NCBI RefSeq assembly: GCF_002723995.1
Contig: NZ_BEWP01000004.1
Location: forward strand, 1-64,000
Direction of reading: 5' to 3'
DNA: 64,000 nt
DNA from: Gluconobacter kondonii
GTDB lineage: Bacteria > Pseudomonadota > Alphaproteobacteria > Acetobacterales > Acetobacteraceae
Within the stretch, counting starts at the first letter, position 1. The number at the start of each line of letters is the position of its first letter. Below, one piece after another: positions 1-64,000 of the stretch. The position numbers were made by a program, and so were the translations under genes. Below the pieces are notes generated by a model that was not told the origin of the DNA, searched no databases, and worked only from the letters and a program-made list of their open reading frames with translations.

Positions 1-6
1 CCGGCC

Positions 7-1365
7 TCAGACCTTGATCAGGCGCGCGGCAAAGAAGCCGTCCATGCCGCCAAGTTCGCTCCACAGGCCCGGATGGGTGCGGAACATCCCGTCCCATGTC
101 CGGGCAACGGCCATATCGGCCAGTTCCGCTTCCGAAAACGGATCGAACTTCCAGCCACCACGCGCAATCGCTGCCTTGATCCGCTCCGGACCTTCCTCGT
201 CCTGAAGCGAGCAGACTGCATAAAGCAGCACGCCACCCGGCTTGAGCATTTCATGCGCGGCATCAATCAGCGCATCCTGACCTTCCGCCAGCGCCGTCAC
301 GTCACGCGGGCGCTTGATCCACAACACGTCTGGATGACGGCGCAGCGTACCCGTCGCTGAACACGGCGCATCGAGCAGAACCATGTCCACCGGAACGTCC
401 GGACGCCATGTGGCAGCATCCGCCACAACCGTCTTCGCCGACAGCTTCAGCCGTGCGATATTTTCTTCAAGCCGCTGCGCCCGCACTTCCTCACGCTCGA
501 CCGCCACGACCTGCGCGCCCGCCGTTGCAAGCTGGGCCGTCTTGCCGCCCGGTGCCGCACACAGATCCACAACGGTCTTGCCCGACACATCGCCCATCAG
601 CTTCACCGGCATCGTGGCCGCCACGTCCTGCGCCCAAAACGCGCCGTCCTCGAAGCCTTCCAGCGTCGTGATGCGCGTCCCGGCCGGATAACGGACGGAC
701 CCTGTCGGCAGGACCTCGCCACCTTCCGGTGCGATTGCTCCTGGACGCAATGTCAGATCCAGCGGCGCCTCACGATGCAGGCCGCGCGAAATCGCCCGCG
801 CCCGTTTACCCCACGCACTCCACAACCAGGGCGGCACATCCAGCCGGTCCACGTCCAGACCATCCAAAAGCTCCTGTCCCTCACGCGAAACACGTCGCAG
901 CACGGCATTGGCCAGCCCCGCGAACGGCGCCAGACCGCGACGGCGCAACAGATCCACGATCGTCCCGACCGCCGCATGGGGCGGCGTTTCGAGATGCAGC
1001 AACTGCGCCACGCCCATCAGCAGCGCACAACGCACCGGCTCGGGCGGTTCGCGGCGCAATAGCGGCTGAAGCAGTTCGGTCATACTGCCCAGATGACGCA
1101 ATGTCGTCGCCGCCAGACGATGGGCCGAGGCGCGATCCCGCGGGTCCAGTCCTTGTCCCGCACGATCCAGCGTTGTCTCCAGCATCCGGCGATGCTCGAC
1201 CACCCCACAGACAATATCGAAGGCAAGATCGCGCGTCGGGTCCGGCGCAGGACGACGCTGCGGCGTACGGCCACCCTGTGACGACCCTTGCGGGCGGCGG
1301 GGCGCACCATTCCGGGTTCCGGAAGCCGGATTGCGGGGAGGCTTGTTGGATGGGGGCTGGGTCAT
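7..1365 (-). CDS. rsmB: 16S rRNA (cytosine-967 C5) methyltransferase RsmB
   Basis: 452-residue protein of the RsmB/NOL1/NOP2 family, which methylates C5 of a cytosine in 16S rRNA using SAM. A Pro/Arg-rich disordered leader (about 1-40) precedes a NusB-like RNA-binding region (about 41-165). The Rossmann methyltransferase fold fills roughly 240-452. The SAM loop CAAPGGKT is at 269-276. The two family cysteines are visible: Cys335 in DAPCSATG (motif IV) and Cys385 in AVCSL (motif VI, the nucleophile in relatives). It starts at an ATG divergent from yggS and shares a short promoter region with it. The basic N-terminal leader is longer than in E. coli. The family call is firm; the exact target base is inferred from the family. 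Confidence 0.93.
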   Translation of the reverse strand: MTQPPSNKPPRNPASGTRNGAPRRPQGSSQGGRTPQRRPAPDPTRDLAFDIVCGVVEHRRMLETTLDRAGQGLDPRDRASAHRLAATTLRHLGSMTELLQPLLRREPPEPVRCALLMGVAQLLHLETPPHAAVGTIVDLLRRRGLAPFAGLANAVLRRVSREGQELLDGLDVDRLDVPPWLWSAWGKRARAISRGLHREAPLDLTLRPGAIAPEGGEVLPTGSVRYPAGTRITTLEGFEDGAFWAQDVAATMPVKLMGDVSGKTVVDLCAAPGGKTAQLATAGAQVVAVEREEVRAQRLEENIARLKLSAKTVVADAATWRPDVPVDMVLLDAPCSATGTLRRHPDVLWIKRPRDVTALAEGQDALIDAAHEMLKPGGVLLYAVCSLQDEEGPERIKAAIARGGWKFDPFSEAELADMAVARTWDGMFRTHPGLWSELGGMDGFFAARLIKV

Positions 1366-1440
1366 GACAGGCTATCGATCTCTCGCATCCTGCCGAAATC
1401 GCATCTTGCGGCCACGGACGCAATGGCGTCTTCTCCCGAC

Positions 1441-2121
1441 ATGTCCGATCTTATTGCCCAAAACCTCGCCGCCATCCGTCATCGTATCGCTCAGGCCTGC
1501 GAAAAAGCCGGGCGCGCAGAGGCGGACGTGTCTCTCGTGGCCGTCAGCAAGTTCCACCCGATCGAGAGCGTCGAAGCCGCACTGAAAGCCGGTCAGCGCC
1601 TGTTCGGGGAAAACCGTGTGCAGGAAGCCGCCTCCAAATTTCCGCAGCTTCGCGAATATTTCCCGGATCTGCGCCTGCACATCATCGGCGGCCTTCAGAC
1701 CAACAAGGCCCTCGAAGCCTGCCAGATCGCGGACGTGATCGAGAGCCTCGACCGTCCGTCCCTGTCGGACGCCATTGAAAAGGCCGCGCAGAAAGCCGGG
1801 CGTCTCCCCGACCTTCTCGTTCAGGTCAATACGGGCAACGAACCGCAGAAATCCGGCATTCCGCGCAACGAAGCCGATGCGTTCATCGAAGCCTCCCTTG
1901 AAAAATTCGGCCCGAAAATCCGGGGGCTGATGTGCATCCCCCCCGAGGATGAAGACCCTGCGCCCCATTTCCACTTCCTGCGCAGAACCGCCAAACGGCA
2001 TGGACTGCCGGTGCTCTCGATGGGGATGTCCGCGGATTTTGAAACCGCCATTGCCGAAAACGCAACGCTCGTCCGGGTAGGAACCGCCATTTTCGGAAGC
2101 CGTCCCGCGCCACAATCCTGA
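1441..2121 (+). CDS. yggS: YggS/PROSC family PLP-binding homeostasis protein
   Basis: 226-residue single-domain PLP-binding protein of the YggS family. It has an alanine-racemase-like TIM barrel without a second domain and buffers pyridoxal phosphate in the cytoplasm. The PLP-binding lysine is Lys37 in AVSKFHP. GENRVQEA, HIIGGLQTNK and the C-terminal SMGMSADFETAI phosphate-site segment are all typical. I chose the ATG at 1441 because MSDLIAQNLAAI aligns with the E. coli N-terminus. An in-frame ATG at 1423 would add six residues, and neither has a strong ribosome-binding site. It lies head to head with rsmB and 114 bases before kup. Confidence 0.93.
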   Translation: MSDLIAQNLAAIRHRIAQACEKAGRAEADVSLVAVSKFHPIESVEAALKAGQRLFGENRVQEAASKFPQLREYFPDLRLHIIGGLQTNKALEACQIADVIESLDRPSLSDAIEKAAQKAGRLPDLLVQVNTGNEPQKSGIPRNEADAFIEASLEKFGPKIRGLMCIPPEDEDPAPHFHFLRRTAKRHGLPVLSMGMSADFETAIAENATLVRVGTAIFGSRPAPQS

Positions 2122-2235
2122 CGCACGGCTTGCGTCCGTCGCAGAAATCTTGTCATGAGGGGAAGTTGCCGTGATGTGGAGCACGCTTGACGAGTGCTGC
2201 GACAGGAGATGACGGCACTCTACTGACGCCCGTAA

Positions 2236-4263
2236 ATGGAACCAGCAATGCCTGAACATGACGGTGACCGCGCCTCCAACTCTCCTCATGGCGTAGGGAC
2301 TCCCAACGACTCCGGCGACGTCGTCCAGACGATCGAGCAGGCCCGTTCGGAAGGCCATACCCACGAGATCGGTGGCGAAGATGACGGTTCCAGCCACAAG
2401 CGCCCCGCCGGCATGGGCGCGCTGCTTACGGTTCTGGGCGTGGTTTACGGCGATATCGGCACAAGCCCACTCTATGCGCTGCAATCCTCCGTCAGCATTG
2501 TCAGTTCCCCCAAGATGCCCGCCCAACCTTGGGAAATCATGGGGCTTGCGAGCCTGACGTTCTGGGCGCTGATGCTCATCGTCACCATCAAATACGTCAT
2601 CCTCATCATGCGGGCCGACCATGACGGCGAAGGCGGCATCATCGCCCTCATGTCCCTCGCCCAGCGCGTCTGCAAGTCGCAGCATTTCCGATGGCTGTTC
2701 GGCCTTGTGGGCATTGCTGGCACCTGCCTGTTCTTCGGCGACAGTATCATCACCCCGGCTATTTCAGTGCTTTCGGCCGTGGAAGGCATCGAAACCTCCG
2801 TGCCCTCGGCGAGTCACATCATCATTCCACTGGCCATCATCGTGCTGATCGGACTGTTCTCGGTTCAGGTTCTGGGAACGGGCAAAATCGGCAAAGCTTT
2901 CGGCCCGATCATGGTGATCTGGTTTGCGGTTCTCGCCATTCTCGGCATCAAGGGGATCTTTCTCTACCCCCATATTCTGCTCGCCCTGTCGCCGACCTTC
3001 GCGCTCGAATTCATCATTATGCACGGCTATCTGTCGTTCATCGCTCTCGGTTCGGTCGTGCTGTCCGTCACGGGTGCAGAGGCGCTGTACGCCGATATGG
3101 GCCATTTCGGACGCGCCCCGATCCGCAAGGCGTGGCTGTTCTTCGTCCTGCCATCGCTGACGCTGAACTATTTCGGACAGGCCGCCCTGCTGATCCATAA
3201 TCCGCATGCCCTGTCCAACCCGTTCTATCTTCTGGTGCCGCACTGGGCGCAGATCCCGATGCTGATCCTTGCGACCTTCGCAACCGTGATCGCCTCGCAG
3301 GCCGGTATCTCGGGCAGCTTCTCGCTATGCCGTCAGCTCATTCAGCTCGGCTACCTGCCCCGCACCCGCATCATGCACACCAATGCATCGGAAGAAGCGC
3401 AGATCTATCTGCCGTCGCTGAACTGGATTCTGGCCTTTGGCGCGCTGGTTCTGGTGCTGTCGTTCCGCACGTCCTCGGCCCTCGCCGCCGCTTACGGCAT
3501 TGCTGTGACAGGGACGTTCCTGTGCACCTGCGTGCTGGCAATGGTGGTGTTCCGCCGCGTCTTCAAATGGAAGACCGCCACGGTCGCGATCGTTTTCGGC
3601 TTCTTCTTCATCGTGGACAGCATTTTCTTCTCGGCAAACGTGCTCAAGATCCCCGATGGCGGCTGGGTCCCGCTGGCGATCGGCATCATCAGCACCATCA
3701 TCATGACCACCTGGAAGCGCGGACGCAGCCTCATCGCCGCCCGTCAACAGGCGGATTCCATGCCGATGGGCTCTTTCCTCGCGCGTCTGCCGCAGTCCCG
3801 CACGATCCGTGTTCCCGGTCTGGCCGTCTTCCTGACTGCCAATCCCGATATCGTGCCGAACTCGCTGCTGCATAACCTCAAGCACAACAAGGTCCTGCAC
3901 GATCACATCCTGTTCGTGACGGTCCAGAACCTCGACCAGCCGGAAGCCGAGCGCGGCCACCGCGCCATTGTTCAGGAACTGGCCCCCAACATTCACCGCG
4001 TCATCGTCCGCTACGGCTTCATGGAGATGCCCAATCTCCCCCGCGCCCTGCTGGAACTGAACGCGCTCGGCGTGGCGTTCGACGCCATTCAGGCCTCCTA
4101 TTTCACATCGCATGAACTCGTCGTCCGCTCCCGCGTGCCGAAGATGCAACTCTGGCGCATGTGGATCTTCCTCCTGCTCCAGCGCAATGCGGCCTCCACG
4201 ACCGAGTTCCTGCGCATCCCGCCTGACCGCGTGGTGGAATTCGGCGTCCGGATCGCCATTTGA
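2236..4263 (+). CDS. kup: Kup-type low-affinity potassium:proton symporter
   Basis: 675-residue inner-membrane K+ uptake protein of the KUP/HAK/KT family. About 60 hydrophilic residues precede the family signature GVVYGDIGTSPLYAL (68-82). About twelve hydrophobic spans follow to around residue 490, then a soluble cytoplasmic C-terminal domain. GGIIALMSLA and VTGAEALYADMGHFG are further family signatures. The start could be 2236 or the in-frame ATG at 2248; the latter has a GGA seven bases upstream. The stop TGA overlaps the TTG start of hemW. The 114-base leader shows no recognisable riboswitch. Confidence 0.95.
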   Translation: MEPAMPEHDGDRASNSPHGVGTPNDSGDVVQTIEQARSEGHTHEIGGEDDGSSHKRPAGMGALLTVLGVVYGDIGTSPLYALQSSVSIVSSPKMPAQPWEIMGLASLTFWALMLIVTIKYVILIMRADHDGEGGIIALMSLAQRVCKSQHFRWLFGLVGIAGTCLFFGDSIITPAISVLSAVEGIETSVPSASHIIIPLAIIVLIGLFSVQVLGTGKIGKAFGPIMVIWFAVLAILGIKGIFLYPHILLALSPTFALEFIIMHGYLSFIALGSVVLSVTGAEALYADMGHFGRAPIRKAWLFFVLPSLTLNYFGQAALLIHNPHALSNPFYLLVPHWAQIPMLILATFATVIASQAGISGSFSLCRQLIQLGYLPRTRIMHTNASEEAQIYLPSLNWILAFGALVLVLSFRTSSALAAAYGIAVTGTFLCTCVLAMVVFRRVFKWKTATVAIVFGFFFIVDSIFFSANVLKIPDGGWVPLAIGIISTIIMTTWKRGRSLIAARQQADSMPMGSFLARLPQSRTIRVPGLAVFLTANPDIVPNSLLHNLKHNKVLHDHILFVTVQNLDQPEAERGHRAIVQELAPNIHRVIVRYGFMEMPNLPRALLELNALGVAFDAIQASYFTSHELVVRSRVPKMQLWRMWIFLLLQRNAASTTEFLRIPPDRVVEFGVRIAI

Positions 4264-5438
4264 CCTCCCGTCCTTTGGCCGAGCCGCTTTCCCTCTACAT
4301 CCACTGGCCGTTCTGTCTGGCGAAGTGCCCCTACTGCGATTTCAACTCCCATGTCCGGGAGGTGATCCCGCAGCAGCGCTTCGCCACAGCCCTGCGCCGC
4401 GAACTCGCCCATGATGCCGCTCGCCTGACCCGCGATGGCGTCAAACGCCCCCTGCGTTCGATCTTTTTCGGCGGTGGCACGCCCTCGCTGATGGCCCCCG
4501 AGACCGTTGCAGCCCTGATTGAAGACGCACACCGCCTGTTCGACGCCGAAAACGATCTGGAAATCACGCTCGAAGCCAATCCGACCAGCGTCGAGGCCGG
4601 AAAATTCGCGGCATTCCGCCAGGCCGGGGTCAACCGCGTCTCGCTCGGCGTGCAAAGCCTGCGGGACGATGCGCTGCACAAGCTCGGCCGCGAACATTCC
4701 GCCACACAGGCCATCCGCGCGCTCGAAACCGCCCGAACCCTGTTCCCGCGCATTTCCTTCGACCTGATCTACGCCCGCCCCGGCCAGAGCGACGCCGACT
4801 GGACGGACGAACTGACCACAGCGCTCGACCTCGTGGCCGATCACCTGTCGCTGTACCAGCTCACCATCGAACCCGGCACCAAGTTCGAAGCCATGCACCG
4901 GCGCGGCGAACTCACCCTGCCCGATGAAGACACTGCCGCACGCCTTTATGACCTGACGGGCGACATCGCTGCCCGTCACGGCCTGCTGCCCTATGAAGTT
5001 TCGAACTATGCCCGCCCCGGTGCCGAGAGCCGCCATAACCTGACCTACTGGCGCTATGCGGACTATATCGGCATCGGCCCCGGCGCTCATGGGCGCCTGA
5101 CGCTGGACGGCGAATTGTATGCCACCCGCCGTCACCGCGCGCCCGAACCCTGGGCCGAACGGGTTGAAAAGACCGGCTCCGGCAGTACCGAAGAAACCCT
5201 TCTCACGCCGGAAGAAAAAGGCCGCGAAGCCCTGTTGATGAGCCTGCGCCTGTCTGAAGGCATCGACGAGGCGGCCTTCGCCGCCCGCACGGGCCGCGCC
5301 CTTCTGGGTTGCGTGGACCCTGCCCTGCTTGACGCCTGCATCGAGGAAAACTACCTCGAACGGGACAGCGGTATCCTGCGCGCGACGGGCGAAGGACGGC
5401 TTCGTCTTGAAGCGATACTGGCGCGCCTCGTCACTTGA
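4260..5438 (+). CDS. hemW: Radical SAM heme chaperone HemW
   Basis: 392-residue radical SAM protein. The cluster motif C19-x3-C23-x2-C26 is followed by Asp-Phe (CPYCDF). That Phe is typical of HemW, whereas coproporphyrinogen dehydrogenase HemN has a fourth cysteine there, so this is the heme chaperone rather than HemN. FFGGGTPS is the GGE-like SAM motif, and a HemN C-terminal domain follows from about 300. Translation begins at a TTG whose last bases form the kup stop (TTGA), so the genes are translationally coupled. Older annotations would call it oxygen-independent coproporphyrinogen III oxidase. Confidence 0.92.
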   Translation: MTSRPLAEPLSLYIHWPFCLAKCPYCDFNSHVREVIPQQRFATALRRELAHDAARLTRDGVKRPLRSIFFGGGTPSLMAPETVAALIEDAHRLFDAENDLEITLEANPTSVEAGKFAAFRQAGVNRVSLGVQSLRDDALHKLGREHSATQAIRALETARTLFPRISFDLIYARPGQSDADWTDELTTALDLVADHLSLYQLTIEPGTKFEAMHRRGELTLPDEDTAARLYDLTGDIAARHGLLPYEVSNYARPGAESRHNLTYWRYADYIGIGPGAHGRLTLDGELYATRRHRAPEPWAERVEKTGSGSTEETLLTPEEKGREALLMSLRLSEGIDEAAFAARTGRALLGCVDPALLDACIEENYLERDSGILRATGEGRLRLEAILARLVT

Positions 5439-5474
5439 GGGCATGATCCGGTCTTAATCTATCTGGAAGAGACC

Positions 5475-6563
5475 ATGCGCCGATCCATTCTCTCTGCCCT
5501 TCTGGCTACCTGCACCATACTCGCCCCGCTTTCTGCTGCGACGGCCGCTCCCGCTCCGAATTACGTCGTACTCGACAACGACTTCCTCGGTCCGGGCGGC
5601 TCCAACATCCAGTCCATCATTCCCTTGCTCAACCGCCCCGGCGTGACACTGCTCGGCCTGACGTCCGTCGTCGGCGATGACTGGGAAAACGCGGGCACGG
5701 CGCATGCCCTGCGCTTTCTGGAAATCGCCCGCCAGACACAGATCCCTGTCGCCGATGGCGCGACCACACCACTGGTCAACACCGTCGCTGAGACGAAACT
5801 GCGTGAACAGCAGTTCGGCATTATTCCGTGGAAGGGCGCATGGGGTGGCCTTGGCTCCATCGAACACGTCCCGGCCACACAGCCGCCCGTCCGCAAGCTG
5901 ACTGAAGGCGCCCCCCATACCACCGCCGACGCGCTTCCGGCCGCCATATTCCTGATCCGTGAGGTCCACGCCCATCCGCATCAAGTTACGATCATCGCCG
6001 CAGGTCCGCTGACGAACCTCGCCCTCGCCATCCGGATCGACCCGACTTTCGCCGAAACCGCCAAACAGCTCGTCTTCATGGGCGGCCTGCTCGATGCCAG
6101 CATGATGTCCGTCACCGGCAACGCCGATTTCGCCTCCGACTTCAACCTGATCATGGACCCCGAAGCCGCCCAGATCGCCCTGACGGCGCCATGGCCCGCC
6201 ATCACCTGCGTCGGCAACGTCTCGAACGACATCATGATGACGCCCGAACTGGCAAACCGCATCGACGCAAAGCACAACGCCGTCACGGATTATCTGAAAA
6301 AGTATCAGGCGCCCTTGCCGCTGTGGGATGAACTGACCTCCGCCGTCGCCGTTGATCCGACACTGATCACGAAATCCGTCACGGCCATCATGAACGTCAA
6401 TATCGACCACGGGATGGATTACGGACACGCCCATATCTGGCCGGATTCAACCGCTCCGAAAGGTATGGGTCTGCGGAAGGTGAAGATCGTGCAGTCGATC
6501 GACAAGACGCGCTTCATCAACGAGTTCGTCTCGCAGTCCCAGAACGCCCCCGGTACACACTGA
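5475..6563 (+). CDS. Secreted nucleoside-hydrolase-like protein with altered metal site
   Basis: 362 residues. A cleavable signal peptide (about 1-24, ending ATAA) sends it to the periplasm. The rest matches the inosine/uridine-preferring nucleoside hydrolase fold: IIAAGPLTNLALAI, LVFMGGLL, FNLIMDPEAAQIAL and DELTSAVAVDP are recognisable. The calcium-binding N-terminal motif, normally D-x-D-x-x-x-D-D, reads DNDFLGPGG here (Asp34, Asp36). The paired aspartates are replaced by Pro-Gly, so normal N-ribohydrolase chemistry is doubtful. A good ribosome-binding site (GGAAGAG) precedes the ATG. It may hydrolyse another glycoside or only bind nucleosides. It sits in a plus-strand run after hemW, 36 bases downstream. 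Confidence 0.8.
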   Translation: MRRSILSALLATCTILAPLSAATAAPAPNYVVLDNDFLGPGGSNIQSIIPLLNRPGVTLLGLTSVVGDDWENAGTAHALRFLEIARQTQIPVADGATTPLVNTVAETKLREQQFGIIPWKGAWGGLGSIEHVPATQPPVRKLTEGAPHTTADALPAAIFLIREVHAHPHQVTIIAAGPLTNLALAIRIDPTFAETAKQLVFMGGLLDASMMSVTGNADFASDFNLIMDPEAAQIALTAPWPAITCVGNVSNDIMMTPELANRIDAKHNAVTDYLKKYQAPLPLWDELTSAVAVDPTLITKSVTAIMNVNIDHGMDYGHAHIWPDSTAPKGMGLRKVKIVQSIDKTRFINEFVSQSQNAPGTH

Positions 6564-6605
6564 CCAAGCACGCACTAAGAGCTTGAAGGAGGGCATCCGA
6601 CACCT

Positions 6606-7025
6606 ATGCTGAACATCATCAAACTGGCCGTCGGCTGCCCGAGCATCGAAGTCCTGCGCGAGCGGCTGAACCACTACCGCCTCAACGGCCACGCCACCGT
6701 CCAGACCCGCACCATGCCCAAACGGGCCGAGGAGGTTCTGGACGGCGGCTCCCTGTATCGCGTGATGGATGGCATGGTCCTGTGCCGCCAGCCCATCATC
6801 GGTCTGGAAAGCGCCCAGCACGCGGACGGCAGCACAGGCACGCTGATCGTCGTGTCCGACGAAATCATCCCGGTCCAGCCACGTCCGATGCGGCCCTTTC
6901 AGGGCTGGCGCTATCTGGACCCCAAGGACGCGCCCCCCGATCTGGGCAGCAGCCTTGGTCATGACGGTATTGCCGATCTCCCGCCACAGCTTCGGAAGGA
7001 GCTGGCCGAACTCGCCCTGATCTGA
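6606..7025 (+). CDS. DUF1489 family protein
   Basis: 139-residue protein resembling the DUF1489 family, which is conserved in Alphaproteobacteria and has no known function. The N-terminus MLNIIKLAVGC is typical. The sequence is rich in short beta strands (GTLIVVSDEIIPVQ, GWRYL) and has no signal peptide or membrane span, so it should be cytoplasmic. AAGGAGGG lies upstream of the ATG. It follows the nucleoside-hydrolase-like gene by 42 bases and precedes the VOC protein, perhaps co-transcribed. Confidence 0.75.
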   Translation: MLNIIKLAVGCPSIEVLRERLNHYRLNGHATVQTRTMPKRAEEVLDGGSLYRVMDGMVLCRQPIIGLESAQHADGSTGTLIVVSDEIIPVQPRPMRPFQGWRYLDPKDAPPDLGSSLGHDGIADLPPQLRKELAELALI

Positions 7026-7196
7026 CCCTCCAAGATCTGGCCCTCAGGGCCTCGCCACATTTTTGCTGCATTCCGGGAACGGAATGGGACGTGAAACGTC
7101 ATGCCTTTATTGCAGGGAGCCACAGGATGCTCCCCTCCGGCCTGCCGATCGTCCCGAAGACGCACCGTGCAGATCAGAACAGAAGGAGTGCCGCCT

Positions 7197-8141
7197 TTGC
7201 CGCCCTTTTCCCGCCTTTCCCGAACAGGCACGGTCGCCGTCACGCTGTCAGCAGCCCTCACTCTCAGTATCAGCCTGACAGCTTTCGCTTCCGATGCGCT
7301 TGCACAGACAGCCAACACTGCTGAAACGCCAGCCGCGCTCTCAAAAACCCTGCCCGGCAAGATCGTCTACACACAGCTCACAACGCCCGATCTGCCCAAA
7401 GCCAAGGCCTTTTATGGCGCGCTTCTGGGTTGGAATTTTCAGGACCGCCCCGTCTCGCGCGGCCATTATGCCGAGGCGTTGGTCAATGGCCATGTCGTAG
7501 CCGGACTGGTCGAACGTCCCCTCCCCGATACGAATAACCCGCCCCAGCCGCTCTGGCTTCCGTTCATTTCGGCACTCGACGTCCCGACAGTGGCCAAGGA
7601 ATCGCTCCAGTGGGGCGGAAAAATCCTGTACCGCCCGACCGTTGTTCCGGGCCGTGGCGAGCAGGCCATCATCGCCGACCCGCAAGGCGCGCTTTTCGCC
7701 GCTCTGCACACCCCTCACGGCGACCGTGACGATACGGACGACACGGTTCAGGGCGACTGGATCTGGCATGCAATTCTGACCCCAGCTCCCGCAGCCAGCG
7801 CAGGATTCTACCAGAAACTCTTCGGCTATCAGGTTGAAGACGCGCCTCCGCCCGACACGCACCAGCACTATATTCTGGACTCACAGTCCATCGCCCGTGC
7901 GACCGTCAATCCCCTCCCGGCGCGCCTGCCTGCGGATGCGAGTGCGCGCTGGATCGGCTTCGTTCAGGTGGACAGCGTCGGAAGTGCCGCCGAAAAAGCC
8001 GTGCAGCTTGGAGGGCGTGTTCTCGTGCAACCCCATCCCGATCATCAGAACAGCATGATCGCCGTCCTCGCCGACCCGAGCGGCGCCGTTTTTGGCGTCA
8101 TGGAATGGCATGATCCCAGCGCGGCAGGAGATGCGAAATGA
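7197..8141 (+). CDS. Exported protein with two VOC (glyoxalase/bleomycin) domains
   Basis: 314 residues if translation starts at TTG 7197. This start has AAGGAG eight bases upstream and gives a clean signal peptide (Arg-containing n-region, hydrophobic 10-31, cleavage near ALA-Q). Longer in-frame starts back to 7101 lack both features. Two VOC domains follow, about 45-160 and 170-300. Each opens with a strand and an AFYG.LLGW or GFYQKLFGY helix and closes with an ADPQGALFA or ADPSGAVFGV strand. Most VOC proteins are cytoplasmic, so a periplasmic tandem one is notable. The substrate is unknown; a metal site is not evident by eye. Its stop overlaps the start of the next gene (ATGA). Confidence 0.75.
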   Translation: MPPFSRLSRTGTVAVTLSAALTLSISLTAFASDALAQTANTAETPAALSKTLPGKIVYTQLTTPDLPKAKAFYGALLGWNFQDRPVSRGHYAEALVNGHVVAGLVERPLPDTNNPPQPLWLPFISALDVPTVAKESLQWGGKILYRPTVVPGRGEQAIIADPQGALFAALHTPHGDRDDTDDTVQGDWIWHAILTPAPAASAGFYQKLFGYQVEDAPPPDTHQHYILDSQSIARATVNPLPARLPADASARWIGFVQVDSVGSAAEKAVQLGGRVLVQPHPDHQNSMIAVLADPSGAVFGVMEWHDPSAAGDAK

Positions 8142-8614
8142 CCCGTTGGACAACAAAAACCTTCCTGCGCCTTGGCAGTACGCTCTGCCTTCTGGGAATG
8201 CTGTCGGGCTGCGGTGACTATGAATATGGCGGCCCCGGCCAATACGGTTCCTATTATGGCGGCGGGGGCTATTACAGCAGCACCTATAATCGCGGCTGGG
8301 GCAGCACATGGGGCCCAGGATGGGGCTGGGGACCGGGTTATTACGTTGGCCCCTATCCCGGACGCGGTCCGGGGCGGCCTCCCGGCGTACGTCCCGGCCC
8401 CCGGCCTGGAGGACCCGGCCATGGTCCGGGTGGACAGGGTAGACCCAACGGCAGGCCCGAAGGTGCCCCCGGACAGGGACCTGGTGGCGGAAGACCCGGA
8501 GGCGGTCAGGGACCGGGAAGGCCAGGCGGCGGAGGAATGGGCGTTGGTAACCATGGCGGTGGCCAGGGCGGTCGTGGACCCGGTGGCGGTCATGGCCCCG
8601 GTGGGCGCCGCTGA
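8138..8614 (+). CDS. Gly/Pro-rich low-complexity lipoprotein
   Basis: 158-residue predicted lipoprotein. A basic and hydrophobic leader ends in the lipobox LSGC (Cys25). The mature part is Tyr/Gly/Trp-rich (26-75), then an almost pure Gly-Pro-Arg tract with a few His and Asn. No fold is expected. Translation is coupled to the VOC gene (ATGA). The last 25 bases overlap the 3' end of the convergent FUSC gene. Function unknown; similar tails occur in cell-surface or metal-associated proteins, but nothing here decides it. Confidence 0.7.
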   Translation: MTRWTTKTFLRLGSTLCLLGMLSGCGDYEYGGPGQYGSYYGGGGYYSSTYNRGWGSTWGPGWGWGPGYYVGPYPGRGPGRPPGVRPGPRPGGPGHGPGGQGRPNGRPEGAPGQGPGGGRPGGGQGPGRPGGGGMGVGNHGGGQGGRGPGGGHGPGGRR

Positions 8615-10653
8615 ACCCTATCATATCTGCTCATGAAAACCGGAGGCGCTGATCCGCCTCCGGGATCAGACATCTTACGTCCCGCACGCTCCAGAGCGGC
8701 GATCTCGGCCATGACGTCTCCATTCTCGATCTTCTGGGCAATGTCTGCGAAGGGTGCGCCCGCCTCAAGCGCCGCAGCCGTAGCACTCCAGTGCTCCCCG
8801 GCCTGCGCATCGCCCTCACATAACCCAGCCGAAATATCGAACCGCAGCAACGTCGCCTCCCCGCTCAGACGACGTAGCGCCCGCAACAGGGCATGAGCCT
8901 GCGTCGCGCGTTCTCCCACTGCCGAAACCCCGCCCAGAACGGGAAGTGAGCCACGAGCAAACTCGGCCCGTGTGGTATCGATCCCGGCCTGACGTTGGAC
9001 GCGATCTGTTGTCACGGGATCTTCCCGCTTCAACACAGCCGAAACATACCGTAGATTGCCGATCACTGCCGCCTGCAACAGGCCATCCATGTCCTGCCCC
9101 CGTCGCTGCGGGCAGACCATGAACGCACACAGCAGTCCGATGACACTGCCGAGCGTATTATCCAGCACCCGCATCCACGCAATGCCTTGCGACGGCATGA
9201 GCATTTCTGTCACGACAATGAACTGCGCGCTGATGAACACGACCAGCATCGTATAATTGACAGCGCGCATCGCGATCGCCCCGATCACGAAGAGCGCCAC
9301 CGCCGCCAGCATCTGCGCAGAACCCGGTAGAAACGGCGTCAGCAACAGCGCAAGTACGCCTCCACCCAGCGTCCCCAGAACACGCTCCAACGCCCGCACC
9401 AGCGTTGTCTGACCGGAAGGCTGGATCACCAGAAGCACTGCGACCAGCGCCCAGAAACCATAATCCAGATTCAGCCACCAGCTCGTCAGATAGGTCGCCA
9501 GCAGACCCACCACGAGACGCAGCGCATGTTGCCAGATCGTCGGAGTCAGCCGCGCCGCATGGCGTGGCAACTCCCCATCGAACGGTAGTCGCGCCTTCTG
9601 CGCCAGTCCTTCGGCCAGTGTTCCCAATGTCCGCGCACTGGTCGCCACAAGCTCGCCAACCGGTCCCGCCGTGGCAGGAATAGTCCCCGCCAGCGCCAGC
9701 CCTTCAGCGGCCAGATGTTCAAGATCAGGCGAAGGTTCGAGCGCCGCGTCGCTCGCGTGCTGACACAGGGCCGAAAAAGCCGCCAGCGTACCCCGCGCTT
9801 CAAAGTCCAGCCCACGGGTCTCGACAAGATGTTCGACGGCCAACATGGCGGTAAACAGACGCTCAGCCCCGGCCAGCGAAGCCATCAGCCGCCCGCGCAT
9901 ACCGTAACTCGCATGTCCGGCATCGATCTGAAGCGCCAGCCCCCGGGCCCGCTCGATGGCCGTACGCACATTCTGCCGGTGTACGGTTTCCTGAAGTCGC
10001 CCCGCTGCGATCTCGCCCGCCATGACCGACAGCAGCCGGTAACAGGCTCCAACAGCCCGCCGCGCAGGGGCGTAAGGATGCTGAGGCCAGACCACGAGGC
10101 ACAGAAATGCCGCCCAGAGTCCCCCGCTCCCAAACGCAAGAGCAACGACGAGAGCGTCCTGAAATCTATGTGCCGGAAACCCGGTGCCCGCCAGCATGAC
10201 GCAACTCAGCAGCGCACAGAGCAACGCAATAGACGGCGACAGCGCCCTGGCCAGACCCGCCATCAGGCCGGTCAGCACAAGCCAGGGCAGCACACCCCAG
10301 AGCGGATACACCGCAATTAGCGACGTCACGCCCCCAAGGATCGTGCCGCACGCCGTAAAAAGTCCAAGAATACGAAACTGCTCGCGCGCCGTGCCCCCCG
10401 GCTCGATCAGACAGCTCCAGAAGGCGGCAAAGCCAGCCCAGGCCAGAACGGCCTGATGTTCATAAATCGCAGGAAGCAGCGCCACGACCGTCGCCACCGC
10501 CGCCCGGGTTCCTTCTGCCGGAGCAATCTGCTCCGGGCTTACGGGAACCGAATGACGCGCCAGAAACTGCTTCAGAAAATCAAACGGTCTCTCCCGCCCC
10601 TGTGAGGCGCGGGAGGAAGGCGTCTGGCGGAGAAGCGGCGGGTCAGAGGCCAT
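8590..10653 (-). CDS. FUSC/YccC family inner-membrane protein
   Basis: 687-residue membrane protein of the fusaric-acid-resistance/aromatic acid exporter superfamily (FUSC, AaeB/YccC type). Two hydrophobic blocks, about 45-190 and 385-510, are separated by a soluble helical region, the standard FUSC layout. WWLNLDYGFWALVAVLLVIQPSGQTT and the following GTLGG segment are characteristic of the second block. Its TGATG junction with the upstream flavoprotein gene (stop and start share bases) implies coupling. The C-terminal tail (GGGSAPPV onward) is encoded through a G+C-rich inverted repeat at 8640-8663. The transported substrate cannot be told. Confidence 0.82.
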   Translation of the reverse strand: MASDPPLLRQTPSSRASQGRERPFDFLKQFLARHSVPVSPEQIAPAEGTRAAVATVVALLPAIYEHQAVLAWAGFAAFWSCLIEPGGTAREQFRILGLFTACGTILGGVTSLIAVYPLWGVLPWLVLTGLMAGLARALSPSIALLCALLSCVMLAGTGFPAHRFQDALVVALAFGSGGLWAAFLCLVVWPQHPYAPARRAVGACYRLLSVMAGEIAAGRLQETVHRQNVRTAIERARGLALQIDAGHASYGMRGRLMASLAGAERLFTAMLAVEHLVETRGLDFEARGTLAAFSALCQHASDAALEPSPDLEHLAAEGLALAGTIPATAGPVGELVATSARTLGTLAEGLAQKARLPFDGELPRHAARLTPTIWQHALRLVVGLLATYLTSWWLNLDYGFWALVAVLLVIQPSGQTTLVRALERVLGTLGGGVLALLLTPFLPGSAQMLAAVALFVIGAIAMRAVNYTMLVVFISAQFIVVTEMLMPSQGIAWMRVLDNTLGSVIGLLCAFMVCPQRRGQDMDGLLQAAVIGNLRYVSAVLKREDPVTTDRVQRQAGIDTTRAEFARGSLPVLGGVSAVGERATQAHALLRALRRLSGEATLLRFDISAGLCEGDAQAGEHWSATAAALEAGAPFADIAQKIENGDVMAEIAALERAGRKMSDPGGGSAPPVFMSRYDRVQRRPPGP
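8640..8663 (-). other. Terminator-like hairpin inside the FUSC 3' end
   Basis: Perfect 9-bp inverted repeat CCGGAGGCG / CGCCTCCGG with a six-base loop. Read on the minus strand it is followed by TTTT. It lies about 50 bases before the FUSC stop, so it either terminates late or is only coding sequence. The short U-run makes termination uncertain. Confidence 0.35.
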
Positions 10654-12071
10654 CAGAGACCGGTCAGAATACGCTCCACGAGCTGGCTGACCGTCGGGAC
10701 AAAGCCGTTCGCGTAGAACGGGTCAGTTCCGAAACGCCACGCATTCGTGCCGCCGAACATAAGGTTATGGTCGACCACATTATCCTCATCCGCGCCGGGC
10801 GGAATATGGGAAATGGTCTGGAGCGTCTTCTGAATGCAGAAAGAGCGCGGATCCGCCTTCTGGCCGTTGGTATACGGCTCGCGCTGCATCCAGTTGGAGA
10901 AGCGGCACTGCGAAAGGCATCCCATGCAGGCCGTCTGGTCGGCAAGGATTTCGCGCGCGCTTTCGGGCGTCACGAAGATCAGCGTATCGTCCGGCGTCCG
11001 CAGAGCCTCGGTGAAGCCCGCGGCTTCCCACTCTGCAATCCGCGGACGATCGGCGGCAGGAACGAAAACCTCACGCTTGCGGGCTCCAACGCCGTAGGAC
11101 GCGTCATAGCCGTCGCCAGCTTCCTGACTGTACGGCACCTGACGCTCCGAGCGGTCGCACAGATCCTGCATGAAGCTGTTGCGAACGGCCGAAGAATAGA
11201 AACCGGTCGGGGAGAAGCGGTTGAGATACACATCCCCCTTCTTCAACGTCAGCAGACGGCGCTTCCAGCCTTCGGGAATCGGGCTTTCCTGCGTCAGAAG
11301 CGGTCGGGTTCCGAACTGGAATACAATCGGCCCCAGCTCTGGGTTTCCGATCCAGTCCTGCCAGTCTTCAAGATGCCAGACGCCACCGGCCATGATGATC
11401 GGCGTCTCGCCCAGACCATAATTCCGCATGACACGGCGCAGTTCGAGAACGCGCGGATACGGATCTTCCGGCGAAAAGGGATTTTCCGTGTTGGACAGAC
11501 CATTATGGCCACCCGCACGCCACGGATCTTCGTAAACAACGCCACCCAGCAGTTCGGGCGCCTTGCTGTACGCACGCCGCCACAGAGCGTTGAACGCCCG
11601 TCCCGAAGAGACGATCGGATAATAGGGAATGCCGAAGCGAACCGCGATGTCGGACAAACGATACGGCATGCCCGCACCACAGGTCACGCCATGCACCAGC
11701 CCCGGAGCGCCTTCGAGAATCCCGGTGATGACCTCTTCAGCCCCGCCCATTTCCCAAAGGATATTGACGTTGATCCGGCCTCTGCCGCCCGAAATCTCGT
11801 GAGCGATCTTCGCCTGCGCGATACCGCCATCAATCGCGTAGCGGATCAGTTCCTGCTGGCGCTCGCGGCGCGTGCGACCATGATAGACCTGCGGAACCGG
11901 ATGACCGTCCTGATCGTAGCTGTCCGCATTGACAGCCGAAATGGTGCCAATCCCGCCCGCAGCGGCCCAGTGTCCGGCCGAGACGCCCGTAGAGACGGAG
12001 ACACCTTTGCCCCCTTCGATCAGAGGCAGCACGTCCTGACCACCAAAACGGAGGGTATCAATAGATTTCAT
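10653..12071 (-). CDS. Nitronate-monooxygenase-like flavin oxidoreductase
   Basis: 472-residue FMN-binding TIM-barrel protein of the NAD(P)H-dependent flavin oxidoreductase/nitronate monooxygenase superfamily. The start MKSIDTLRFGG at 12071 is preferred because the upstream in-frame codons run through the pnp terminator. Family features include GVSVSTGVSAGHWAAAGGIG (22-41), VHGVTCGAGMP, GGHNG (187-191) and AGGVW (228-232). The C-terminal third is unusual: Cys382-x2-Cys385-x3-Cys389 with Cys412 resembles a four-cysteine iron-sulfur site not present in classical nitronate monooxygenases. Reaction unknown. It is coupled to the FUSC gene by a TGATG junction. Confidence 0.78.
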   Translation of the reverse strand: MKSIDTLRFGGQDVLPLIEGGKGVSVSTGVSAGHWAAAGGIGTISAVNADSYDQDGHPVPQVYHGRTRRERQQELIRYAIDGGIAQAKIAHEISGGRGRINVNILWEMGGAEEVITGILEGAPGLVHGVTCGAGMPYRLSDIAVRFGIPYYPIVSSGRAFNALWRRAYSKAPELLGGVVYEDPWRAGGHNGLSNTENPFSPEDPYPRVLELRRVMRNYGLGETPIIMAGGVWHLEDWQDWIGNPELGPIVFQFGTRPLLTQESPIPEGWKRRLLTLKKGDVYLNRFSPTGFYSSAVRNSFMQDLCDRSERQVPYSQEAGDGYDASYGVGARKREVFVPAADRPRIAEWEAAGFTEALRTPDDTLIFVTPESAREILADQTACMGCLSQCRFSNWMQREPYTNGQKADPRSFCIQKTLQTISHIPPGADEDNVVDHNLMFGGTNAWRFGTDPFYANGFVPTVSQLVERILTGL

Positions 12072-12097
12072 GGGGACTGGCTGTCTCCGAAACTCAG

Positions 12098-12130
12098 AAA
12101 AAAAAGGGCGGGGCCTTGTGAGCCCCGCCC
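12098..12130 (-). terminator. Intrinsic terminator of pnp
   Basis: Directly downstream of the pnp stop on the minus strand: a 9-bp perfect stem GGGCGGGGC / GCCCCGCCC (12106-12114 with 12122-12130) with a 7-base loop, then eight U residues (12105-12098). It separates the ribosome/RNA-decay operon from the flavoprotein gene. Confidence 0.9.
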
Positions 12131-12136
12131 CAACAC

Positions 12137-14287
12137 TCACTCGGCGTCGCGACGGGGCGGACGGGCCGGTCGGGCCCCCACGCTCTCCGTGATATCGGCA
12201 CCCGTGGCCTGATCGACAACCCTCATGGAGAGCTTGACCTTGCCACGATCATCGAACCCGATAACCTTGACCTTTACGGCATCGCCCTGCTTGACGACAT
12301 CGGACGTCTTCGCAACGCGGCCTTCAGCCAGTTCGGAAATGTGAACCAGACCGTCACGCGGGCCAAGGAAGTTCACGAACGCACCGAAATCGGCGGTCTT
12401 GACGACCTTACCGTCATAGATGCGGCCGATTTCCGGCTCGGCGACAATGCCTTCGATCCGGGAGATGGCCTTCTGGGCCTGCTCGTCGTTCGCAGCGGCG
12501 ATCGTCACGGTGCCATCGTCGCCGATATCGACCTTTGCACCCGAATATTCGACGATCTCGCGGATCACCTTGCCACCGGAACCGATCACGTCGCGGATCT
12601 TTTCCTTCGGCACGGAAATCGTCGTGATCTTCGGGGCATTTCCCGAAACATCCGAACGGCCTTCCGTCAGCGCCTTGGACATTTCGCCAAGGATATGGAT
12701 CCGGCCTTCACGGGCCTGCTCCAGCGCGATCTTCATGATTTCAGGCGTGATGGACGTGATCTTGATGTCCATCTGAAGCGCGGTCACGCCGTCAGCCGTA
12801 CCGGCCACCTTGAAGTCCATGTCGCCGAGGTGATCTTCGTCACCAAGGATGTCGGACAGAACGGCGTAGCCACGGTCTTCCTTGATCAGACCCATGGCAA
12901 TGCCAGCCACCGGACGCGGCAGCGGAACGCCCGCATCCATCAGCGCAAGCGAAGAGCCGCAAACAGTCGCCATGGAGGACGAACCGTTGCTTTCCGTGAT
13001 CTCGGAGACAACGCGCATCGTGTACGGGAAGGCTTCCTTGGTCGGCAGCAGCGGATGAATCGCGCGCCATGCCAGCTTGCCGTGACCGATCTCACGACGC
13101 CCCGGGGAGCCCATGCGACCGCACTCACCAACCGAATACGGCGGGAAGTTGTAGTGCAGCATGAAGTTGGAACGGTATTCCCCTTCCAGCGCGTCGATGA
13201 TCTGCTCGTCCTGACCCGTGCCGAGCGTTGCAACCACAAGGGCCTGCGTCTCACCACGCGTGAACAGGGACGATCCATGAGCGCGCGGCAGGATGCCGAC
13301 TTCGGCAAGGATCGGACGGACCGTCTTCAGGTCACGGCCATCAATGCGGATGCCCGTCTTAAGGATGGAGCCGCGAACGACCTGCGCCTCAAGCTCCTTG
13401 AGCATCGGCTTGGCGAGTTCGACGTCCAGACCTTCCTCGGTCAGGATCTCGTTGATCCGGTCCTTGGCTTCGGCAACCTTCTTGTAACGGGCCTGCTTCT
13501 GACGCTCCTTGTAAGCGTCCGCCATCAGCTTGTTGCCGACCTTCTCGACGCGCTTGCGAAGAGCGATTTCTTCCTTCGTCAGCGACGGCAGATCCCACGG
13601 AGCTTTTGCAGCGTGCTCGGCCAGCGCGATGATGGCATCGATGACCGGCTGGAAGGACGTGTGTCCCAGCGTGACGGCTTCAAGCATCGTCTCTTCCGAA
13701 AGCTCGCTGGCTTCGGATTCGACCATCAGCACGCCTTCGGCCGTACCGGCGACCATCAGGTCGAGCGTGCTGTCCTTGAGTTCGTCATGAACCGGGTTCA
13801 CGACCAGCTTGCCATCGATGCGGCCGATACGGGCGCAGGCAACCGGGCCGAAGAACGGAATACCGGAAAGCGTCAGAGCAGCCGAGCAACCGATCAGCGA
13901 CACGAGAGCCGGATCGTTCTCGTTGTCGTAGCTCAGAACCGTTGCGGTGATCTGGACTTCGTTGCGGAAGTTTTCCGGGAACAGCGGACGGATCGGACGA
14001 TCGATCAGACGGGCGTTCAGGACTTCAGCTTCGGACGGACGGCCTTCACGCTTGAAGAACCCACCCGGGATCTTGCCGGCAGCGTAAGCCTTTTCCTGAT
14101 AGTTGACCGTCAGCGGGAAGAAGTCCTGTCCCGGCTTGACGCTCTTGGCGCCAACGGCGGTGCAGAGCACAACCGTATCGCCATAAGTGATCATGACGGC
14201 GCCGTCTGCCTGGCGTGCGACCTTGCCGGTCTCCAGGATCAGGGGGCGTCCGGCCCATTCGATTTCCTTGCGGAAATAATCAAACAT
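12137..14287 (-). CDS. pnp: Polyribonucleotide nucleotidyltransferase (PNPase)
   Basis: 716 residues, full family length. PNPase degrades RNA 3' to 5' phosphorolytically and is a trimer in the degradosome. Order of domains: first RNase PH-like (from [19 protein letters not shown]), helical linker, second RNase PH-like (about 310-540) with the catalytic Asp cluster in [12 protein letters not shown] near 489-495, KH (about 553-612, GSGG loop) and S1 (about 620-690). The short Pro/Arg tail ends PPRRDAE. It follows rpsO with a 196-base spacer containing a perfect palindrome, the same gene order as in E. coli. Confidence 0.98.
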
Positions 14288-14452
14288 GCATGTTTTCCCA
14301 AATTAAGGGTGAAACCATCTCCGGGTATCCGGCAGGTGGCGGAGCAGCGTTTCGGACGGCATGGCGGTGATGGCGGGAAGTCCCCGGCACGACACCATGT
14401 GGCCTGAAACGCCGGTCGCGCACCCGCACCGCCGGACAGGCGATGGCGGGAG

Positions 14453-14476
14453 TGTCCGGGAGCGTGCTCCCGGACA
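14453..14476 (-). other. Perfect 11-bp hairpin between rpsO and pnp
   Basis: TGTCCGGGAGC and its exact complement, separated by two bases, seven bases downstream of the rpsO stop. No U-run follows, so simple termination is unlikely. In E. coli the rpsO-pnp spacer carries an attenuator and RNase III/RNase E sites; this may be the counterpart, as a 3' stabiliser of rpsO mRNA or a processing site. Confidence 0.6.
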
Positions 14477-14483
14477 GATCAAC

Positions 14484-14753
14484 TCAGCGACGCAGGCCGA
14501 GACGCTCGATCAGGCTCTGGTAACGGGCCTGGTCCTTGCGCTTCAGATAGTCCAGCAGGCTACGACGCTGGCCGACCATCATCAGAAGACCACGACGGGA
14601 GTGGAAGTCCTTCTTGTGGGTCTTGAGGTGCTCGGTCAGGTTGACGATACGCTCGGACAGGATGGCAACCTGTACTTCCGGCGAACCCGTATCCGTCTCG
14701 CTCTGCTTGTACTCAGAAATCAGTGCCGTGCGGCGTTCTGCGGTAATCGACAT
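14484..14753 (-). CDS. rpsO: 30S ribosomal protein S15
   Basis: 89 residues, the exact family length, from [12 protein letters not shown] to LGLRR. S15 is a primary 16S rRNA-binding protein that organises the central domain of the small subunit. The conserved [17 protein letters not shown] and [12 protein letters not shown] segments are clear. An in-frame ATG 66 bases upstream is rejected because S15 always starts at this point. The start lies inside the 3' end of truB (41-base overlap), implying coupled translation. Confidence 0.98.
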
Positions 14754-15714
14754 CGTGTTCTCCAAAAAACTCGTGGTTTTCCAGCATCCGCGCTGCCCTG
14801 AGCCGCCCATGACGGACATGACACAGACCCAGCACGTGCTCTCCGATCATCGCGCGCCACAGATGGTCTTCCCCCTGTGACGATGCCGGCAGAGGATGCA
14901 CGAGGTCCGAAGGGTCTATCGACTGCCCCCAGACAAGCATCCTTCCCTCCGCATCGGTGACGGCCAGCGCCGGGATGTCGACCAGCGCGGTCGCCGCATC
15001 CAGCAGAGGAGCCGGAAGAGCATCGGCGTTGTCCACAGTTTGAGTCGATTTGTCCAGTGATATCTGATCGATCGTCAGGGCGTGGCTCAGATCGAACGGT
15101 CCGCACTTCGTCCGCCGCAGCACCGAAATATGCCCGACCGTTCCACAGGCCAGCGCAATGTCCCGCGCCAGCGAGCGCATATAGACGCCTTTGCCCGACT
15201 GCACGTCAAAAACGGCCGTATCCGCATCCGGACGTTCCACCAGCGTTATCGAATCGATCCGCGCCGGACGGGGCGGAAGCTCGGGCGGACGACCTGCGCG
15301 CGCCATATCATAGGCCCGCTCTCCCCCGACCCGAAGCGCCGAAAACACGGGAGGCACCTGCATGACATTACCTGTCAACGCGGGCAGAACGGCAAGAATC
15401 TGCTCATCGGTCGGACGGTTCGGCGACGTCGCCAGAACCTCGCCCTCAAGATCGTCCGTCGTGCGGCTTTCCCCAAAGGTCAGCGTGAAACGATAACGCT
15501 TTGTCGCATCCATGATGTAAGGAATGGTCCGCGTCGCCTTGCCGAACGCAATCGGCAGGACACCGGAGGCTAGTGGATCGAGAGTCCCGCCATGCCCGGC
15601 TTTTTTTGCATCAAACGCCCAACGGAGTTTATTGACCATATCCGTGGAGGTCGGACCCAGCGGCTTGTCCAGAATCAGCCACCCGTCGATATCGCGTCCA
15701 CGTTTCCTGCCCAT
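14713..15714 (-). CDS. truB: tRNA pseudouridine-55 synthase
   Basis: 333 residues from [12 protein letters not shown]; TruB converts U55 of the tRNA T-loop to pseudouridine. The catalytic aspartate is Asp46 in [45 protein letters not shown] and [11 protein letters not shown] are family motifs. AAGGACGGG lies about nine bases upstream of the ATG. The C-terminal about 40 residues resemble a reduced PUA-like region, and the last 41 bases overlap rpsO. A terminator-like hairpin lies between rbfA and this gene, so it may also have its own promoter. Confidence 0.96.
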
Positions 15715-15769
15715 ACATCCCGTCCTTGCTCGTGAAGGCCGCTGATAGACCAGCAAGGGGGCAGAATGC

Positions 15770-15805
15770 AAAAAACGCCCCTCACCGGACGGGAGGAGCG
15801 TTTTT
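15770..15805 (-). terminator. Terminator between rbfA and truB
   Basis: Immediately downstream of the rbfA stop on the minus strand: stem built from CGCTCC-TCCC paired with GGTGAGGGGCG with one mismatch, ending in six U residues (15775-15770). The opposite strand also ends in five U residues, so it may work in both directions. It would reduce read-through into truB-rpsO-pnp. Confidence 0.65.
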
Positions 15806-15811
15806 AAAAAA

Positions 15812-16240
15812 TTATTCCGGATCTTTTTCCAGATCCCGCCGGACTTCCGGAGACCGCATGATCTCGTCGAGTTCCATGGCGTTATCAAGCGCCGTATCGG
15901 GCTGGAAGTGGATTTCCGGAACCGTCCGGAGATTGAGGGCTTTGGACAGCCCCGTTCTCAGGAACGGTGCTACCCGCTTCAGGGCAGGCAGCAAAACCTC
16001 CACATCGCTCCGCCCCAGACGCGTCACGAAAGCCGTGGCGTGTCTGAAATCCGGAGAGATACGGACTTCCGTAACCGTGATCCGCACGTCCAGAAGTTCC
16101 GGATCACGGAACTCCGTCCGGGCGAACAGCTCCGCCAGAACACGGCGAACCTCTTCGGCGACCCGGAGCTGGCGGGTGCTGGGCCCCTGAGCAGTGACGC
16201 CAGCGGGGCCCTTCAGGTCATGTTTGGAACGCGAACTCAA
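15812..16240 (-). CDS. rbfA: Ribosome-binding factor A
   Basis: 142 residues if started at TTG 16240. RbfA is a KH-fold assembly factor that binds helix 1 of 16S rRNA during late 30S maturation and cold adaptation. [39 protein letters not shown] and PEIHFQPD are family blocks. The TTG is chosen because it overlaps the infB stop (TTGA) and has GGAAGTG eight bases upstream; a GTG at 16267 is possible. It ends just before a terminator. Confidence 0.93.
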
Positions 16241-18999
16241 GCTGGGATCACTTCCATTTCGTAGCACTCGACGACGTCGCCTTCGCGCAGGTCATTGTAA
16301 CCCGCAAACGACAGGCCACACTCGTAACCGCGCGCCACTTCCTTGACGTCATCCTTGAAGCGCTTGAGCTGGCTCAGCTCGCCTTCATGAATAACCACGT
16401 TGTCACGCAGCAGACGCACGCCACAGCCGCGCTTGACGAGGCCTTCCGTGACATAGCAACCCGCGACCTTGCCGGTCTTGGTGATGTTGAAGACCTGGCG
16501 GATCTCGGCGTATCCTAGGAACTTCTCGCGATGCTTGGGTGCAACCTTGCCCTTGACCAGCTGCTCCACATCGTCCGCCACCTGATAGATGATCGAGTAG
16601 TAGCGGATATCCACGCCCTCACGCTGGGCCAGTTCACGGGCCTGCGTGGTAGCACGGACATTGAACGCCACGATGATGGCGTCCGAAGCCTTGGCAAGCT
16701 GGATGTCGCTTTCCGTGATCTGACCGACACTGGCGTTCAGAACGCGAATCGCAACTTCCTCATGGGCCAGCTTCTGTACCGTCGCGGAAATCGCTTCCGC
16801 AGAACCCTGAACGTCTGCCTTGACGAGGAGAGCAACCTCCTTCTGCACACCAGCCTGAATTCGGGCCAGCATCTGATCGAGGGTACCACGGGCGGCAACC
16901 TGCGAAGCTGCTTCCTTGTCCTTGATCTTCCGCTGACGGAACTCGCTGATCTCACGGGCCCGGGCATCGTTTTCGACAACGACGAACGGCTCACCCGCAC
17001 CCGGAACACCCGTCAGGCCGAGAACTTCGACCGGCATGGACGGACCGGCATCCTTGAGCTGACGCCCACGGTCATCAAGCACCGCACGGACACGACCCCA
17101 TTCAGAGCCAGCCACTAGAATGTCGCCCCGACGCAGCGTGCCCTTCTGGACGAGAACGGAAGCCACAGGGCCACGTCCACGATCCAGACGGCTTTCGATC
17201 ACCACACCTTCGGCAACGCGGTCCGGATTGGCTCGCAGATCCAGCATCTCGGACTGAAGCAGAATGCACTCTTCCAGCTTGTCCAATCCGGTCCGCTTGA
17301 GAGCCGAAACCTCGACGTCCTGGGTGTCGCCGCCCATTTCCTCGACCACGATCTCGTGGCTCAGCAGTTCCTGACGGACACGGTTCGGATTGGCACCCGG
17401 CTTGTCGATCTTGTTGATCGCCACGATGATCGGAGCATTAGCCGCCTTGGCATGCTTGATGGCTTCGATCGTCTGCGGCATCACACCATCATCGGCTGCC
17501 ACGACCAGCACCACGATATCGGTGACGGACGCACCGCGGGCACGCATGGAGGTGAAGGCCTCATGACCCGGCGTGTCGATGAAGGTGATTTTCTTCCCCG
17601 ACGGAGCCGTGATCTGATACGCGCCGATATGCTGCGTGATGCCACCGGCCTCGCTCGCCGCCACATCCGTGGTGCGGAGCGCATCGAGCAGGGAGGTCTT
17701 GCCGTGATCGACATGACCCATGACCGTCACGACCGGAGCGCGCGGCAGCAGTTCGTCGGCGCTGTCTTCCACGCCTTCGATACCGATTTCGACGTCGCTC
17801 TCGGAAACACGCTTGATGCGATGGCCGAATTCCTCAACCACCAGCTCCGCCGTGTCGCCATCGATGCTCTGCGCAGCCGTCGCCATGACGCCCATTTTCA
17901 TGAGTGCCTTAATGACTTCACCTTGACGGGACGCCATGCGGTTGGCCAGTTCTGCCACCGTGATGGTTTCCGGCACGATGACATCACGCACGACGCGGAC
18001 CTGATCGGAACGCAGACGCTCCAGTTCGGCCTGACGACGCTCGCGATCGCGCTGACGGCGGACCGAAGCCAGCGAACGCGTCTTGTCGTCATCACCTTCG
18101 ATCGCAGCGCGGACGTCGATACGTCCCGAGCGACGATCGCTGCCACCGGCCTTGCGGGACGGTGCCGACGGACGACGTGCCGGTGCAGGAGGCGCCCCCG
18201 GACCCGTACGACGGGGTGCAGGACGACGCTCGTCCTCACCACCAGCGGCGGCTGCGCCGGAACGCAGATGAAGTGTCTCGTTATTGCGGGCAGCAGGCGC
18301 AGCAGAGGGTGCAGGACGCGACGGCTGAACCGGACGCGGCGGCATGATGGCGCGCTCGGCCAGCGGACGCAGACGCTGAACCGGAGCGGCAAGCTGCACA
18401 CCACCGGTCGAATGCGTACGAGGGTCCAGCGGAGCCGAACGCTCGGCTTCCTCTGCTTCGCGCGCGGCAGCTTCAGCAGCAGCCTGTTCCGCAGCACGTG
18501 CAGCAGCTTCGGCAGCAGCCTGTTCCCGCGCAGCCTGCTGTTCGCTTTCCTTCAGAGCAGCGATTTCCGCCGCTTTCTGTTCGGCAATCAGACGCTCTTC
18601 CTCAGCGGCGCGACGCGCAGCCTCGGCGGCAGACATGATCTGAATCTTCTCTTCTTCGCGCCGTGCCGCTTCTTCAGCCGCAGCCTGACGCTGCCCTTCC
18701 AGAGCGCGCTGGCGCGTTGCCAGTTCGGCTGCCGTTAGGGCGCGGCCACCTGCGCGACCACCACGGGCTGCTGCACCGGCACCTGGGCCAGTAGCATTGC
18801 GCTTGGGTTTACGCACCTCAACCTGCACGACCTTAGAACGGCCATGACTGAAGCTCTGACGCACAGAGCCAGCATCCACCGTACGCCCGACCTCCGGTCG
18901 TCCAGCGGGGCGAAGCGACAGGCGGCTGCTTCTGGTCTGTTCGCCGCCCTGCGATGGGGTGTTGTTTCCGTCCTGGTTGCGCTCGTTGCCGTCGCTCAT
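16237..18999 (-). CDS. infB: Translation initiation factor IF-2
   Basis: 920 residues. IF-2 is the GTPase that places initiator tRNA on the 30S subunit and promotes subunit joining. Residues 1-330 are a long, charged, low-complexity Ala/Glu/Arg/Pro region with a predicted coiled coil (about 90-190). A short IF-2N domain (about 335-400) follows, then the G domain beginning GHVDHGKT (428-435) with DTPGHEAFT and NKIDKPGAN, then domains II-IV to the end. Its ATG overlaps the stop of the upstream YlxR gene. Confidence 0.98.
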
Positions 19000-19673
19000 A
19001 GTTCCGCCTGTTCCTTACTGACCCCTTCAGGGTCTGGGAGCGGACGTCCTGCCACTCCCGAAAATCTCTCATGTTCGGCGATCAGGCGCTGTGCCAGCGC
19101 ACCGGGCGCCATCACCGCATAGACCGCCCGGTCCCGGCTGAACGCCGATTCCAGGACCCGATCGGGAACTGTCACAACCGGCAGAGAACGCCGGCCCGAC
19201 ACCAGTCTGGAAAATTCGTCCGGACTTGCACTTTCCGAACGGATCACCACCCCTACCCTGCCGGAGGTAAGCCACTCCCGGCATTTCTGAAACCCACAGA
19301 CCGTCTGACCGGCTCTCCGGGCCAGACTGACTGCATCCAGCATCCGCTGCACCAGAGCCCCGCCAACAAGATCGGCAAGGTTTTCCGGTACGGACACCTG
19401 AGCCTTTGCCGCTCTGGCGAAAGCCTGTCGTGTTCGGGCGCTATCTAACACATCCCGGCTGGCACTCAACCACATTCCCCGGCCCGGAAGTTTTCCGGCG
19501 AGGTCGGGGACAACCCGGTTATCGGGGCTGACCACGAAGCGGATCATGCTTTCGGGCGGCTTCAGCTCTCGCGTTACGAGGCATCGCCGCTCCGAGCCGC
19601 GACGCCCTAGAGCACCACGAACGGGACCATTATCAGTATCAGAAAGATCAGACGTCGGTCGACTCCCCGTCAT
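18996..19673 (-). CDS. YlxR-type RNA-binding protein with L7Ae-like domain
   Basis: 225 residues. The N-terminal DUF448/YlxR domain (about 25-95; [23 protein letters not shown]) is a small RNA-binding module regularly found between nusA and infB. The second part (about 105-205; [24 protein letters not shown]) resembles the L7Ae/L30e-like partner domain often fused to YlxR in Alphaproteobacteria. A role in transcription/translation coupling or rRNA handling is inferred from the operon only. It overlaps nusA by 26 bases at its start and infB by four bases at its end. Confidence 0.88.
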
Positions 19674-21201
19674 CGTTTTCCGTTTTTACCGAGTCGGCTT
19701 CTTCGCCATCGAACCAGTGCGCACGGGCTGCCATGATGATCTCATTGGCGGCATCCTCGTCGATAGCCTCGTCACCGAGGATCTCCACCAGTTCGTCACC
19801 TGCGAGATCCGCCAGATCGTCGAGCGTCTTCACGCCTTTCTCACCCAGCGTCACCAGCATCTGGTTCGTAAAGGTGCCCAGCTCGGCCACGTCGTCCGTA
19901 ACGCCCAGCGCCTTGCGCTGATCGTCCAGAGCCTGCTCCTTGCTGGCAAGATAGTCATTGGCGCGATGCATGAGCTCTTCAGCCACGCTCTCGTCAAAGC
20001 CTTCGATATCGTTCAACTCACCTGGATCCGTGTAGGCCAGCTCCTCGATGGAGTGGAAGCCTTCTGTCACCAGCAGACCCGCAATCACGTCATCGACATC
20101 CAGCGCCTCGACGAACTGCGAGGAGCGCTTGCGGAATTCTTCCTGACGACGCTCCGATTCCTCGGCCTCCGTCAGAATGTCGATGTCCCAGCGGGTCAGC
20201 TGACTGGCCAGACGCACGTTTTGTCCACGACGACCGATGGCCAGCGAAAGCTGCTCATCCGGCACCACGACTTCAACGCGGCCAGCTTCCTCATCCATCA
20301 CCACCTTGCTGACTTCAGCAGGCGCCAGCGCATTAACGACGAACGTCGCGGCCTGCGGGCTCCAGGGAATGATGTCGATTTTCTCGCCCTGCAGTTCGGC
20401 CACGACGGCCTGAACGCGGGAGCCACGCATACCCACGCAGGCACCCACCGGATCAATCGCGGCATCGCGCGAAATCACGGCCATCTTGGCGCGCGACCCC
20501 GGATCACGGGACACAGCCTTGATTTCGATGATCCCGTCATAGATTTCCGGAACTTCCTGCGCAAACAGCTTAGCAAGGAAGGCCGGATGCGTCCGGGACA
20601 GGAAAATCTGCGGGCCACGCGGCTCGTCACGCACGTCATAAATATAGGCGCGGATGCGATCAGAGTTGCGGAAGGATTCGCGGGGGATCAGCTCATCACG
20701 ACGCAGCAGGGCTTCGGTATGACCGATTTCCACCATGAGATTGCCGTACTCGGTCCGCTTGACGGTCCCGTTGACGATCTCGCCTACGCGGTCCTTGAAC
20801 TCATTATACTGGCGCTTGCGCTCATATTCGCGCACGCGCTGTACGATGACCTGCTTGGCCGTCTGTGCGGCAATACGCCCAAAATCAATCGGCGGCAGCG
20901 GATCGACCAGATGTTCGCCAGCCTTGATTTCCGGCTGGAACTTCCGGGCGATATGCAGCGGGATCTGCGTGTCTTCGTTCTCGACCTGCTCGACCGCCTC
21001 GGTCCAGCGGCTCAGACGGACTTCACCGCTCTTGCGATCAATCGTCGCGCGGATGTCCTTTTCATGCCCGTACTTTGCGCGGCCAGCCTTCTGGATGGCC
21101 TGCTCCATCGCTTCGAGCACTTCCTCCCGGTCGATATTCTTCTCGCGGGAGACTGCATCAGCAACCAGCAGCAGTTCGGGACGTGTAACAGACGTGTCCA
21201 T
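19648..21201 (-). CDS. nusA: Transcription termination/antitermination factor NusA
   Basis: 517 residues. NusA binds RNA polymerase and nascent RNA, modulating pausing, termination and rRNA antitermination. N-terminal polymerase-binding domain (1-about 125), S1 domain, two KH domains (GACVGMRGSRVQAVV; LSLAIGRRGQNVRLA), then two acidic repeats at the C-terminus (about 365-430 and 440-500), as in enterobacterial NusA. An acidic tail ends the protein. It lies 34 bases downstream of rimP. Confidence 0.97.
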   Translation of the reverse strand: MDTSVTRPELLLVADAVSREKNIDREEVLEAMEQAIQKAGRAKYGHEKDIRATIDRKSGEVRLSRWTEAVEQVENEDTQIPLHIARKFQPEIKAGEHLVDPLPPIDFGRIAAQTAKQVIVQRVREYERKRQYNEFKDRVGEIVNGTVKRTEYGNLMVEIGHTEALLRRDELIPRESFRNSDRIRAYIYDVRDEPRGPQIFLSRTHPAFLAKLFAQEVPEIYDGIIEIKAVSRDPGSRAKMAVISRDAAIDPVGACVGMRGSRVQAVVAELQGEKIDIIPWSPQAATFVVNALAPAEVSKVVMDEEAGRVEVVVPDEQLSLAIGRRGQNVRLASQLTRWDIDILTEAEESERRQEEFRKRSSQFVEALDVDDVIAGLLVTEGFHSIEELAYTDPGELNDIEGFDESVAEELMHRANDYLASKEQALDDQRKALGVTDDVAELGTFTNQMLVTLGEKGVKTLDDLADLAGDELVEILGDEAIDEDAANEIIMAARAHWFDGEEADSVKTENDDGESTDV

Positions 21202-21235
21202 CAGATCGGACCTCCAGCCAGCATGAGACGGGTCA

Positions 21236-21847
21236 TCACTTCTTTCCCGGCTTTTTCGGATTCAGTTTGGGCGCCTGGCGCGCTTCGCCGCCATCTTCCC
21301 CTTCAGGATTGAGCCCTGCAAGAGCAGCGCTCGCCTCGATCAACGCATCGGTCAGGACCAGACGGGCCTTGCGGATATCCGTCAGCGGCAGAACCGCCTC
21401 GGTTCCGTCATCCAGACGGATGAGGGCATTGCCATCCCGCGCGCCCATAACAGTCCCCGAGAAGCGGCGACGGCCATTGAGCGGCACGTCCAGTTCCGCC
21501 TTCGCCAGATGCCCTGCGAATCGTTCCCAGTCCTTGGCGCGCGTCAGCGGACGATCGATCCCGGAGGACGACACTTCCAGCATCCATGCACCGGGGATCG
21601 GATCGTCAACGTCCAGAATGGCGCCGACGGCGTGACTGATCTGTTCGCAGTCTTCCACCGAAATCAGGGAGCCGTTCGCACGGTCCGCCATGATCTGGAT
21701 CGTCGGAGTATCGCGCCCCAGCACCGAAAGACGCACGAGTTCGTAGCCCAGATCGGCCAGGGTCGGCGCGATCCGTTCCGCGATACGGGCTTCCAGCCCC
21801 GTAAGGTGAGGCAGTTCGATGTCGGAAGAGGCGTGCTGCTGAGACAA
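21236..21847 (-). CDS. rimP: Ribosome maturation factor RimP
   Basis: 203 residues, first gene of the nusA-infB operon; RimP is needed for 30S maturation. Conserved blocks are [38 protein letters not shown] and [22 protein letters not shown] Lys/Pro-rich tail (about 180-203) is an extension compared with E. coli. No ATG or GTG fits; the frame opens with TTG at 21847, eight bases after a terminator-like U-run and without a visible Shine-Dalgarno sequence, so initiation may be weak or controlled. Confidence 0.92.
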
Positions 21848-21850
21848 GAC

Positions 21851-21876
21851 AAAAAAGGCGGCCCGTCAGGGCCACC
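21851..21876 (-). promoter_or_regulatory. Terminator-like attenuator in the rimP leader
   Basis: On the minus strand GGUGGCCC pairs with GGGCCGCC across a four-base loop (UGAC), then six U residues, ending three bases before the rimP TTG. One pair is G-U, which works only in the minus-strand RNA (it would be C-A on the other strand). The hairpin is therefore oriented to stop transcripts entering rimP-nusA. With no gene upstream on this strand, it is best read as a leader attenuator. Confidence 0.65.
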
Positions 21877-22063
21877 CCCCAAATGAGCGGAAGATGAATG
21901 GAATGTGCCTTATGTAAGTCACCTCCCCTCAAGACGCAAGAGGAAGGCAAATCCCTTTATTCCTGAACAGCTTGTCCATTCGGCGAGTCGAAAGATTTGT
22001 TTACATTCCGATGCCTCGAAAGCCCTTGTCTTCGGACGCTGTCAGGAGTGAGATAGTTTCGAA

Positions 22064-22675
22064 ATGACCGTCCAGCCCGATCCCCGTCCAGAACCGCGCC
22101 CGCAGCCTCTGCCCGCAGATCCCGCTTCCCGGAGCCGGGCTCTGTGGGGTGGAGGTGGCCTGATCGCGGCCCTGACAGTCGGGGCCGGCGCTTTTTTCTA
22201 CACGCATAATACGGCCACACCCCTTGCCCCCGCTGTGGCCCCACCGTCCCAGAACGTGCCAGCCGTCCCCGCGGCCCAGACCGCCGCGGTTCAGCTCTCG
22301 ATGTTACCGCCCGCAAAGGCCCCTGCCGCGCTGGCCAAGAGCGGTTTCAGCCCGGCTGACCGCGCCCGTATCCTGGCAGCCGTAAAAGATGGCAAGATGC
22401 GCCTCGTAGAAATGCCGGTTCTGGACGCTTCCGGTGCTGTCGGTCAGACCATTGACGTCACCGTTTCAGGCCTGACACAACGCGTGATCCTGAACGGCAG
22501 GTTCCAGCGTCTCATTATTCCGATTGTCGAAGCCGGACAGATCCTCATCGCCCCGGTCAGTATCCCGCATGCGCCTGCCCTGATCGTTGGCGCCCTCACA
22601 GCCCTTGGCCCCGAAGCCCTGCCTGCCCTGACGACGCTCGACCAGCGCGTCCTGCTCAATGTGATCGTCCAGTAA
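22064..22675 (+). CDS. Unknown single-span membrane protein, first gene of AAA+ module
   Basis: 203 residues, not recognised. A Pro-rich cytoplasmic stub (1-24) is followed by one membrane span (about 27-46), an Ala/Pro linker (50-85) and an extracytoplasmic domain (about 90-203). That domain has alternating helix and short hydrophobic strands (VGQTIDVTVSGL, QRLIIPIVEAG, QILIAPVSI). AGGAGTGAG lies about 12 bases upstream of the ATG. It ends 11 bases before the AAA+ gene, so the three genes 22064-24906 look like one operon, divergent from rimP. It may be a partner or adaptor anchoring the ATPase complex; this is inference from position only. Confidence 0.7.
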   Translation: MTVQPDPRPEPRPQPLPADPASRSRALWGGGGLIAALTVGAGAFFYTHNTATPLAPAVAPPSQNVPAVPAAQTAAVQLSMLPPAKAPAALAKSGFSPADRARILAAVKDGKMRLVEMPVLDASGAVGQTIDVTVSGLTQRVILNGRFQRLIIPIVEAGQILIAPVSIPHAPALIVGALTALGPEALPALTTLDQRVLLNVIVQ

Positions 22676-22686
22676 GGAACTGCCCG

Positions 22687-23961
22687 GTGTTCAAGTCTCT
22701 CGTGCCCATGCTCAACCGGGCCATGCCGCTGATGATGGCCGCCTTCCTTATTCTGGCGGTGATTCAGGTCGCGGTCATGCTACACCTGTCGCTGAACGGG
22801 CTGTGGGCCGCCATCGAATGGGGACGGCGTTTTTATCTTCCGCTGGCAGGCGTCAGCGCCCTTCTGGCAGTCACGGGGCTGGCGTATGAAACATCAGCCG
22901 AAAAACTGGCGCGTCGCGGACTGCGCCGCAGGAAAGGTCTCATCATGGATGTTCTCAGCCGTCTGACGAACCGCGGAGCCCTTGAAGAGCTCATGGCCCG
23001 CGAACAGCGCGAAACCGTTCTCGACGCCGACGAACTGGCCGCGTCCCTTCGCGCCCGCGTCATCGGACAGGATCAGGTCTGCGAGGATATCGCCCAGCAG
23101 ATGCGCCGCCGTCTGGCCCTTCAGGTCCGTGGCAAGCCCGTGGGGATTTTCCTGCTCGCCGGCCCTCCGGGTACCGGCAAGACCTATCTCGCCAAACAGA
23201 TGGCGAAACAGATGGAACGCCCCCTGCTGCATTTCGACATGACGCAGATGTCCAGCGCCCATGCCGCAACGCAGCTTTTCGGCTCGCCCAAGGGCTATGT
23301 CGGCTCCGACACGTTCGGCAAACTCACCGGCGGCCTCAAAGACCATCCGGACGCCGTGGTCCTGCTCGACGAAATCGAAAAGGCCCATCCAGACGTCTTC
23401 AAGAAGTTCCTGACCGCATGGAATGATGGCCACGTCACGGAGGCCTCCACCGGCGAGCAGGTCTCGACCACGCGCGCGATCTTCATGCTGACATCCAATA
23501 TCGCCACCGAAGCCCTGACCGAAATCTCTGATCGCCTCGCCAACGAGCCTGAGAAAATGCGCGCCGAATCGGTCGAAGCTCTGCGCAAATCCGGCTTCGC
23601 GCCCGAGGTTCTCAACCGTCTGGACCGGATTTTTATTTTCCGTGCCCTGCGTGGTCTGGATCTCGCCCGCGTCGCCGCACTGGAAATCGAAGCCATGATC
23701 GAGGGTTACGGTCTGCATGTAGAAACCGGCGGTATCGACGCTGGTGTCCTGTTCCAGGTCATGATGAAACAGAAGAACCTCGGCACCGGCGCCAGTGCGC
23801 GCGATCTTGTCCGCTCCATCGAGGACATGGTCAGCGAGAGCCTGATCGTCGCGCGTCAGCAGGGCGCCAAGCGCGTCCGCCTCGTCACGCAGGACGACGG
23901 CACCGTCATTACGGAAATCGCCAGTGATACCGAAGTCCAGCTTGGTCGGGTGAGTCACTGA
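22687..23961 (+). CDS. Membrane-anchored ClpB-D2-like AAA+ ATPase
   Basis: 424 residues, GTG start with AAGGAA upstream. Two spans (about 12-33 and 48-67) tether a cytoplasmic AAA+ domain most like the second ring of ClpA/ClpB. It has Walker A GPPGTGKT (159-166), a pore loop KGYVG with Tyr204, Walker B VVLLDEIEKAH (224-234), sensor-1 Asn271, arginine finger in LNRLDR (about 309-314) and sensor-2 GASARDLVRSI (about 368-378). The Clp N-domain, first ring and middle domain are absent. The intact pore loop suggests that it threads proteins. Flanked by two single-span proteins of unknown function. It is not FtsH: there is no protease domain. Confidence 0.85.
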   Translation: MFKSLVPMLNRAMPLMMAAFLILAVIQVAVMLHLSLNGLWAAIEWGRRFYLPLAGVSALLAVTGLAYETSAEKLARRGLRRRKGLIMDVLSRLTNRGALEELMAREQRETVLDADELAASLRARVIGQDQVCEDIAQQMRRRLALQVRGKPVGIFLLAGPPGTGKTYLAKQMAKQMERPLLHFDMTQMSSAHAATQLFGSPKGYVGSDTFGKLTGGLKDHPDAVVLLDEIEKAHPDVFKKFLTAWNDGHVTEASTGEQVSTTRAIFMLTSNIATEALTEISDRLANEPEKMRAESVEALRKSGFAPEVLNRLDRIFIFRALRGLDLARVAALEIEAMIEGYGLHVETGGIDAGVLFQVMMKQKNLGTGASARDLVRSIEDMVSESLIVARQQGAKRVRLVTQDDGTVITEIASDTEVQLGRVSH

Positions 23962-23964
23962 TCC

Positions 23965-24906
23965 ATGACGGCATTCGGACGGCTCTGGCGGCGCGCGCCA
24001 CTCTGGCGCACCAGCGTGATCGTAACGGTCGGCGCGCTTGGCATGGCGGCCTTCTACCCCACCCCGGCGCTCAAGAAAGCCATGCCGTGGCTTCCGGGCC
24101 ATCTGCCGGGCGCGGCACCCGATAACGTCGCTTCCGGCGCATCACAGCCGGACGCGCAGGGGACGCAGCCCAATGGCGCGCCCGGCCTCGGTGACCAGAT
24201 CGGCGTTCCCGATCCGGGCATCACCGAACACGGCAGCCTCACCATCGCCGGACGTATCGTCCCGCTCCCGGCCGGAGACTGGCATCCAATCCTGACCGCA
24301 CGAAGCGGCGCACATGGTGAGCTTTCCCAGCAGGTTCTGGCACGAACCGATCGGGGCGTCGTCTCAGGCGTCATCGTCGTGCGCGCCACGCAGCAGCCCG
24401 TCCCGGCCGATCTGGCCGAACAGCTCGAAACCCCCTGCCATGACGACCGTGACTACGCCGCGCATATTTCAGACAAACCCGGCGTCTCGCAGGAATGCAG
24501 CTACACCAGCAACGCCGTCCTCGAGAACCAGAGTGTCAGCAGTGACCCATTCATCACGGCTGCGTTTAACCGGATGCACACACTCGGCTTTCCGGTTCCG
24601 AGTCTGATGATCAATGTCGGCTGGTATTATGCCGCAGCCGCAGGCAAGGGCACCGCTCACATCGAAACAGTCGAGACGCTCGTTGCCCCCATCGAACGCG
24701 GGTCACGTCAGCTTCTGGCGCCCCCGCAATACTGGAACAAAGCCTCGGTTCACAAAAACCCAGAGGCTTCCCAGTTCATTGACGCGCTGGACCGATGGAT
24801 GATCGGCTGGTCACGGGTTCTGCGTCAGGGCTTTGACGGAACGCTGAATACGGCGACGCTTGTGCCGCCCCTCATCAACGATCCATCCGCGCCCCAGCCG
24901 TCCTGA
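23965..24906 (+). CDS. Unknown single-span protein, third gene of AAA+ module
   Basis: 313 residues, not recognised. A basic N-terminus and one span (about 14-33) are followed by a Pro/Gly-rich linker (35-80) and a large extracytoplasmic region (about 85-300). Two Cys in the central part (TPCHDD and QECSYT) could form a disulfide. NVGWYYAAAAGKG and RWMIGWSRVLRQGFDG are distinctive and may help searches. It begins three bases after the AAA+ stop and ends at a strong hairpin shared with the convergent ABC gene. The arrangement suggests a periplasmic-facing subunit of the AAA+ complex. Confidence 0.7.
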   Translation: MTAFGRLWRRAPLWRTSVIVTVGALGMAAFYPTPALKKAMPWLPGHLPGAAPDNVASGASQPDAQGTQPNGAPGLGDQIGVPDPGITEHGSLTIAGRIVPLPAGDWHPILTARSGAHGELSQQVLARTDRGVVSGVIVVRATQQPVPADLAEQLETPCHDDRDYAAHISDKPGVSQECSYTSNAVLENQSVSSDPFITAAFNRMHTLGFPVPSLMINVGWYYAAAAGKGTAHIETVETLVAPIERGSRQLLAPPQYWNKASVHKNPEASQFIDALDRWMIGWSRVLRQGFDGTLNTATLVPPLINDPSAPQPS

Positions 24907-24909
24907 ACA

Positions 24910-24943
24910 GAGCCGGGCACCCGACTTTAGTGGTGCCCGGCTC
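24910..24943. terminator. Strong convergent hairpin without U-run
   Basis: Perfect 12-bp stem GAGCCGGGCACC / GGTGCCCGGCTC with a 10-base loop between two convergent genes. It overlaps the stop codon of the ABC binding-protein/permease gene. Neither side has a U-run, so it may act as a 3' stabiliser or a weak terminator. Confidence 0.55.
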
Positions 24944-26459
24944 CCGAGAAGCCCCGACCCAACCGCCGCTCCGCCATACGCGCCAGCCGCACGAACGGCA
25001 GTCCGAGCAGCAGATACGCCATGCCGACCATGATCCCCGTTCCGAAATAATCGTAATAGGTCGAGGACAGCCGCACATAGGTTTGGCTCAGCTCCGTCAA
25101 TGTAATAACGGAGACGAGCGAACTGTCTTTAAGCAGCGAAATGAAGTCGTTGGTCATGACCGGCACGACAGTGCGGAACGCCTGCGGCACGATCACGAGC
25201 CGCAGCGCCTGCCAGTGGGTCATGTTCAGCGCAATCGCTGCTTCCATCTGCCCCCGCGGGACGGATAGAAGCCCAGCGCGATAGTTTTCCGCTTCATAGG
25301 CTGCATAGTTCAGACCCAGCGAAATCACACCCGCCACGAAAGGCGACAGCCGGATCCCGAATGCCGGCAGCCCATAGAAAATGAACAGCACCTGAATCAG
25401 AAGCGGCGTCCCGCGCACGACCTCGACATAAATGCCCGCAACAAAACGCAGCGGAGCCGCGCCATAATGCCGCGCCAGCGCGAGCAGAAGGCCGAGCGCC
25501 ACAGCCAGAACCATGGCCAGCGCCGAAACCGCGAGCGTCATCAGCGCCGCCTGCCCGATCAGCGGCAGGAAACTGACATAGCGCCGCATCAGAACACGCC
25601 AGCCGCTGCCGGTCGTGTTCGCCATGGCCTCCTGATAACGGTTCCACTCCGTCGGTGCGATATCAGGCTGGCTGTTGTCGCCCGTGTAGTTCGCCATCAG
25701 CGGCGTCCACAGGTTCCAGCGCGCCAGAATGCGATGCAGCGTCCCGTCCTTGATGATCTCGCCGAGCGCCGCATCCACCTGGTCGCGCAACTCCCGGTTT
25801 TCGGGCGAGAACGCAATCCCGTATTCCATGCTGCCGATCGGCTCGCCCACCAGCTTCATGTCCGGCGAGATACTGCCATAATACAGCGCGATCGGCGCAT
25901 CGAGCAGGATCGCATCCAGGCGCCCGTTCCGCAGATCCGAGAACGCATTCGTCTCTTCTTCATAGGACCGGACGTTTGAGCCACCCTGCCGGCGCAACAT
26001 CCGCTCTGCCGTCGTGTCCTTGATCGTCCCGACCGTATGACCCTTGAGGGCCTCCATCGTGTCCAGCCCGGTCTGGTCATGCCGGACGATAATCCGCTCG
26101 CTCGTCACATAATACGGACGTGAGAACAGGACGGCCGCCTTGTGCTCCGGCGTCATTTCGATGCCGTCCAGCACCATGCCGTACAGCCCGCGCGACAGGC
26201 CGGGGATCAGACCGTCCCAGTCGTTCTGAACAAACTTGGCCTTGCGATGCAGACGCTCGGCAATCGCGTCGGCCAGTTCATATTCAAAGCCGGTCATCCG
26301 CGATTCATGGGCCGGATCGTGGAAAACGTAAGGCACATTCGCCTCACCGTCCGACGCCCAGAGCAGATTCTGCGACGCGGCAGCAGGCGCATCGGCCAGC
26401 GCGGCAGAAACGGGGCTGACCGCAAGAGCCAGCACAAGCGCAAGAATTTTCTTCATCAC
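24927..26459 (-). CDS. Amino-acid ABC importer: binding protein fused to permease
   Basis: 510 residues. A signal peptide (1-22) leads into a family-3 solute-binding domain (about 30-250), the class that binds polar amino acids such as Gln, His or Arg. A permease domain (about 285-495) with several spans and the EAA loop GQMEAAIALNMTHWQALRLVIVP (about 405-427) follows. Binding protein and channel are therefore one chain, an arrangement known from some Gln/Arg importers. It is coupled (ATGA) to the cognate ATPase gene upstream on this strand. The substrate cannot be fixed. Confidence 0.9.
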   Translation of the reverse strand: MMKKILALVLALAVSPVSAALADAPAAASQNLLWASDGEANVPYVFHDPAHESRMTGFEYELADAIAERLHRKAKFVQNDWDGLIPGLSRGLYGMVLDGIEMTPEHKAAVLFSRPYYVTSERIIVRHDQTGLDTMEALKGHTVGTIKDTTAERMLRRQGGSNVRSYEEETNAFSDLRNGRLDAILLDAPIALYYGSISPDMKLVGEPIGSMEYGIAFSPENRELRDQVDAALGEIIKDGTLHRILARWNLWTPLMANYTGDNSQPDIAPTEWNRYQEAMANTTGSGWRVLMRRYVSFLPLIGQAALMTLAVSALAMVLAVALGLLLALARHYGAAPLRFVAGIYVEVVRGTPLLIQVLFIFYGLPAFGIRLSPFVAGVISLGLNYAAYEAENYRAGLLSVPRGQMEAAIALNMTHWQALRLVIVPQAFRTVVPVMTNDFISLLKDSSLVSVITLTELSQTYVRLSSTYYDYFGTGIMVGMAYLLLGLPFVRLARMAERRLGRGFSGAGHH

Positions 26460-27202
26460 AGCAGCGTCCGCAGGAACTGGCGCGTGCGTCCCTCTCTGGG
26501 GTTGGCAAACATCAGGTCCGGATCACCGCTCTCAACGATTTCCCCGCCTTCGACAAACAGAACACGGTCCGAAGCCGCACGCGCAAAACGCATGTCGTGC
26601 GTTACGACAAGCTGCGTCATGCCATCATCATCCAGCGCCCGCATCACGGACAGGACTTCCTCTGAAAGCTCGGGGTCCAGCGCAGAGGTCGGCTCGTCAT
26701 ACAGCATGACGGAGGGCTTCATCGCGAGCGCGCGCGCAATGGCCGCGCGCTGTTTCTGACCACCCGAAAGACTGTCCGGATAGCGGTCCTTGGTCGCGGC
26801 AAGACCGACCTTTTCCAGCAGTTCGCACGCAATGGACTGCGCCTCGTCCCGGGACATTTTCTTGACCTGGATCGGCGCCATCATGACGTTATCGAGCACC
26901 GTGCGATGGGGAAACAGGTTGAAGGCCTGAAACACCATGCCGACATGCGCGCGCAGCTTATGGGCCTCGGCCTCGTTGGCGCGGCTCCAGTGCTTGCCCG
27001 TACATGCAACCGTCACATCCTCGATGCGGACAGAGCCCGCATCCGGATGTTCCAGAAAGTTGAGGCAGCGCAGAAACGTGGACTTGCCACATCCCGAAGG
27101 CCCGATCATCGAGATCAGTTCGCCGCGCTCCACATCGAGCGACAGGCCCTTCAGAACCTCGTTCCCACCAAAAGATTTGGCGATACCACTCGCCTGCAGC
27201 AC
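26456..27202 (-). CDS. Amino-acid ABC importer ATP-binding subunit
   Basis: 248 residues of the GlnQ/HisP class: Walker A GPSGCGKST (34-42), Q-loop in MVFQAFNLFPHRTVLDNVM, signature LSGGQKQR, Walker B VMLYDEPTSALDPE, switch His in VVTHDM. It energises the fused binding-protein/permease encoded immediately downstream (four-base overlap). Divergent from ccmAB across a 248-base gap. Confidence 0.93.
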   Translation of the reverse strand: MLQASGIAKSFGGNEVLKGLSLDVERGELISMIGPSGCGKSTFLRCLNFLEHPDAGSVRIEDVTVACTGKHWSRANEAEAHKLRAHVGMVFQAFNLFPHRTVLDNVMMAPIQVKKMSRDEAQSIACELLEKVGLAATKDRYPDSLSGGQKQRAAIARALAMKPSVMLYDEPTSALDPELSEEVLSVMRALDDDGMTQLVVTHDMRFARAASDRVLFVEGGEIVESGDPDLMFANPREGRTRQFLRTLL

Positions 27203-27450
27203 CAGATCAGCCAGTTCCGGAAACCCTTGAAAAAAGACGCACGATCACACGACCGTGCAGCCCTCATAACGGACCTGAGCACGGGTATCGAGACCTTAAT
27301 GCAGCGCGCGGCACAATTCATGCGATCATCACATTCCGCCCTCCCCACGCACTGACGCCACACCAGCCCTTGCGAAGGACGCCCGCAGGGTCTCTAAAAC
27401 AGAAAGACACACACCGGGACAGAACCGAACCCCGCGCATGAGACCTTCCG
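27203..27450. other. Divergent intergenic region, ABC importer / ccmA
   Basis: No coding potential I can support. It must carry the promoters of both directions. One imperfectly placed inverted repeat, GCACG(10)CGTGC at 27239-27258, lies just upstream of the importer ATPase start; it could be an operator but is short. Confidence 0.3.
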
Positions 27451-28086
27451 ATGACCACCCCGTCTGATTTTCCGCCACCTCCTACGCCCGGACGCCTACT
27501 CGATGTCGAGGACGTCACGGTATTCCGTGGGGACCGGCTGGTGCTAGACGGCGTGTCCCTGACGCTGGACGCCGGGGACGCCATGATCCTCACAGGGCCG
27601 AACGGGGCCGGGAAATCCACTCTTCTGCGTACGATCTCCGGCCTGCGCCGTCCCGATTCAGGCGAGGTTATCCGTTATGGCGCCCTTGCCTGGCTCGGCC
27701 ATCAGGATGCCCTTAAGCCGGGCCTGACGCTGGCGCAGAACCTTGCTCTGGCTGAAAAGCTCGGAACAACCCGTCTGCCCGACGCGCTTGACGCCCTTGA
27801 TCTTACCCATCTGACCGATCTTCCCGCGCGCCTGCTGTCCTCCGGGCAGAAGCGCCGCGCCGCTTTCGCCCGCGTCATGCTGTCCGGCGCCCCGCTCTGG
27901 CTGCTCGACGAGCCAACGGTCGGGCTGGATGTCGCCAGCATCGAACGCCTCGGCGCCGTCATGGCCGCCCATCGCGCTAGAGGCGGTGCGATGATCGTCA
28001 CGACGCATGTGCCCCTTCCCCTCGACAACACCCGCTCGCACGAACTGCCCTCGCTCGCGCATGCGGACTCCTTCTGGCTGTCATGA
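27451..28086 (+). CDS. ccmA: Cytochrome c maturation ABC ATPase CcmA
   Basis: 211 residues. CcmA is the ATPase of the CcmABCD complex that releases holo-CcmE during system I cytochrome c maturation. Walker A GPNGAGKST (49-57), GLRRPDSGEVI, WLGHQDALKPGLTLAQNL (a CcmA-specific stretch) and signature LSSGQKRR. Its stop overlaps the ccmB start. ccmC and the other ccm genes are not in this window. Confidence 0.93.
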   Translation: MTTPSDFPPPPTPGRLLDVEDVTVFRGDRLVLDGVSLTLDAGDAMILTGPNGAGKSTLLRTISGLRRPDSGEVIRYGALAWLGHQDALKPGLTLAQNLALAEKLGTTRLPDALDALDLTHLTDLPARLLSSGQKRRAAFARVMLSGAPLWLLDEPTVGLDVASIERLGAVMAAHRARGGAMIVTTHVPLPLDNTRSHELPSLAHADSFWLS

Positions 28087-28748
28087 CCGCTTTTCTCGCC
28101 CTGATCGACCGTGACCTACGCCTGGCGTTCCGCTTCGGCGCCGACACGCTGGCCTCGCTGCTCTTCTTTATATTATGTGGCAGCCTGTTTCCCCTTGCCC
28201 TCGGCCCCTCGCCCGACCTTCTGCGACATATGGGGCCGGGTATCATCTGGGTCTGCGCGCTGCTGGCCTGCCTTCTGCCGCTGGACCGCCTGTTCGGAGC
28301 CGAACTCGAAGACGGCTCTCTCGATCTGCTGATGCTGACCGGTCCGGCCCCTGCCGCTGTGGCCTTCGCCAAAATGGCCGCGCACTGGCTGACGACGGGC
28401 CTGCCTCTGCTGATCGCGAGCATCCCGCTCGGTATCATGCTGGGCGTCAAAGGCTCCGAACTGCCGCTCCTGCTGGCCGGTCTTGCGATGGGCACGATGT
28501 CCCTCTCACTTCTCGGCGGCATGGCAGCCTCAATCGTACTTGGCGCGCGGCGTGGTGGCGTTCTGCTCCCGCTGCTCGTTCTGCCGCTGGCAACGCCCGT
28601 TCTGATTTTTGGCGCGGCCTCGTCCTATGCAGGACAGTTGGCCACATCCCCCGCCGCCAGTCTGGATCTGCTGGGAGCATGCCTTTTCGCCTGCCTGCCG
28701 CTGTGCCCCCTCGCCGCCGGGCAGGGCCTCAAGGCCGCCGTAGGTTGA
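28083..28748 (+). CDS. ccmB: Cytochrome c maturation membrane protein CcmB
   Basis: 221-residue hydrophobic protein with six likely spans, CcmB family. LIDRDLRLAFRFGADTLASLLFF at the N-terminus, ALLACLLPLDRLFGAELEDGSLDLLMLTG and the last third are typical. It forms the membrane half of the heme-handling ABC transporter with CcmA. Four-base overlap with ccmA. Confidence 0.93.
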   Translation: MTAFLALIDRDLRLAFRFGADTLASLLFFILCGSLFPLALGPSPDLLRHMGPGIIWVCALLACLLPLDRLFGAELEDGSLDLLMLTGPAPAAVAFAKMAAHWLTTGLPLLIASIPLGIMLGVKGSELPLLLAGLAMGTMSLSLLGGMAASIVLGARRGGVLLPLLVLPLATPVLIFGAASSYAGQLATSPAASLDLLGACLFACLPLCPLAAGQGLKAAVG

Positions 28749-28851
28749 GAGAAATGTTATATCTTAACAGGATGTCATCGGAGGGCCTTTGACGCGATGA
28801 CACCTTTATGAAACGACTGGACCATATTCGTTTCATATCGAGATCATCGCC

Positions 28852-31800
28852 ATGCCCCAACGTCCCTCGCTCAGAAACTCCCTCCTGTCCTGCGCAGCCC
28901 TGATGGGGCTGGGGTTCAGCGTCGCGCAGGCCGAGCCGGGCTATCTGCGTGAACCCTCGATTTCCGGCCAGACTGTCCTGTTCAACGCCGAGCAGTCCGT
29001 CTGGAGCGTTCCCCTCGCGGGCGGGCAGGCCCAGCGCCTGACGACCGTGCCGCAGGGTGCGAACGCCATCGACCCGCATCCCGTCATTTCCCCGGACGGC
29101 ACCCAGATCGCCTTCGCCGCCAATTTCGACGGCCCGACCGAAATCTACATCATGCCCCGCAGCGGCGGCACGCCGCATCGCCTGACCTTCGAGAACGTCG
29201 CGCGTCTGAAGATCATCGGCTGGGACGCGCATGCCGGGGTGCTCTATGCCAGCCCTGCCGCAACCGGCCCCTATTACAGCCAGACCGTCTCGGCCATTGA
29301 TCCGAAAACCGGCGCAACGCGCGTCTTCCCGCTTTCCGGCGCGAACGATGCCGCGCTCAGCCCGGACGGACGCTGGCTTTATGCTGTCCGCTTCGGCCTC
29401 GCCACGACCGGCGATCACATGCGCGCCTATCGCGGCGGCGCCCTGTCCCAGCTCTGGCGCTTCGACCTTCAGAACGGCAAGGAAGCCGAGCGCATCGGCA
29501 CGCGTGACGCTAACCTGATCCGCCCGATGCCTTGGCGCGACCGCCTGATCGTCATTTCCGACGAAAACGGCCGCTACAATCTGTGGAGCCTCGCCACCGA
29601 CGGCTCGGACGCGAAACAGCTCACCCATTTCACGGATTACAGCGTCCTCGAGGCCGCCATTTCCGGCGATCATATCGTCTTCCGTAAAGGCGCGGACCTG
29701 TTCGATTTCAATCTGGCCAGCGGTGAGACCACGCCCGTCAAGGTGGACCTGACCTCCGACAACCTGCCCCGCAGCCCGTACTGGCTGGAAAAGCCAACGC
29801 GCTTCATGACGTCCTCGACCATCTCCCCCAAGGGCGATGCCGCTGCTTTCACCATGCGCGGTCATGTCGTGGTCGCCGGCGCTTCACCCCGCCGCGTCGT
29901 CGTTCTCGCCACACCCGATAACGTCCGCCTGCGTCTCGCCCAGATCACGCCGGACGGCCAATCCGTCCTTGCCTTCAGCGATGCAGGCGGCGATTCTGCC
30001 CTGTGGCGCTTTGCAGCCGACGGCAGCGGCAAGGGCGAGGCCATCACCCAGCCCTCCTCCACCGAGCCCGTGGCGCTGTCTCTTTCCCCGGATGGCAAAT
30101 ACGCCGCCCATACCGACCTTCTGGGCCACCTCTGGCTGACGGACCTGTCCACCAAGGCCGACAAACTGGTCGATAACGCCACGCTGGACGGCACCAACGT
30201 TTTTGATTCCGTATCCTGGTCCCCGGATGGACATGTTCTGGCCTATGTCCGCACACGCGGCACGAACCTGCGTCGCCAGATCGCCCTTTACGTCCCCGCC
30301 ACGGGCCAGTCGAACTGGGTGACGGACGGGCGCTATGAATCCTATACGCCCAGCTTCTCCCCGGACGGCAAATGGCTGTGGTTCCTGTCGGACCGCACGT
30401 TCTCGCTCGCCAACGGCTCGCCCTGGGGAGACCGCAATATCGGACCGGCCTTCCCGAAGCGGACCGGACTTTATGCCCTCGCCCTCCAGTCCGGCGAACG
30501 CTTCCCGTTCCAGCCCGCAACCGAACTGGACCCGACGGACAAGAAGCCCGACGCTGATAAAAAGGACGACAAGAAGAAAGACGGCGACAAGAAAAAATCC
30601 CTTCCCGCCATCGAATGGGCCGGGATCGCCACACGTCTCTATCAGGCCCCGGTTCCGGCCGGAGACTATGAAGGCCTCGGCGTTTCGGACGACTATCTGT
30701 TCACGATCGACAATTCCGGCTCAGGCGACGGTCCGGGCGATCTGAAGTCGATCCACATCGACAATAACGAACACAAGATTGAAACCTACGCGGCCAAGAT
30801 TTCGGATTTCGACATCACCCCGGACGGCAAGACCCTTCTGACCCTCAGCCGTCGCGGCAAAAACGCGCCGGAACTGCTCCTGACGCCCGCTGGCGAGAAG
30901 CAGCCCAAAGAACTGGACGGCAAGAAGATCGACCTCGACCATCTGCGTCTGCGGATCGACCCCGGACAGGAATGGGCGGACGAATTCGTGGACGCCTGGC
31001 GCCTGCACCGCGACCACTATTATGACCGCGACCTGCACGGCGTGGACTGGAAAGCCGTACGCGCCCATTTCGCCCCGCTCGTGGACCGTCTCGGCGATCG
31101 TGCGGATCTCGATGATCTGCTCGGCCAGATGGTGGCGGAAATCGGCGCCATGCACTCCCAGCTCCACGCGCCCACGACCTTCGACCAACCCGCTTCCAGC
31201 CTCATTGCCGGCCTCGGCGCGCATCTGACGCATGAGGACAAGGGCTTCCGGATCGACCACATCTATCAGGGCGACCGCGACCTGCCCGACCAGCAGTCCC
31301 CGCTGGCCGCGCCCGGCGTGGACGCCCGGAACGGCGATCTCATCATCGCAATCAACGGTCAGCCGACCGCAGGCCAGCCCGATCTCGGCTCGTTGCTTGC
31401 CGATCAGGCCGGAAAGCAGGTTCTGCTGACGCTCTCGCGCGGCGGAAAGGACCACAAGATCATCGTGACGCCCGTGTCTTATATGAAAGAGCGTGACCTG
31501 CGCGCACGCGACTGGGAAGTCAGCCGTGCTGATGTTGTCGACCGGGCCAGCCATGGTCGCATCGGCTATCTGCACCTGCAATCCATGGTCAGCGACGACA
31601 TGGAAGCGTTTGCCCGCGAGTTCTATGCCAATATCGATAAGGACGGCCTGATCGTGGACGTCCGTGGCAACACGGGCGGCAATATCGACAGCTGGGTTCT
31701 CACACAGCTCATGCGTCGCCCGTGGATGTTCTGGGGCCGCTACGGCAACGCGCCGTCGGTGGATATGCAGCAGTCCTTTCAGGGGCGTCTGATCGTCCTG

Positions 31801-32172
31801 TCCGATGAAATGACCTATTCGGACGGCGAGACCTTCTCGCAGGGCATCAAGTCCCTGCATATCGCCCCGCTGTTGGGCGAGCGGACCGCAGGCGCGGGCG
31901 TCTGGCTCTCGGACGGAGACCGCCTTATCGACAACGGCAATGCCCGTACAGCCGAAAATCCTTATTTCGACCTGAACGGACAATGGCTGGTCGAGAACAA
32001 GGGCGTCTCTCCGGACATTGAAGTCGAGAACATGCCGGTTGCCACCTTCAATGGACAGGACCAGCAGCTCGACGCAGCCCTCACATGGCTGCGCAAGGAT
32101 ATGGCCGACCATCCGCGTCCAACCCTGAAACCCGCTCCCTTCCCGGCCCAGCAGCCCGCCGCCCCGAAATAA
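28852..32172 (+). CDS. Secreted tricorn-type S41 serine protease
   Basis: 1106 residues with a signal peptide (1-27). The N-terminal half is a chain of TolB/WD40-like beta-propeller blades (many SPDG repeats) to about 560. A Lys/Asp-rich insert (about 563-583) and a second propeller-like part follow, then a C1 core region, a PDZ domain (about 805-880) and the S41 peptidase domain. The nucleophile is Ser990 in MTYSDGETF, matching the tricorn active site; GNTGGN near 945 is the oxyanion region. It is a periplasmic homologue of archaeal tricorn protease, probably degrading peptides. It ends at a bidirectional terminator. Confidence 0.9.
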   Translation: MPQRPSLRNSLLSCAALMGLGFSVAQAEPGYLREPSISGQTVLFNAEQSVWSVPLAGGQAQRLTTVPQGANAIDPHPVISPDGTQIAFAANFDGPTEIYIMPRSGGTPHRLTFENVARLKIIGWDAHAGVLYASPAATGPYYSQTVSAIDPKTGATRVFPLSGANDAALSPDGRWLYAVRFGLATTGDHMRAYRGGALSQLWRFDLQNGKEAERIGTRDANLIRPMPWRDRLIVISDENGRYNLWSLATDGSDAKQLTHFTDYSVLEAAISGDHIVFRKGADLFDFNLASGETTPVKVDLTSDNLPRSPYWLEKPTRFMTSSTISPKGDAAAFTMRGHVVVAGASPRRVVVLATPDNVRLRLAQITPDGQSVLAFSDAGGDSALWRFAADGSGKGEAITQPSSTEPVALSLSPDGKYAAHTDLLGHLWLTDLSTKADKLVDNATLDGTNVFDSVSWSPDGHVLAYVRTRGTNLRRQIALYVPATGQSNWVTDGRYESYTPSFSPDGKWLWFLSDRTFSLANGSPWGDRNIGPAFPKRTGLYALALQSGERFPFQPATELDPTDKKPDADKKDDKKKDGDKKKSLPAIEWAGIATRLYQAPVPAGDYEGLGVSDDYLFTIDNSGSGDGPGDLKSIHIDNNEHKIETYAAKISDFDITPDGKTLLTLSRRGKNAPELLLTPAGEKQPKELDGKKIDLDHLRLRIDPGQEWADEFVDAWRLHRDHYYDRDLHGVDWKAVRAHFAPLVDRLGDRADLDDLLGQMVAEIGAMHSQLHAPTTFDQPASSLIAGLGAHLTHEDKGFRIDHIYQGDRDLPDQQSPLAAPGVDARNGDLIIAINGQPTAGQPDLGSLLADQAGKQVLLTLSRGGKDHKIIVTPVSYMKERDLRARDWEVSRADVVDRASHGRIGYLHLQSMVSDDMEAFAREFYANIDKDGLIVDVRGNTGGNIDSWVLTQLMRRPWMFWGRYGNAPSVDMQQSFQGRLIVLSDEMTYSDGETFSQGIKSLHIAPLLGERTAGAGVWLSDGDRLIDNGNARTAENPYFDLNGQWLVENKGVSPDIEVENMPVATFNGQDQQLDAALTWLRKDMADHPRPTLKPAPFPAQQPAAPK

Positions 32173-32190
32173 ACCGGAGCGTCTCTCCAC

Positions 32191-32227
32191 AAAAAAAAAC
32201 CTGTCCGATCACTCGGACAGGGGCTTT
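32191..32227. terminator. Bidirectional intrinsic terminator
   Basis: Stem CCTGTCCGA / TCGGACAGG with a TCAC loop between convergent genes. The minus-strand RNA ends in nine U residues (for cytochrome b561). The plus strand has a short GC then five U residues (for the protease gene). Confidence 0.92.
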
Positions 32228-32245
32228 TTCATGACATGCCGGTCT

Positions 32246-32794
32246 TCAGAGCATCCGGTCCATAACCGTATCCCTGCGACCATAACGATGCAGCAGAGCT
32301 GCAATGCCATGCCCGGCAATCAATACCCCCAGAATCCATGACGAAAACTGGTGCAACACATTCACCAGCGGCACAAACACAGGCGCCTTGTGGGCCAATG
32401 GCGGCAGATCGACGATCCACATCATAGGGATCGGCAACCCATGGACAGAACTCCGAAACCATCCCGTCAGCGGCACCACCAGCATCATCGCGTAAAGCGC
32501 AAAATGCCCGACCTGCACCGCCAGACGCTCTTCTTCAGGAATATCCGATGACATCGCAGGCGGCCGATGCGTTACCCGCCAGACGAGCCGCAGAACCGTC
32601 AGGATGATGATGAACGGCCCGATTTCCTTATGGATCAGCAGAAGAAGCGCCTTCTGGGGCGTTGCCGCATGCGGCATGATCCGCCCCACATAAAACCCCA
32701 GCAGCCACAGCGGAATAATGATGGCCGCCATGCCCCAGTGAAACAGTCTGGCGACAAGGGAATAACGCTGAAACGGCGCAGGGGTGTTGTCCAT
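32246..32794 (-). CDS. Cytochrome b561 family protein
   Basis: 182 residues with four membrane spans and the conserved heme-ligating histidines of prokaryotic cytochrome b561 (LFHWGMAA, IHKEIGP, VGHFALYAMM, LHQFSSWILG). Such proteins pass electrons from quinol to periplasmic acceptors or oxidise superoxide. CGGAGTAG lies upstream of the ATG. Monocistronic; divergent from the DedA/YqaA-like gene. Confidence 0.92.
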   Translation of the reverse strand: MDNTPAPFQRYSLVARLFHWGMAAIIIPLWLLGFYVGRIMPHAATPQKALLLLIHKEIGPFIIILTVLRLVWRVTHRPPAMSSDIPEEERLAVQVGHFALYAMMLVVPLTGWFRSSVHGLPIPMMWIVDLPPLAHKAPVFVPLVNVLHQFSSWILGVLIAGHGIAALLHRYGRRDTVMDRML

Positions 32795-32938
32795 GAAACG
32801 GCACTACTCCGGAAGAACGGTTCCACGTCCTATAGCCGTTCGTTTGCCGAAACACATGTTGCACAGAGTTACGGATTTGCAAGCTCCCGCAGGCCGGGTA
32901 GGACAGTACGGACGTTCTTACAGGAAGATCAGACCACC

Positions 32939-33517
32939 ATGCTGACACTGCTCTACACCCGCATCACCGAACTGGCCGCCTCGCCGCGTGCCGTCTGGTG
33001 GCTGATTGTTGTCGCCGTGGCGGAATCTTCCGTGTTTCCACTGCCCGTGGACCTGATGCTCGTGCCTATGCTGCTCGCCAATCGTGAGCGGGCGTGGTTT
33101 CTGGCTTTTGTCTGCACGACCGCCAGCGTCGTGGGTGGACTGATCGGCTGGGTCCTCGGGGCGTTCCTGATGAAACATATCGGCATGCCGATCGCGCATT
33201 TCTATCACGCGGATCAGCGCATCCTGAACCTGGAAGCCCTGTTCCGCCGCTATGGCGTCTGGATCATCCTCGCCAAGGGCCTGACCCCACTGCCCTACAA
33301 ATTCGTCACGCTGGCGGCAGGGGCGGCGCATTTCCCACTGCTCCCGTTCATTGCCGCAAGCGTCGTCACCCGGGGCGCACGCTTCTTCCTCGAAGCCGCC
33401 CTGCTCCGCGCTTTCGGAGAGCCCATCCGCGATTTCATCGAAAAACGTCTGGCGCTCGTTCTGTTCGGCGCCCTGATCCTGATCGCAGGCGGCATCGCCC
33501 TGATCGAATTTCTTTAA
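32939..33517 (+). CDS. DedA/YqaA-like membrane protein
   Basis: 192 residues from ATG 32939, with AGGAAG eleven bases upstream. A longer in-frame opening from 32567 is rejected because it runs through the cytochrome b561 gene. The SNARE-associated/VTT fold is indicated by ESSVFPLPVDLMLVPMLLANR, a glycine-rich helix hairpin and RRYGVWIILAKGLTPLPYKFVTLAAG. Relatives act as phospholipid scramblases or transporters. Ends five bases before the convergent slt. Confidence 0.85.
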   Translation: MLTLLYTRITELAASPRAVWWLIVVAVAESSVFPLPVDLMLVPMLLANRERAWFLAFVCTTASVVGGLIGWVLGAFLMKHIGMPIAHFYHADQRILNLEALFRRYGVWIILAKGLTPLPYKFVTLAAGAAHFPLLPFIAASVVTRGARFFLEAALLRAFGEPIRDFIEKRLALVLFGALILIAGGIALIEFL

Positions 33518-33522
33518 GGACC

Positions 33523-35487
33523 TTAGTTCAGGGCCATGCGCTCATGCGCCATGGCCTGCTCTTCACCAAAAGACGGCCATTCCGAACGCGTCAATGCCTT
33601 CAGGGACGGAGACGGCAGACCCATGCGGTGCGCATACAGCCACGTATAGGTCAGGGCGCGATGAACATAATCGCGCGTCTCGTTATTCGGCAGCGTTTCC
33701 ATGAAGAACAGCGGGTCATGCATGTCCGCCTTCTGCGCGCCTTCCCAGCGCGCAATCGCTCCCGGCCCGGCGTTATAGGACGCCAGAACCCGAACCAGAT
33801 CGCCACCTTCAGGCGGCGTCACCGTCGCAACACGGCTCGACTGGTTCGCGAGATACAGCACATAAAGCTGTCCGATCTCCAGATTGGAAGACGGATTGTG
33901 CAGACGGCTGACCATATCGGGGGCCACCGGAATCACCGCCACGCCATGCGAATCATACGTCATATGCGACGTGGTAACGAAACTCGCCGTCACCGGGCGG
34001 ATCTGCATCAGACCATGCGCCCCGGCCCCTGACGTCGCCGACGGATCGAAGTTGGATTCCACCCGCGTCAGCGCATAGACCAGCGCTGGATTCATCCGAA
34101 AACCATGGCTGGGCTTCAGGGCGGGCAGAGGCAGCGGCGTCGGTGGCGTCACCTCAGATTCCCGATGCATGACCAGAGAGGCAAGCTGCTCGGACAGATC
34201 CTCATAGCCCGCCGCCTGAGCGACCAGCTGAAGTGACCGCGACCGCGCGCTGTCGGAGGCGACATCAACCCACATACGCCGGATCAGGTTTTCGGCCCGC
34301 ATCCGTTCGCCGATCTGAAGCAGTGCGAAAAGCTGACGCCCCTGCGGCAGAGCGCCCACAGCCTCGACGTCAATTTCGGCAAGCACAGGCACCGGATCAT
34401 GCAGCGTGACCTCAATCCGCCCACCGGGCAGGCGCGCATGGCCATGACGCCCAAGTTCCAGCGTCTGGGAAGCCAGCATGCCATAGAAGGTTTCGTGATG
34501 CGTGGCAGCGCGATGCAGCCACTTCACATAACCCGCCATGTCATGACGCCGTCCCTCAGCCCGTGCTGCCCAGAACGCAGCAGCCGCGCGGATTTCCAGT
34601 GCCGTGACAGGCGCATTGGCCGCAGATTGGAACAGGTCATAGGCCGCCTCGACATGCCCTTCGCGCCACGCAGCAAGCCCGGCAACATAAGCGGGCAGCC
34701 CAACCTGATGATCCCCACGGCCAAATCCAGCACTCGCATTCCGCAACGCCGCAAGGGTTTCCCCCTGTGACAGCAGACCCAGTGCAATCTCGCCGTAAAG
34801 CTGCGCCGCGTAAGAGGCGCTCATCCCCGGCGTGATGTCCACGAGATGCAACGCACTTTCCGCACCCCGCACACCCGTCAGAACCCGTTCCTGAACCGTC
34901 CGGTCCAGCAGCGGATTGCGGGCGAATGCATGCATCAGCGGATCGACGGGAGAGGCCGTGCCCTTCATATCGTCAGCCCGCGCATCAGCAGCAAGCGGAC
35001 GGACGAAAGACTGCATCTGCACCGTTCCCGGCAACGCGATTTTCAAAAGAAGAGCCTGAATGTTCGATGCATCGGGCTGGGACGCATAGTCATGCAGCCA
35101 TTCCCGAAGCTGTTCGGCCGCAGGATGCGCGCCCGGTGCGAGATAACGCTCAGCCAGCACATCAGGCAGCAGGACATGGTCAGTCAGCAGACGCATCTGC
35201 TCCTGAACAACGCGGAAATTGCCTTGGCGCTGCGCCTGAAAGATCAATCGATACCGGCTAGCCATGGCCGCCGTCAGCGGATGGGGCAGCGAAACAACGC
35301 CATCCCCGCCCAGAGACGGCCGGGCTTCGGCAAACGCAGTCTCGTCCCCGGCCGGTTCCGGCTGGGGAGTGAGGTTGCGTGTGCTGTCCGCACGCGCCGG
35401 AGACAGTGAGCCACCGGCCAGAATCAGTACGCTGACGAGCAAAGCCCGGGCACTACTGCCTGAAATGAAAGGGGGTGTCCTTCGCAT
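33523..35487 (-). CDS. slt: Soluble lytic murein transglycosylase
   Basis: 654 residues, signal peptide (about 1-33). An alpha-helical superhelix (U and L domains, about 60-440) precedes the catalytic SLT domain. The catalytic acid is Glu477 in LTRVESNFDP, followed by GAHGLMQI and ASYNAGPGAI, all diagnostic. It cleaves peptidoglycan glycan strands in the periplasm to 1,6-anhydro products. Monocistronic. Confidence 0.94.
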   Translation of the reverse strand: MRRTPPFISGSSARALLVSVLILAGGSLSPARADSTRNLTPQPEPAGDETAFAEARPSLGGDGVVSLPHPLTAAMASRYRLIFQAQRQGNFRVVQEQMRLLTDHVLLPDVLAERYLAPGAHPAAEQLREWLHDYASQPDASNIQALLLKIALPGTVQMQSFVRPLAADARADDMKGTASPVDPLMHAFARNPLLDRTVQERVLTGVRGAESALHLVDITPGMSASYAAQLYGEIALGLLSQGETLAALRNASAGFGRGDHQVGLPAYVAGLAAWREGHVEAAYDLFQSAANAPVTALEIRAAAAFWAARAEGRRHDMAGYVKWLHRAATHHETFYGMLASQTLELGRHGHARLPGGRIEVTLHDPVPVLAEIDVEAVGALPQGRQLFALLQIGERMRAENLIRRMWVDVASDSARSRSLQLVAQAAGYEDLSEQLASLVMHRESEVTPPTPLPLPALKPSHGFRMNPALVYALTRVESNFDPSATSGAGAHGLMQIRPVTASFVTTSHMTYDSHGVAVIPVAPDMVSRLHNPSSNLEIGQLYVLYLANQSSRVATVTPPEGGDLVRVLASYNAGPGAIARWEGAQKADMHDPLFFMETLPNNETRDYVHRALTYTWLYAHRMGLPSPSLKALTRSEWPSFGEEQAMAHERMALN

Positions 35488-35669
35488 AGCAGCGGGTTGC
35501 TACCCGCTTTGCAGGGCCTTGGCAAGAACTTGTTAAGTTCTACACACCCTTGGACTGGGCAATGATATAACCCAACCCTAAAACAATCCAGTGGCAAACA
35601 CCTGTCATCGCGCGTTTTTTTACGTTTTTCCGAAGTTTTTTAATGGTAGCATTTGTACCCATTTAGTCC

Positions 35670-36527
35670 TCATTCTTCTGGAGAGAGTTTCTCCATCAGA
35701 ATCAGCAGATCCTGCCAGGCATTCCGCCGCGCAGCCGCACTTGCACGCAGTTGCAGAGGGTGCCGCATCGGCAGAAGTGGCACCGGAGTCGCAAGCCCCG
35801 GAACCGATACGTCCGTCCACCGCCCCCGCATCCGCCCGACAGCAGCATCCGGCCCCACCAGCATCTTGAGCGGCGTCACCCCCATCGTCACCAGAAACCC
35901 CGGTCGACACAGGGCAATGGTCCGCAACAGAAGCGGAAGACAGGCCTGCATTTCCGCATCGCTCGGCGTTCGCCCGCCGGGCGGCCGCCAAGGCAAGGCG
36001 GGCGCCATCGAAATCCCTCCGCGCTCCAGTCCCGCAGACCGCAGCATTTTCTCCAACAATGCCCCACCCTCGCCCGCAAACAACGTGCCGGAACGGTCCT
36101 CATCCGCATCAGGCGCCTCGCCGATCAGCATGAACGGCGCCCCCTCGACGAAAACCGGCTCCAACCGATGCGTGGCAGTTCGGGCCAGAAACAGGTCGCC
36201 CGGCGCTTCGGTCAGGCGCATCAGTGTCGGCAGATCCGGCGCTTCTTCCACCGCCCGCGCGGACAGCCCGCTCGCCGACGCACCAGCCGCCCTCGCAGGT
36301 ATCCGGCGCGCTCCGTCGCCTCCCGAAAGAGCCTCGGGCAAATGTTGCGCAAAATCCTGCCGCTCCGTCCCGACACGCGGCGGCAGTTGCGGTGTCGCCT
36401 CGGCCAGACGATCCACCGGCATTTCACACAGGGCCTCGTCCACACCCCAGTCATACTGGAGTTGAAGCGCGGCCAGCAGATCGGCACGGCTCAGAACTGC
36501 CGACACATCACTGACTGGGGGCGTCAT
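35670..36527 (-). CDS. Family-4-like uracil-DNA glycosylase lacking iron-sulfur ligands
   Basis: 285 residues from MTPPVSDVSAV (36527, GGACGG upstream; an ATG at 36554 is possible). The glycosylase motif GEAPDADEDRSGTLFAGEGG (136-155) aligns with the family signature GEAPGxxEDxxGxPFVG, and MRHPLQL near 262 is the second motif. Family 4 enzymes hold a [4Fe-4S] cluster with four Cys; only the last (Cys196, AEMQACLPLL) survives. The third is Trp180 (PWRPP) and the N-terminal CxxC is absent. A variable N-terminal region (about 40-95) is not recognised. DNA repair or UdgX-like roles are possible. Confidence 0.82.
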   Translation of the reverse strand: MTPPVSDVSAVLSRADLLAALQLQYDWGVDEALCEMPVDRLAEATPQLPPRVGTERQDFAQHLPEALSGGDGARRIPARAAGASASGLSARAVEEAPDLPTLMRLTEAPGDLFLARTATHRLEPVFVEGAPFMLIGEAPDADEDRSGTLFAGEGGALLEKMLRSAGLERGGISMAPALPWRPPGGRTPSDAEMQACLPLLLRTIALCRPGFLVTMGVTPLKMLVGPDAAVGRMRGRWTDVSVPGLATPVPLLPMRHPLQLRASAAARRNAWQDLLILMEKLSPEE

Positions 36528-36626
36528 GGTTGATCCGTCCTGATGGCCTCTCACTCCGTCGCCACACAGACCCTAAAGGGATGCCGGTTGGCGTGGAGCC
36601 TCAAGAGGGCTAGAGTTTCTTCCATT

Positions 36627-38402
36627 ATGCAGATCACACGCGGCTGGCCCAGATCATTCGAGGAATTTTCCCGCCCGCTCCGTCTGGTGCTTCCCGCTCT
36701 CGCGCTGGGCAGCAGCCTGACAGGGAGCGCGCTGGCCGCCCTGCCTCCGGCCATCAAGCCGACCGTTAATCCGGAAAATTCCCTGACCGGCTGGATGCTG
36801 GCAGCAACAGTCATGATGGAGCGCGGAGACGTTCCCGCCGCCAATCTGGCTCTCTCCCACGCCCTGCCGCTCGCCCCGCATAATCTCCAGCTACAACACG
36901 ACGCCCTGCGTTATGCCGCTATGGCCGGTCATCAGACCGAAGCCGTCAAACTTGCCAATGCCCTGCCCGATCAGGCCGCCGGCAGCGATATCGGCACACT
37001 CATTCTCGCGCAGGACGCCTTCGCCCGGCAGGACTGGGCCGCGATGCGCCGCATCCTCACCCGCAGCTCCCATCACGGTCCGCTCGTCACAATCGCAGCG
37101 CCCGTTCTCATGGGCTGGAGCCTCGCCGCCGAGGGCCATCCCGACAAGGCTCTGAACCTGCTGGCGGAAGCCGCAGGCCAGCCCGCGACCCGGAGACTCT
37201 ATCTTCTGCACGCGGCCATGGTGGCGGAATACCTCCCGACACCCCTGCTCGCCGGACAGCTCTATCACCGCACAGGAAACGCGTCCGGAGATCCGCTGAC
37301 GCTCCAGATCCTCTATGCGCAGCTCTATGGCGGCTGGCTCGAACGACATGGTCACCACAAGGAGGCCAGCGACGCTGTCGCCGCTCTGGGCGTAACCTCT
37401 CCGCTGGCCGCCCTCGTCATCGGCCCGTTCCAGCAGGATCTTCCAAACCTTAAAAAACCGACGCCAGTACTCGGCGGGGCCATCCTCAATCTCCAAATGG
37501 CCCTCATGATTACGGACGCCATCCAACAAGATGGTATTCCACGCGATCCCGCCATCATCGCCCTGCAACAGGCCATTTTCCTTGATCCCGGCCTGACACT
37601 CGCGCGAATCTTTCTGGCTGATACCTTCCGCGAGGCCAACCAGATCTCCAGCGGCCTCGCCGAACTAAACAGCATTTCGCCGTCCGATCCGCTTGCCGCC
37701 CTGGCCGCACAGGAACGCATCAACCTTGCCCTGCGCTCAGGAGACCTCGAACAGGAAGCCGATGCCCTGCACCGCGCTCTCGCCCTGCGCCCCGAGAACC
37801 CGGAATTCCTGATCCAGCTTGCCGAAGTCGAAGACCAGCGCGGTCATCATACAAACGCCATCGCACTCTATACCCGCGCGCTCAAGGCTTCCCCGCCCCG
37901 AAAAGAAATCCTCTGGCCCATCCTGCTGGGCCGCGCGATGGCCGCTCAGGAAAGCGGCAACTGGCCGATGGTGCAGGATGACATGAAACATGCGCTGGAA
38001 CTCGCCCCGGACCAGCCCGAAGCCCTGAACTTCGTCGGCTATGCCAATATCGAGCATAACACCGATCAGGCGCAGTCTCTCGCCATGCTGAAAAAAGCCG
38101 TTGATCTCCAACCCGCGGATGCGTCCATTCAGGACAGCTACGCCTGGGCCCTTCTCAAATATCGCGCAGACCTCAAAACCGCGCTTCCCATGCTGGTTCA
38201 GGCCGCCGAGCACGCGCCCGGCGATGCCGAAATCGGCTATCATCTCGGCGTCGCCTACTGGTATCTCGGACGGCACACCGAGGCGCAGGACCAGTGGAAC
38301 CAGTCCCTCGACGACAACCCCCAGCCGCAGGATCGCGCCCTTCTCCTTCAGGCGCTCCAGAACGGCGGACCCCATCTCGCAGCCTTCGAACAGAAACAAT
38401 GA
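36627..38402 (+). CDS. Exported tetratricopeptide-repeat protein
   Basis: 591 residues from [11 protein letters not shown], which gives a signal peptide ending about residue 38 (ALAA); a longer start at 36543 is less likely. The remainder is alpha-helical with TPR-like repeats throughout, clearest at 395-560 ([58 protein letters not shown]). This resembles outer-membrane-associated TPR proteins of Alphaproteobacteria. No enzymatic motif. Coupled to ispE by ATGA. Confidence 0.85.
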
Positions 38403-39313
38403 CCTTCCCAGACGCCCCCCAAGCTACCGCACACGCCAAAATCAACCTGTTCCTGCACATCACCGGCCGACGCGACGACGGGTACCACCTGCTCGACAGT
38501 CTCGCGGTTTTTGCCGGCGCCGCAGACCGCATCACGCTTGAAGGCCCCGGCGATACGATGTCGCTGACGATCGACGGCCCCTTCGGCCAAGGGCTGGAAG
38601 CGGACGACCAGAACCTCGTGCTGCGCGCGGCCCGTGCCCTTCAGACCAAGGCTGGCACAGCGTTTAATGGCCTGACCGAGTCCTTTCGCCTGAAACTGGA
38701 AAAGAACCTTCCTGTTGCTTCGGGGATCGGTGGCGGTTCCGCCGATGCCGCAGCAACGTTGCGCCTGCTGGCCCGTGAATGGGACGCGGATCAGGCCATA
38801 CTCTTTCCGATCGCCGAGAAACTGGGCGCAGACGTTCCCGTCTGTATCGCGCAGCGGCCGGCTCGGATGCAGGGGATTGGAGAAATCCTCGCCCCAGCCC
38901 CGGTCCTGCCCGATGCGGGCCTCTTGCTCGTCAATCCCGGCGTCGGCGTTTCGACACCGGAAGTCTTCCGGGCCTTTGCCGCAGGCGGCGGCATTACGGA
39001 GCGGCCTGAAGCCTTCCTCCCCACCCGCTGGGACAGCGCAGAAGCCATGGTCGCCGATCTGAACGCCACAACCAACGACCTTCAGGCCCCGGCCCTATCA
39101 CAATGCCCGGTGATCGGCACTGTTCTGGCGTCCATCGGCAGCCTTCCCGAGTGTCTTCTCGCGCGTATGAGCGGTTCAGGTGCCACATGCTTCGGCATTT
39201 TCCCCAATCCCGACAGCGCTAAGAATGCCGCCCAGGTGCTGAACGAACAAAGCGCACGTCTGGGTTGGTGGACATGGGCCGGAGGCTTCCACCACACTGG
39301 CTCTTCAATCTGA
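38399..39313 (+). CDS. ispE: 4-diphosphocytidyl-2-C-methyl-D-erythritol kinase
   Basis: 304 residues, GHMP kinase of the MEP isoprenoid pathway. ATP loop [15 protein letters not shown] (105-119), catalytic Lys14 (AHAKINLFL) and Asp145 (LGADVP). The C-terminal [12 protein letters not shown] is GHMP motif III. The ATG overlaps the TPR stop by four bases. Confidence 0.96.
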
Positions 39314-39345
39314 TCACACCACAACCGGGTAGGGAGCCGAACATC

Positions 39346-39741
39346 ATGACAGCCCCACGCATGCAGGTCACACGTTCAGAAGATGGCACAACGGCCGTCC
39401 TGTCCTTTCTCGAAGGCAGCGGCGTTTCAGGTAGCCTTTCTCTCGACGAGACCCAGTTGTCCCAATTGATCACAAGCCTTGGTCTGGCCCATGCGGCCCT
39501 GATTGAAAAACGCCCACCGGCACCGATTGCAGGCGCGCGCTTCACGCCCGTCTACACCACGAACTGGGCTCTTCAGATCGACGCCCTGACCGAAGGATCA
39601 ATGCTGGCGTTCCAGCATCCGGCTTACGGTCCAGTCGGTGTCGTTTTCGGCCCGCAGGACGTCGAACAAATCATTCGCGGCCTGCAAAAACAGCGCACCA
39701 TGATCCGCTCCAACCCTCAGGATGCCACCAAACCAAGCTGA
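39346..39741 (+). CDS. Small protein of unknown function after ispE
   Basis: 131 residues, not recognised. No signal peptide or membrane span. Mixed alpha/beta: an N-terminal strand pair (VTRSEDGTTAVLSFLEG), a helix (ETQLSQLITSLGLAHAALI), a strand-rich middle and a C-terminal helix (PQDVEQIIRGLQKQ). AGGGAGCC upstream of the ATG supports translation. It follows ispE by 32 bases and ends four bases from the convergent che operon. Confidence 0.6.
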   Translation: MTAPRMQVTRSEDGTTAVLSFLEGSGVSGSLSLDETQLSQLITSLGLAHAALIEKRPPAPIAGARFTPVYTTNWALQIDALTEGSMLAFQHPAYGPVGVVFGPQDVEQIIRGLQKQRTMIRSNPQDATKPS

Positions 39742-39745
39742 TCTC

Positions 39746-40081
39746 TCAGAAAAGTTCGACATCTCCTGAACTCACTGACGTATGGGGGTTTTCTGCCAGC
39801 AAGCGCTGGCGGATTTCTCCCATCGTCAAACGATCTACAACACTCCGCTGGACCTGTACCGCCTCCACTCCAGGCTCCCGACTGAGCCCTTCACAGCAGC
39901 TCGCTACCTGATCCAGAACCTGCGCGATCCGGTCGAAATCCTGCAACTCCAGAGGATTTTCTCCCAGTAGAGCCTTCAAACAGACTGCCTCCAGTCTTCT
40001 CAGTTCCTGAAGACTGACAGCAAGCTGCTCTCCAAGCCCCTCGAGAACCTGCGGCAACGGAACCCCAACCACCTCACGCAC
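39746..40081 (-). CDS. Unknown last gene of the chemotaxis operon
   Basis: About 111 residues, mostly helical and acidic, not recognised. The frame also opens at a TTG at 40108; the GTG at 40081 overlaps the cheY stop by eight bases and is preferred, though neither has a clear ribosome-binding site. LPQVLEGLGEQLAVSLQELRRLEAVCLKAL and FDRIAQVLDQVASCCEGL suggest two amphipathic helices, perhaps a small chemotaxis accessory (a CheZ-like or docking role is speculation). Confidence 0.55.
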   Translation of the reverse strand: MREVVGVPLPQVLEGLGEQLAVSLQELRRLEAVCLKALLGENPLELQDFDRIAQVLDQVASCCEGLSREPGVEAVQVQRSVVDRLTMGEIRQRLLAENPHTSVSSGDVELF

Positions 40082-40469
40082 CGCTGATTGGCCCGAATAC
40101 AGCCTCAATGCGGGACTTAAGCGAACTGGCGGTAAAAGGCTTTGCCAGAAAATTATTCACACCTTCTGCAATAGCCTGCTGCACCAGTTCCTTGCTGGCC
40201 TGCCCGGTCAACATGATAAAACCCGTTTTCGCAGTCCGGGCATTGCTTCTGACGGCCTTGAGAAGCTCAAGCCCGTCCATATCAGGCATGTTAAAGTCCG
40301 AAATGATAAGATGAACCGAATTGCTCTTCAGATGCTCCAGAGCCTCAACCCCGTTGCGGACGCCGGCAATCTGCACAAAACCGATCTGGGCAAGCGTATT
40401 GCGCAGGATCGAACGGATAGAGGTCTGGTCGTCCACGAGGAGTACGGACATGGAAGAAGCGGAAATCAT
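40074..40469 (-). CDS. cheY: CheY-type response regulator (second copy)
   Basis: 131-residue single receiver domain. Acidic pocket Asp13/Asp14, phospho-acceptor Asp58 (IISDFNMPDMDG), Thr88 and Lys110 (LAKPF). It lies after cheB in the operon; the other CheY (44848-45207) lies before cheA. One may control the flagellar motor and the other serve as phosphate sink or in adaptation. Overlaps cheB by four bases. Confidence 0.93.
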   Translation of the reverse strand: MISASSMSVLLVDDQTSIRSILRNTLAQIGFVQIAGVRNGVEALEHLKSNSVHLIISDFNMPDMDGLELLKAVRSNARTAKTGFIMLTGQASKELVQQAIAEGVNNFLAKPFTASSLKSRIEAVFGPISGA

Positions 40470-41527
40470 GGATACGTCTCCAGAGAACGGCGTTCACAAA
40501 GATTGAGAATAGCGGGGCCAATGGCGGACAGCGGAAGTTGCGTGTCCACCGCGCCCAGTTCATAAGCAGCACGTGGCATGCCATAAATGACAGAACTTGC
40601 CCGGTCCTGACCGATCGTACAGGCGCCGGCATGACGCATGGCCAGAAGACCCTGCGCGCCATCGCACTCCATTCCGGTCAGGATAACGCCCACAGCGTTT
40701 TTCCCCACTGTGGCGGCAAGAGAATAAAACAGCTCGTCCACGGATGGCCGATGCCCATTAACGGGGGGCGCCGTTACCAGTTGGCAGACATACTCACCAG
40801 TGCGCGCGCCTCCCCTGATACGAAGATGACGCTCTCCACCAGGCGCGACATACACAATACCCGGCTTCAGCACATCACCCTCTTCCGCCAGCCTGACGTC
40901 AGGTTTCACAACCCTGCCCAGACGGCGTGCAAAGCTCTCGGAAAACTGCTTCGGCATATGCTGAACAATGACCGTCGCCGGGCAATCCTTTGGAAAATGC
41001 TCAAGTACATCCGTCAAAGCTTCCACGCCGCCCGTCGATGCACCGATGCCGACGACAGTGCCAGTTTTCGTGGTAGCCATCACTCTGGCTCTCAAACTCC
41101 CCCCTTCCGATACGAGAGGTTTATTTTTTGTTGCAGCGGCCCGAACGATCGCGTCTCCCAGACCGACAAAAGGCTCCTCCCCGCTGCCAAGCACCATTTT
41201 CGAATACCACTCGGCAGCCCCCATCCGGAGCGCCTGCTCTACCAGCCCTTGATGACTGGAGAGACGACCCGACACCATCACCACAGGCATTGGACGCAAC
41301 CGCATGATCTTCTCAAGAAACTGCAATCCATTCATGGATGGCATTTCAAAATCCAGCGTCAGCACATCCGGGTTCAGCCGCACGATCAGATCACGCGCTT
41401 CGAAGGGCGTTCCAGCAGTACCAACGACCTTGATCCGGGGGTCACGCTTCAGCGCCGCCGCAATCAACGCCCGCGTCGTCAAGGAATCATCAACAACAAC
41501 GGTCGTCAAAGGTTTTAAATAGCTCAC
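40466..41527 (-). CDS. cheB: Chemotaxis protein-glutamate methylesterase CheB
   Basis: 353 residues. Receiver domain (about 1-125) with Asp59 in TLDFEMPSMNG, linker, then the methylesterase domain with the catalytic triad visible: Ser164 (IGASTGG), His190 (VQHMP) and Asp289 (GMECDG). Removes methyl groups from chemoreceptor glutamates and deamidates glutamines. Four-base overlaps on both sides. Confidence 0.96.
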   Translation of the reverse strand: MSYLKPLTTVVVDDSLTTRALIAAALKRDPRIKVVGTAGTPFEARDLIVRLNPDVLTLDFEMPSMNGLQFLEKIMRLRPMPVVMVSGRLSSHQGLVEQALRMGAAEWYSKMVLGSGEEPFVGLGDAIVRAAATKNKPLVSEGGSLRARVMATTKTGTVVGIGASTGGVEALTDVLEHFPKDCPATVIVQHMPKQFSESFARRLGRVVKPDVRLAEEGDVLKPGIVYVAPGGERHLRIRGGARTGEYVCQLVTAPPVNGHRPSVDELFYSLAATVGKNAVGVILTGMECDGAQGLLAMRHAGACTIGQDRASSVIYGMPRAAYELGAVDTQLPLSAIGPAILNLCERRSLETYP

Positions 41528-42381
41528 GGAGAATTCTCCCCAGACGAGACCTTGCGATACGCATTATACCCAATGCTTTCCATTCCAAAGCGTTCGGGAT
41601 GAGCAATACGTTCCGAATGTCCTAGGTAAAGCTCGCCACCTGGAAAAATGCGCGCCGAGAGATTGCCCCAAAGCCTGTCCTGAGTTTCCCGGTCAAAATA
41701 AATCGCAACATTCCTGCAGAAAATGGCGTGAAACCGTGATGAAAAAGGCCACGGCTCCACCAAATTGAGGCGACGAAACCGGATCATGTCCCGAATTTTT
41801 TCAGACATGACGACCCGATTTCTTTCGAGCCGACAGAACGATAGCACGCCGGCCTCAAACAAGGCTTCCGCTTCCACGGAATTATAACTACCCAACTTGG
41901 CCTGACCGAGGATGTCAGCATCAATATCTGTTGCCAAAATCTTTGACTTCAGTCCCGAAACAGCGGACAGACACTTCATAACTGTCATAGCGATGGAATA
42001 GGCTTCTTCACCGCTCGAACACGCCGCCGACCAGATCCTGAGTTCCTCGCCACGTTCAACACGTGAGTATAATTTCTGGCGCAATAAATGCTCCAGATAC
42101 GCAAAATGATGCTTTTCCCGATAAAAACTAGTGACATTTGTCGTCAGCGCCGAAACAAGGTGATTTCTTTCATCAACTCCAGCACCGCTTACTAGGAAAT
42201 CACAATACTCATCAAAAGAGCCAAACCCTTCCTGCCGGACACGGCGTGAAATTCTCGAATAAACAAGGCTTTTCTTCTTGTCAGATAAAGAAATTCCAGC
42301 AGACGTTTTGGCAATCCCTGCAATAATCCGAAAATTTTCGTCCGATATCTCCTGTTGATCCTGAAGCTCCATCACTGTCAT
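41524..42381 (-). CDS. cheR: Chemotaxis receptor methyltransferase CheR
   Basis: 285 residues. N-terminal helical CheR-N domain, then SAM methyltransferase with TTNVTSFYREKHHF and IWSAACSSGEEAYSIAM (SAM loop), IFCRNVAIYFD and LYLGHSERI. Methylates chemoreceptors, opposing CheB. The MCP of this operon ends with a GWEEF-type docking pentapeptide. Overlaps cheW and cheB. Confidence 0.96.
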   Translation of the reverse strand: MTVMELQDQQEISDENFRIIAGIAKTSAGISLSDKKKSLVYSRISRRVRQEGFGSFDEYCDFLVSGAGVDERNHLVSALTTNVTSFYREKHHFAYLEHLLRQKLYSRVERGEELRIWSAACSSGEEAYSIAMTVMKCLSAVSGLKSKILATDIDADILGQAKLGSYNSVEAEALFEAGVLSFCRLERNRVVMSEKIRDMIRFRRLNLVEPWPFSSRFHAIFCRNVAIYFDRETQDRLWGNLSARIFPGGELYLGHSERIAHPERFGMESIGYNAYRKVSSGENSP

Positions 42382-42806
42382 TGCAAACTTCCTTCAAACA
42401 GCGAGGACACATTCACAGAAAAAACCAGACGCCCTCCCAAGGACAGAATGCCGTTTGAATAGTATTTGAGATTATCGCTGGAAAGCTCTGGAAGGGGTCG
42501 GAAGTCTTCTTCGTCAATATCCGAGATATCCGTCACATTCGAAACCGAAAAACCAATAATCTTCTTGTCGTCTTTCAGAAAAATAATGGCCTTTTTTTCA
42601 TCGTTATCATCAGAAAGCCCCATCATCTGGGCCATGTTCACAAGCGGGATCACGGAACCGCGGACATTGACCGCTCCCTCCACAAAAGCCGGAGCTGCCG
42701 GAAAAGGCGTCGCTTTCGCCCATTCCTTGATTTCCTTCACGGCAGAAATCTGAACAGAAAATTCCTGGCTCCCCAAGGAAAAGACCAGAGCTTTTTCCAT
42801 GATCAT
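42378..42806 (-). CDS. cheW: Chemotaxis coupling protein CheW
   Basis: 142-residue CheW-like domain: FSLGSQEFSVQISAVKEI, VNVRGSVIPLVNM and DVSDISDIDEEDF-like loop. Bridges the MCP signalling tip and CheA. Overlaps cheA by four bases. Confidence 0.95.
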   Translation of the reverse strand: MIMEKALVFSLGSQEFSVQISAVKEIKEWAKATPFPAAPAFVEGAVNVRGSVIPLVNMAQMMGLSDDNDEKKAIIFLKDDKKIIGFSVSNVTDISDIDEEDFRPLPELSSDNLKYYSNGILSLGGRLVFSVNVSSLFEGSLQ

Positions 42807-44851
42807 ACCCTTTCCTCCAACGAACCTTCCCGTTTTTTCAGAAGCTCACCAAAGAGAAATTCAACGTCCAGAATAAATGCCACGTTCCCATCCCCAAGAA
42901 TGGTCGCCGTCGAAAAACAGGCGATTTTTCTGTAGTTATCTTCAAGATTTTTGACTACGAATCTTGAATGATCAATGATTTTATCAACAATAAATGCAAG
43001 TTTTTCTTCGTTTTCATTTTCTACAACAAAGCATATTTTCTGATTTACTCCATCAGAAGACGTTCCAATAATATCAGAGGCATAAATAACGGATAAATAA
43101 CCGTCTCGATAAGGATATCCGTATTTCCCTTCTCCAACATGAAACGCTTTTTTTGCATCGAATATGATTGTCTCAAGGACATTATTGACCGGAATTACAA
43201 AATCCTGCCCTTCAGCCTTGAAAATAATTCCTTCAATCACTGATAACGTAAACGGCAGTGAAATCGAAAACGTCGTCCCCTTTCCTTTAGCTGAACTAAT
43301 AAAAATCCTCCCGTTGATCTGCTGAAGACTCTGCTTAACCACGTCCATTCCCACGCCGCGCCCCGAAACATCGGTGACTTCCGCGACAGTGGAGAAACCC
43401 GGCTCAAAAATCAGGGAATAAATTTCTTCCAGATCCAGTCTTTGACCTCTTTCAATAATCTTTTTTTCAACCGCTTTTTCGTAAATCCTGTCGGCATCCA
43501 GACCAGCGCCATCATCCTGAATTTCCACAATGATCCGCCCCGATCGCTGAAACGCCCGAAGTCTGAGCAGCCCTTCCGGATCCTTGCCAGCCAGCGATCT
43601 GGCCTGGGGACTTTCGATACCATGATCAATCGCATTACGGAGCATATGCGTCAGAGGGTCGGACAGCTTTTCGAGAATGGAACGATCCACCTCGGTGTCT
43701 TCTCCCTCCAGCACAAGCCGAACCTGCTTTTCCGTAAGCCTTGCCGTCTCTCGGACAACCCGGCCCAGCTTCTGGAAAACGGTTTTGATCGGATAGGCCC
43801 GCATGGTGATGACGTTTTCCTGAAGCTCGTGAATAAGCTGCTCTTGTGCCGTCACGACATTTCCCAGAACAGAATCTCCATGAACCTTGTTACGCCTCAT
43901 CTGTGATTGAATGGCGCCCTGATTGATCACCAGCTCCCCAATCAGATCGACCAGCTTGTCGATCCGCTGTATGTCGACACGGACAGTCGCAGACTCCTTG
44001 CGCTCAGTAGGCTTCTTGATTTGAAGGTCTATTTTTTCTTCGACCGCCACAGGCAGAGACGCGGGACCGTCAGTAACATTGTCAGCTATGAGCGTAACCG
44101 TCGCTTGAAGATCGTCTCCGGACCATTCGAAAATTTCCTCGACGTCACCACGCGACTTCTGCGTTGCCAGCAGGAGATTCCACGTCAGATAACTCCGTTC
44201 AGGTGAAATATCGCCAATCAGTGGAACCGCGTCAGTATTCACCTCAATCTGAAGCGTCCCCAGTTCCTTCAATGCGATCAGAATATTCCGGACATCATCG
44301 CCGCGTTCGTAAAACTCAGTCGTTACTCTCAGGGAAATTGAAAACTGCTGGTCGACCAGTGCCTCGATTTTAATTTGGACTGGCGCAAATGCCATCCCGA
44401 AGATGTCATCCATCTCCACATCCTTGGGGGACGGCTCCGGTTCGGGCGCCCCTGAATGAGGATATCGCTCCAGTTCAGCCACTATATCGGGGCCAACCTC
44501 ACAGGCCGCCCCTTCATTTTTAAAAGCTGCAACGATATCGCACAGAACATCCTTACACTTTAAAAACGTCGCGATGCTCTCAGTTGTGACGGACAAGGCC
44601 CCTGACCGAAACAGGTCAAGCACACTCTCAAAAAGATGGGAGAATTTTACCAGTTCCTCCATCCCAAAGGCCGCTGCTCCGCCTTTGATGGAATGAACGC
44701 ACCGGAAGATCGTGTTGATCTTTTCTTTGTCTTCCGGTTCATCACTCAGCGTCGTCAGTTCTTCTTCAAGCAGAGCGAGCTGTTCGTCGCACTCGTCAAA
44801 GAAAATCTGTCGGATGGCATCCATATCATCCGTAAACTCTGTCGCACTCAT
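42803..44851 (-). CDS. cheA: Chemotaxis sensor kinase CheA
   Basis: 682 residues. Hpt domain with phospho-His53 (CVHSIKGGAA), a middle region (about 140-290) that does not obviously match the usual P2 domain, dimerisation helices (VDIQRIDKLVDLIGELVINQG), ATPase domain with N-box LRNAIDHGIE near 405 and GRGVGMDVVK, then a CheW-like regulatory domain (about 545-675). Codons are markedly A+T-rich compared with neighbours, most in the C-terminal half (a hand count of 43021-43080 gives 21 G/C of 60). Autophosphorylates and feeds the CheYs and CheB. Confidence 0.96.
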   Translation of the reverse strand: MSATEFTDDMDAIRQIFFDECDEQLALLEEELTTLSDEPEDKEKINTIFRCVHSIKGGAAAFGMEELVKFSHLFESVLDLFRSGALSVTTESIATFLKCKDVLCDIVAAFKNEGAACEVGPDIVAELERYPHSGAPEPEPSPKDVEMDDIFGMAFAPVQIKIEALVDQQFSISLRVTTEFYERGDDVRNILIALKELGTLQIEVNTDAVPLIGDISPERSYLTWNLLLATQKSRGDVEEIFEWSGDDLQATVTLIADNVTDGPASLPVAVEEKIDLQIKKPTERKESATVRVDIQRIDKLVDLIGELVINQGAIQSQMRRNKVHGDSVLGNVVTAQEQLIHELQENVITMRAYPIKTVFQKLGRVVRETARLTEKQVRLVLEGEDTEVDRSILEKLSDPLTHMLRNAIDHGIESPQARSLAGKDPEGLLRLRAFQRSGRIIVEIQDDGAGLDADRIYEKAVEKKIIERGQRLDLEEIYSLIFEPGFSTVAEVTDVSGRGVGMDVVKQSLQQINGRIFISSAKGKGTTFSISLPFTLSVIEGIIFKAEGQDFVIPVNNVLETIIFDAKKAFHVGEGKYGYPYRDGYLSVIYASDIIGTSSDGVNQKICFVVENENEEKLAFIVDKIIDHSRFVVKNLEDNYRKIACFSTATILGDGNVAFILDVEFLFGELLKKREGSLEERV

Positions 44852-45207
44852 GCGCTGACCCGCCTGACTGCTGCAAGCAGTTTAGAACCGTCAAACGGTT
44901 TGACGATCCATCCTGTCGCTCCGGCCTCGCGTGCAGCGCGCCGGAGCTCGTCACCGGATTCCGTCGTCAGAAAAATGATCGGAACAAACTTCGTTTCATC
45001 CTGAGTACGCAGGGTCTGGGTCAATTCCAGCCCGTTCATACGCGGCATGTTCAGATCCGTGATGATAACGGCAGGTGAAAATCCCTTGATCTTTTCCAGA
45101 GCATTCACGCCGTCTTCGGCCGTTTCGACGTCGTATCCGCCTCCGCGAAGCTCACGACTGACCAGATCCCGCATGGTTCTGGAATCATCGACAACCAGAA
45201 TATTCAT
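44848..45207 (-). CDS. cheY: CheY-type response regulator (first copy)
   Basis: 119-residue receiver: Asp7/Asp8, phospho-acceptor Asp51 (IITDLNMPRMNG), Thr81/Thr82 and Lys103 (VKPF). Overlaps cheA and the STAS gene by four bases each. Probably the motor-directed CheY because it sits directly before cheA, but this is inference. Confidence 0.93.
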   Translation of the reverse strand: MNILVVDDSRTMRDLVSRELRGGGYDVETAEDGVNALEKIKGFSPAVIITDLNMPRMNGLELTQTLRTQDETKFVPIIFLTTESGDELRRAAREAGATGWIVKPFDGSKLLAAVRRVSA

Positions 45208-45473
45208 GCTGTGCCTTCCCCTTTGAGAAGAAAATCTCCGCCAAGCAGGGCGAGGTTTTCTTTCATTTCATCGGAGACGTTTCTGATTTCAAAAGACGTG
45301 CCCAGCGTCTGCGCAGTCGCAAACGCGGAGACCAGCAATTGAAAGCAGAGTCCCCCAACACGCTGCACACTCTCTCCATCCAAAAGAAAAGCACCCTCCT
45401 GTTTTTTCAGAAGTTCTGAAAACGGAACCGCATATCTGGTATCCAATATTTCAGGAAGAATGAGGGCTTCCAT
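45204..45473 (-). CDS. STAS-domain protein of the chemotaxis operon
   Basis: 89-residue single STAS-type domain: strands LPEILDTRYAVPF and GAFLLDGESVQRVGG, helix LCFQLLVSAFATAQTLG, strand FEIRNVS. No catalytic motif. STAS proteins in che operons are seen in several Alphaproteobacteria and are thought to modulate receptor or kinase arrays. Coupled to the MCP and cheY. Confidence 0.75.
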   Translation of the reverse strand: MEALILPEILDTRYAVPFSELLKKQEGAFLLDGESVQRVGGLCFQLLVSAFATAQTLGTSFEIRNVSDEMKENLALLGGDFLLKGEGTA

Positions 45474-46936
45474 TACCGGAATTCCTCCCAGCCTTCGTCA
45501 GACGTCTGAAAAGGACTTTCTCCCCACTGCGTGGTGGCAGATGGCAGAATGGAGTCTTCTTTTGCCAAGCCAAACGGATCATCACCATAATCCTGCAAGT
45601 GAAACCGCTGGAGGCTTCCTACGAGCTCCTTGGCTTCCGCGCTCAGATTATGACTGGCAGCCGTGGCTTCTTCGACCATGGCCGCATTCTGTTGGGTATT
45701 CTGATCCATCTGACTGACAGCAACGCTGATTTCAGAAAGATCATTCGCCTGACTCCGTGCCGCCGTAGCAATTTCCCCGATCAGAACACTGATCTCACTG
45801 ACATTTTCCACAATGGATTTCATCGCGACACCCGTCTCCTCCACCAGAGAACTGCCGCGACTGACCTGCTGTGTGCTGGAGGTAATCAGCCCTTTGATTT
45901 CCTTGGCCGCATCCGCTGATCGTTGCGCCAACGCACGAACCTCAGCCGCGACGACCGCAAATCCCTTGCCCGCATCCCCCGCTCTGGCAGCCTCGACGCC
46001 AGCATTCAGAGCCAGAAGGTTTGTCTGAAAAGCAATATCGTCGATCAACCCGAGAATCTGTGCGATGTGGATGGATGATTTCTGGATGTCCTGCATGGCA
46101 GCCGTAGCCGCCATCATCACTTCTCCCGACCTTTCTGCACGATCACGCGTCTGACTGGCGACTTCGCTCGCATGAATCGAGGCCGCAGCCGTCTTGCGAA
46201 CGGTTTCCGTTACGTTTCCAACAGAAATTGTCGTTTCTTCAAGACGCGCAACCTGAAGTTCCGTACGACGCGCCAGATCATCTGCCGCTGATGCAATTTC
46301 GGCAGACCCCGATGAAATCGTCGAAATGCTGTCGTTCAGCGAAACCATCACTTTCTGAAGGCTTAACGCCGTTTCGTTAAAGTCCTGTCGCAGCCGGTCG
46401 TAACGGGCAGGCAATGCCTCTTCGAGGCGAAATCCCAGTTCGCCATCACGCAGATTCGCCATGGCGTTTCCAAGAACCTCAATCACCCGCTCATGCTCGG
46501 CAGCCTCCTGCTTGGCTGACTGACGTGCGTCTTCAGCTTCGATCCGAACGGCTGCAAGAGCAGACTGCGCCTGCGATGCCAGAACCTCACTTTTCTCAGA
46601 ATTCGTGCGCGCCTCACCCAGCATGACCTGCAACCGGACCAAACTGCCCTCACTCGCATCTTGAGGCAGAGTTCCTTGTGCGGCCAGTTGCCGGATAGCC
46701 TCAGTCAGGGCATCGCCGCGCGCACCAACCCAAAAGAACGCAACCATTCCTGAGACGGCAAACAGTCCAAGAAGCGCAATTTCAGGAAAAACCAACTGCC
46801 TGACAGAAACAGTGTTCGCCTGCAGTTCCCAAATCAGCCCGCAGATCCCGACGGCCACCGGAATGGCAAATGCCAGAAGCAACCGCCGACGAAGCAGGAA
46901 ACTTCCTTGCATGGGAAAAGAGCGTATGTCGGACAT
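45473..46936 (-). CDS. Methyl-accepting chemotaxis protein with minimal periplasmic part
   Basis: 487 residues from ATG 46936 (GGAGG upstream). Two spans (about 18-37 and 50-70) are separated by only about a dozen residues, so there is no periplasmic sensor domain. A coiled linker (about 75-180) and the signalling domain follow, with the hairpin tip [24 protein letters not shown] near 345. The C-terminus ends GWEEF-R (482-487), matching the CheR/CheB-docking pentapeptide. Probably senses redox, energy or membrane state. First gene of the che operon. Confidence 0.93.
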
Positions 46937-47052
46937 GCGAGGCTGCCTCCAGAAACACAGATCACACCACATCGACCACAAGCAGCCGACCAGATGCTCT
47001 CCTTCCTAGAGAACAGTTGATTGAAACTCCGTTAATGCCTCTTCAGACAATC

Positions 47053-47982
47053 TCATTGAGGGGAAGCAGGAATGTCGACATCGTGCTGCACGAACATCCT
47101 GTTGCCATACCGAGGAATCCAGATCCGGTAATGCTTCAGAACATCCGCACCAAGAAGTGCATCCGTATCGGACAGTCCTTCCCCCACCTTTAGAGAAACA
47201 TCCCGAAAAATGATATCGCCCACCTTAAGGCTGTCAAAATGATGAAGATAATTTTTCACCGGGTCCCGTGTCAGCCCATATCCAACTGAAACAGGGTCTT
47301 TTTCCAGCATGGCACGCGTCACACCCGCCGCCCGGGCCGCATCCAGACTGACGAAGGTTGTTGCGGCTCCTGTATCCAGTGTCGCATCGGTTGGGTGACC
47401 GTTCAGGTTGATTTCCAGAGTGGCCTTATGCCCCTCATTGTAGATGTGACTGATCGGAACGCTATGGACACGCCCCTCCCATCCAGGCGTGGGGGTATCA
47501 CAGTCTTGGGTTTCGACCAGCCGCACCCGGTGTGAAGGCATATCTACGATCGTATCGTAACGCCCGAGGAAATCACGTCCGAACAGCCCCACGACTGGAA
47601 GCCCCGCAACCTTTCCGACAAACTTTCCCGCACCAGCGACCGCGATGTTGGTCGCTTTGGAACTCCCCATGTCCAGCGTGTCGATCATCACAACGCGCCC
47701 ATAGTCCTGGCCTCCGACACCACGAACCACTATCGTTGTTCCTGTCTCGTTCAGACCGAGGGGTTCGACAAAACTCTGTCCAACCGTCGTAGAGAAAGCC
47801 CCCGTATCAACGATAAGAGCGACGGGATGCCCATTGATCGCCGCGCGTACGACAGGGCTACCCCACTCATTCAGAACCAACATATCCCCGCTCGTAATCA
47901 GCTTGCATTGTCGCGGTCCTGTTTCGCAACCAGCCAGAGCGCCCGCCAATAGCAGCAATGCACCCAGTCGTCCCAACGCCAT
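47053..47982 (-). CDS. Lipoprotein with two retropepsin-like domains
   Basis: 309 residues from ATG 47982 (GGAGGG upstream). Lipobox LAGC puts the anchor at Cys19. Two aspartyl-protease motifs occur: IVDTGAFSTTV (Asp59) and TLDTGAATTFV (Asp203). Each is followed by a GLFGRDFLG or ALLGADVLK segment typical of the second half of a retropepsin monomer. A single chain with two DTG halves could form its own pseudodimeric active site. Relatives are bacterial gag-polyprotein-like and RpoE-linked aspartyl proteases. Divergent from the downstream tRNA-Asp. Confidence 0.78.
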   Translation of the reverse strand: MALGRLGALLLLAGALAGCETGPRQCKLITSGDMLVLNEWGSPVVRAAINGHPVALIVDTGAFSTTVGQSFVEPLGLNETGTTIVVRGVGGQDYGRVVMIDTLDMGSSKATNIAVAGAGKFVGKVAGLPVVGLFGRDFLGRYDTIVDMPSHRVRLVETQDCDTPTPGWEGRVHSVPISHIYNEGHKATLEINLNGHPTDATLDTGAATTFVSLDAARAAGVTRAMLEKDPVSVGYGLTRDPVKNYLHHFDSLKVGDIIFRDVSLKVGEGLSDTDALLGADVLKHYRIWIPRYGNRMFVQHDVDIPASPQ

Positions 47983-48084
47983 GAGGCCCTCCCGCCTGTA
48001 TCGTTCCGTTACACAGGACACGTCCCCTCATTGCCCGGCAAGGCAGTTTTTTGATCCAAAAGGCTTTTTTTTGAAAAAACCCTC

Positions 48085-48113
48085 TTGTCACCCCACAGGC
48101 AGGCTGATACATC
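48085..48113 (+). promoter_or_regulatory. Candidate tRNA-Asp promoter
   Basis: TTGTCA (48085-48090) and TACATC (48108-48113) with a 17-base spacer, about 70 bases upstream of the tRNA. Matches sigma-70 boxes at five of six and four of six positions. Purely by consensus. Confidence 0.35.
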
Positions 48114-48164
48114 ACCGCCACCGACCAAGAGGAAGCCAAACAGCTTCCAGACGGAAGGTCCCAA

Positions 48165-48180
48165 GACACTGAAAAGTGTC
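48165..48180 (+). other. GNRA-capped hairpin just before tRNA-Asp
   Basis: Perfect 6-bp stem GACACT / AGTGTC with a GAAA loop, ending three bases before the tRNA 5' end. It may help leader processing or be a transcript structural element. Confidence 0.4.
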
Positions 48181-48183
48181 TCT

Positions 48184-48260
<77 letters not shown>

Positions 48261-48332
48261 CTCCTCTTATGGAGTTGGCCGCATTCTCCAAAAAAACTCT
48301 GAAGAAGCCACTGCCCGATTTTAGGGAAGACT

Positions 48333-48683
48333 ATGCTGTTCTTCATTCTGAAATGCCTGATTTCAGGGCTCCTGATCGCCGCCGCCTCCAGCATTGCGCG
48401 GCGCTATCCCGGCTTTGGTGCGCTGATTGCGTCCCTGCCGCTCGTATCGGTCCTGGGCATGATCTGGCTCTGGCTGGAAAAGCCGGACCGCATCGTCATG
48501 AGCCGTCATGCGGAAGCGACATTCTGGTATGTACTTCCCTCGCTACCCATGTTTCTGCTGATTCCGCGACTGCTCCGGGCAGGGCTGCCGTTCTGGTTCG
48601 CCCTATTGGCAGGATGCGCGCTGACGATCGTTCTGTATCTCTGTACGACATGGGCGCTCACCCGGTTCGGTACAGGCGGCTGA
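48333..48683 (+). CDS. DUF3147 family membrane protein
   Basis: 116 residues with four likely spans, a small inner-membrane protein of the DUF3147/GlpM-like family. LISGLLIAAASSIARRYPGFGALIASLPL and LPSLPMFLLIPRLLRAGL are family-typical. Function unknown. It lies between tRNA-Asp and the convergent polysaccharide exporter genes. Confidence 0.8.
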   Translation: MLFFILKCLISGLLIAAASSIARRYPGFGALIASLPLVSVLGMIWLWLEKPDRIVMSRHAEATFWYVLPSLPMFLLIPRLLRAGLPFWFALLAGCALTIVLYLCTTWALTRFGTGG

Positions 48684-48692
48684 GACGGGTCC

Positions 48693-49463
48693 TCAGCCCG
48701 CCTCTTCCAGATAAACGTCCAGAACCTCGTCTGGTGTGCCGTCCATGCGGATATGTCCGTTCTCAAGCCAGATGACGCGCGTACACCATTGCCGCATGAT
48801 CTTGGGCTGGTGCGTGGACAACACAAGGATTTCTGCCTGTTGGACGAGTTCCTCAAGGCGCGCCTTGGCCTTGTTCATGAACACCCCGTCTCCCGCGAGA
48901 AACCATTCATCCATCAGCAGGATCTGCGGAGAAGACGCTGTTGCCAGACCAAAGGCCAGCCGGACACTCATGCCCGCACTATAAACCTTCATCGGCATAT
49001 CCATATAAGGGCCGAGTTCGGCAAAATCCTGCACGTCCTGCTCGATCCGCTCAATCTGCTGGCGTGAGAGCCCCTCATAGCGTCCCTTGAGGCGAATGTT
49101 TTCACGCCCCGTCAGTTCGGGATTCATGCCCAGACTGCTGTCCAGCAGCGTCCGCATCGTTCCATCAAGCTGTACGCGTCCCGCAACAGGTTCGTAAATG
49201 CCCGCAAGCGCACGCAACAATGTGGTTTTTCCGGCACCGTTACTGCCGATCAACCCCAGCCGCTCGCCAGAATTCAGCGTGAAACTGATCTCCCGCAGCA
49301 CGCTCACGATCGTGCGCTCCCGCAGATCATGCATCAGATGAGCCGAGGGGGATGATGGCGCAAACCGGGCCAGCGTTTTGCCGACCTGCCGCTTCAGGGA
49401 GCGGCTCTGCCCATGATACAGCGGAAAATCGATACAGAGGCGATCAACAACAATCCCGGGCAT
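48693..49463 (-). CDS. Polysaccharide ABC exporter ATP-binding subunit (Wzt/KpsT-like)
   Basis: 256 residues from ATG 49463, two bases after the permease stop. Walker A GSNGAGKTT (73-81), signature YSAGMSVRLAFGLA, Walker B LLMDEWFLAGD. The short leader and EWFLAGD are typical of the KpsT/Wzt/TagH group that exports glycans. No long C-terminal carbohydrate-binding extension, so capsule-like or unmodified-chain export is more likely than Wzt with a cap-recognition domain. No glycan synthesis genes are adjacent. Confidence 0.9.
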   Translation of the reverse strand: MPGIVVDRLCIDFPLYHGQSRSLKRQVGKTLARFAPSSPSAHLMHDLRERTIVSVLREISFTLNSGERLGLIGSNGAGKTTLLRALAGIYEPVAGRVQLDGTMRTLLDSSLGMNPELTGRENIRLKGRYEGLSRQQIERIEQDVQDFAELGPYMDMPMKVYSAGMSVRLAFGLATASSPQILLMDEWFLAGDGVFMNKAKARLEELVQQAEILVLSTHQPKIMRQWCTRVIWLENGHIRMDGTPDEVLDVYLEEAG

Positions 49464-49467
49464 CAGA

Positions 49468-50307
49468 TCAGATCCAGTAAGGAATGCGCGAGCGCATCCG
49501 GCAGAACAGAATGGCCGCCAGAAGCCACAGAAGCACACTGTGCCCGAGAGCCGCTTCCCAGACGATGGACTCCACCGTCTGGCCCAGAAGCGGCGCACGC
49601 ACGATTTCAAGCAGCGGATAAAACGGATCAAGCAACAGATAGTGCCGTCCGGTCGTGATCAGTTCCGGCTTCCAGATCACCGGCGTCACGAAAAAGAAAA
49701 TCTGCATCAGAGACGCCACGATGGGCGCAATGTCCCGAAACCGCGCGCCCAACATCCCGATCAACAGAATGACGCAGAAACTGTCCACGATCCAGAGCGG
49801 CAGACTGAACAGCAGGCTCCAGATCTGCTGCGGCCAGACACGGAAGGCCGCAAACACGATGACGACGACGACCATGTTGTGAAGCAGGATCAGAAAATTC
49901 CTGACAATCACCTGCATCACCGGCAGACTGGCCGGAATCCGCATCGCATGAAACAGGGACGTGTTTTGCGTAAAGACAGTCCCTGCGTCGTTGACAACAG
50001 TCCCGCCATATCCCCACAGCACGATCGAAAGTGACAAAAACGGCAGATAGGCTTTCAGATCCATATGAAAGAGATAGCCGTACACCACGCCCATCGCGCC
50101 GATCATGACAGCCGTAGACAGCGTCAGCCACAGCGGCCCCAGAATGGAGCCGCGATATCGCATCTTGATATCCAGCCAGCCGAGCGTCACGGCCAGCGGC
50201 AACAGCCGCAGGCCCGCCTGCAGATCGCTCCACGCGGCGCGGACGAGCCCCCAGCCCCGCAGGGGCTCAAGGGTCAGAACAGGAGAACGGGCATTCATGT
50301 CTTCCAT
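49468..50307 (-). CDS. Polysaccharide ABC exporter permease (Wzm/KpsM-like)
   Basis: 279 residues with six spans, ABC-2 permease family. LGWLDIKMRYRGSILGPLWLTL and MQIFFFVTPVIWKPELI are characteristic. AGGGAAGG lies upstream of the ATG (50307; an ATG at 50298 is also in frame). Pairs with the ATPase immediately downstream. Substrate unknown. Confidence 0.9.
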   Translation of the reverse strand: MEDMNARSPVLTLEPLRGWGLVRAAWSDLQAGLRLLPLAVTLGWLDIKMRYRGSILGPLWLTLSTAVMIGAMGVVYGYLFHMDLKAYLPFLSLSIVLWGYGGTVVNDAGTVFTQNTSLFHAMRIPASLPVMQVIVRNFLILLHNMVVVVIVFAAFRVWPQQIWSLLFSLPLWIVDSFCVILLIGMLGARFRDIAPIVASLMQIFFFVTPVIWKPELITTGRHYLLLDPFYPLLEIVRAPLLGQTVESIVWEAALGHSVLLWLLAAILFCRMRSRIPYWI

Positions 50308-50441
50308 GCGCCTTCCCTACCATGAAAGCAGGCGCTGCCCATCCCCCTTGCCCGCGAAACATCCCACTTCGCAGAACACCTTCAGCCCGACATGATGATT
50401 TCCCTTGCATCCTGCGCCATCCTCGCCGACATGCTGCGGTC

Positions 50442-51083
50442 ATGTCTTATGCTGTGAAGGAAATGTTCGTGACCCTCCAGGGCGAGGGTGCACAGACAGG
50501 CCGTGCCTCGGTGTTCTGCCGGTTCGCGGGCTGCAACCTGTGGTCGGGCCGCGAACAGGATCGCGCCACGGCCGCCTGTACGTTCTGCGATACCGATTTC
50601 ATCGGGACGAATGGCGAAGGCGGTGGCCGCTTCGACACCGCCGAGGCTCTGGCCGCCACCATCGCGGCCTGCTGGACCGGCACAGCCGATGACAGCGGTC
50701 GCCGCTATGTCGTTTTCACCGGCGGCGAACCTCTGCTCCAGCTTGATGATTCGCTGATCGCCGCCGTGAAGGCTCAGGGTTTTGAAATCGCCGTGGAAAC
50801 CAACGGCACGATCGCAGCCCCTGCCGGAATCGACTGGGTCTGCGTCAGCCCCAAGCCGAACAGCACGCTCATCCAGACCGAAGGCGCGGAACTCAAGCTG
50901 ATCTACCCCCAGCCGGAGCTGCCGCCCGAACTGTTCGAACATCTCTCCTTTCGCCATTTCTGGCTTCAGCCCATGGACGGCCCCGACCGCATCGCCAACA
51001 CACAGGCCGCCGTCGCCTACTGTCTGCGCCACCCGCGCTGGCGCCTGTCGCTCCAGACACACAAGCTGATCGGAATCCCCTGA
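50442..51083 (+). CDS. queE: 7-carboxy-7-deazaguanine synthase
   Basis: 213 residues from MSYAVKEMF; radical SAM enzyme that contracts CPH4 to 7-carboxy-7-deazaguanine in queuosine synthesis. The atypical cluster motif C31-x14-C46-x2-C49 followed by DTDF is the long-insert QueE type (as in Burkholderia). [15 protein letters not shown] and VCVSPKP are further family motifs. Two bases separate it from queC. Confidence 0.95.
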
Positions 51084-51085
51084 CC

Positions 51086-51820
51086 ATGAGCACGAACACG
51101 GCTATCAGCAGCAACACCGCGCTCGTCCTGTTCTCCGGCGGGCAGGATTCCGCAACCTGCCTCGCCTGGGCCCTCTCCCGTTTCGACCGCGTCGAGACGG
51201 TCGGATACGCCTACGGACAGCGCCACGCCATCGAACTCGAATGCCGCGACACCCTGCGCGAGCAAATGGCCGCGTTTTCGCCGGAATGGAAAGCACGCCT
51301 CGGCGACGATCACACGATCGACCTCGCCTCCCTCGGTGCGCTGTCCGAAACGGCCCTGACCCGTGAAGCCGAGATCGGACTGAGCGAAAACGGTCTGCCC
51401 AACACGTTCGTGCCGGGCCGCAACATCATTTTCCTGACCTTCGCCGCCGCCCTCGCCGTCCGCCGCAATGCGCGCCACATCGTCACCGGCGTCTGCGAAA
51501 CCGACTATTCCGGCTACCCAGACTGCCGCGACGACACAATCAAGGCCCTTCAGGTCGCCCTGAACCTCGGCATGGACCAGCGTTTCGTGCTGCACACGCC
51601 GCTGATGTGGATCGACAAAGCCCAGACATGGGACCTGACCGAGCAACTCGGCGGCCAGCCCCTCGTGGACCTGATCAACCGGGACAGCCATTCCTGCTAC
51701 ATGGGCGACCGCACCCATCAGCATGACTGGGGCTATGGCTGCGGCACCTGCCCGGCCTGCAATCTGCGGGCCGACGGATGGCGCCGCTACCAGCAGAGCC
51801 GCCACGGAGGCGCCGTATGA
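51086..51820 (+). CDS. queC: 7-cyano-7-deazaguanine synthase
   Basis: 244 residues. ATP-pyrophosphatase loop SGGQDS (17-22) and zinc-binding C204-x14-C219-x2-C222-x2-C225. Converts 7-carboxy-7-deazaguanine to preQ0. Its stop overlaps the queD start (ATGA). Confidence 0.96.
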
Positions 51821-52344
51821 CCGCCGAACTCGTCTTCACCCGACGTTTCTGTATGGGACACCGGCTCATTGCCGGATCAAGCGAACGCTGCGCCATCCCG
51901 CATGGCCATAACGAATATGTCCGCGTCACGCTCCGCCCGGCCAAACAGACCCGGCTGGACGGCCACGCGAACATGATCCTGCCCTTCGCCGAAGCCAAGA
52001 CACGCTGGCACCATTTCGTGGACAACAACCTTGATCACGCGCTCCAGCTTTCGGAAACAGACCCGCTGCTCGCATGGTTCCGCGCCAATGAACCCGAACG
52101 CGCCAGCCGGATCGTCGTCACGCCCGGCGACCCGACAACGGAACTGATGGCAGCCCTCATGCTCGCCAAGCTGACCGCCATTCTCGCGGATCAGGGCGAC
52201 ATCCTGCGCGTTCATGAAATCGAACTGGAAGAAACTCCCACCAACACCGTACGCCTCGGCGGCAACCCACAGCATTACCTGCCCGCCGTCTCAAGGCCCC
52301 CGGAACAGTGCTGGTGGAATAAAGCGGACGCCAGCATTTCCTGA
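51817..52344 (+). CDS. queD: 6-carboxytetrahydropterin synthase
   Basis: 175 residues, PTPS family. Zinc histidines His15 (CMGHR), His29 and His31 (PHGH), catalytic Cys25. The C-terminal [12 protein letters not shown] holds the substrate Glu. Converts dihydroneopterin triphosphate (product of FolE at 56156) to carboxytetrahydropterin for QueE. A roughly 25-residue C-terminal extension compared with the shortest QueD. Confidence 0.94.
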
Positions 52345-52359
52345 CGTCCGAACCAAGCT

Positions 52360-53259
52360 TCAGGCCTTATGGACCGAAGCGTCATAAATTTCCCCGATCA
52401 CCTCTCCGAGCGCCACATCGAACTGTGCATCATCCATCTGATGCCGCAGATCACCGATCAGCGCGCGGGAGAAGCTCGCAATCATCCGGTGATTGTGCCG
52501 CAGCTTCTCGCAGGCCTGATCCAGCGGATAGCCCCCTGACAGCGCCACAACCCGCACCATCCGCGGATCACGCGCAATATCGTCATAGAGATCCGCAATT
52601 TCCGGGATCGTGACCTTCAGCATGATCCGGGCGTCTTCGGGCAGCTTTTGCAGCTCTTCGAGGACGTAATCATGCAAAAGCTGCTCACAAGCTGCCTTGT
52701 CCGGGCTCTTGATGAGCACTTCCGGCTCCAGAATGGGCACCAGCCCATGTTTACGAACCTGCTCCGCCACCGCGAACTGCTGGCGGACAATGGCCCGGAT
52801 GCCGCTTTCGGAGGGCAGGCGAATCGTTGAACGTTCTTTCGTTCCATAAACGCCCAGCTTGGCCGCACGCGCCAGCAGGGCGTCCAGATCGGGCATCGGC
52901 TTCATAAGCTGAACGCCGTCCGCTTCCGCCTCCAGCCCCTTGTCGATCTTCACAAACGGCACAACGCCCCGTTCGCGCCACAGATAGGCCGGAACAGGTT
53001 CACCGTTCACGTCGCCGTCCATCGTGCGCTCGAACAGAATGGCCCCGATCACCTTGTCGCCCGTAAAGGAAGGCGCCGTGATGATCCGGACCCGCATGTC
53101 GTGCATAAGCGCGAACATCTGGCTTTCGTCCGAATATTCGCTCTCGGCAATGCCATACTGCTTCAGCGCGCCCGGCGTGGAACCGCCACTCTGATCCAGA
53201 GCGGCAATAAACCCGCCTTTGTCGGCCATCTGTGACATCATCTTGTCTGCGGTGCTCAT
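52360..53259 (-). CDS. fda: Class I fructose-bisphosphate aldolase
   Basis: 299 residues from MSTADKMMSQ (AGGGG upstream). Bacterial class I aldolase like staphylococcal FbaI: GGFIAALDQSGGSTPGALK, ILFERTMDG, FVKIDKGL, LVPILEPEVLI, MLKVTIPE (Schiff-base lysine region) and SGGY. Cleaves or forms fructose-1,6-bisphosphate without metal. Convergent with queD across 15 bases. Confidence 0.95.
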   Translation of the reverse strand: MSTADKMMSQMADKGGFIAALDQSGGSTPGALKQYGIAESEYSDESQMFALMHDMRVRIITAPSFTGDKVIGAILFERTMDGDVNGEPVPAYLWRERGVVPFVKIDKGLEAEADGVQLMKPMPDLDALLARAAKLGVYGTKERSTIRLPSESGIRAIVRQQFAVAEQVRKHGLVPILEPEVLIKSPDKAACEQLLHDYVLEELQKLPEDARIMLKVTIPEIADLYDDIARDPRMVRVVALSGGYPLDQACEKLRHNHRMIASFSRALIGDLRHQMDDAQFDVALGEVIGEIYDASVHKA

Positions 53260-53450
53260 CAAGATCCCCTTCGATACAGGAAAACCGTCACCGCTCCCGA
53301 AGGACCCCACGGATCACCCCGCCTCGCAGTACGTTTCCCGACACAGTCCAATCGCGCCGATGCCCGGAATGGTTCCTGCCCGACAGCTGCGGAAAGTCAT
53401 AGCGCACCCCCGACACCCGATGAAGCGGCCCGCCGCTCACCAAATCAGGA

Positions 53451-54056
53451 TCAGCCGTCTTCAGAGCCGTTCTGACCATTTTCATAAAGCGCCAAAAACG
53501 CCTCGATATCGTCGCTCATCAGCGCTCCGCAGCGCTCTTTCACCAGAGTTTCCGGCCATTCCCACCAGGCCAGCGCCAGAAGCCGCGCAATGATGCTTTC
53601 GGGAAACCGGTATCGGATCACTTTTGCCGGATTACCCCCCACAATCGCATAAGGCGGCACCGATTTCGTCACGAGCGCTTGCGCGGCAATCACGGCACCG
53701 TCACCAATCGTCACGCCAGACATGACCGTAGCCTGCGCTCCAATCCAGACGTCATTGCCGATCGCGACCTCTCCCTTGCTGGAGTGATCGTATTGCCCCT
53801 CTTCGGCAGCAGGCCAGAAATGCGAGAGCGTTTTGAACGGATAGGTGCTGACCAGATCGGCCCGGTGATTCCCCAGAATGATCGTGACACCGGGGCCGAT
53901 CGAACAGTAGTCGCCAATCCGCAGCCCGGCCTCTCCGGCTTCCAGAACAGTGGGGACGCCATAAGTGTGTGGGCCGATCTCCCAGCCCCACTCATCCTGC
54001 TGATACGCCAGCGCATAACGTGTCAGGGCCTGAAAGGCACGATTTCCAAACGACAT
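53451..54056 (-). CDS. Hexapeptide-repeat O-acetyltransferase (CatB/Vat-like)
   Basis: 201 residues with left-handed beta-helix repeats. IGDYCSIGPGVTIILGNHRAD-STYPF holds the catalytic His region, and VAIGNDVWIGAQATVMSGVTIGDGAVIAAQALV the repeats. IVGGNPAKVIRYRF ends the fold. CatB-type members acetylate chloramphenicol or streptogramins, but many homologues act on sugars, so resistance is not assumed. Confidence 0.85.
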   Translation of the reverse strand: MSFGNRAFQALTRYALAYQQDEWGWEIGPHTYGVPTVLEAGEAGLRIGDYCSIGPGVTIILGNHRADLVSTYPFKTLSHFWPAAEEGQYDHSSKGEVAIGNDVWIGAQATVMSGVTIGDGAVIAAQALVTKSVPPYAIVGGNPAKVIRYRFPESIIARLLALAWWEWPETLVKERCGALMSDDIEAFLALYENGQNGSEDG

Positions 54057-54177
54057 GGGCTCATTCCTTCATGCTGATGCCTGTGGAAAAGCCGAAGCAA
54101 TGCACAAAGAGCCACGGCCGGGAGACCAGCATGCCTCTGCCGCACCGGAAGTCCATGCGCCTCGAGAAAACGTGATG

Positions 54178-55086
54178 TCAGACGTTCAACCAAGGCACTC
54201 TCGCTGGCTCAAGTCCGAGAAGCGCCTTCGCCTTACGATTACAGGCCCCGCTCAGACTGTTCTGATAATAGACGCTCTCTTCTCCGCCATGCCTGACAGT
54301 ATCGGCCTCATCCACATGCGGCGGAGCATCGGCCCCAACCCACGCCGCATAGGCTGGCAACCATCGAGACAGCGCGGTCGGCTGATTATCAACCACGTTA
54401 TAGACCCCGGCAGGTGCCTTCAGAGCCGCAACCGTCGCCTGCGCCGCATCGTCCACATGGATAAACGAAAACACGCCCCGCCCGACTCCAATCACAGGCA
54501 CCTCACCCTTGCGGACATGCAGGCTGAACGCACCATCCGGCCAGTACCAGGTGCGTGGCCCATAGAAAAACCCGTATCTAAGCGCGACACCTTCCATGAC
54601 GCCATCGCCCAGAACGCGCTGTTCCAGCGCTTCATACATCCGCGCACTCTCCCCGATCCCGCCGGGAGCATCCGTTCTCAACCGCGAATCTTCAGTCGCA
54701 AGCGCTCCCTCACCATTCAGGTAAAACCCGCAGGACTGCTGCACATAACGTCGTACACCCACAGCCCGGGCAGCATCATGAAGATTGCCCCCGCCCTCCA
54801 GACGCAGCACCCGATCCGCAGGCAACCTCTGCGCCAGATCGAACGGGCTGGACGGCAGGGACGTCAACTGATCGATCACAGCCTCCGGCCGTACCCGCTC
54901 CAGAAGAGCGAACATCTCCGCCCGATCCAGCGCATTCCCCACCACCGGCCGTGCGCCAAGCTCCTGAAGGACAGGAGCATTTTCAGCCCGACGCACCATC
55001 CCCCAGACCTCATGCCCCGCTTTCACCAGACGCGCGATCAGAGGACACCCCACAGCACCGCTTGCCCCAGCTAGCAGAATTTTCAT
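54178..55086 (-). CDS. NAD-dependent epimerase/dehydratase family protein
   Basis: 302 residues, extended SDR Rossmann protein. NAD loop GASGAVGCPL (7-16), YVQQSCGFYLNGEGAL with the Tyr/Lys-type region, LRYGFFYGPRTWY, FIHVDDAAQATVAAL. The substrate is unclear; many relatives act on nucleotide sugars or small carbonyls. Twenty bases after the cupin gene and probably co-transcribed with it and the Rrf2 regulator. Confidence 0.85.
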   Translation of the reverse strand: MKILLAGASGAVGCPLIARLVKAGHEVWGMVRRAENAPVLQELGARPVVGNALDRAEMFALLERVRPEAVIDQLTSLPSSPFDLAQRLPADRVLRLEGGGNLHDAARAVGVRRYVQQSCGFYLNGEGALATEDSRLRTDAPGGIGESARMYEALEQRVLGDGVMEGVALRYGFFYGPRTWYWPDGAFSLHVRKGEVPVIGVGRGVFSFIHVDDAAQATVAALKAPAGVYNVVDNQPTALSRWLPAYAAWVGADAPPHVDEADTVRHGGEESVYYQNSLSGACNRKAKALLGLEPARVPWLNV

Positions 55087-55105
55087 GATCCGTTTCCTTC
55101 AGACA

Positions 55106-55498
55106 TTACTTCGCGGGCAAGACGAACGGCGCAGCCTTGTCCTTGACGAAAAACGCAAGAAAACGGGCAGGCTCGGTCTGGCTGGCATTGCGTCCGACGA
55201 GATGCACATCATCCGGTCCCTCAAAGAACGTCTGCCCCGGATGCAGGGTCACAGGCTTCCCGCCCCTGACCTGCATAACGACACTGCCCTGCAACACATA
55301 AACGAACACCGAAGCGCCATGCCGGTGAATCGGGTCGGACCCGCCGGGCGGATAATCGACGGTCAGCATGGCCCCTTCTTTTCCCGGTATGCCCGGCAGA
55401 TCATGCGCCAGAAGCGGCGTGACCTTCGTCGCGGCATGAAGGGAAGACGTGCAGACGCACAAAGCCAAGGCTCCAAGCGCAATAAAACGACGCATCAT
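55106..55498 (-). CDS. Periplasmic cupin-domain protein
   Basis: 130 residues with a signal peptide (about 1-22). One cupin barrel: PIHRHGASVFVYVLQGSVVMQV and LHPGQTFFEGPDDVHLVGRN, which hold the first His pair and the second motif His. May bind a metal or small ligand. Its start overlaps the Rrf2 stop, so regulator and target may be linked. Confidence 0.82.
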   Translation of the reverse strand: MMRRFIALGALALCVCTSSLHAATKVTPLLAHDLPGIPGKEGAMLTVDYPPGGSDPIHRHGASVFVYVLQGSVVMQVRGGKPVTLHPGQTFFEGPDDVHLVGRNASQTEPARFLAFFVKDKAAPFVLPAK

Positions 55499-56037
55499 TC
55501 TGTATCCGCAGACCGTCGCTGCCGGACTTTACTGGTCCGGCGTGTCTGGGAGCGGTTCTCAAGCCATCCCTGCGCCTTTCCCAGAAACGCAGAGGGCGCC
55601 TTGTCCCGAACAGAGGACGCCAGATCGGCCAGAGACGTCCGCGCCAGTTCCTCACGCATGATCTGCTCGGCCCGCAGCATGGCCGCATGAATGCTGCACA
55701 CGCCCTTCGTGGCCCATTGCGGCGGCGTGGCGTCGAAGAGGACGCAACGCCCGCGAATTTCCTGACAGTTAAAAAGGCTCTTCCGGCCCTCAGCCGCGTC
55801 CACAACGTCCAGCACGCTGATCTGCGTCGGAGGGCGGGCCAGCCTGTAGCCACCCCTCAGCCCTTCGGAGGCCGCAAGAATCCCGGCTTTCTCCAGCTTC
55901 GGAAGCTGCTTGGCGACAAATGCCGCCGGAATGTCCTGAAGTTCCGCCAGATCCAGACTGCTGACTGGTTCGGGATGCTCCACGAGCCACAACAGACTGT
56001 GCAGGACGTATTCGGTGCTTGCGCCATAAAGTGACAT
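55495..56037 (-). CDS. Rrf2/NsrR-like transcription regulator
   Basis: 180 residues. Winged-helix N-terminus (VLHSLLWLVEHPEPVSS to RGGYRLARP) and three Cys (C91, C98, C114) that could hold an iron-sulfur cluster, as in IscR, NsrR and RsrR. The C-terminal Arg-rich tail is long. It is predicted to sense nitric oxide, iron-sulfur or redox state and to control the coupled cupin/epimerase genes. Confidence 0.85.
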   Translation of the reverse strand: MSLYGASTEYVLHSLLWLVEHPEPVSSLDLAELQDIPAAFVAKQLPKLEKAGILAASEGLRGGYRLARPPTQISVLDVVDAAEGRKSLFNCQEIRGRCVLFDATPPQWATKGVCSIHAAMLRAEQIMREELARTSLADLASSVRDKAPSAFLGKAQGWLENRSQTRRTSKVRQRRSADTE

Positions 56038-56155
56038 ACGCAGACCATATAAGTCCGCGTTTTGATTCGCAAGCCATCCACGCGCAGAAACGCAGGCTTC
56101 AAAAGCCCTGAAGAATCATCCGTTTTTCAGATTGCCCCGAAACGCCCGGCGCGGA

Positions 56156-56830
56156 TTACCCGCGCAGAAGCGACATAATCTCCATCCGGGCCGCATTGTC
56201 GTGCTGCCAGCTTCCGCGTGCGATGGACGTCACGGTCGTGGAACCGGGCGAACGCACACCGCGCATGCTCATGCACATATGCTCGGCTTCAATCACGACC
56301 AGCACGGCTTCCGGCGCCAGAACATCTTCCATGCCCTGCGCGATCTGATCCGTCAGACGCTCCTGAAGCTGCGGCCGACGCGCAAACCCTTCCACCAGCC
56401 GCGCAATCTTGCTCAGGCCCGTCAGACGGCCACCTGCCGGGAGGTAAGCCACATGCGCCTTGCCATAAACCGGCAGAAGATGATGCTCACACATCGAATG
56501 GAAGCGGATATCCTTGACGATCACCGCACCATGATGCCGGTCCGCCGAGAACTGCGTCTTCAGATGATCCCGCGGGTCCTGATGCAGCCCGCTGAACACT
56601 TCCAGATACATCTTCGCAACACGCTGTGGCGTATCGAGCAGCCCCTCGCGATCCGGGTTTTCACCCAGCGCCTCAAGAATTTCCCGCACAGCCCCCGCAA
56701 TCCGCACTTCCGCATCCGCAGGCAGCGGCAACGCTCCCATCGGACGACGCTCCTCGGACGAGAGGCTCTCCTGATTGTCCGACAGATAGGCCGATGCAGT
56801 GGCTACGGTCGTGGCGTTCAGGTTGGTCAT
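56156..56830 (-). CDS. folE: GTP cyclohydrolase I
   Basis: 224 residues, type IA. Zinc ligands Cys114, His117 and Cys186 are present ([17 protein letters not shown]). First enzyme of tetrahydrofolate synthesis and source of dihydroneopterin triphosphate for QueD. A disordered 35-residue N-terminus. Overlaps folBK by four bases. Confidence 0.96.
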
Positions 56831-57726
56831 GCGGGTTCAGGCTCCTCTATGCCCCGACGGCCCGTGCCATCAGGGACGCGCCGGGTCACATCCCCCGGGC
56901 TCCGCGGCAGGACTGCTAGCGCGTCGCGCACGCGACGTCCACTAATGACATGATCTGGATCAATTTCCGCCAGCGGTTCCAGCACGAAAGCCCGCTCGAA
57001 CAGACAGGCATGCGGCAGCCTCAGAACCCGGTCCCGAACATCCCGCGCGCCATAATAAAGAACATCAATATCCACGGCCCGCGCGCCCCAGCGCACGCCC
57101 GGCACACGTCCCAGCTCCGTCTCGATCGCCTTGCACTCCCGCAGAAGCGCATGAGGCGCCAGAGTCGTCCGTCCGGTCACACAGAGATTCACAAACGTCG
57201 GCTGCTCTACCCCGCCCCAAGGCGCACTGTCATACAGCGACGACACCTTCACGATCTCCAGCCCGTCCACAAGCGACAGCCGATCCACTGCCGCCGCTAG
57301 AACAGCCTCCCTCTCTCCAAGATTACTGCCCAGCGAGAGCGCAACCTCGTGAACCCGGGCTTGTTCCACTAGCACAGCCGTCCCCGACACCACATACGGC
57401 ACCGGCGCGGACGGTTTACGGACTTCAACCCGAACCCACTCCACACGCTCAAGCCGTGCCAAGACCGCTTCCGCAATCCGCCCGGCGACCGTCTCGATGA
57501 GCTGAAGCGGCTTTCCAGTCACGATGTCCGACGCGATATCGCATAGCGTCCCGTAACAGACGGCCTGTTCGTAATCATCGCCCGCAATCGCATCCGACAG
57601 GTCCGCACGGATCTCGATATCCACCACGAAACGCTGCCCAATCCGCGTCTCTTCAGGCAGCACGCCATGATAGCCAAACAGACACAGATCCCGCACGAAA
57701 ACGGACGTCAGGGCAGGCACAATCAT
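56827..57726 (-). CDS. folB/folK: Fused dihydroneopterin aldolase / HPPK
   Basis: 299 residues. FolB part (about 1-118): [10 protein letters not shown] and Lys104 in [12 protein letters not shown] part (about 127-285): [11 protein letters not shown] and Mg-binding Asp219/Asp221 in [11 protein letters not shown]. The protein makes 6-hydroxymethyl-dihydropterin and pyrophosphorylates it, handing it to FolP. Overlaps folP and folE by four bases each. Confidence 0.94.
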
Positions 57727-58547
57727 CGGACATCCTTCAGAATCTGGCGAATTTTCAACGCATCCACATGCTCGCGCACGTCATGCACCCTCAGGATCGC
57801 AGCGCCCTGCTCCACCCCATACAAATGGGTCGCCAGCGTTCCCGCCAACCGCTCGGACGCCACACACCCCAGAAAATGCCCGAACATGGATTTGCGCGAC
57901 ACCCCTAGCAGAACCGGCAGCCCATACTCGGCCCGCAGATCGCCCAGTCGCGCCACGGCCTCCACATTCTGCGCCTGCGTCTTGCCGAACCCTACACCCG
58001 GGTCCAGCACGATCCGGTCGCGCATAATCCCGGCCTTTTCCGCCAGTTCCAGCGACCGATCGAAGAAACGCCGCCAGTCCGCGCGCAGATCCAGCGCCTC
58101 GTCCACGTCATGACGGTTATGCATCACAACCACCGTCGCGTCCGAATCCGCCACCACCGAGGCCATGTCCGGGTCCGCCTGCAATCCCCAGACATCGTTG
58201 ATGACCGCGACACCGACTTCGAGCGCCCTTTTCGCGACAAACGCCTTGGTCGTATCCACCGAAACGGTCACCCCGTCCTCGACCAACTGCCCCACGACCG
58301 GTGCAAGACGCGCCCATTCTTCTTCCGCCGCAACCGGCACGAAACCCGGCCGCGTGGACTCAGCCCCCACATCCAGCAGGTCCGCCCCGTCCGCCACGAG
58401 CGTCCGACCATGGGCCAGAGCTGCTTCAGGCCGAAAAAAGCGTCCCCCGTCAGAAAAAGAATCCGGCGTGACGTTCACAATCCCCATGACCGCCACCTGC
58501 CCATTTCCAAACCGGTTCATGCTGCCGTTCCCATCCACAGTCTCCAC
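57723..58547 (-). CDS. folP: Dihydropteroate synthase
   Basis: 274 residues from GTG 58547 (an ATG at 58520 is an alternative start, giving a shorter 265-residue form). VMGIVNVTPDSFSDGG and LLDVGAESTRPG are diagnostic, plus VLDPGVGFGKT and GVSRKSMFG. Condenses pABA with dihydropterin pyrophosphate. Starts eight bases after the EAL gene, suggesting that both are in one transcript. Confidence 0.95.
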   Translation of the reverse strand: METVDGNGSMNRFGNGQVAVMGIVNVTPDSFSDGGRFFRPEAALAHGRTLVADGADLLDVGAESTRPGFVPVAAEEEWARLAPVVGQLVEDGVTVSVDTTKAFVAKRALEVGVAVINDVWGLQADPDMASVVADSDATVVVMHNRHDVDEALDLRADWRRFFDRSLELAEKAGIMRDRIVLDPGVGFGKTQAQNVEAVARLGDLRAEYGLPVLLGVSRKSMFGHFLGCVASERLAGTLATHLYGVEQGAAILRVHDVREHVDALKIRQILKDVR

Positions 58548-58554
58548 ATATCTT

Positions 58555-61140
58555 TCAGGACAGGTCCGCCACCCGACGCCCCCAGAAGAGCGGCACGTCT
58601 TCCTCCGGAACCGGGCGCCCCAGATAGAACCCCTGAACTTCCGTACAGCCCTGCTCCTGCAAATGGCGGCAATGCTCCGGCGATGACACGCCCTCTGCCG
58701 TCACCGCGACGCCTAGATCCCGCCCCAGCGCAATCACATTCCGCACCACCGCCGCACTGCGCGCATCCTGCAACATGTCCTGAATAAAGGCCGCATCCAG
58801 CTTGATCTTGGAAAACGGAAACTGCCGCAGATACATCAGCGTCGAAAATCCCTTGCCGAAATCATCCAGCGCAATGCGTACGCCCCAGGCCTCCAGTTCG
58901 CGAAAAGCATGGTGCACACGGGGTCCGACCTCAAGCGCCTGCGTCTCCGTCACTTCGATCTGCAACCGGTGCGCCTCCAGCCCTGTATTCGCCAAAACCT
59001 GGAAAATACGCCCTGCAATATCGGGAAGGGAAAAATGCGTCGCCGTCATATTGACCGAAATCCATAATGGAACCGGCCAGCGCCGCGCTACCCGACATGC
59101 TGTCTCCAGAACCCAGAAATCGAACTCCAGCCCGCTCCCAGTCTCGACAATCGTATCGATAACCTTTTCGATCGACAGATGTTTGTGCGCTGCCCCCTTC
59201 CATCGGGACAGCGCCTCAAACCCGATCACCAATCCGGTCTGGGCATTCACGATCGGCTGATACACCAACACAAACGCTTTTTGCTCCAAAGCCTGTCGCA
59301 CATCCCGAAACAGTCGTTGCTGACGACTGCCCGCCATTTCCTCGCACGGATCGAAAATGCTGTAGCGTCCGACACGCTCGCCCCGCGCATCCCGCAGAGC
59401 CGTCTCGACGGCCTCCACCAAAACCTCACCGTCACCGGTCGTCGAGACCGCCATGCCAATCGCAGGCTCCACATCGATGACATCCCCGGCCACATCTTCA
59501 GCCACACTCACAGGCCCACTCAACGCTGACAGGATCTCCAGAGCCAGAGTCTCCATGAAATGACGCTTCCGTTCGACCGGAATTCCCGTCACAACCGCCA
59601 GATCCATCACGCCGTACCGCGCCACAAAACAGCCATCCGTTCCGTTCAGATCTTTGGGCACATTTCGGGCAAGACAGGCATTCAGACGCGGCAGACTCTT
59701 CTGAAGAATCTCCGCTCCCTCGTCCGTCGTCACCACACGCCGCCGCCCGAGACTGGAGACATCCAGCGAGATAAGAACGACCACGAACGCCTGTGCGCCA
59801 CGCATCGTCTCCAGAAGGCTTTTCTGAAGATGCTCCTGACAGGCCAGCCGGTTCGGCAGCCGGGTCAGTGCATCATGCCGCACGCGATGAAAATGCCGCT
59901 CCCGCACACGCTGGAGAGCCGTTACATCCGCGCCCACCCCCAGATATCCCCGAAACACTCCCTCCCGAAAGACCGGTTCTCCTGTCAACATCCACCATCG
60001 TGCGTCTGGCACGGCCACAGCTCGAACAACCAGTTCCCGAAACGCCAGTCGATGCGTCAGGCAATGCGCCAGATGCCGTTCTGGAGAAATCGCCCCCGAT
60101 GGCTCGGCGCCCGACACTGGAATCTCCAAAAGACTACCCAAAGTCCGGCCCGCAATCTGCGTTTCATCCCGTCCCAGGATACGACAAAGCCCAGCCGAGG
60201 GGTTGCGCAGAACGCCCGCTTCATCTGTCTCCCACAGCCAGCGTCCAGTCGGCGCCGCAGACTGACGCGTGAGCAGAGACAGGATATCCGCCTGTTCACG
60301 CTGCTTCAGACACGCCATCTGCATCCGCCACAGCAGAATACCCACCAGTCGGCTGATCCCCAGAACAAATAGTCCGCAGACCGTAGCCATGAGAAAAAAC
60401 GATGCCGTAAACAGAAGAGACCAATCAAAGCACCCTTCAAGCAGCGCCCCGTAAACCCCTGCAATGATCGGCACCATCATGGCTTCGACTGCTCCGCTCA
60501 CCGGCGCACAGAGCAGAAGTGGCGCCATCAGCCCGAAGCCCACACCAAGCGTCAGCAGATGGATGTCTTCACAACGCAGTCGAAAAACCAGAATGATGAA
60601 AACGAACCAGACAAGCCCCAGAACCCCGTTCAACACCCGCAACGCTCGTCGGATCGACACGTAGTCCGCAAAGCTCCTCATGCCTCTGACGTTTGGCTGA
60701 ACCCGGGAAAACCAAAGCAGCAGGGTGCCTTCAATCCCCACAAGCAGCAGGAGAGCCAACCAGCGGCTCGACGACCAGACACCGAGCGCCACCACTGGCG
60801 CACTGATCGCCTGCGCCAGAAGATGAAGCGGAAGAAGCAGTCTCAGGGCTCGCAACTGTCCCCGGTTGAACGAAGTCTGAAAATACGCCGGAACCTGCGT
60901 CGCCTGGAAAAACAGAAATTTCCTCACATCGGAGGTGCGACTGCGATTGAAAACACGAAAGACGGCCCATCGCATGAACAGCGATCGCCGGAACCACCCT
61001 TTCAGGTGCATTCTCCCAGCGCCCTGCCCGTCAGGCTCTTCAGCATGGGCTCCATCCTGACACTCAGCCGTGTCAGAAGCCCCGGATCCTCGTCCACCGC
61101 CAGTGCTGCTCCCCGCACTGGGTTGTCTGTCGTCTGTCAT
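58555..61140 (-). CDS. Membrane PAS-GGDEF-EAL cyclic-di-GMP phosphodiesterase
   Basis: 861 residues. Ser/Gly-rich cytoplasmic start, then about six to seven spans (about 98-275), a PAS domain (about 290-412), a GGDEF domain with degenerate active site (RYGVMDLA, 509-516) and an EAL domain (about 610-855). EAL residues are intact: Glu642 (EAL), Asn697, Glu729, Asp759/760 (DDFG), Lys780, Glu816 and Gln836. So it likely hydrolyses c-di-GMP, with the dead GGDEF as regulatory GTP sensor. Confidence 0.9.
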   Translation of the reverse strand: MTDDRQPSAGSSTGGGRGSGASDTAECQDGAHAEEPDGQGAGRMHLKGWFRRSLFMRWAVFRVFNRSRTSDVRKFLFFQATQVPAYFQTSFNRGQLRALRLLLPLHLLAQAISAPVVALGVWSSSRWLALLLLVGIEGTLLLWFSRVQPNVRGMRSFADYVSIRRALRVLNGVLGLVWFVFIILVFRLRCEDIHLLTLGVGFGLMAPLLLCAPVSGAVEAMMVPIIAGVYGALLEGCFDWSLLFTASFFLMATVCGLFVLGISRLVGILLWRMQMACLKQREQADILSLLTRQSAAPTGRWLWETDEAGVLRNPSAGLCRILGRDETQIAGRTLGSLLEIPVSGAEPSGAISPERHLAHCLTHRLAFRELVVRAVAVPDARWWMLTGEPVFREGVFRGYLGVGADVTALQRVRERHFHRVRHDALTRLPNRLACQEHLQKSLLETMRGAQAFVVVLISLDVSSLGRRRVVTTDEGAEILQKSLPRLNACLARNVPKDLNGTDGCFVARYGVMDLAVVTGIPVERKRHFMETLALEILSALSGPVSVAEDVAGDVIDVEPAIGMAVSTTGDGEVLVEAVETALRDARGERVGRYSIFDPCEEMAGSRQQRLFRDVRQALEQKAFVLVYQPIVNAQTGLVIGFEALSRWKGAAHKHLSIEKVIDTIVETGSGLEFDFWVLETACRVARRWPVPLWISVNMTATHFSLPDIAGRIFQVLANTGLEAHRLQIEVTETQALEVGPRVHHAFRELEAWGVRIALDDFGKGFSTLMYLRQFPFSKIKLDAAFIQDMLQDARSAAVVRNVIALGRDLGVAVTAEGVSSPEHCRHLQEQGCTEVQGFYLGRPVPEEDVPLFWGRRVADLS

Positions 61141-61367
61141 ACACCATCATACCAGTGGAGCACGTCAAAGGTCCGAAACGACATCTCTGGATCAGAAGAA
61201 CGCCGTCTCATGAAAACCGGAAAACCATAACGGCAAACACGCGCATGCCAAGCCCCGGGAAACCGGTTCCACGCGAGTTCCTTTAACGTTCACGAAATCT
61301 TCCTCCGCGAACCCCGACAATACCAGCCGTTTTCAGTTTTTCAGAACGCTCTCTAACACCCCGATCC

Positions 61368-62126
61368 TCAGGCTTTACGCGCACGCTCCAGAAAAGCATC
61401 CATCTGATCTGCTTCAAGCGCTCCCGGCGCGACAGCCGCCGTGCCAAAAATGAAGGTCGGCGTCCCATCCAGACCAACCGCGCGTCCCTGATCCAGATTG
61501 GTCGTGATCAGCGCCACGGTTTGGGGCGAGCTCATATCCGCCGTCAGCTTCTTCGCATCCAGACCATTGGCCTGCGCCAGAGCAACGATCCGCTCCATGC
61601 TGGGCTTGCTGGTATCTTCCATCAGCGCCTTGCGCATGACGTCATATTTGCCCTGCGCACTGGCCGCGAAAATGGCCCGCGTGTCCAGAACGCTGTTGCT
61701 TCCCAGAACCGGCACGACTTTCTCAACAAGCCGCACGTCTGGATGACGGCTCAGGAAACGGTCCACCTCGCCCATCATGGAGCGGCAGTACGAACAGCGC
61801 GGATCGTAGAACTCCACAACCGTGACCTTCCCATGCGGATTGCCACGAATGGCAAAGTCAGGTGCGCTCTGAAGCTCGGACTGATGCGCCTTCACAGCTG
61901 CAAGCGTCGAATCCTGCTTCTGCTCCTCAGCCTTTTCACGGATCGAGCGAATAGCATCCGTCAGGATGCTTGGGTCATTCTGCAATGCGTCGCGCATGAT
62001 GCCGACAATCTCGGCGCGCTGGGCTGGCGTGAAAGACGTGGCCGGAGCCGCCAGAGCCTGTCCGCCCACAAGAAAGGCCATTCCGGCAACAACAGCAGAC
62101 GCCGTGGCAAGCAGATGGTGTTTCAA
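61368..62126 (-). CDS. Periplasmic DsbA-family thiol protein
   Basis: 252 residues if started at TTG 62126 (GGAG seven bases upstream; gives a classic signal peptide starting LKHHLLATA and ending ALAA near 27). Longer ATG starts add a hydrophobic stretch that does not fit. Thioredoxin-fold domain with an N-terminal helical oligomerisation region (32-85) like ScsC/BdbD. Active-site Cys111-x2-Cys114 (CSYC) and cis-Pro in GTPTF. Oxidises or isomerises periplasmic disulfides. Confidence 0.87.
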   Translation of the reverse strand: MKHHLLATASAVVAGMAFLVGGQALAAPATSFTPAQRAEIVGIMRDALQNDPSILTDAIRSIREKAEEQKQDSTLAAVKAHQSELQSAPDFAIRGNPHGKVTVVEFYDPRCSYCRSMMGEVDRFLSRHPDVRLVEKVVPVLGSNSVLDTRAIFAASAQGKYDVMRKALMEDTSKPSMERIVALAQANGLDAKKLTADMSSPQTVALITTNLDQGRAVGLDGTPTFIFGTAAVAPGALEADQMDAFLERARKA

Positions 62127-62358
62127 TGGAAAGCTCCGGATCAGCTGAAAGAAAAACAGGACGTCTGATCCATACGCCATAAAGAACGTCCACCGCAAAG
62201 AGAAGACACCAACTCGCCCCTCCCACAAACAGCAGATAACCGTTATGAGGGAACAAGAGCCGGAACCGGACCCACGGCGCAGACCCGTCTGCCCGCGCCC
62301 GTCCTCCGCAAAGGCCACGAGGCCGGACAGTCGTGACCAGACATTGGAGAAACGCCAG

Positions 62359-63777
62359 GTGGCGCATCGTCAGCACCAGATTTCCACCCCGGACGCCACA
62401 CAGACCCGTCGCATCGCGTCCCGTCTCCCGGCCTCACTGATGGCCTCGGTGGCCTCGGGCCTCCTTCTGGGCGCCTGCTCGTGGATCCCGGGCTCCCACC
62501 TCGTGGGCATCAACGAAACAGCCGCCCCCGCAGGCGGCAGCATCGGCACGGTCGTCGCCGACGAGCCCCAGGCCGCGCTGGTCGGCCATGACGTGCTGGC
62601 CCGCGGCGGCAACGCCGCCGATGCCGCAACCGCCACGGCCCTCGCCCTCGGCGTTACCCTGCCCTCCCGCGCTTCCTATGGCGGCGGCGGAGCGTGCCTG
62701 ATCAGCCGCCCCGGCGAAGCGGCGCAGTCCATTTCCTTCCTGCCCCGCCCCGGCACCAGCAAAGGCGCCGACCGCCCGGCCGGCACACCTGCCAGCTTCC
62801 GTGGCCTGTATCTGATGCAGCTCCATTACGGGACGGTGGAGTTCAACGATCTGATCGCCCCGGCCCTGAATCTCGCCAGCAGCGGCATCACCGTTAGCCG
62901 CGCTCTGGCGACCGATCTGGCTGCTGTCCGCACGGCCCTTCTCGCGGATGAAAGTGCGCGCACGATTTTCGGACGCGGCGAAGCCAACACGCTCGCCGCC
63001 GGCGACAGTCTAGCCCAGCCCCGCCTCGCAGGCTTCTTAGAGCGCATCCGCGTCGCAGGCGTCGGCGACCTCTATAACGGCGCCCTCGCCGACGTTTACG
63101 TCACTGCCGCCCAGAAAGCGGGCGGCGGCCTGAACGACGACGACATGCGACAGACCCTCCCCGTCCAGACGGACGCCCTGACGACCCATCAGGGCGGCAT
63201 AAACGCCGCGTTCCTCGCCCCGCCCGCCGATGGCGGCCTCGGCGCGGCAATCCGATACACGACGGGCGCCTCCGCACAGGGCGCTGTCGCCGCATGGCGC
63301 GCCTCGGGTAACACGACCCTCGCCGCCGCTCAGGCAGCCCTCGACAGCGGCCGTTCCGGCAACGGCAGCCTGCCGTCCCTTCCGGCTTCGACGTCCTTCG
63401 TCGTGACGGACCATTCGGGCATGGCGGTCGCCTGCGCCCTGAGTGAAAATAACCTGTTCGGAACAGGTCGTATCGCTGGCAGCACCGGCGTTGTCCTCAG
63501 CGCTTCCCCGGCTCGCACACCACAGCCCCTGCTCTCCGCTGCAATCCTGCGTGACCAGCGCAGTCTGCGTGCCGTCATCGCCGCTTCGGGGCAGAATGAA
63601 GCCGCGGATGCCGTCGGAGACGCAGCCCGCGCCGCCGCCCATGACGCCCCGATCCCCCATGAAGGCGCCGGTCGCATCAACGCGATTGTCTGCCACGGCG
63701 ACGATTCGTGCCGCGGCGTCACCGATCCCCGCGCCGCAGGCCTTGCGGCAGGCACGACAAACGACAGCACCCACTAA
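62359..63777 (+). CDS. Gamma-glutamyltranspeptidase-like lipoprotein
   Basis: 472 residues from GTG 62359 (GGAGA eight bases upstream; longer starts back to 62245 are less likely). Lipobox LGAC, Cys40. GGNAADAATATALALGVTLP and FGTGRIAGSTG match the GGT fold. The autoprocessing threonine region, TTHFSVVD in typical GGT, reads STSFVVTD here (344-351). The first Thr becomes Ser344 and Thr345 follows. Downstream, PLSSM is replaced by PLLSA. Activity is therefore uncertain. Confidence 0.8.
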   Translation: MAHRQHQISTPDATQTRRIASRLPASLMASVASGLLLGACSWIPGSHLVGINETAAPAGGSIGTVVADEPQAALVGHDVLARGGNAADAATATALALGVTLPSRASYGGGGACLISRPGEAAQSISFLPRPGTSKGADRPAGTPASFRGLYLMQLHYGTVEFNDLIAPALNLASSGITVSRALATDLAAVRTALLADESARTIFGRGEANTLAAGDSLAQPRLAGFLERIRVAGVGDLYNGALADVYVTAAQKAGGGLNDDDMRQTLPVQTDALTTHQGGINAAFLAPPADGGLGAAIRYTTGASAQGAVAAWRASGNTTLAAAQAALDSGRSGNGSLPSLPASTSFVVTDHSGMAVACALSENNLFGTGRIAGSTGVVLSASPARTPQPLLSAAILRDQRSLRAVIAASGQNEAADAVGDAARAAAHDAPIPHEGAGRINAIVCHGDDSCRGVTDPRAAGLAAGTTNDSTH

Positions 63778-63779
63778 CA

Positions 63780-63817
63780 AAAAAGCCCCGCCGTTTTGTG
63801 AAACGGCGGGGCTTTTT
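63780..63817. terminator. Bidirectional terminator
   Basis: Perfect 17-bp palindromic stem AAAAAGCCCCGCCGTTT with its complement, TGTG loop, U-runs on both strands. It lies between the convergent GGT-like gene and fliP. Confidence 0.93.
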
Positions 63818-63829
63818 CATCTCTGGACC

Positions 63830-64000
63830 CTATCCGGTAAAACTTCGCACCAGACTTCCCGCCACCAGTGACCATCCGTCAACAACCACGAAAAAGATCA
63901 GCTTGAACGGAAGCGACACGGTACTCGGCGGCAGCATCATCATGCCAAGGCTCATCAACACGCTGGACACCACCAGATCGATGACCAGAAACGGCAGATA
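63830..64000 (-). CDS. fliP: Flagellar biosynthesis protein FliP (C-terminal 56 residues, partial)
   Basis: Runs off the window edge. The last 56 residues, [16 protein letters not shown] through to the TAG stop at 63830, match the FliP C-terminus ([17 protein letters not shown]). FliP is a core membrane subunit of the flagellar export gate. Confirms a flagellated organism, in keeping with the che operon. The upstream part is outside the window. Confidence 0.95.

Follow-up and report, generated by a model that had tools for sequence, protein, structure and literature searches.

FtsH, the generally known membrane-anchored AAA+ machine of bacteria, has two spans at its N-terminus and after them a single AAA+ ring in the cytoplasm, and carries its own protease. 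Msp1/ATAD1 has one span, Torsin is lumenal and has the bitopic partners LAP1 and LULL1, and the ClpP-dependent Clp unfoldases bear a loop with an I-G-F/L tripeptide. In the available parts of two papers (PMC7018516, PMC9273213), Msp1/ATAD1 is described as a membrane-anchored AAA+ protein that extracts membrane proteins from the bilayer.

The locus described here lies in the window, by which we mean the whole 64,000-nucleotide stretch of Gluconobacter kondonii DNA that was analysed. It occupies positions 22064 to 24906 as a tight operon of three genes, orf1, orf2 and orf3, all on the + strand and separated by gaps of 11 and 3 bases, just as an earlier note on this DNA had reported. The start codon of orf2 is GTG, with AAGGA upstream and 8 bases between them. 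The features are as follows:

22064..22675, +, orf1, 203 aa, no Pfam match
22274..22672, +, predicted outer domain of orf1, residues 71-203
22687..23961, +, orf2, 424 aa, assigned by profile and by ClpB/ClpA/ClpE alignments
22726..22887, +, predicted two-span membrane hairpin of orf2, residues 14-32 and 49-67, then a basic stretch (hydropathy and sequence)
23161..23184, +, Walker A GPPGTGKT, orf2 residues 159-166
23290..23304, +, tyrosine pore loop KGYVG, orf2 residues 202-206
23362..23373, +, Walker B LLDE, orf2 residues 226-229
23965..24906, +, orf3, 313 aa, no Pfam match
23983..24009, +, orf3 tail motif LWRRAPLWR (L[WR]xxAxxWR), predicted cytoplasmic
24223..24849, +, predicted outer domain of orf3, residues 87-295, with a conserved PLPxGxW

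In a Pfam profile search, which the earlier note had proposed, orf2 matched AAA_2 (3e-37; 128.7 bits against a cut-off of 27), and nothing was returned at E<=1 for orf1 or orf3 of the window, leaving both without a family. With this match and all motif residues in place, orf2 belongs to the D2 type of the Clp/HSP100 class of AAA+ proteins. It aligns with the second ring of ClpB, ClpA and ClpE, extending to ClpB position 848 of 853, and like that ring it has Walker A and B, sensors, arginine finger and tyrosine pore loop; the residues found (K165, T166, Y204, D228, E229, N271, R311 and R372) bear out the motifs that had been listed, from Walker A/B through sensor-1, arginine finger and sensor-2 to the pore loop. 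Unlike ClpB, ClpA and ClpE, orf2 carries a membrane hairpin and lacks the N-domain, first ring, middle domain and ClpP tripeptide. At 424 residues it is too short for these three domains, and it has neither a protease domain nor room for one, in keeping with the single, protease-free D2-like ring described before. Hydropathy peaks at residues 14-32 and 49-67 match the two proposed N-terminal spans, and the sequence suggests an N-in/C-in topology.

The combination of two N-terminal spans with a single cytoplasmic AAA+ ring recalls FtsH, from which orf2 differs in its Clp D2-type AAA and in having no metalloprotease; as FtsH it was rejected, with 18.9 of 600 bits against FtsH_fam over query residues 151-179 only and no space for the protease domain. 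A Clp-D2-like ring with bitopic partners also recalls Torsin with LAP1/LULL1, although Torsin is lumenal and orf2 is predicted to be cytoplasmic, and the Torsin profile gave 25.5 bits, under the cut-off of 27. Msp1/ATAD1 differs in being eukaryotic, of another AAA class and without such operon partners. Assignments to ClpB (equivalog TIGR03346; 172.8 against a cut-off of 1232.1 bits) and to the T6SS ClpV (TIGR03345; 145.7 against 884.95 bits) were likewise rejected.

Conservation of the three genes

The unit occurs in acetic acid bacteria and in some related bacteria, and all three genes were found in 80 of the 80 named loci kept by the scan, far above chance. Because genome handles and named loci partly duplicate genomes (for example L036 and L089), we counted distinct orf2 sequences. 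In 95 of 103 of these the catalytic residues are kept and all three genes follow in order on one strand, a number that includes damaged loci (orf1 frame-broken in L049 and L097, orf2 start and orf3 broken in L154), as well as L182, with orf3 over two frames, and L160 and L135, in which orf3 ends at the contig end. The eight checked catalytic and pore residues are all present in 96 of the 103.

This neighbourhood survey, together with the lack of a Pfam family for orf1 and orf3, ran against the two outcomes that the earlier note had named as fatal to a single machine, namely free separation of the genes in relatives or membership of each in an unrelated, well-known family. Six of the 8 exceptions are dead ATPases missing orf1 alone, and the proposal of one conserved, co-inherited unit stands. 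An orf2 count of 46/200 is an undercount, as the dead-orf2 genomes G061 and G136 fall below its threshold, and the class- and phylum-wide searches took 4 candidates per genome, or at most 6, and may miss distant relatives.

The partner proteins and a candidate mechanism

The earlier note had placed a single-span protein on either side of the ATPase. Hydropathy agrees for orf3, with one peak at residues 18-36 (predicted single span, N-in), and more marginally for orf1 (residues 27-45; 1.52), which is probably an N-in single-span protein; a second orf1 window above threshold, at residues 160-178, falls inside the predicted beta-domain. After its span, orf1 continues with an Ala/Pro linker and a predicted beta-sandwich and ends in a mostly conserved V-I/V-V-Q; profile matches across its family are scattered and weak. 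In orf3, Cys158 and Cys178 are invariant in 31 of 31 aligned sequences. A Mog1/PsbP-like fold is possible for the orf3 outer domain, at a Z against such structures that chance matches also reach, and no sequence match of orf3 to Mog1/PsbP-like proteins was found among PDB chains or in Pfam. Relatives of this domain in other Alphaproteobacteria begin with signal-peptide or lipoprotein-like starts.

Conservation within orf3 is highest in the tail (0.81 vs 0.46 in the outer domain). The motif L[WR]xxAxxWR, defined only after sequences had been inspected, occurs in 115 of 115 orf2-linked copies of orf3, among them a mini-orf3 of 64 residues that adjoins an orf2 relative on a Microvirga plasmid and was detected by a profile that itself includes the tail. 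It occurs in 0 of 14 domain-only relatives, a set in which L062 609-1328 was chosen by its PLP motif rather than by profile search and in which the start is doubtful in L068 and possibly in others. This distribution makes the tail look like a docking element for orf2, a predicted role that it supports; retention of the tail where the ATPase is dead counts against the explanation given next.

The best explanation, to which we give slightly less than even confidence, is that orf2 is a threading ATPase, tethered in the membrane and docked on the tail of orf3, and that orf1 serves the ATP-driven step. The three proteins would form one inner-membrane machine, in which orf2, a Clp-type AAA+ ring held on the cytoplasmic face by its two-helix hairpin, would use ATP to pull polypeptides, probably the tails of membrane proteins, through its tyrosine-lined pore. 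The standing membrane partner would be orf3, its cytoplasmic tail (RLWxRAPLWR) docking on orf2 and its outer domain acting as receptor or holder, and orf1 would be an outer beta-sandwich partner needed mainly when ATP drives the machine. The predicted membrane topology of the proteins is supported by hydropathy; a hexamer, threading, and protease-free extraction or remodelling of envelope proteins would be expected by analogy with the family, and the client and physiological role of the unit are likewise what we infer. The sequence evidence agrees with the earlier proposal of a Clp-type ATPase that is tethered in the membrane and has partner domains outside the cytoplasm; that it is an unfoldase acting in envelope protein handling is still an inference.

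Loci with inactive ATPases

At six loci, found in several small-genome relatives, orf2 lacks the catalytic and pore residues, and all six have orf3 and no orf1 (0/6), whereas orf1 was detected with 96 of 96 Acetobacteraceae orf2 sequences, partial L156 counted, in which P-loop, pore and Walker B residues are retained. A tie between orf1 and the ATP cycle is supported and would accord with these counts. Since orf2 has intact motifs without a detectable orf1 in the Microvirga plasmid relative, and a live-looking ATPase sits beside a frame-broken orf1 at L049, neither of these two strictly requires orf1. The tree includes five of the dead loci, all but L180, and needs three changes to account for them; co-loss is backed by three independent pairs, too few for a sign test to reach significance (p 0.25).

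In five of the six dead orf2, identity with the window over the pore segment is 3-39%, compared with 87-94% in seven intact family members; over the hairpin it is 32-46% in these five and 35-54% in the seven. The dead genes are open frames, with synonymous distance high or saturated in three tested pairs, and the Walker A lysine is retained in 6 of 6 copies, so that nucleotide binding may persist. L186, with an orf2 remnant and no orf3, stands outside the dead-ATPase count (139.6 bits, below the 150-bit limit). Several small genomes are without the whole unit, which is therefore not essential there. Three observations go beyond the earlier note: some lineages can dispense with the ATPase, those lineages lack orf1, and what links orf3 constantly to orf2 is its tail.

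That ATP-driven strokes on the orf3 tail move orf3, and orf1 with it, to switch an outer activity, with no client extracted, is rather unlikely. Such a device would suit a conserved tail that is short and predicted to be cytoplasmic, and the persistence of orf3 without orf1 where the ATPase is dead; the tail is kept equally at those loci, however, and retention of the complete Clp-type core with its tyrosine pore loop, together with the pore-segment identity seen in the seven intact sequences, suggests that polypeptide is threaded. A little less probable again is an ATP-dependent scaffold or switch that serves as assembly chaperone to a single, dedicated envelope enzyme and acts without threading. 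The dead ATPase and orf3 kept in open frames at six loci would then mean that some of the function does without ATP hydrolysis; the retention of catalytic and pore residues in 96 of 103 distinct sequences counts against this reading.

Genomic setting and implications

The top profile for orf2 in all libraries tried is phrog_4871 (202.8 bits), a Clp-like phage family annotated as an ATP-dependent protease, but the match covers just the end of that profile (positions 449-753 of 764, by orf2 residues 103-407); the rest of the profile is missing from orf2, and the hairpin is present in orf2. This match and the Clp D2 class of the core would suit an unfoldase delivering to ClpP, FtsH or another protease, which we nevertheless consider improbable: the I[GA][FL] tripeptide occurs in the ClpP-loop region (residues 270-315) of 0 of 96 intact sequences, which led us to reject orf2 as a ClpP-dependent Clp unfoldase, orf2 contains no protease domain, and no fourth gene constantly accompanies the trio in the loci with neighbours listed.

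At 103 of 103 acetic-acid-bacterium loci rimP and nusA are present, a fixed core position that speaks against an anti-phage defence or mobile-element module, a very improbable reading despite PADLOC matches over the AAA region to PDC-M37B (1.2e-24) and DolB (1e-19) and the one relative on a Microvirga plasmid. The three-gene unit is also found at 11 deeper-branching loci (a division drawn after the contexts were seen) that have neither rimP nor nusA nor the fused transporter gene, and the trio thus stays together in other surroundings. That orf2 is a decaying ClpB paralogue beside chance neighbours is scarcely credible, even with dead, remnant or absent orf2 in several small genomes, given constant motifs and order and a family alignment in which 16 of the 17 other rows are 64-80% identical to the window and the 17th, Microvirga, 43%.

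In the portions available of the open-licence papers to which the literature search was limited, no description of the orf1-orf2-orf3 operon was found, and within that literature the unit is apparently undescribed. We regard as possible, though doubtful, a new class of membrane-embedded bacterial Clp motor that couples ATP-driven pulling in the cytoplasm to two dedicated outer-face proteins and has repeatedly been converted to an ATP-independent pseudo-ATPase receptor of dead orf2 and orf3, with loss of the motor-specific orf1. If true, such a Clp-class ring in the membrane, with no protease but with dedicated outer-face partners, would represent a new type of envelope motor, retained in acetic acid bacteria next to core translation genes. 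The natural series from intact to dead ATPase, remnant and absence provides ready tests of which parts require ATP, and a dead AAA+ protein that is repeatedly retained would offer a clear example of pseudo-enzyme evolution.

A probable membrane-anchored Clp-type ATPase between two putative partner genes

The three genes lie head-to-tail, and re-reading of the window found all three on one strand, with the same spacings of 11 and 3 bases on which the earlier note had based its tight operon:

22064-22675, + strand: orf1, 203 residues, probable single span and beta-sandwich
22687-23961, + strand: orf2, 424-residue AAA+ ATPase
23965-24906, + strand: orf3, 313 residues, single span and outer domain

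On the orf1 side, rimP (named by profile) is transcribed divergently from the trio, and beyond it lie nusA and infB reading frames, named from their sequences. On the opposite side, orf3 is faced by an ABC transporter gene at 24927-26459, whose amino-acid type solute-binding domain and permease domain are fused in a single 510-residue protein. Further along, 27451-28748 holds an ABC ATPase gene and then an overlapping membrane-protein gene, which we take to resemble the ccmA-ccmB haem exporter genes, and 28852-32172 encodes a protein of 1106 residues that begins with a signal-like stretch and is presumably similar to tricorn-type S41 peptidases.

orf2 matches AAA_2 at 128.7 bits (cut-off 27), its residues 85-404 align to the second ring of ClpB (positions 532-848 of 853; 172.8 bits), and the solved relatives listed highest come from ClpE, ClpB, ClpC and ClpA, in each case the second ring. 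ClpB itself is ruled out, as 172.8 bits is far below the ClpB cut-off of 1232.1, and curated cut-offs likewise rule out ClpA, ClpV, FtsH and Torsin. The top-scoring profile was phrog_4871 (202.8 bits), a phage family annotated as an ATP-dependent protease, of which only the last part is matched. The elements with established roles in AAA+ rings (Walker A, Walker B, tyrosine pore loop, sensor-1, arginine finger and sensor-2) are all present, as previously claimed, and judged by these motifs orf2 is a member of the Clp/HSP100 D2-type class. Two hydropathy peaks, at residues 14-32 and 49-67, uphold the proposed pair of N-terminal spans; a basic stretch comes next, and since basic flanks stay cytoplasmic under the positive-inside rule, both ends of orf2 are predicted to be cytoplasmic. 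The 3.27 Mb genome containing the window has three further orf2 matches, at 39% (residues 117-334), 34% (79-347) and 35% (132-236).

Co-inheritance of the trio and conservation of the orf3 tail

Within the Acetobacteraceae, 46 of 200 genomes gave an orf2 match, a figure that is too low, and 52 of 200 gave an orf3 match. For orf2, matches also came from 100 of 200 genomes sampled across the order, from 2 of 385 class-wide, and from just 2 of 398 phylum-wide, namely the window's own and one of the same family. Among the best 80 of 116 relatives, all 80 named loci carried the three genes, the closest being that of Gluconobacter cadivus LMG 1744 (orf2 100% identical). Loci of at least 8 kb numbered 127, of which 115 had orf2, giving 103 distinct orf2 sequences. 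In 95 of these the eight catalytic and pore residues were kept and orf1, orf2 and orf3 were ordered on the same strand, some of these loci carrying damage elsewhere, so that free separation of the genes in relatives was not borne out. The remaining eight comprise a partial orf2 lacking the hairpin and sensor-2 parts, with both partner genes present (L156), a plasmid relative from Microvirga (L035), and six dead ATPases.

In acetic acid bacteria, rimP and nusA were found at 103 of 103 loci, and the transporter gene at 82. At 11 deeper-branching loci, rimP, nusA and the fused transporter gene were all unfound, two showing some ABC ATPase, and neighbours vary among seven deeper-branching loci with listed reading frames. 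The surroundings differ there and the trio is still present; it therefore keeps together as its context changes. The three genes form a real, conserved and apparently undescribed unit.

The best conserved part of orf3 is its first 15 residues, predicted to be cytoplasmic (mean column conservation 0.81, with 0.48 in the span, 0.29 in the linker and 0.46 in the outer domain). The motif L[WR]xxAxxWR was defined post hoc, with the sequences already in view; it occurs in 115/115 orf3 copies accompanied by orf2 and in none of 14 relatives that share only the outer domain. The Microvirga plasmid has an orf2 relative (42.5% identity over 91%) and, 10 bases downstream of it, a frame of 64 residues that carries no annotation. 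This frame has the tail motif and span and no outer domain, and the orf3 profile found it (E 8e-6) via the tail and span themselves. Given this conservation pattern, the simplest reading is that the orf3 tail and span would bind orf2, the outer domain being a replaceable head.

In the L035 region (11586-13414), a 125-residue soluble-looking gene lies directly upstream of the Microvirga orf2 relative. Separately, the orf3 outer domain (PLPxGxW, cysteines) recurs class-wide in an unnamed alphaproteobacterial family (L059-L070), whose members begin with signal-peptide or lipoprotein-like sequences and in some cases have SHOCT or DUF2061 ends; the common domain had no Pfam match.

Dead ATPases and other damaged or empty loci

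The six dead loci (L046, L155, L047, L152, L153, L180) have lost the Walker A threonine and pore tyrosine, and Walker B and other residues in varying degree; the Walker A lysine is kept in all six, as is orf3 with its tail motif, and orf1 was undetected in all six. Identities to the window were calculated by segment for five dead orf2 (without L180), seven intact Acetobacteraceae controls and the Microvirga relative, giving, respectively, 3-39%, 87-94% and 52% in the pore segment, 6-50%, 94-100% and 72% in Walker B, 37-49%, 58-71% and 40% in the lid, and 32-46%, 35-54% and 19% in the membrane hairpin. All six dead orf2 are open frames, and synonymous distances reach very high values or saturation in the three pairs tested, so that selection apparently still acts on the dead proteins. 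A tree built from two neighbouring genes (34 rows) includes five of the six dead loci; it takes three changes to account for the dead state, all on supported branches, and the AU test rejects a single origin (p 3.65e-6). Live-looking and dead members occur within the same genus in two genera (L040 with L152; L049 with L153 and L180). The association of orf1 loss with a dead ATPase spans three pairs, too few for formal significance.

Other loci are damaged differently. L049 has a frame-broken orf1 beside a live-looking ATPase; in L154 the start of orf2 is damaged and orf3 is broken; and in L186 all that is left is an orf2 remnant lacking both hairpin and P-loop, orf1 and orf3 being undetected at the locus. 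That remnant is an open frame of 340 residues beside rimP (7055-8074). In L182, orf3 is split across two overlapping frames (5847-6787), and orf1 and orf2 look intact. Trio genes are absent from the 229 bases between rimP and the transporter gene in L187, and from the 13 kb around rimP in L183, L184, L185, L188 and L189 (lost or never had). Small genomes do not always lose the trio, which is complete in three genomes of 1.9 to 2.2 Mb (L042, L044, L181).

A proposed working of the trio

Rings of the Clp type whose pore loop has a tyrosine act by threading polypeptides, and ClpP partners use a characteristic tripeptide, which was found in 0 of 96 intact orf2 sequences (residues 270-315). The membrane hairpin, the lack of a protease and of this tripeptide, and family knowledge favour, as the most likely task, a ring that would pull the cytoplasmic tails of membrane proteins, leading to their extraction or remodelling. 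orf3 would be the standing membrane partner and receptor on the outer face, and orf1 would be needed mainly while ATP is spent. orf3 and dead orf2 persist together, which indicates that some of the work, be it holding, sensing or scaffolding, would proceed without ATP hydrolysis. We hold this reading tentatively, at somewhat under even odds.

The ring might instead transduce force to the outer face, a reading we consider unlikely; that the whole is an ATP-switched scaffold seems to us slightly less probable again. With the ClpP tripeptide missing, a protease feeder is improbable, and a role in defence, for a trio seated beside rimP and nusA, is very improbable. Mere decay, finally, is hardly credible.

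The machine perhaps works as FtsH does, minus the protease, or in a manner similar to Msp1/ATAD1. In agreement with the earlier note, which knew of no characterised system of this exact layout, none of the open-licence papers listed by the literature searches described one in its title or abstract opening.
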